20,358 nt of DNA from a virus: positions 1 to 20,358 of IMG/VR virus record IMGVR_UViG_3300025141_000997; one strand, 5' to 3'. Numbering within the stretch: position 1 is the first letter of the stretch; the number at the start of each line of letters is the position of its first letter. Under the pieces are notes generated by a model, which saw only the letters and a list, made by a program, of their open reading frames with translations, had not been told where the DNA came from and searched no databases. Made by a program: the position numbers and the translations under genes. Positions 1 to 20,358 of this stretch are shown here, piece by piece.

Positions 1-2
1 AA

Positions 3-104
3 GCGCCGGATAAGGGGCCGGATGCCCCGTCCGTTGTCGGCATCAAGATGGTCGGGCCGGAAGTGACCACCACCTACGAGGAAGTCAGCGAGGGGAAGGA
101 GTGA
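3..104 (+). CDS. C-terminal end of an unidentified protein (partial)
   Basis: The only frame open from the left edge starts at base 3 and ends at TGA 102-104. It gives about 33 residues, rich in Glu, Lys, Val and Pro and ending in VSEGKE. The other two forward frames hit stops early. Third positions are mostly G or C, as in the neighbouring genes. The stop overlaps the GTG start of the methyltransferase (GTGA) and is followed directly by the ATG at 105, which suggests translational coupling. I do not recognise the protein, and no domain can be assigned from this tail. Confidence 0.6.
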   Translation, partial: APDKGPDAPSVVGIKMVGPEVTTTYEEVSEGKE

Positions 105-1039
105 ATGTCCTCGATTTGTTCAGCGGCATCGGCGGCTTCAGCCTCGGACTTGAGAGAGCCGGAGCTTTTCACACAGTTGCCTTCTGTGAGCGAGAGCCCT
201 TCTGCCAGGCCGTCCTTGGAAAGCACTGGCCCGACACGCCCATCTACGACGATGTCAGAACCATCCCGACAGATAGACTTGGAGGAATTGACCTCATCTG
301 CGGCGGGTTCCCATGCCAGCCCTGGAGTGTCGCCGGGAAGCAGCGAGGCGCGGAAGATGACCGTGATCTCTGGCCGGCGATGGCTGCCCTTGTTAAAAAG
401 CTACGGCCTACATGGGTCATTGGCGAGAATGTCAGAGGTTTTGTTAACCAGCCGATGGGGCTCCAGCGCAGCCTTTCTGACCTGGAAAGCCTCGGCTACG
501 AAGCCGCAGCATTTGTTATTCCAGCTTGCGCCGTCGATGCCCCGCACCGACGCGACCGAGTTTGGATTGTTGCCAACTCCGACAACGCCATTGGGCGGCG
601 GGGAAAGGAGCGGCGACAGGGCTGGCACGGGCAATCTGAACTACATGGCGCGGAAAGGCTTGTGGCCGACGCCCAGCGTGAGGAAGACCGGCGGCGGCGA
701 GTACCAAGACCCGGAAAAGATACGAGCAAGAATGGCAAAGGGTCATCAGACGAATTTGGGAGACATCGTGAAGCTGTGGCCGACGCCCGACGCCACGCCA
801 CGCGGGCCAGCGAAGAAATGGACGGGGACACGCCCAAGCGGAGCCAAGGAATCTTTGACGCTGCAAACGGCAGTAAAGATGTGGTCGATCCCGCAAGGTG
901 GCTCCCTGAACCCGACGTGGGTCGAGTGGCTCATGGGGTTCCCAGAAGGGTGGACCGACTTAAAGCCCTCGGAAATGCCGTTGTCCCGCAAGTCGTCGAG
1001 CAGCTCGGGCGAGCGATAATGGAAGCAAGTGATGAGTGA
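101..1039 (+). CDS. DNA (cytosine-C5) methyltransferase, orphan phage type
   Basis: This 312-residue protein would transfer a methyl group from S-adenosylmethionine to C5 of cytosine in DNA. Seen in sequence: motif I DLFSGIGGFSLGLERAG (residues 5-21, SAM binding); motif IV GGFPCQPWS (68-76) with catalytic Cys72; motif VI ENV (109-111); motif VIII HRRDRVWIV (149-157); motifs IX-X RVDRLKALGNAVVPQVV (283-299). Residues about 158-272, where the target-recognition domain should lie, are Arg/Asp/Lys/Gly-rich and poorly ordered in appearance, with recurring VA(D/N)(A/S) blocks. The start is GTG at 101, with AGGGG at 91-95 as a plausible ribosome site. No restriction endonuclease is adjacent, so a solitary self-protection role is inferred. 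The 3' end overlaps terL by 8 bases. A second long frame covers nearly the whole gene. Confidence 0.93.
   Translation: MNVLDLFSGIGGFSLGLERAGAFHTVAFCEREPFCQAVLGKHWPDTPIYDDVRTIPTDRLGGIDLICGGFPCQPWSVAGKQRGAEDDRDLWPAMAALVKKLRPTWVIGENVRGFVNQPMGLQRSLSDLESLGYEAAAFVIPACAVDAPHRRDRVWIVANSDNAIGRRGKERRQGWHGQSELHGAERLVADAQREEDRRRRVPRPGKDTSKNGKGSSDEFGRHREAVADARRHATRASEEMDGDTPKRSQGIFDAANGSKDVVDPARWLPEPDVGRVAHGVPRRVDRLKALGNAVVPQVVEQLGRAIMEASDE
105..1019 (+). CDS. Overlapping +1-frame ORF inside the methyltransferase gene; W/P-motif protein of unknown function
   Basis: ATG at 105 follows the upstream stop directly (TGA then ATG) and sits 3 bases after AAGGAG (96-101). It opens a 304-codon frame, +1 relative to the methyltransferase. 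The N-terminal third is Ser/Ala/Thr-rich and could be a shadow. From about residue 95 it looks like real protein: hydrophobic/aromatic blocks (AAFLTWKASATKPQHLLFQL), a repeated LLPTPT / LWPTPS / LWPTPD / MWSIPQ motif, and a C-terminal LNPTWVEWLMGFPEGWTDL. From memory, unverified, similar LWPTP- and WLMGFP-containing proteins recur next to or inside phage methyltransferase genes. The WLMGFP segment also resembles the xGFPxx(F/W) block between motifs VIII and IX of C5 methyltransferases. At 602-788 a hand count gives about three-quarters G/C in third positions here, against about half in the methyltransferase frame. The alternative is a conserved but untranslated shadow. Confidence 0.55.
   Translation: MSSICSAASAASASDLREPELFTQLPSVSESPSARPSLESTGPTRPSTTMSEPSRQIDLEELTSSAAGSHASPGVSPGSSEARKMTVISGRRWLPLLKSYGLHGSLARMSEVLLTSRWGSSAAFLTWKASATKPQHLLFQLAPSMPRTDATEFGLLPTPTTPLGGGERSGDRAGTGNLNYMARKGLWPTPSVRKTGGGEYQDPEKIRARMAKGHQTNLGDIVKLWPTPDATPRGPAKKWTGTRPSGAKESLTLQTAVKMWSIPQGGSLNPTWVEWLMGFPEGWTDLKPSEMPLSRKSSSSSGER
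567..893 (+). repeat. Four dispersed copies of a 15-base element, TTGTGGCCGACGCCC type
   Basis: Copies lie at 567-581 (TTGTTGCCAACTCCG), 660-674 (TTGTGGCCGACGCCC), 774-788 (CTGTGGCCGACGCCC) and 879-893 (ATGTGGTCGATCCCG). Copies 2 and 3 differ at one base. All are in the same phase: each encodes VA(D/N)(A/S) or VVDP in the methyltransferase frame and L(L/W)PTP or MWSIP in the overlapping frame. Spacing is irregular (about 93, 114 and 105 bases), so this is not a simple tandem array. Whether selection acts on protein, RNA or DNA cannot be told from one genome. Confidence 0.7.
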
Positions 1040-2555
1040 CACGGCTGATCTCAACCTCGATTTTTCCACAGCCCCCACGATCTGGAAATTCCTGACCTCG
1101 GATAAGTTCGTCCGGGGCATCATGGGGCCGGTGGGCAGCGGCAAGAGCTATGCCTGTGCCGCCGAGATCATGTTGCGCGCGGTCAAACAGAAACCGTCTC
1201 CCCGTGACGGCATCCGCTACTCCAGGTTTGTCGTCGTGCGGAACTCCTACCCGATGCTCAGAACCACCACCCTCAAAACATGGATGGAGATATTTCCCGA
1301 AAACATCTGGGGCAGGGCGCATTGGTCGCCGCCCATCACCCATCACATCAAACTGCCCAGCCGTGAAGGGGCGCACGGCGTCGATTGCGAGGTGATCTTT
1401 CTGGCCCTCGACCAGCCGAAAGATGTTCGTAAGCTGCTCTCCCTGGAATTGACCGGCGCCTGGATCAATGAGTGCCGTGAACTTCCCAAAGCAATCGTGG
1501 ACGGATTAACACACAGGGTTGGGAGATACCCCACAAAGGCCGATGGCGGCCCCACATGGCGCGGTATCTGGATGGACAGTAACCCCTGCGACTCGGATCA
1601 CTGGTACTGGCGGCTGGCAGAGGGCAAGGAGGCGCCGCTTGGCACCTATGCCTGGGAATTTTTTCGCCAACCGCCCGGTGTGCTTGAGGTTCCTGAAGAG
1701 GATTTACCTGAAAATCCAGAGTTCAATGGGTTTGTCATGTCGGCCGGCAAATGGTGGATGGCAAACCCTTCCGCTGAAAACGTCAAAAACGTGCCCCCAG
1801 GTTATTACGATCAGCTCGTGGGCGGCAAGAATCTGGACTGGATACGGTGTTACGCGAAGGGTGAATACACCTACGTTGTCGAGGGCAAGCCGATCACGCC
1901 GGAGTATGATGACGAGGCGATGACGGAGGAAACGCTTGAGTACGATCCAACCTTGCCCCTGCAAATCGGCCTTGATTTTGGCTTGACGCCCGCTGCCGTA
2001 TTTGGCCAGCGTACGGTGCATGGCCAGTGGCGGATAATCCATGAGCTAGTCACGTTTGACATGGGGTTGGAGAATTTCGGCACCAAACTGAAGGCGGAAA
2101 TCGAAACCCTGTTTTACAAAGCGGAGGTGATGATCTGGGGCGATCCGGCTGGCCAGCAGCGCGACCAGATTTACGAAACCACTTCGTTTTCCTACCTCCA
2201 ATCCATTGGCTTGTTGGCGCGTCCCACGGCGACGAATGACTGGAAAACGCGGCGTGAGGCGATGGCAGCGCCTATGATCCGCTTCATCGACAAGAAGCCC
2301 GGATTGCTGGTCAGTCGCAAATGCGCCCGTATCCGTAAGGCGCTGGCCGGGGGCTACCACTTCTCCCGTGTTGCCATCGGCGCCGGTCAGGAGCGTTTCA
2401 AGGATGTGCCAAATAAGAACGAACACAGCCACGTTGGGGACGCCTATGGCTACCTCGTTCTAGGCGGCGGCGAACACAAACGGATGACGCGACGCCCCAT
2501 GACATGGCGGCAAATCCCACGGGCAAAAATGGATTTCAACCTCTACGATGCTTGA
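1032..2555 (+). CDS. terL: Terminase large subunit (packaging ATPase and nuclease)
   Basis: This is the motor that cuts concatemeric phage DNA and pumps it into the prohead through the portal. Counting from GTG 1029, residues 33-40 form a Walker A loop, GPVGSGKS. A Walker B-like segment, LTGAWINECRELP, follows, with the hydrophobic strand and NE acid typical of phage terminases, then a RVGRYP block. The C-terminal RNase H-like nuclease acids are visible as IGLDFG (D316), WGDPAG (D372) and HVGDAYGYL (D471). Length is about 507 residues, normal for the family. ATG 1032 is preferred over GTG 1029 because GGAAG at 1021-1025 lies six bases upstream. The gene overlaps the methyltransferase stop and, by 8 bases, the next gene. 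No small terminase subunit is recognised in the window. Confidence 0.95.
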   Translation: MSDTADLNLDFSTAPTIWKFLTSDKFVRGIMGPVGSGKSYACAAEIMLRAVKQKPSPRDGIRYSRFVVVRNSYPMLRTTTLKTWMEIFPENIWGRAHWSPPITHHIKLPSREGAHGVDCEVIFLALDQPKDVRKLLSLELTGAWINECRELPKAIVDGLTHRVGRYPTKADGGPTWRGIWMDSNPCDSDHWYWRLAEGKEAPLGTYAWEFFRQPPGVLEVPEEDLPENPEFNGFVMSAGKWWMANPSAENVKNVPPGYYDQLVGGKNLDWIRCYAKGEYTYVVEGKPITPEYDDEAMTEETLEYDPTLPLQIGLDFGLTPAAVFGQRTVHGQWRIIHELVTFDMGLENFGTKLKAEIETLFYKAEVMIWGDPAGQQRDQIYETTSFSYLQSIGLLARPTATNDWKTRREAMAAPMIRFIDKKPGLLVSRKCARIRKALAGGYHFSRVAIGAGQERFKDVPNKNEHSHVGDAYGYLVLGGGEHKRMTRRPMTWRQIPRAKMDFNLYDA

Positions 2556-3135
2556 CGATATCACCGCACTCAATCGCCACATGAAGCTCGATGAATCGCG
2601 GAAACTTGTCGAGTTCCATCCCGGCTTCCTCAAGCTGATGAACTTGCGAAAATGGGATCAGGTATTTCCAAACAACATCCCCGATTATGACCAGCTAACC
2701 AAAATGTATTGCGATATCGGTTACGCCTGGTGCGGGGTTGCGGATGGCAAACCCGTATGCGCTTTCGGCGTTGTTCCACTATGGCGGGGCGTTGGTGATG
2801 TCTGGATGGTCACGGACGTTGAATTACCAACCTATGGGCGCACCTTCCACCGTGTCGCGAAGCAAATGTTTGATATTTATATTGGCGAGTTATGGATGGT
2901 TCGCCTTCAATGCACGGTCCATTCGCGTAACTTTCAGGCTATCAAATGGATCAAGAAGATGCGATTTTTGGAGGAGGGTTTGTTGAAAAAATACGGCCCT
3001 GATGGCCATGATTTTTATATGTTCGCGAGGTTAAGTGATGGGCGGCATCCTGAGTTCCCCCAAGACACCAGCGCCACCGCCCGGACCAGACCCGGAAGTT
3101 CTGCGAATGCAGAAAGAGCAGGAAGATCGCATTGA
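2548..3135 (+). CDS. GNAT-fold acetyltransferase-like phage protein
   Basis: The protein has 195 residues. The pattern W..V.DGKPVCAFGV (substrate strand region), then a helix after WMVTDVELP, then RNFQAIKWIKKMRFLEEG and a final DGHDFYMFARL strand fits the acyl-CoA N-acyltransferase (GNAT) fold as seen in podovirus proteins. In T7-like phages a protein with this pattern (DUF2833/gp13-like) is needed for virion morphogenesis, but I cannot show orthology. The N-terminus overlaps terL by 8 bases (ATG 2548). Residues after about 163 form a polar, low-complexity tail rich in Arg, Ser, Thr and Pro that overlaps the next gene by 98 bases. Whether it has acetyltransferase activity or only a structural role is unknown. 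Confidence 0.75.
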   Translation: MLDDITALNRHMKLDESRKLVEFHPGFLKLMNLRKWDQVFPNNIPDYDQLTKMYCDIGYAWCGVADGKPVCAFGVVPLWRGVGDVWMVTDVELPTYGRTFHRVAKQMFDIYIGELWMVRLQCTVHSRNFQAIKWIKKMRFLEEGLLKKYGPDGHDFYMFARLSDGRHPEFPQDTSATARTRPGSSANAERAGRSH

Positions 3136-3319
3136 GGCAAAGGAGCGCGAAGACGCGAAGGCACTTGCTGCCCGCCGCCGCGCTCGTCGCCAAGGCGGGA
3201 AACGCAGCCTCCTCTCCATTGATCCCCTCTTGGATACACAAAGTCCATATCTCGGTGTTCCAGAGCAGACGGAACTCGGTGATGTGGCGTTCAAGCAAAA
3301 AACGGGGTCCAGCAAATGA
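3038..3319 (+). CDS. Small proline- and charge-rich phage protein
   Basis: This protein of about 93 residues starts MGGILSSPK, followed by a Pro-rich stretch (PAPPPGPDP). A highly charged, probably helical segment comes next (residues about 20-55, Glu/Lys/Arg/Gln-rich), ending in RRRARRQGGKRS, then a polar tail. GAGG at 3027-3030 lies seven bases upstream of ATG 3038, so ATG is preferred over GTG 3035. A small protein of this make-up between a GNAT-like gene and the portal is familiar from podovirus genomes, without a known function. The stop overlaps the next start (ATGA, 3316-3319). Confidence 0.7.
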   Translation: MGGILSSPKTPAPPPGPDPEVLRMQKEQEDRIEAKEREDAKALAARRRARRQGGKRSLLSIDPLLDTQSPYLGVPEQTELGDVAFKQKTGSSK

Positions 3320-3774
3320 GTGGAACGGGACCGGGCGGTGGAACAGGCGCGCAGGGCGGCAAGGAAAGCCAAATGAGCGCGAAAGGTAATTTATCAGGAT
3401 TAGCGGCTGTGACCGCTGCTGGTCAGGCCGCGTCGCCGGTTGGGAATGTTAGCTCTGGCTTTGCATCGCAGGGTATGGGGCTGGGCGAGGGGGCCGTTGG
3501 CCAGGGCGCGCCTAATCAGTTGACGAGTGGTGCTTCCATCCAACAGGCGTTTTTAACACCAAAGCCAACAGCACCAGGAATTACCGCCGCCGCCACACCG
3601 GCAACGGTGGCTGAAAAATCCCCACTTTACGACAATGCGGCAATATTGGCAGCGGAGAAGCGTAATTTGAGGCAGCGAAAGAGGCCGCTGCTTGCACAAA
3701 CCGATGCCACAGCTTCAACACTTGGTTCATCCGGCAATATATTCAATAGAAAAGACTATGGCACGACGATCTAG
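3316..3774 (+). CDS. Gly/Ala/Thr-rich small phage protein of unknown function
   Basis: This 152-residue protein is coupled to the upstream gene through an ATGA overlap and overlaps the portal start by 17 bases. The first 110 residues are low complexity (Gly, Ala, Ser, Thr, Pro, Gln) and probably disordered. A short charged segment follows (ILAAEKRNLRQRKRP), then SGNIFNRKDYGTT at the C-terminus. The short C-terminal motif resembles ends of small podovirus head proteins I have seen, but I cannot name a family. The gene is supported by its position, coupling and continuous frame rather than by a domain. It may be a minor virion component. Confidence 0.62.
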   Translation: MSGTGPGGGTGAQGGKESQMSAKGNLSGLAAVTAAGQAASPVGNVSSGFASQGMGLGEGAVGQGAPNQLTSGASIQQAFLTPKPTAPGITAAATPATVAEKSPLYDNAAILAAEKRNLRQRKRPLLAQTDATASTLGSSGNIFNRKDYGTTI

Positions 3775-5347
3775 GCGGAAGCCGTCCAAATCAGCCAAAA
3801 AGATCAAAAAACGCTTTGATGCCGCGTGGTCGGCAAAGGAAAACTGGCGTGGTCTTTACGAGCAGTGCTACGAATATGCACTGCCCCAGCGCAACCTCTA
3901 TGATGGAAGCTGGAAATCGGGAACATCAGGCAAGCAAAAAAGCGGCAAGGTGTTCGACAGCACGGCGGTGCATGGCGTTAATCGTTTCGCCAACCGGCTA
4001 CAGTCTGGATTGTTTCCACCCGATAAACATTGGATGGCGTTACAGCCGGGGACAGATATTCCTCCTGAAGCCGATTCTGATGTTCGTATGGGATGCCAGG
4101 AACTAACCGATAGGTTCTTCACGCTTATCCGACAAACCAATTTTGATCTCGCTCTTGGTGAGTTCTTGATGGACCTCGCGGTCGGCACCGGCATCATGTT
4201 GATCCAACCCGGCACCGCGCTCAAGCCGATCAACTTCCGCGCCATCCCCCAATTCCAGGTGGCGTTGGAGGAAGGGCCAGGGGGCGTGGTGGAAAACGTC
4301 TATCGGAAAATCCGCACTCCGGTTGAAAACATTAAACGTGAATGGCCTGACGCCAAGCTCTCCGAAACATTGGAGCGATTGTTGGAAGACAAGCCGCAAG
4401 AGCCTGTCGAGCTACAGGAAAGCACTGTGGTCAACGTGCGCGACGGCGGCTTTGATTATTACATCTGCTACAAGGGCGACGGCGATGAATCCGACATGCT
4501 GGTGTATCGCTATCTAAAAACCTCCCCGTGGGTGGTCTCACGCTACATGAAAGCGAGTGGTGAGGTGTACGGGCGCGGGCCTGTGGTTCAGGCTCTTGAG
4601 GATATCAAATCCTTGAACAAGACAGTCGAGTTGCTTCTCAAGAACGCCAGCATTGGCATCGCCGGGGTATATACAGCCGTTGATGACGGTGTGCTAAACC
4701 CCCAGACGATCCGCATCGTTCCCGGCGCAGTGGTTCCCGTGGCGCGAAATGGCGGGCCGCAAGGGCCATCCCTTCAGCCATTGCCCCGTGCCGGCGATCT
4801 TCAATTGACACAGATTGTCTTGCAAGACCTGCGCATGAACATCAAGCGCATCCTTCTCGATGATAGCCTCCCGCCAGATAATATGAGCGCCCGCAGCGCC
4901 ACGGAGATTGTCGAAAGAATGCGTGAGCTTGCGACCAATCTCGGATCAGCTTTCGGGCGTCTCATTACCGAAACGATGGTGCCGATTGTGGTGCGTTCTA
5001 TGGCAGTCATGGAGGAAGCGCGGATCATTCCCAAGCTGCCGCTATCGATCAACGGCCAGGAGATCAAGGTTGTTCCGGTTTCGCCTTTGGCCCAGGCGCA
5101 GAACATGGACGATGTGCAAGATGTGATGCAGTGGATGGGTATCGCCTCGCAGATGGGGCCGGCGGGACTCGCCACTATCAAGGCAGACGCTATTTCCGAT
5201 TGGGTAGCGGATAGGCTGGGCGTCCCGATGCAGTTGCGAACAACGGAGGAGGAGAGAATGCAGATGGAGCAGATGGCGCAACAGATGATGCAGCAACAGA
5301 TGGCGCAAGGTGATGAAGGACCGCCTCCTGAAGCGGCGCCGGCTTGA
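3758..5347 (+). CDS. Portal (head-to-tail connector) protein
   Basis: The predicted 529-residue protein forms the dodecameric ring at the capsid vertex through which DNA passes. The N-terminal basic stretch leads into AAWSAKENWRGLYEQCYEYALPQ. Mid-protein there is VYGRGPVVQALEDIKSLN, and later LPPDNMSARSATEIVERMREL. All are typical of the T7-type head-tail connector family (PF12236 by recall). The C-terminus is Met/Gln-rich (MEQMAQQMMQQQM) and ends Pro/Ala-rich. The frame is open from TTG 3692, but ATG 3758 gives the usual N-terminus and only a 17-base overlap with the previous gene, so I prefer it. The stop overlaps the next ATG (TGATG, 5345-5349). Confidence 0.93.
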   Translation: MARRSRRKPSKSAKKIKKRFDAAWSAKENWRGLYEQCYEYALPQRNLYDGSWKSGTSGKQKSGKVFDSTAVHGVNRFANRLQSGLFPPDKHWMALQPGTDIPPEADSDVRMGCQELTDRFFTLIRQTNFDLALGEFLMDLAVGTGIMLIQPGTALKPINFRAIPQFQVALEEGPGGVVENVYRKIRTPVENIKREWPDAKLSETLERLLEDKPQEPVELQESTVVNVRDGGFDYYICYKGDGDESDMLVYRYLKTSPWVVSRYMKASGEVYGRGPVVQALEDIKSLNKTVELLLKNASIGIAGVYTAVDDGVLNPQTIRIVPGAVVPVARNGGPQGPSLQPLPRAGDLQLTQIVLQDLRMNIKRILLDDSLPPDNMSARSATEIVERMRELATNLGSAFGRLITETMVPIVVRSMAVMEEARIIPKLPLSINGQEIKVVPVSPLAQAQNMDDVQDVMQWMGIASQMGPAGLATIKADAISDWVADRLGVPMQLRTTEEERMQMEQMAQQMMQQQMAQGDEGPPPEAAPA

Positions 5348-5634
5348 TGGCTGACATAATAGACATTAGCTCTCCCGGCTGGGAGGGCGTCAATGCCGAG
5401 CAACCCTTACCTCCCCCGCAAAGCGATACCAAACAGGGGGCGCTGGACCGCGCTCTCGCGCATATCTTCGATGGCCCTGACGGCGAGATAGTGGTGGAGT
5501 GGTTGACGGCGGCGTATCTCACGCAACCTTGTTGGGCGCCGGGATACAGCACTGATTTTGGCTTTTTCAGGGAAGGGCAAAATACTTTAATCAGGGAAAT
5601 GTTGATGCGGGCCAACAGAGCGAGAGGGACGTAA
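5347..5634 (+). CDS. Bbp19-like small phage structural protein
   Basis: The predicted 95-residue protein carries ALDRALAHIFDGPDGEIVVEW followed by a central aromatic region and FFREGQNTLIREML. This matches the pattern of the Bbp19-like podovirus family (a helix, D-G turn, then F.eGQR....il) as I remember it. The function is not established, but the gene lies between portal and scaffold in many podoviruses. ATG 5347 overlaps the portal stop by one base. TTG 5344 is an in-frame alternative but less likely. The TAA stop overlaps the scaffold ATG by one base. Confidence 0.7.
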   Translation: MADIIDISSPGWEGVNAEQPLPPPQSDTKQGALDRALAHIFDGPDGEIVVEWLTAAYLTQPCWAPGYSTDFGFFREGQNTLIREMLMRANRARGT

Positions 5635-6449
5635 TGGCTGAGACAGAGACTGTACAGGAACAGGTGGGCGAAGCAGTACCGGAGGAAGGGCTGCTGTCCG
5701 ATGCGCCGAGTGTATCACCGGAAGACGCGGCGCCAGCGGAGAATGCACCGGAGCCGGATCATACGGACCCGGCCACCGGGGATGAAAAACCGGATTGGCT
5801 GGCGGATCGTTTCTGGAATGACGAGAAGGGCGCTGATTTCGAGGGCTTGGCGAAAAGCCAGACCGAGCTTTACAAAAAGCTCCGCAATGGACGCCATATC
5901 GTCCCGGAAGACGGCGCCTATGATCTGAAATTTCTCGATGACAAGGTGGCGGAAGACGATGAGTTGCTCGGCTCCTTCAAGAAGGTCGCCGCCGAGCGGG
6001 GACTGACACAGGACGACTTTGAATCCATCGTTGGCCTTGTTGCTAACAACAGACCGGAGGACACCGTTCAGGAGGAGGAGTTCGATAGACAGGCGGAACT
6101 CGAAAAACTCGGTCCCGATGGACAAGCGGTGATAAATGGTCATGTCAAATGGGCGCAAGAGATGGTACGCGAAGGGGCGTGGACGGGTGATGATTTCGAT
6201 GAGTTCAAGGTCTGGGGCGGTTCGGCAAACGGCATTCGCGCCTTGACCCGGTTACGGCAATATTATGGCGAGAAAACCATTCCGATTCAGGCCGCGCACG
6301 ATACCTCGGATGTGGTCACGCAATCGGAACTCGAAAGCATGATTGCCGATCCCAAGTACAATAGCGATGCAGGTTACCGCCAGAAGGTCTACCAGCAACT
6401 GGAAAAGATGGACCCCAAGGCAGAAGGACACATGCCTAGTCTTGGATAA
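5634..6449 (+). CDS. Capsid assembly scaffold protein
   Basis: This 271-residue acidic protein would template prohead assembly and be lost on maturation. The first 60 residues are Glu/Ala/Pro-rich and probably disordered. The sequence then reads DWLADRFWNDEKGADFEGLA, followed by KSQTELYKKL, the usual P-x-K-F-W...L-x-K-S-Y-x-E-L signature of podovirus scaffolds. A YDL...D strand and long charged helices follow. The C-terminal part (residues about 225-271) is helical and basic/acidic mixed, and would contact capsid protein by analogy. GAGGG at 5624-5628 precedes the ATG by five bases. It lies between portal and capsid, as expected. Confidence 0.88.
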   Translation: MAETETVQEQVGEAVPEEGLLSDAPSVSPEDAAPAENAPEPDHTDPATGDEKPDWLADRFWNDEKGADFEGLAKSQTELYKKLRNGRHIVPEDGAYDLKFLDDKVAEDDELLGSFKKVAAERGLTQDDFESIVGLVANNRPEDTVQEEEFDRQAELEKLGPDGQAVINGHVKWAQEMVREGAWTGDDFDEFKVWGGSANGIRALTRLRQYYGEKTIPIQAAHDTSDVVTQSELESMIADPKYNSDAGYRQKVYQQLEKMDPKAEGHMPSLG

Positions 6450-6455
6450 TGTTCT

Positions 6456-6680
6456 GTGTCCCGCGCCATTGATAAGCCCAACATCCCGCCGGAGTCCTGT
6501 GAACATATCGACAGGGTGATGGAATTGTCTGAGAGTTTGGCGGCGGAAACAGATGATGAAATATGCGCTGGGTACAACAGCATCATCAAAGAGGAATGTG
6601 AGTTGATCCGCACAATTAACTCACAATTGCGCGTGGCCAGTAAATTCTGGCATGACCGCCACAAACGCCGCCGTTCCTGA
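6456..6680 (+). CDS. Small helical phage protein with a CxHIDRV motif
   Basis: This 74-residue protein has a GTG start at 6456 and no strong ribosome-binding site. It contains CEHIDRVMELSESL near the N-terminus, then ECELIRTINSQLRVASKFW and a very basic end (HDRHKRRR). The C-x-x-IDRV...LIR..N..LR layout resembles a recurring class of small phage proteins encoded near capsid genes, from memory and with no known role. Two amphipathic helices are likely. It is the last gene before the 190-base non-coding region that holds the capsid promoter and leader. A later ATG (about codon 22) is possible but would remove the motif. Confidence 0.6.
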   Translation: MSRAIDKPNIPPESCEHIDRVMELSESLAAETDDEICAGYNSIIKEECELIRTINSQLRVASKFWHDRHKRRRS

Positions 6681-6712
6681 AAAATCCAATTACCATATAT
6701 TATCAAAAGACT

Positions 6713-6746
6713 ATTGACACGCTAACAATTCCATGAAATTGTCAAT
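6713..6746. repeat. Interleaved inverted repeats overlapping the promoter
   Basis: ATTGACA (6713-6719) is the exact reverse complement of TGTCAAT (6740-6746). ACAATT (6725-6730) is the exact reverse complement of AATTGT (6737-6742), with a six-base spacer. The two pairs share bases 6740-6742, so they cannot both pair at once. The inner palindrome lies in the spacer and -10 region of the candidate promoter, the place an operator would occupy. AT-rich arms without a T-run argue against an intrinsic terminator. Confidence 0.5.
6714..6742 (+). promoter_or_regulatory. Candidate sigma70-type promoter ahead of the capsid gene
   Basis: A perfect -35 box, TTGACA (6714-6719), is followed by a 17-base spacer and AATTGT (6737-6742), which matches only three of six -10 positions. 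Transcription would start near 6749, giving a leader of about 120 bases before the capsid ATG. This is the largest gene-free stretch in the window and lies directly ahead of the gene that needs the highest expression. The weak -10 leaves room for an activator, or for the true promoter to be phage-polymerase specific. Confidence 0.45.
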
Positions 6747-6760
6747 GTAACCCTACCTCG

Positions 6761-6870
6761 GAGCTTGTTCGAGACGGTTGGCAGCGGCGGGAGCCTACCC
6801 GCAAGCCACAGCCGGAAATCTTTCCCCACCTGTATGGCGAATTGATTTAACTCGAACAAGGAGCTTAGAG
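6761..6870 (+). promoter_or_regulatory. Potentially structured 5' leader of the capsid mRNA
   Basis: A perfect 10-base inverted repeat, CTTGTTCGAG (6764-6773) and CTCGAACAAG (6851-6860), could close a 77-base domain. Inside it are a hairpin GCGGG-agccta-CCCGC (6787-6802), extendable by GGC (6780-6782) with GCC (6805-6807), and a small GGAA-atct-TTCC hairpin (6814-6825). The capsid ribosome-binding site AAGGAG (6858-6863) begins inside the closing stem's 3' arm, so pairing could limit ribosome access. There is also a continuous frame from 6778 into the capsid gene, but it uses a non-ATG start with no ribosome site. I know of no named RNA family that matches. Confidence 0.5.
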
Positions 6871-7713
6871 ATGGCTGTTTCTTTAAGCACAAACTTTACC
6901 AAACTCTTCGCGGCTGAAGTTAAACAGGCGTATCAGGGTGTGCAGAAATTGGGCGGTACTTGCCGCACCCGCACGGGTGTCGTGGGGTCCACGGTGCAAT
7001 TTCCGAAAATCGGTAAAGCCAGTGCGACGATACACATTCCCCAAACGGATGTCGTTCCCCTTAACGTGACTCACTCCAATGCGGTCGCCACACTTTCCGA
7101 TTATGCGGCTCCCGAATACACGTCGATTTTCGATCAGCAAAAAGTCAACTACGACGAAAGACAAGAACTCGTCCAAGTTGTCTCTAATGCGATTGGACGG
7201 CGTGTTGACCAGATCAAGTTGGATGCCTTGACGGCTTCCAGCACGAGTCTGACGGTTGCCAATTCCATCGGCGGCGCGAATACGAACCTCAACTTTGCAA
7301 AGGTTCGCGAGGCCAAGCGTCTCCTCGACGGGGCAAACGTCCCGGCGGCGGATCGTTACATGGCTATGCACGCTGATTCTCTGGCCAGCCTCTTATCCGA
7401 AAGTCAAGCCACCAGTTTTGACTATGTTGCGGGTAAGAATCTCATGGACGGAAGTGTCGGGTCGTGGATGGGCTTCAAGATGATAATGATTGGTGACATG
7501 GACGAGGGCGGTCTTGCGATTGATGGCTCCTTGGATCGTTCACTTTTCGCCTGGCACAAAGACTCCATTGGTTACGCAGAGGGTATCGGCATCAAAACCG
7601 AGATCAACTATGTGCCTGAGAAAGCGTCCTGGCTAACCAATTGTATGCTCTCAGCCGGCGCCATCAATATCGATGACGAGGGCATCGTCAAATTGACTTG
7701 CAGAGAGAGTTAG
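6871..7713 (+). CDS. Major capsid protein
   Basis: This 280-residue protein forms the icosahedral shell. Features are an N-terminal helix (TNFTKLFAAEVKQAYQG), TRTGVVGSTVQFPKIG (the T...G..v.FP strand pattern of HK97-fold podovirus capsids), a long helix around DERQELVQVVSNAIGRR, and a C-terminal region with DKSIGYAEG-like DSIGYAEGIG and GAINIDDEGIV. It fits the Phage_capsid_2-type family as I recall it. ATG 6871 is preceded by AAGGAG at 6858-6863 with a seven-base gap. The longer frame from 6778 would add 31 residues unlike a capsid N-terminus. It sits just after scaffold and its own candidate promoter. Confidence 0.92.
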   Translation: MAVSLSTNFTKLFAAEVKQAYQGVQKLGGTCRTRTGVVGSTVQFPKIGKASATIHIPQTDVVPLNVTHSNAVATLSDYAAPEYTSIFDQQKVNYDERQELVQVVSNAIGRRVDQIKLDALTASSTSLTVANSIGGANTNLNFAKVREAKRLLDGANVPAADRYMAMHADSLASLLSESQATSFDYVAGKNLMDGSVGSWMGFKMIMIGDMDEGGLAIDGSLDRSLFAWHKDSIGYAEGIGIKTEINYVPEKASWLTNCMLSAGAINIDDEGIVKLTCRES

Positions 7714-7723
7714 GAGCGAATAG

Positions 7724-8005
7724 ATGGCTTATGCAGTAGCGGGCCTTCAGCCCATTGGGGGGCAGAGCAAAGCGGGCAATGCGCCTCAGATTTGGTCGTA
7801 CACTACGACGGATACGATTGCCACTTGTAATACGTCCGGTTATTTCGACAGTGCAAGCGACCTTTTGAAAGTCAACGATGCCATTTTGGTTGCATCATCC
7901 ACGGGCGGTACTCCGGTGCTGACCTGGACGTATGTGAACGCAAACGCATCGGGCGTGGTCGATATCGTCGATGGATTGACTATAACTGCCACCGATTCAG
8001 ACTAA
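7724..8005 (+). CDS. Small capsid-associated protein candidate (possible decoration protein)
   Basis: This 93-residue, beta-rich protein lies 10 bases after the capsid gene, with TAGGAG (7711-7716) serving as both capsid stop and ribosome site. It contains PQIWSYTTTDTIATCNTSGYF, then LLKVNDAILVASSTGG and SGVVDIVDGLTI. Small proteins with this PxIWxYxxxD...GYF layout directly after podovirus capsid genes are common, and their role is not proven. Decoration or head-stabilising protein is the natural guess from position and size. It is followed directly by hairpins, so it ends a transcription unit with the capsid gene. Confidence 0.65.
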   Translation: MAYAVAGLQPIGGQSKAGNAPQIWSYTTTDTIATCNTSGYFDSASDLLKVNDAILVASSTGGTPVLTWTYVNANASGVVDIVDGLTITATDSD

Positions 8006-8006
8006 T

Positions 8007-8025
8007 CGCGACTATCCCAGTCGCG
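8007..8025 (+). other. RNA hairpin after the capsid unit
   Basis: CGCGACT (8007-8013) and AGTCGCG (8019-8025) form a perfect seven-base stem around the five-base loop ATCCC. It begins one base after the TAA stop of the upstream gene and abuts the larger stem that starts at 8026. There is no T-run after it, so alone it is not a classic terminator. It could be a processing or mRNA-stabilising element. Confidence 0.55.
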
Positions 8026-8080
8026 GGTGACCGGGGAGGTATCCTCTCCCCTTTTGCGTCTAAAAGCCGCCCCGGTCACC
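8026..8080 (+). other. Long stem, GGTGACCGGGG / CCCCGGTCACC, alternative to the terminator
   Basis: GGTGACCGGGG (8026-8036) is the exact reverse complement of CCCCGGTCACC (8070-8080), an 11-base stem with six or more G-C pairs. The 33-base loop contains most of the terminator hairpin. Bases 8033-8036 (GGGG) are needed both here and in the terminator stem, so the two folds compete. This is the layout of an attenuator, or of an RNase III processing site such as T7-type phages place between late genes. Which it is cannot be told from sequence alone. Confidence 0.5.
8033..8055 (+). terminator. Intrinsic terminator after the capsid unit
   Basis: GGGGAGG-tat-CCTC-t-CCCC forms a compact GC-rich hairpin with a three-base loop and one bulged T, followed immediately by TTTT (8052-8055). 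The T-run is short, so termination may be partial. That would reduce transcription into the tail genes relative to the capsid gene. Confidence 0.6.
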
Positions 8081-8099
8081 AACTTATTTTGAGGTAAGC

Positions 8100-8726
8100 A
8101 TGGCTACGAATGATACTGACGTTTCAATTTGTTCTCATGCTTTGAACCTCCTGGGCGAAAACACGATTTCGTCCTTCTCGGACGGCTCCACACAGGCGGG
8201 TATCTGCGAGGCGTTGTATCCCGATATCCGGGCCGTCATGCTCTCCATGTATGCCTGGTCTTTTTCCATCAAAAAGGTTGACCTCGCGCGGTCTGCGGCG
8301 GCGCCAATCAATGAGTGGAGCTATGCCTACCCGATGCCGTCCGACAGCCTGACGGGCGTACCACGGGCTGTATTTGCTTCTAGCGCGGTTGGAGCGCGGT
8401 CTGTCTCTGGGGGGTGGGAACTATACCAGAAGGAAATACAAACTGATTTTGAGAATGTAACCATCGACTATCAAGCTATTCCGCTGGAAGCCGAGATGCC
8501 GTCCTACTTTATACAGTTACTTAAATACGCGATGGCTTGGCATCTAGCGGAACCTGTCACCGATCAAATCACCAAGGCCCAGCATTGGGAGCGGATCACG
8601 GTCGGCAATCCCGGCGAAGCGGGGCGGGGCGGGTATTTCCGCCAAGCGGCCACCATCGACGGGCAGGGTTCAGGCACTCAGTTCATTTCCGATTATCCGA
8701 TTGTCGATGTGAGGCAGACTGCTTGA
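8100..8726 (+). CDS. Tail tubular protein A (T7 gp11-like)
   Basis: This 208-residue protein would sit between portal and nozzle as the upper ring of the short tail. It begins with a helix carrying ICSHALNLLGENTISSF, followed by the CEALYPDIRAVMLSMYAWSF block. It continues with EWSYAYPMPSDSL and a PSYFIQLLKYAMAWHLAEPVT helix, the order typical of the family. GAGG at 8091-8094 precedes ATG by five bases. It is the first gene after the terminator and is separated from tail tube B by a single base between stop and next start. Confidence 0.88.
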   Translation: MATNDTDVSICSHALNLLGENTISSFSDGSTQAGICEALYPDIRAVMLSMYAWSFSIKKVDLARSAAAPINEWSYAYPMPSDSLTGVPRAVFASSAVGARSVSGGWELYQKEIQTDFENVTIDYQAIPLEAEMPSYFIQLLKYAMAWHLAEPVTDQITKAQHWERITVGNPGEAGRGGYFRQAATIDGQGSGTQFISDYPIVDVRQTA

Positions 8727-8727
8727 T

Positions 8728-11121
8728 ATGGGCCGGGTTATCAAAGTCCAGACAAATTTTGCAGTTGGGGAAATCAACCCGGAACTGAGAGGCCGGATTG
8801 ACCTAAAGCAGTATGAAAGCGCGCTGGAGAGAGCGCGTAACGTCATCTGCAAACCACAGGGTTCTGTCGAACGCCGCCCAGGCTTGCGGTACGTTTTCAC
8901 CGTTCCCTCTACCGCCGCACCGGAGTCGGGTGTGCGGCTGGTGCCGTTTTCCTTCTCTACGACGCAGACATATATGTTTTGCTTCTCTGCCACCCGCGCC
9001 TACATCTTTAAGGAAGGTGTGCAGATCACCAACATCAACGGCACGGGGAATGATTATCTCGATTGCTCCTCCTCCGTTACAGGTGTGACGGACGGCACCA
9101 CCAGTGCGCGTCTATCGAATCTCTGGTGGACGCAGAGCGCCGATACGATGCTTCTATTCGAGGAGACGATGCAGTCGCTGAAGATTGTTCGCGGCGCCAA
9201 TGACGCCACCTGGACTGTCTCGGATATTACCTTCGATTTCATCCCCAAATATGATTTCACGCCGGCCAGTAGTCAGCCCGCTGCGACACTGACGCCAAGC
9301 GCGGTGACGGGGAACATTACACTCACAGCGGGGTCTAGTGTTTTTTCCGCCGGCCATGTCAACCAGTACATCCAGGCCAACGACAATTTCGGCAGGGCAA
9401 AGATCACGGGTTATACATCCGGTACGGTTGTTTCGGCGGTCACGGAAGTCCCATTTTTCTCCACCTCTGCCATAGCCAGCGGCGACTGGACGCTGGAGAC
9501 GGGCTATGAAGATGTGTGGTCGGCTGGGAATGGCTGGCCAAAGACAGCGACATTCCATGAGGGTAGGTTGATTATCGGCGGCTCCTATTCCCTACCCACG
9601 ACAGTATGGGGGTCGCGTGTCGGCCTGTTCTTCAATTTTGATGCGGGGCAAGCACTTGATGACGAGGGGCTGGAAGCGACGATTGACACCAACCAAGTCA
9701 ATGCCGTGGTGGGAGTGTATTCTGGACGCGACCTCCAGGTCTTCACCACCGGAACGGAGTTTGTCGTTCCTCAAATTGACGGTGAGCCGCTGACGCCAAC
9801 TTCATTCATTTTCAAACCCTCTACAACACGCGGAACCAAGGAAGGGACACGCCCGGTCAGTACGGAGGGCGGCACCCTGCACCTTCAGCGCGGCGGAAAG
9901 TCAATTCGAGAATTTCTTTTCCTTGATGTCGAAGGCTCTTACGTCTCAAACGATATTTCGCTTTTGTCATCGCACCTCCTACAAACACCCACGCGCATGG
10001 CTATGCGGCGCGGGACGGATGTCGATGAGGGCGATTTGCTCTTTCTGGTAAATTCGGGCGATGGCTCGATGGCTGCGTTTTCCATCCTACGCTCCCAAAA
10101 TGTCATCGCGCCCAGTTTGTTGACTACAGACGGTCTTTTCAAAGATGTAAATGTTGAGGATGCAGATGCGCCGCTGACCTATGCGGTGGTCAAGCGCACG
10201 GTGCCTGACGAGGCGACATGCACGATCACGGTCAGCGATTACGGAAATATAGCAACCGGCAGTACCATAATTCTCACCAAACAAGACGGTGACACCGTGA
10301 CGTTCACCAGCGCGGCAAGCAGTGGTACGGACGAGTGGGTAAGCGAGACAAGCAATAATCAAACCGCAACCAATCTGGCGGCGGCGATTAACGGAAACGC
10401 GAATTTTTCCGCTTCTCCATCCTCTGCTGTGGTCACGGTGACACGCGCAACGATAGGCCGGGACAATCTTGCGGTGACAAGCAGCGATACCACGCGGCTC
10501 ACATCAACGAACTTTACTAATACGGCGGTCTACTACGTCGAAATCTTTGATAGCAACTATACCACCGATGCGGCGAAGCAGTTTACGGCGGCGGCAAGCG
10601 ATCTACCGGGAAGCACGACTGTCAACAGCGGGATCAATCACCTGGAAGACTTTGAGGTAAAGGTGGTTGCCGATGACAATATGCTGACCAGCGCCACTGT
10701 TGCATCGAATGCGATTGTCACAGACCGCACCGCAACCACCTATCTCGAAATTGGTCTGGAATTTCCCAGCTTCACCGATTTGCTTGCCGACAGCGCGACG
10801 AAAACGACGCCACTGGTTCGCACCATGCCGGTGGAAACGCGCTTACCGTCCGGTCCCGTGACGGGCAACAAAAAGCGGATCGTCCAGGCAAGTGTGATTA
10901 TGGACAACACGCAGAATATGGCAGTGAACGGGAAAGAGCTTTTCTTTCGCCGGTTTGACGATATGGCGCTCGATGCTGGGATTGTGAAGTTCACAGGCAC
11001 AAAACGGATTGGCCCGTTCCTGGGTTACGACTTCGCTGGGCAGGTCGAAGTGACGCAGACACAGCCACTATATATGACGCTTTTATCTCTCGATTACCGC
11101 GTCTCTGTGGCGACAGATTAG
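8728..11121 (+). CDS. Tail tubular protein B (T7 gp12-like nozzle)
   Basis: This 797-residue protein forms the tail nozzle. The N-terminus (FAVGEINPELRGRIDLKQYE, then RNVICKPQGSVERRPGLRYV) is diagnostic for the family, and PATATFHEGRL-like PKTATFHEGRLIIGGS and FFNFD motifs follow. The C-terminus contains TGNKKRI and FLGYDFAGQVEV, also typical. Residues about 495-585 form an extra beta-rich segment, TITVSDYGNIATGSTIIL then NNQTATNLAAAINGNANFSA and AVVTVTRATIGRDNLAV, resembling a repeat domain often found in phage tail and adhesin proteins. It may be an insertion used for surface contact. The family and position are certain, the inserted-domain role is inferred. Confidence 0.92.
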   Translation: MGRVIKVQTNFAVGEINPELRGRIDLKQYESALERARNVICKPQGSVERRPGLRYVFTVPSTAAPESGVRLVPFSFSTTQTYMFCFSATRAYIFKEGVQITNINGTGNDYLDCSSSVTGVTDGTTSARLSNLWWTQSADTMLLFEETMQSLKIVRGANDATWTVSDITFDFIPKYDFTPASSQPAATLTPSAVTGNITLTAGSSVFSAGHVNQYIQANDNFGRAKITGYTSGTVVSAVTEVPFFSTSAIASGDWTLETGYEDVWSAGNGWPKTATFHEGRLIIGGSYSLPTTVWGSRVGLFFNFDAGQALDDEGLEATIDTNQVNAVVGVYSGRDLQVFTTGTEFVVPQIDGEPLTPTSFIFKPSTTRGTKEGTRPVSTEGGTLHLQRGGKSIREFLFLDVEGSYVSNDISLLSSHLLQTPTRMAMRRGTDVDEGDLLFLVNSGDGSMAAFSILRSQNVIAPSLLTTDGLFKDVNVEDADAPLTYAVVKRTVPDEATCTITVSDYGNIATGSTIILTKQDGDTVTFTSAASSGTDEWVSETSNNQTATNLAAAINGNANFSASPSSAVVTVTRATIGRDNLAVTSSDTTRLTSTNFTNTAVYYVEIFDSNYTTDAAKQFTAAASDLPGSTTVNSGINHLEDFEVKVVADDNMLTSATVASNAIVTDRTATTYLEIGLEFPSFTDLLADSATKTTPLVRTMPVETRLPSGPVTGNKKRIVQASVIMDNTQNMAVNGKELFFRRFDDMALDAGIVKFTGTKRIGPFLGYDFAGQVEVTQTQPLYMTLLSLDYRVSVATD

Positions 11122-11136
11122 GAGAGTGTAGCCCTT

Positions 11137-11649
11137 ATGTGGTTTATGATTGCAATGGCTGTAGTTTCCGCTGTCGCGGCGGCCAAAAAGTCGCAAGCAC
11201 AGGCGGCGCAATACAAGGCTCAAGCGCAAGCACTGGATGTTCAGGCGCAATGGACTCGTTTCGAGGGCCGTCAGAAGGCACTTGAATATAAGAAGCGCGC
11301 CTCTGAGGAACTCGAAAAAACATTACTGTACCAAGCGCGGATTAACGCCCAGGCTGGTGCTGGCCTTATGGACCCGTTTTCTGGCAATCCGATGGGGTTG
11401 AAAATCCAAGCGTTGGATGTTGGCAGTACAAATTACGGAATGGCCAAGACGAATGCACATATCGTGCGCGCCCAGGCCGCTGCCCAGGCTGAGATGCAAA
11501 TTAATTTGGCGGGGCAAGCTAGAATGGCCGCGAAGTCGGCCAAACAAAGCATGTTGTTGGGCAGTACCGCCGCTGCTGGCCAGACTTATTACCAATATCA
11601 ACAAGTATCTACCCCGTCCTCGACCGGCACGACATCGGGAACTAGTTGA
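11137..11649 (+). CDS. Internal virion protein B (T7 gp14-like)
   Basis: This 170-residue protein has an N-terminal hydrophobic segment (MIAMAVVSAVAAA), then a long Ala/Gln/Lys-rich coiled helix (residues about 17-120) and a Ser/Thr-rich tail. In T7 the equivalent is ejected first and forms a channel in the outer membrane. The layout matches small gp14-type ejection proteins, including GLMDPFSGNPMGL after the coiled region. GGAGAG at 11121-11126 is 10 bases from ATG 11137. An in-frame ATG at 11146 is the alternative start. It overlaps the next ATG by one base (TGATG). Confidence 0.78.
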   Translation: MWFMIAMAVVSAVAAAKKSQAQAAQYKAQAQALDVQAQWTRFEGRQKALEYKKRASEELEKTLLYQARINAQAGAGLMDPFSGNPMGLKIQALDVGSTNYGMAKTNAHIVRAQAAAQAEMQINLAGQARMAAKSAKQSMLLGSTAAAGQTYYQYQQVSTPSSTGTTSGTS

Positions 11650-13766
11650 TGGCCCGCCCCATGCCCAGACGTTCACTGATTGAGGGAAGTGTCTCCCCGG
11701 CGGCGATATCCGTCACAGTTCCGACGAGTTTCCCAGGTCTTGCGCAGCAAGCGGCGGACTGGGGTAATATTTCTAATCGTGCTTCACAATTCTCAAATAT
11801 GCTTGCGGAAATTGCCGGTAAACAGGCGCAGAAACAGGGATTGGCAGCGGGTGCTGTCCAGGCGCCAACTTACGAGGAAATTGAACAGGCGGCAAAACTT
11901 GGAAGGCCGATTGACCTCCCCGGTGATTCCACATCAATCAACATATACGAAAACGCCGTCTATGAATCTGCGCTTGCGGTAACGGAATCCTATTACCACA
12001 CAGCGGCGACACAGGCGATGCAGGAAGCCTTTACGGACGCCCAGGCTCAAGCTGCTACGCCGGAGAGTATGAAGGAAGCCCTTGACGCGGTTGTGGACAA
12101 CTATACAGAAGTCTTTTCATCCGTTAGCCCAACTAGCGCGGCCAAACTTCACCATGCCTTGATCCAGGAGCGTAACAATAAATTCGTTTCCTATAATAAG
12201 ACATGGCAAACGGACAATAGGAAAAGGATAGATACCGCCACTTTGGTTTCTGTCGGTGAGGTAATTGAAAATCTGCCTCAAGTTGCAAACGGGTATCAAT
12301 ACGACCCGCGTATTTCCCCTAGTATGAAGTTTAATCTTTCAAGGTCTATAGTACGACACAAATTGCAGGTTCAATTTGGAAGTAGGCCGGATGGGTTAAA
12401 AAAAATTGACGAAAAAATGGACAAGTTCGATGAGGAACGCCTAAAGGTTATAAGGGAGTTTATTGCTGAGAGTGTGGTCAACGGAGATTTCGGCTCTCAC
12501 GCTGATGCCAAAATGGGTATAGGGGATCGTGCCAGGGGTTTAAGAGAAGGTACGTTTGGAACGGATATTTGGGCCGACGAAGGCGGTGAGGAGAGCAACA
12601 CATCCAGCCTCGCTAATACATTACAGCATTTTTACAACACATTGACGAGCGATGACCGGAGCGACGTTGCTGCGTTAATCGTAAAGAAAAGGAATCACAA
12701 GATAAATTTGGAAGCGGCAGAGCAAGAAAATGAAAAAGCTGCGCAGGATGCCGCTCTCATTACCGAGGGCGATAAGATAAACCGGTTGCTTAACCAGCCC
12801 TTGGCTCAAATAACCCACAAGGTGTTGGATGAGGCAATTTCTTTAGTGAAAAAATCAAACCTGCCGCATGGCAAGGGTCCGGGGATTAATGCTCATCTAA
12901 ACCAACAAGTCTTTTATGACCGTATTTGGAGAATGAGAAGTGAGCTTAATCAAAGGAAACGCGGCGGCGATGTTGGCGCCACTCCACAGCAGATCGAATT
13001 TTATAATCATGCTGCCAAGTCTATTATTAGTAAAAATATGACCAGACCGCAGTGGGAGAAGTTTAGGCAAGATAATGCTGCAAAACTCCCGGAGACGGCA
13101 AACAATGGCTTTTCGTGGGGTGCGCTGACCACAAGGTTCAATTCCATTAGAGACGCTAATAAGTCTGTGTTCAATGCTCGGGTTAACGCCGGTCAGTGGG
13201 CTATTACAGCGGAACTGGATAGGTCAACTGTACTCAGAAGTGATACGAGTGGGAAAAGAATTGCGGCGACGTATTCAGCGCTTTTCGAGCAGGAGATGGA
13301 GAAGCTCTGGAGCAGCGGCGGAGATTGGATGGCTGCATCAGACGTAACATCCAAAAACAATTTACTCGCCACTTTGTACACGAATGCGCGTGCAGCTTTG
13401 CCGGGGTTGGAGCAGTCGATTGAGCGGATGAGTGAGCGTCTTACTGAGGGAGTGGATACAGCGTACGTTCCACCTCGATTGGATTCAGAGGGGGCAGAGC
13501 CGGAACCGGAAACAGTACCGGAACCGGCAATAGTACCTGAAGTGGAAATAACACCCGAAGAGAAAATGAGGGATGTTGTCCTAGTCATAGGCCAACTTAC
13601 TGAAATGTTAGTGGCCGGAGATAAGAGATTGACTGAAGACGATTATTATAGGGCTGTGCGAAATCTCCTATTAAACAAAGGAATTGATTTAGGTGAGGCG
13701 GTAGGCGCCGACGACGCCCTCCTGGGTATTTGGATTAAGGAACAGCTTATTAGGAACGCTCAGTGA
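11649..13766 (+). CDS. Internal virion protein C (T7 gp15-like)
   Basis: This protein of about 705 residues is almost entirely alpha-helical in composition, with long charged and Ala/Gln-rich stretches and no catalytic motif that I can see. Size and position between gp14-like and gp16-like genes identify it as the gp15-type ejection protein that builds the periplasmic conduit. The C-terminal region (residues about 615-645) is a Pro/Glu repeat (EPEPETVPEPAIVPEVE) encoded by an 18-base near-tandem repeat around 13498-13552. The middle (about 12180-13080) is visibly AT-richer than its neighbours. ATG 11649 overlaps the previous stop by one base. TTG 11646 is the alternative. Sequence motifs alone would not identify it. 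Confidence 0.7.
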   Translation: MARPMPRRSLIEGSVSPAAISVTVPTSFPGLAQQAADWGNISNRASQFSNMLAEIAGKQAQKQGLAAGAVQAPTYEEIEQAAKLGRPIDLPGDSTSINIYENAVYESALAVTESYYHTAATQAMQEAFTDAQAQAATPESMKEALDAVVDNYTEVFSSVSPTSAAKLHHALIQERNNKFVSYNKTWQTDNRKRIDTATLVSVGEVIENLPQVANGYQYDPRISPSMKFNLSRSIVRHKLQVQFGSRPDGLKKIDEKMDKFDEERLKVIREFIAESVVNGDFGSHADAKMGIGDRARGLREGTFGTDIWADEGGEESNTSSLANTLQHFYNTLTSDDRSDVAALIVKKRNHKINLEAAEQENEKAAQDAALITEGDKINRLLNQPLAQITHKVLDEAISLVKKSNLPHGKGPGINAHLNQQVFYDRIWRMRSELNQRKRGGDVGATPQQIEFYNHAAKSIISKNMTRPQWEKFRQDNAAKLPETANNGFSWGALTTRFNSIRDANKSVFNARVNAGQWAITAELDRSTVLRSDTSGKRIAATYSALFEQEMEKLWSSGGDWMAASDVTSKNNLLATLYTNARAALPGLEQSIERMSERLTEGVDTAYVPPRLDSEGAEPEPETVPEPAIVPEVEITPEEKMRDVVLVIGQLTEMLVAGDKRLTEDDYYRAVRNLLLNKGIDLGEAVGADDALLGIWIKEQLIRNAQ

Positions 13767-16700
13767 TGGCTGAAACTTCTTCACCCCAGGACATTGCGGC
13801 AACAAGGCAAATCCTTCTCGATGGTGGTTTTTCTATAGAACAAGTGGACATTATGGCCCCGTTGGAAGCTGACCAAGCCCAGCCGCCAGAACCACCTATC
13901 GAAGCCGCCCCCGTTGCAGCGCCGGGGCTTGAGCCAGAATTAGCGGCACCTGAAACGTCGCCAGTAATGGAGGGCGCCCCCGAAGAAGACACCTCTTTCT
14001 TTGAAGACGTTGGCAACATTTGGATGAAGGCTCTTGTTGGCGGCTACGGCGATTTAGACAGTGGGGTGTTAGAGGGCGTGACGAAGGGACTTAACCAAGC
14101 TGTGGAGCTTGTGGGTGGTCCTGATGCCGTTGAGTTTGGGGAGGAGGTTAATCGGATAACCGGGACGGGCGTGGTTCCCGATCCACAAAGCGAGACGGCC
14201 AAAACAATCTCCAAAGTTGTACAGACTGGTATTGGTATAATCCCGGCAATGAGGCTGTTCAAGGCTATCGGTGTTACCAAGGCTGCGTTCCGGGGGATTC
14301 TAGGCGGGGTTGCCGGTGATTTTGCCACAGGCGACAAAGAACTGGCCGAGGAAATGGTTGGGTTTTTGAAACTTGTGCCGAGTGAGTTAGGTGGTGATGC
14401 CACTGAACGGTTCGCTCTTGAACTTAATAAGTGGATGGATGAAACCGACAATCTTGATGACAGGGATTTAAGGGCGCGGCTGGTCAATGCCGGTTTTGGT
14501 ATTCCGTTGGGATTAGCCGGGGAGGCGTTTCTTCCTGTTGTCACCACGGTTGCACGGCTTGCCAAGCGTGCGGGGACTGGCGCCGTTCAGTCCTTTAAGG
14601 AAATGATTGGGTCAACTCTGGGAACCGGCACATCCCGCGCTGCTGTCAGCGAATTGGACCAGGCGCGGGAAGCTGTAGGCTCCCGGATCGTCAGCGGAAA
14701 TGTAAAGCCTCGAAGAAACGAAAGCGTATCGCATTATATTTACCGGCAGTTGGTGGACCGGATGCACCCGCTAAGTCGGCTGACAAAGATGCTGGCTGAC
14801 GGCGTACCGCTTCCAGCAAACTTGGACCCGTACAAACTTGCCCGGATTGGTGTGGCATCGGCGTCTAGGGCAAATATGTTCCTGGAATACGGCGTTAGGA
14901 GTTTTTCGACAAACGAGGTTATTGGCCCAAGTTTGAAAGAAATTCTCGCTCCGGTGAAGGGCCGACTTGAAGACTTTGAGAAGTACGCTGTTTCTCGCCG
15001 TGCCATCGAATTAGAAGGGAGGGGAATAGAAACCGGCGTTGATATAAGCGCCGCTCGGATCATAGTTGAGCGGGAGGCTGATGCCTTTGCGGAGGCTTTT
15101 GCCCAACTTGTGACCTACCAGGACAACATGACCAAGTATCTGGCAGATAGCGGGGTTGTCAGCAAAGAACTAGTTGAGAAAATCCGTGAGGCCAATAAAG
15201 ATTATGTGCCGTTTTATCGGCTCATGGATGAAGAAGACGGTCTAAAATGGACTTCGGCGGGTGGGACCAGGAAACCAATTAAAGCCATCAAGGGTTCGGA
15301 GCGTGAAATACACAATCCGCTCGAAAGCGTCATCAAGAACACATATATGTATGTGGAGCTTGCACACCGTAACGCTGTAGGCACCGCACTTGTCGATCTT
15401 GCGGAACGGTCCCCCCTTGGCGCAGGGTTGGTTAAGTGGGTTGAGCCGACCATTAAACCGACTACCGCAAAATTTGATAAAACGGCTTCAGATGTTATCG
15501 CGTCACTTCCTGATGTGGCGGATTTTCTCAAACAATATGGCGTCAAATTATCGGATGAGGAGTTGACGATATTCCGCGCTGCCCAGCAGCCATTACGGAG
15601 TAACCAGATAAGTATTTTCCGAAACGGCAAACAGGAAATATATGAAGTTGACGAGCATGTGGCGAAGATCGTTCAAGGTCACACAGCCGAAAGCGTTAAT
15701 CTTCTCACCAGAATAGCCGCTTACCCGGCTCGTACACTAAGGGCCGGTGCTATTCTCGATCCCGCGTTCTTTGCTAAGAATATGATGCGGGACAATGTTA
15801 CGGCATTTATTTATTCAACAAGTGGATTTAAGCCGTTTTCCGATTGGATATCCGGGTTTGTCTCAATGCTGAAAAAGGATGAGCATTGGCAACAGTGGCA
15901 ATCTAGCGGTGGGCCGCAAGCAACTTTAATGTCGTTAGATCGTGAATTTCTCCAACATAATCTGCAAAAGCTAGTTGAAACGACCTCGATGTATTCCCTC
16001 GCCAAAAATGTTGTGACCACGCCGTTGGAGATTCTCCGTATTGGGTCCGATTTAGCGGAAAATGCAACTCGTGTTGGTGAGTTCAAAAAAGCCGTTAAAC
16101 AACTTGGAACCGACACCCGCCGTCCAAGCGCGGAAGTATTAGCAGAGGCGGCGTTCCGTTCCAGGGAAGTGACGCTTGATTTTGCAAGAATGGGCGCGAC
16201 GATTAGGGGGTGGAATATGGTGACGCCGTTCTTCAATGCCCGTATTCAGGGCTGGGACCGGATGGTGCGCGGCTTCATCGATCATCCTGTACAGTTCAAC
16301 GCGAAGGCGATGGCCTCGATTACTGCGCCGAGTGTGTACCTCTGGTATGCGAACCACGATAACCCGATCTATCAAGAATTGCCGCAATGGGAAAAAGATA
16401 TGTTCTGGCATATCTTCCCATCAGGCGACGACCCGAATGGAACGATTTGGCGCGTTCCCAAACCCTTTGAGCTTGGCATCCTTTACGGCACCTTTGTGGA
16501 ACGTATCTTGGATGCGCTGTATGACAGTGACGGCTTTGATAAAGAGGAGTTGGCCGAGAACTTATTTGGTGCTATCGGCCCCTCCGGCGTTGCGTCTTAC
16601 GTCCCAACAGCCGCCGCGCCAATCGCAGAAACTCTAACCAATTACGACTTTTTCCGAAACAGGCCCATTGTTTCGGCGCGTGATGAGCGAGTGCTGCCAG

Positions 16701-17323
16701 CAGATCAGTATGATGTTTATTCTTCACCTACAGCCATAGCGGTTGGCAAGCTTTTGGAGAAATTTGGTATCAACGGCGGCATAGCATCACCGCGTCATAT
16801 TGAAAACAATGTTGGTAATTTAACGGGGTCTTTAGGCCGGTACTTTTTGGAGGGGCTTGACGAACTCTTAGAATTTACCGGCGCTGTTGAAACAAGAGTA
16901 GACCCTGCTGAACCCTGGACCCGCTGGCCGTTCATCAGGTCATTCACGACAAGATACCCGTCCCTCCGAGTCGAATCAGTGGACACGTTTTTTGAAAATT
17001 ATCAAAAGGCGGAAAAGTCTTACAATAGTATGATGCGGAATATAGAGGAAGGAAACGCCGAAAGAGCCACGAAGCTTGCAGATGAGGATGCCTTTCAGTT
17101 TGGCGCCTTGAAAAGCGTTAATTGGGAAATATCCGATCTAATGACGGCTATCAAACTTATTCACGCCGCCGACAACATCACGCCAGAAGACAAGACAAGG
17201 CAGGTTGATACGATGACCTTCCATATTATCGATTTAGCGAAATCAGCAAATGAAATGATAGAAAAGTTTGAGGAAGAGCGTGAAGAATCCGCCAAGATTT
17301 TTGGCGATAATTTTTTTGACTAA
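13766..17323 (+). CDS. Internal virion protein D (T7 gp16-like ejection protein) with LPD38-like region
   Basis: The predicted 1185-residue protein would be the largest ejection protein, crossing the host inner membrane. The first 75 residues include a Pro/Ala/Glu-rich linker. Residues about 145-185 are hydrophobic (TGIGIIPAMRLFKAIG, FRGILGGVAGDFA). Residues about 600-760 carry IFRNGKQEIYEVDEHVAK, then RTLRAGAILDPAFFAKNMMRDN, the pattern of large-polyvalent-protein domain LPD38. The N-terminus lacks the lytic transglycosylase signature of T7 gp16, so wall cutting must be done elsewhere or by an unrecognised domain. ATG 13766 overlaps the previous stop by one base, and AGGA at 13752-13755 is a weak ribosome site. 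Confidence 0.82.
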   Translation: MAETSSPQDIAATRQILLDGGFSIEQVDIMAPLEADQAQPPEPPIEAAPVAAPGLEPELAAPETSPVMEGAPEEDTSFFEDVGNIWMKALVGGYGDLDSGVLEGVTKGLNQAVELVGGPDAVEFGEEVNRITGTGVVPDPQSETAKTISKVVQTGIGIIPAMRLFKAIGVTKAAFRGILGGVAGDFATGDKELAEEMVGFLKLVPSELGGDATERFALELNKWMDETDNLDDRDLRARLVNAGFGIPLGLAGEAFLPVVTTVARLAKRAGTGAVQSFKEMIGSTLGTGTSRAAVSELDQAREAVGSRIVSGNVKPRRNESVSHYIYRQLVDRMHPLSRLTKMLADGVPLPANLDPYKLARIGVASASRANMFLEYGVRSFSTNEVIGPSLKEILAPVKGRLEDFEKYAVSRRAIELEGRGIETGVDISAARIIVEREADAFAEAFAQLVTYQDNMTKYLADSGVVSKELVEKIREANKDYVPFYRLMDEEDGLKWTSAGGTRKPIKAIKGSEREIHNPLESVIKNTYMYVELAHRNAVGTALVDLAERSPLGAGLVKWVEPTIKPTTAKFDKTASDVIASLPDVADFLKQYGVKLSDEELTIFRAAQQPLRSNQISIFRNGKQEIYEVDEHVAKIVQGHTAESVNLLTRIAAYPARTLRAGAILDPAFFAKNMMRDNVTAFIYSTSGFKPFSDWISGFVSMLKKDEHWQQWQSSGGPQATLMSLDREFLQHNLQKLVETTSMYSLAKNVVTTPLEILRIGSDLAENATRVGEFKKAVKQLGTDTRRPSAEVLAEAAFRSREVTLDFARMGATIRGWNMVTPFFNARIQGWDRMVRGFIDHPVQFNAKAMASITAPSVYLWYANHDNPIYQELPQWEKDMFWHIFPSGDDPNGTIWRVPKPFELGILYGTFVERILDALYDSDGFDKEELAENLFGAIGPSGVASYVPTAAAPIAETLTNYDFFRNRPIVSARDERVLPADQYDVYSSPTAIAVGKLLEKFGINGGIASPRHIENNVGNLTGSLGRYFLEGLDELLEFTGAVETRVDPAEPWTRWPFIRSFTTRYPSLRVESVDTFFENYQKAEKSYNSMMRNIEEGNAERATKLADEDAFQFGALKSVNWEISDLMTAIKLIHAADNITPEDKTRQVDTMTFHIIDLAKSANEMIEKFEEEREESAKIFGDNFFD

Positions 17324-17363
17324 TAGTGTACAATGACAATGGGACTACATAGGAAATAGGACA

Positions 17364-19268
17364 ATGGCGATTACCGTAAATGCAGTCCATCGGCGGGTGC
17401 AATACACATCTTCTGGAAGTCTGGGGCCGTACTCGTTTGCCTTCAAGGTTCTGGCGAGTGCTGATATCAAAGTATATGTCGGCTCGACACTCAAAACGGT
17501 CACTACACATTATACGACGAGTTTGAATGCTGATGGGACGGGCAGCGTGACCTTTACCAGCGGTAACGCGCCGGCAAGTTCCACCATTGTCACCATTGAA
17601 AGCAATCAGGCGATTGAACGAACGTCCGACTACACAACGGGCGGCGATTTCAAGGCGACCAGCATCAACGATGATCTCGACAGGCTGGCGATCAATGACC
17701 AGCAGCTTGAGACGGCCATGTCCCGGAATATTCAGCTTCCGGCAAATGTCAATCGCACAACGAGCGGCACGGGTGTTAGTGGCCCGTTGGAATTTCCGTA
17801 TGCCGATTCAGCCAGCGACCAGGCAAACAAATATTTAGTGTACGATGCAAACGGCACTGCGTTAACCACGACTGGGGCGGTGGTTTCAATCGATGGGGCG
17901 ACAGATGTTGACATCACAAGTCCCGCCAACGGCTCGGTTCTCATCTACAGCACTTCATCGGCGAAGTGGGAGGATGGCGTTGCTCTGGCTGGCGACTATG
18001 TTGTGACCGGCAGCCTCACGACCGATAATGTAAAAATTAACGGAACCAATATCGGGCATACAGACGACCTCGATCTCCTCGCTCTGGCTGACAGCGCGCT
18101 GACCGTCAATGGATCGCTGACCGTGACAGGCGCGACCAGCCTGTCAGATGTTAACCTGACCAACGTGGGCGATGTCGCTCTCGACAGCATCAGCGCCGAT
18201 GGCACGCAGATTGATATTGCGCTCACAGACAACGACGCGGCGGCTCTCGACATAACCGAAAGCACAAACAGCTATTTGAAATTTGTCACCACAAACAGCG
18301 GTGAAAAAATAACCCTCGGCAAAAAACTTGAGGCGGGCAGCATTGAGATCGAGGGGAGCGCCTTCGACATCGACGGCGGTGACATTTCCGCTGCCACAAT
18401 TTCCGGTTCGCTGACCTGGAATGCTGCGCAGGACTTGAACAGCCAAGCCCTCACAAACGTCAACATAGACAGCGGCACGATTACCGGCATCACCGATCTC
18501 GCTGTGGCTGACGGTGGCACGGGAGCCTCGACACTCGGCGACGGGCATGTGTTGCTCGGTTCGGGAAGCTCGGCCATTACGGGGCTTGATGTCACAGCCA
18601 AGGGCAGCATGCTTGTGGGCGATGGCAGCGGCGATCCGCGTGCGTTGGCGGTCGGCTCTGACACACATGTACTGACTGCTGATTCGGGCGAGACCAGTGG
18701 CCTCAAGTGGGCGCTTGCCGGCGATGCGTCAGGCCCAGGCTCAAGCACCGACAATGCGATAGCGCGGTTCGATGGGACTGGAGGTAAGACACTTCAAAAT
18801 TCCGGCGTTGTCATCGACGACAACAACATCCTGACTAACAGCGCCCAGCCAGCATTTCTTGGTGCGGCGACTGCCACGCAGGACAATATAACTGGTAATT
18901 CGATCTCTTCTGCAATCGCGTTTGCGGAGATTTTCGACAACAATGCCGACTATGACGGGACCACTTTCACAGCGCCCGTTGCGGGCAGATATCAATTCAA
19001 CGCCAATGTACGATTCGGGGGAGTGACCACCGCCGCAACCAACATCAGTATCGATTTAGTCACGAGCAATCGAGAATACCAAAGCATGAGTCGCATCGAC
19101 GGAAACACCGGCAACAATGCAGGCCAATCGGGGTCTTGGTGTTGCGACATGGATGCCAGCGATACGGCAGTCGTCAAAGTTTTCGGCGAGGGCGAGGGTT
19201 CCAACGTCTGGGATCTCAACATCGGAGCCGCGAAGCTCTGCACATTTAGCGGCTTCTTAGTCGGCTAA
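17364..19268 (+). CDS. Tail fibre protein with T7-type N-terminus and C1q-like C-terminal domain
   Basis: This 634-residue protein would be the receptor-binding fibre. Residues 1-125 match the T7 tail fibre N-terminal domain that docks on the tail: a YTSSGSLGPYSFAFKVL start, GGDFKATSINDDLDRLAIND, and the following MSRNIQLP. Residues about 200-480 are repetitive beta-structure with phrases such as LTVTGATSLSDVNL and VADGGTGASTLGDGHVLLG, seen in many fibres. Residues about 496-634 resemble a C1q/TNF-like trimer domain (IAFAEIFDN...DYDGTTFTAPVAGRYQFNANV, ending CTFSGFLV) and probably form the tip. AGGA at 17351-17354 lies nine bases upstream of ATG. Confidence 0.9.
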   Translation: MAITVNAVHRRVQYTSSGSLGPYSFAFKVLASADIKVYVGSTLKTVTTHYTTSLNADGTGSVTFTSGNAPASSTIVTIESNQAIERTSDYTTGGDFKATSINDDLDRLAINDQQLETAMSRNIQLPANVNRTTSGTGVSGPLEFPYADSASDQANKYLVYDANGTALTTTGAVVSIDGATDVDITSPANGSVLIYSTSSAKWEDGVALAGDYVVTGSLTTDNVKINGTNIGHTDDLDLLALADSALTVNGSLTVTGATSLSDVNLTNVGDVALDSISADGTQIDIALTDNDAAALDITESTNSYLKFVTTNSGEKITLGKKLEAGSIEIEGSAFDIDGGDISAATISGSLTWNAAQDLNSQALTNVNIDSGTITGITDLAVADGGTGASTLGDGHVLLGSGSSAITGLDVTAKGSMLVGDGSGDPRALAVGSDTHVLTADSGETSGLKWALAGDASGPGSSTDNAIARFDGTGGKTLQNSGVVIDDNNILTNSAQPAFLGAATATQDNITGNSISSAIAFAEIFDNNADYDGTTFTAPVAGRYQFNANVRFGGVTTAATNISIDLVTSNREYQSMSRIDGNTGNNAGQSGSWCCDMDASDTAVVKVFGEGEGSNVWDLNIGAAKLCTFSGFLVG

Positions 19269-19284
19269 AGAAAGGAAGTAAACT

Positions 19285-19569
19285 ATGGCTGTATATCAAG
19301 TGACGGTCACTGACGCCCAGGTACTGGCGTTGGAACACGATCTCCCAAGTTCGGAGATCGCGGCGGACCTCCAGCGGAGGCTGGATTGGGTCGTGACCCA
19401 CAAAGCTGAACAATGTCGGGCAAGGATGATTGCCGCAGGGATGCCAATTTTGCAGGCGGACGACTCTGTCAGTTCGATCCCGGTTGATGAGAATGAGTTG
19501 GCTGCGATCATCAAAGCCCACGCATCTTATCTGGATCGAGATGCGCGTGATGCCCTAGACGATGGCTGA
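19285..19569 (+). CDS. Small phage protein of unknown function after the fibre
   Basis: This 94-residue protein has a good ribosome site (AAGGAAG, 19272-19278, six bases before ATG). It starts MAVYQVTVTDAQVLALEHDL and continues with a charged helix, then CRARMIAAGMP and a helical end. A YxVTxTDxxxxAL opening recurs in small proteins placed near phage fibres, but the role is not known. Position suggests a fibre-assembly or lysis-cassette helper, which is inference. It overlaps the next gene by 8 bases. Confidence 0.65.
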   Translation: MAVYQVTVTDAQVLALEHDLPSSEIAADLQRRLDWVVTHKAEQCRARMIAAGMPILQADDSVSSIPVDENELAAIIKAHASYLDRDARDALDDG

Positions 19570-19759
19570 CCGGCTCACGCATGAGATCAGCCAATCCGAT
19601 CTGATCATTGTCCTACAGGGCGATGTCCAGCGGCTGGTTCTCGAGACGATCAGCTTGAGGGCGGCGATAATGACGCTTCGGCGCGAGTGCGAACTCTACG
19701 CGAATATGGTCGCAACCGCGCCCGACGACGACGAAATAAAAATTGGAGGCACGGCATGA
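19562..19759 (+). CDS. Small coiled-coil-like protein of unknown function
   Basis: This 65-residue protein has a mainly helical middle (SDLIIVLQGDVQRLVLETIS, then LRAAIMTLRRECELYANM) with leucine/isoleucine at heptad-like spacing, and an acidic tail. It overlaps both neighbours (8 bases upstream, ATGA downstream), consistent with a real coupled gene. There is no signal peptide or membrane segment, so it is not an obvious holin or spanin. Confidence 0.6.
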   Translation: MADRLTHEISQSDLIIVLQGDVQRLVLETISLRAAIMTLRRECELYANMVATAPDDDEIKIGGTA

Positions 19760-20358
19760 TGTTTTTTCTCCCTATTTTGATAGCAGCGCTAATCGCCTTT
19801 TCGATCCCGGCTGTCGCGGCTCAACAGGCAGAAGCCGTGCCGGTCGCGGAACACGAGCAGATGCTCTATCCGACTGTTTTAGTTCGCCTGGGCGATGGCA
19901 CGGGCAGCGGCACGGTGATTCATTCCGCCAAGAACGCGGCGGGCGAGTACGAGAGTTATGTCCTCACAAATTATCATGTGATCAGAAACTATGTGAAGCT
20001 CACAAAAATTTGGGATAGCGAAAAAAAGGAGCATGTGGAAACGGAGACCCGGCGCCCGGTTAATGTAGACCTCTGGGAATATAACAACTACAGCTCTGCC
20101 GTTGGGACAATTGGCCGACTGGCTAATATAGTCGCCTACGACAAATCGCGTGATTTGGCATTGCTGATGATCGAGGACCGGGAGCGCCCGATGCCCTACG
20201 TCGCCGCGCTCTATCCCGAGGGTGCTGATGATGGCCCCTGGATTTTTCAGCAGGTCTTTGCCGTTGGCGCGGGCCTGGGCAAACCGCCGTTTCCAACCGT
20301 TGGCGTCCTGGCTGGATATGGCCGAGATCAGGACGGCAACGCGCTGTATCTGGCATCA
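19756..20358 (+). CDS. Secreted trypsin-like serine protease (partial, runs off the window)
   Basis: A continuous frame of 201 codons runs from ATG 19756 to the window end with no stop. GGAGG at 19745-19749 lies six bases upstream. Residues 1-22 form a signal peptide (hydrophobic FFLPILIAALIAF, then AVAA), predicting export. GTGSGTVIHS is followed by YVLTNYHVI with His74, and DKSRDLALLMIE with Asp133, the His and Asp of a trypsin/DegP-like (S1 clan PA) triad. The Ser motif (G-x-S-G-G) would lie beyond the window. The gene is coupled to the previous one by ATGA. A phage-encoded exported protease could act on host surface proteins or during lysis. Confidence 0.82.
   Translation, partial: MMFFLPILIAALIAFSIPAVAAQQAEAVPVAEHEQMLYPTVLVRLGDGTGSGTVIHSAKNAAGEYESYVLTNYHVIRNYVKLTKIWDSEKKEHVETETRRPVNVDLWEYNNYSSAVGTIGRLANIVAYDKSRDLALLMIEDRERPMPYVAALYPEGADDGPWIFQQVFAVGAGLGKPPFPTVGVLAGYGRDQDGNALYLAS

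Follow-up and report, generated by a model that had tools for sequence, protein, structure and literature searches.

The locus described here raises a simple question: do two open reading frames that cover the same viral DNA encode one protein or two? The window (the whole stretch of DNA that was analysed, which is the entire virus record of 20,358 bases) contains an ORF in frame 0, hereafter alpha (101-1,039; GTG start, 312 amino acids), and an ORF in the +1 frame (105-1,019; ATG start, 304 amino acids); all features given below are on the forward strand. Both ORFs were found as the first-pass annotation had described them, with starts four bases apart and with the peptides that it quoted from the +1 frame. 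The openness of the +1 frame alone is weak evidence, and mildly unusual at most: the gene has a G+C content of 60%, and when synonymous codons were shuffled the +1 frame stayed open with probabilities of 0.56 (codons 1-50), 0.07 (codons 65-160), and 0.65 (codon 160 to motif IX), the product being about 3%. The finding therefore rests on conservation, not on length. The rest of the window contains a terminase-like gene (1,029-2,555) and, downstream of it, genes matching Bacteriophage head-tail connector (3,692-5,347; PF12236, 8e-103) and Phage_capsid_2 (6,778-7,713; PF19821, 5e-67), a podovirus-like order; there are also a tail-fibre-like protein with a terminal C1q domain (17,364-19,268; PF00386, 5e-6), and a Trypsin-like peptidase domain following a signal-like N-terminus (19,687-20,358; PF13365, 2.3e-7), which is cut by the record end.

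Alpha is the large chain of a C5-cytosine methyltransferase, containing motifs I-VIII (approximately codons 1-160) and motif X. The first-pass annotation had credited this frame with all core motifs, but the PF00145 match (E=1.7e-45) covers residues 1-163 only, and motif IX is encoded in the +1 frame; RVAHGVP, an alpha peptide previously taken as the lead-in to motif IX, turned out to be an out-of-frame reading of the motif IX in the +1 protein. The AlphaFold2 (AF2) model of alpha has a Rossmann core at residues 1-166 whose pLDDT is mostly above 90, dipping at about 71-90 and 141-150. The values fall to 35-56 for residues 167-288 (approximate limits) and rise to 78-94 for 290-312, so that alpha is predicted to be disordered where a recognition domain should sit. 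A Foldseek search with this model matched M.HhaI and M.HaeIII over 167 columns, and sequence profiles concur.

We scanned viral contigs with each frame as a query and obtained 160 loci. Together with phage records, and with the window included, the second frame is exactly +1 to the first in 164 of 166 sequences; the exceptions (L010 and L121) are two entries of one contig. Matches were found in annotated phages of Paenibacillus, Lacticaseibacillus, Vibrio, Salmonella, Escherichia, Klebsiella, Pseudomonas, and Mycobacterium, and the nested pair was read directly in examples from Paenibacillus, Lacticaseibacillus, Escherichia, Salmonella, Mycobacterium, and Pseudomonas. These loci are mostly annotated as one gene, and as two overlapping genes in some Paenibacillus phages. 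A scan of bacterial genomes for the +1 protein (hereafter beta) retained 80 loci from many phyla that matched both profiles.

Homologues of the locus (sets of 114-118 genes) revealed where each frame is under selection. Among the 114 genes used for the stop test, +1 stops occur up to alpha codon 60, and none from codon 61 on: we counted 162 stops in codons 1-50 (139 expected), none in codons 65-160 (340 expected), and none from codon 160 to motif IX (161 expected). Frame-specific omegas were obtained by a simple pairwise count, without multiple-hit correction, from 38 disjoint pairs that share deeper ancestry, the recognition region being represented by its alignable blocks only. In the first segment (101-280; codons 1-60, motifs I-III) only alpha appears constrained (alpha omega 0.15; beta omega 0.89, 95% interval 0.70-1.15). 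In the segment that follows (281-574), which holds alpha motifs IV-VIII and the N-terminal part of beta (...LTWKASATKPQHLLFQLAPSMPRT...), both frames are constrained, with beta omegas of 0.50 and 0.40, and alpha omegas of 0.19 and 0.20, for codons 61-85 and 86-158, respectively. From motif VIII to motif X (575-958; VADA..., RVAHGVPRRVDR) the alpha frame, with its pLDDT of 35-56, looks like a non-functional linker: over the recognition region alpha omega is 0.95 (0.78-1.12) and beta omega 0.25, and over motif IX, which is read in the frame of beta (906-962; LNPTWVEWLMGFPEGWTDL), they are 0.77 (0.57-1.17) and 0.29. Constraint returns to the frame of alpha at motif X (959-1,033; LKALGNAVVPQVVEQLGRAIMEASD; alpha omega 0.18, beta omega 0.84, 0.63-1.13), where residues L290, G291, and N292 are invariant. 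The intervals that include 1 are thus, for beta, those in codons 1-60 and motif X and, for alpha, those in the recognition region and motif IX. Along the gene, selection acts first on alpha, next on both frames, then on beta, and finally on alpha again.

Raw counts concur with the omegas. The mismatch rates at alpha codon positions 1, 2, and 3 are.099,.055, and.316 in codons 1-63;.093,.041, and.146 in codons 64-157;.278,.118, and.097 in the recognition region;.144,.045, and.062 in motif IX; and.091,.072, and.310 in motif X. The rate at the third position is halved in the dual-coded segment (.146 vs.316), and over the recognition region alpha evolves as if it were non-coding. By these measures of sequence evolution both proteins are constrained, within definite boundaries. 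Dual coding had been proposed for about 900 bp; selection in both frames is confined to approximately codons 61-158, which is about 300 bp (about 281-574 of the window, or 252-574 should beta begin at ATG 252). The first-pass annotation had also named the results that should count against it, namely +1 stops in homologues and a lack of +1 constraint; we ran both tests, and both outcomes favour translation. Over the target-recognition half of the gene, the shadow is the methyltransferase frame.

The position where +1 constraint begins also bears on the start of beta. An in-frame ATG at approximately alpha codons 49-65 is present in 86 of 118 genes (shuffle mean 62), and 44 of 118 have an ATG with a Shine-Dalgarno-like site near these codons (shuffle mean 9.5, maximum 19). 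For the window itself, the ATG at 252 appears to be the best candidate, giving a putative beta gene nested in the +1 frame (252-1,019; 255 amino acids, MSEPSRQIDLEELTSS...), with TTG 279 or TTG 288 as alternative starts; a Shine-Dalgarno match was sought at ATG 252 and none was found. We rejected ATG 105 as the start of beta, since codons 1-60 lack +1 constraint, and since the +1 stops in codons 1-50 exceed expectation; among the 44 genes that are open there, substitutions track alpha only, and five have an ATG at the site. Chance thus accounts for the openness of the +1 frame up to about codon 50, and beta probably starts near 252, not at 105.

Could a single chain be made from both frames instead? 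Programmed frameshifting, in which translation would begin at the alpha start, shift to +1 after motif VIII, and perhaps shift back before motif X, would explain why motifs I-VIII, the recognition region, IX, and X follow one another as in a single-chain enzyme, and the gap between IX and X is only about 14 nt in most loci. This fused chain is nevertheless highly improbable, as it requires two opposite shifts, and constraint on beta sets in at codon 61, some 100 codons ahead of the end of motif VIII, which would leave most of the N-terminal part of beta without purpose. Moreover, start codons with Shine-Dalgarno-like sites are enriched near where this constraint begins, and by eye no shared slippery sequence is apparent near codon 60.

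Rearranged relatives further clarify what beta is. We used a DNA pattern that requires motif IX and then motif X within 36 nt, leaving the rest of each gene outside the pattern, and found the two motifs out of frame (gap 2 mod 3) in 79 of 80 viral loci. The remaining locus, L253, encodes I-VIII, IX, and X without a change of frame, and its motif IX (LAVPFVEWMMGFPEGWVDG) is close to that of beta. In three loci (L154, L156, and L157) a stop ends the alpha frame once motif VIII is complete, many more stops follow, and the beta ORF continues through the cassettes, IX, and X in one frame; L193, from a Bacillota genome, has the same layout, with IX and X in the beta ORF. One contig (L010; 3300025112_000507, 100-2,000) has a tandem arrangement, in which a complete alpha/beta pair is followed by a second complete beta whose overlapping alpha frame lacks motifs I-IV and X; by its sequence, this locus possibly encodes one catalytic subunit with two specificity subunits. 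Two candidate counter-examples (L300 and L315) were set aside, since each swaps frame once, close to where the recognition region ends, which fits a single-base indel or an assembly error.

Some other loci depart from the common pattern at individual motifs. In L006 (contig 3300025112_000451) and L120, alpha motif IV reads GGFP*LCQPW, with an in-frame stop and an extra leucine before the catalytic cysteine, and the beta frame stays open; a DNA pattern for the TGA form was found in the L006 contig only, so L120 must differ in sequence there. The genome contigs L228 and L227 contain extra motif-IX-like stretches (INPEWAEWLMGYMGQ and TNPELLEWMMGYQRA) within the recognition region, and their motif pieces are in swapped frames.

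Beta belongs to a family that has been seen before under a general name. The +1 ORF (105-1,019) matched the PHROGs family phrog_1008, 'DNA methyltransferase', at 1.1e-32, and beta (252-1,019) matched it with E=4.1e-33, as did all 85 of 85 beta proteins in our alignment (best E 2.6e-44); this is the same family as beta, but the label says just 'DNA methyltransferase' and the nested subunit is unmentioned. Searches with the +1 ORF gave no match in Pfam or NCBIfam, and the beta profile matched none of the solved chains in the PDB by sequence. The AF2 model of beta alone is poor (pLDDT 62.9, pTM 0.34), and a Foldseek search with it returned nothing significant; a chain that needs its partner in order to fold could well give such a result, which itself lends the two-chain model no support.

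The lack of a Pfam or NCBIfam match and of a solved relative would suit an overprinted accessory protein, i.e. a new beta with an unrelated function (e.g. an anti-restriction factor) that overlaps the methyltransferase by chance. We consider this scarcely credible, given that beta holds motif IX, shared with the single-chain enzyme of L253, and runs in frame into motif X in L193 and in L154, L156, and L157; alpha, in turn, lacks both motif IX and a constrained recognition region, and so needs both from elsewhere. That the +1 ORF is an untranslated shadow, conserved in appearance only through methyltransferase amino acids and codon usage, is just as hard to credit and is refuted as far as sequence evolution can refute it: high G+C does keep codons 1-60 open by chance, and much of the similarity in the N-terminal part of the +1 frame coincides with invariant catalytic motifs, but in both the recognition region and motif IX it is beta that is constrained and not alpha, about 500 expected stops are absent, and relatives retain beta where stops close the frame of alpha. 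Stop avoidance, +1 constraint, and the rearranged relatives thus bear out the earlier suggestion of a conserved overlapping pair.

The recognition region of beta is modular. Between its dual-coded part and motif IX, beta contains one to five cassettes, each opening with LWPTP or a similar sequence (LLPTP/LWPTP). The window has three: cassette 1 (567-659; LLPTPTTPLGGGERSGDRAGTGNLNYMARKG) was assigned by cassette clustering and is common to L087; cassette 2 (660-773; LWPTPSVRKTGGGEYQDPEKIRARMAKGHQTNLGDIVK) comes from the cassette split, and has a similar cassette in the second beta of L010; and cassette 3 (774-899; LWPTPDATPRGPAKKWTGTRPSGAKESLTLQTAVK...) is the same cassette as in L007, L088, L089, L092, L094, and L115. 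In total, 297 cassettes fell into 150 clusters, which recur at different positions. We found 55 pairs of genes whose DNA is 90% identical or more across alpha codons 1-158, and in 31 of the 55 the beta recognition regions are less than 50% identical. Several exchangeable cassettes between motifs VIII and IX are also the mark of a multispecific phage C5 methyltransferase, and the exchangeable recognition domains of those enzymes behave like the cassettes of beta. The shuffling of cassettes, like the placement of motif IX in beta, is established by these patterns of sequence evolution; each cassette probably has its own DNA recognition site.

The locus is thus very probably a split two-subunit C5 methyltransferase similar to M.EcoHK31I, in which beta would be a shuffled, multi-cassette specificity subunit; a specificity factor, one of the roles suggested at first, is the best-supported role for the +1 protein. 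The mechanism that we infer, from evolution and from knowledge of the family, is as follows. Alpha (frame 0) would contribute motifs I-VIII, which make up the domain for SAM binding and catalysis, and the helix of motif X at its C-terminus; beta, translated in the +1 frame from its own start near 252, would supply the small domain, made up of motif IX and a target-recognition region of LWPTP-type cassettes. The two chains, both of them presumably needed, would together form the counterpart of a single C5 methyltransferase, in which beta would determine the DNA sequence or sequences to be methylated. Phages would then swap or add beta cassettes and so alter specificity, probably evading host restriction.

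The arrangement, known from one studied enzyme, is kept across many phages and prophages, and is mostly missed by annotation; what is annotated in them as a single cytosine methyltransferase appears in many cases to be a pair of proteins. We lean towards a broader reading as well, namely that these loci form a large and mostly unannotated phage and prophage class, whose specificity would reside in an exchangeable, multi-cassette subunit in a nested frame, working like HsdS of Type I systems; one catalytic subunit would pair with such a protein, or in some phages with more than one (as in L010), and the catalytic frame over the recognition region would be an unselected linker. If the two-subunit reading is correct, recoding or codon-optimising such a gene for expression would silently destroy its specificity subunit, and recognition-domain assignments on the large chain would be wrong. 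The gene would also be a natural case of selection switching frame three times, and would provide cytosine methylation with a specificity subunit that is both modular and swappable. Beta had been put forward as an undescribed partner of phage methyltransferases; a partner it very likely is, but M.EcoHK31I already has motif IX in a separate small polypeptide, and PHROGs already includes phrog_1008. A literature search of partial coverage found no description of nested methyltransferase genes in phages.

How does this locus compare with known enzymes? It differs from a single-frame C5 methyltransferase (PF00145) in that motif IX and the recognition region are constrained in the +1 frame only. 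M.EcoHK31I (YGGCCR) was reportedly described as a two-polypeptide C5 methyltransferase by Lee, Kam and Shaw in 1995. The gene for its small chain is nested in that for the large one, in another frame. The large chain contains motifs I-VIII and X and the predicted target-recognition domain, and the small chain contains motif IX (PMC3404938). Compared with M.EcoHK31I by description only, alpha is alike in having I-VIII and X and lacking IX, and beta in having IX. The difference is that the predicted recognition domain of M.EcoHK31I is in the large chain, whereas the region between VIII and IX is constrained here in the frame of the small chain only; we therefore file the locus as a variant of the EcoHK31I type. 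M.AquI (CYCGRG) also consists of two chains, the second having the recognition sequence and motif IX. It is split inside the recognition region (PMC3404938). Its layout, with IX and X on the second chain, is found in L154, L156, L157, and L193; the window differs, since there alpha retains motif X and encloses the beta frame, and it is thus not of the AquI type.

M.BatI, an orphan C5 methyltransferase of a Bacillus anthracis prophage, has a gene 20-30% smaller than usual, and was active when expressed in E. coli from native DNA (PMC8936443). By analogy M.BatI may belong to the nested type, and any nested beta would then have been expressed without being noticed. We rejected L152 as the B. anthracis enzyme, since the CxGxxG motif I that M.BatI is reported to have is absent from L152. 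By Megablast, the DNA of L152 is about 83% similar to Lacticaseibacillus phages, the similarity being confined to query positions 203-498 (alpha codons 68-166); this span approximates the dual-coded segment, which is consistent with double constraint or with recombination.

Finally, SPR, phi3T, rho11, and H2 encode orphan phage C5 methyltransferases whose specificity is altered by adding or exchanging recognition cassettes. Multispecific phage C5 methyltransferases are also cited in the study of M.BatI (PMC8936443). The SPR, phi3T, rho11, and H2 enzymes are single chains in one frame, whereas the cassettes described here are in a nested second frame.
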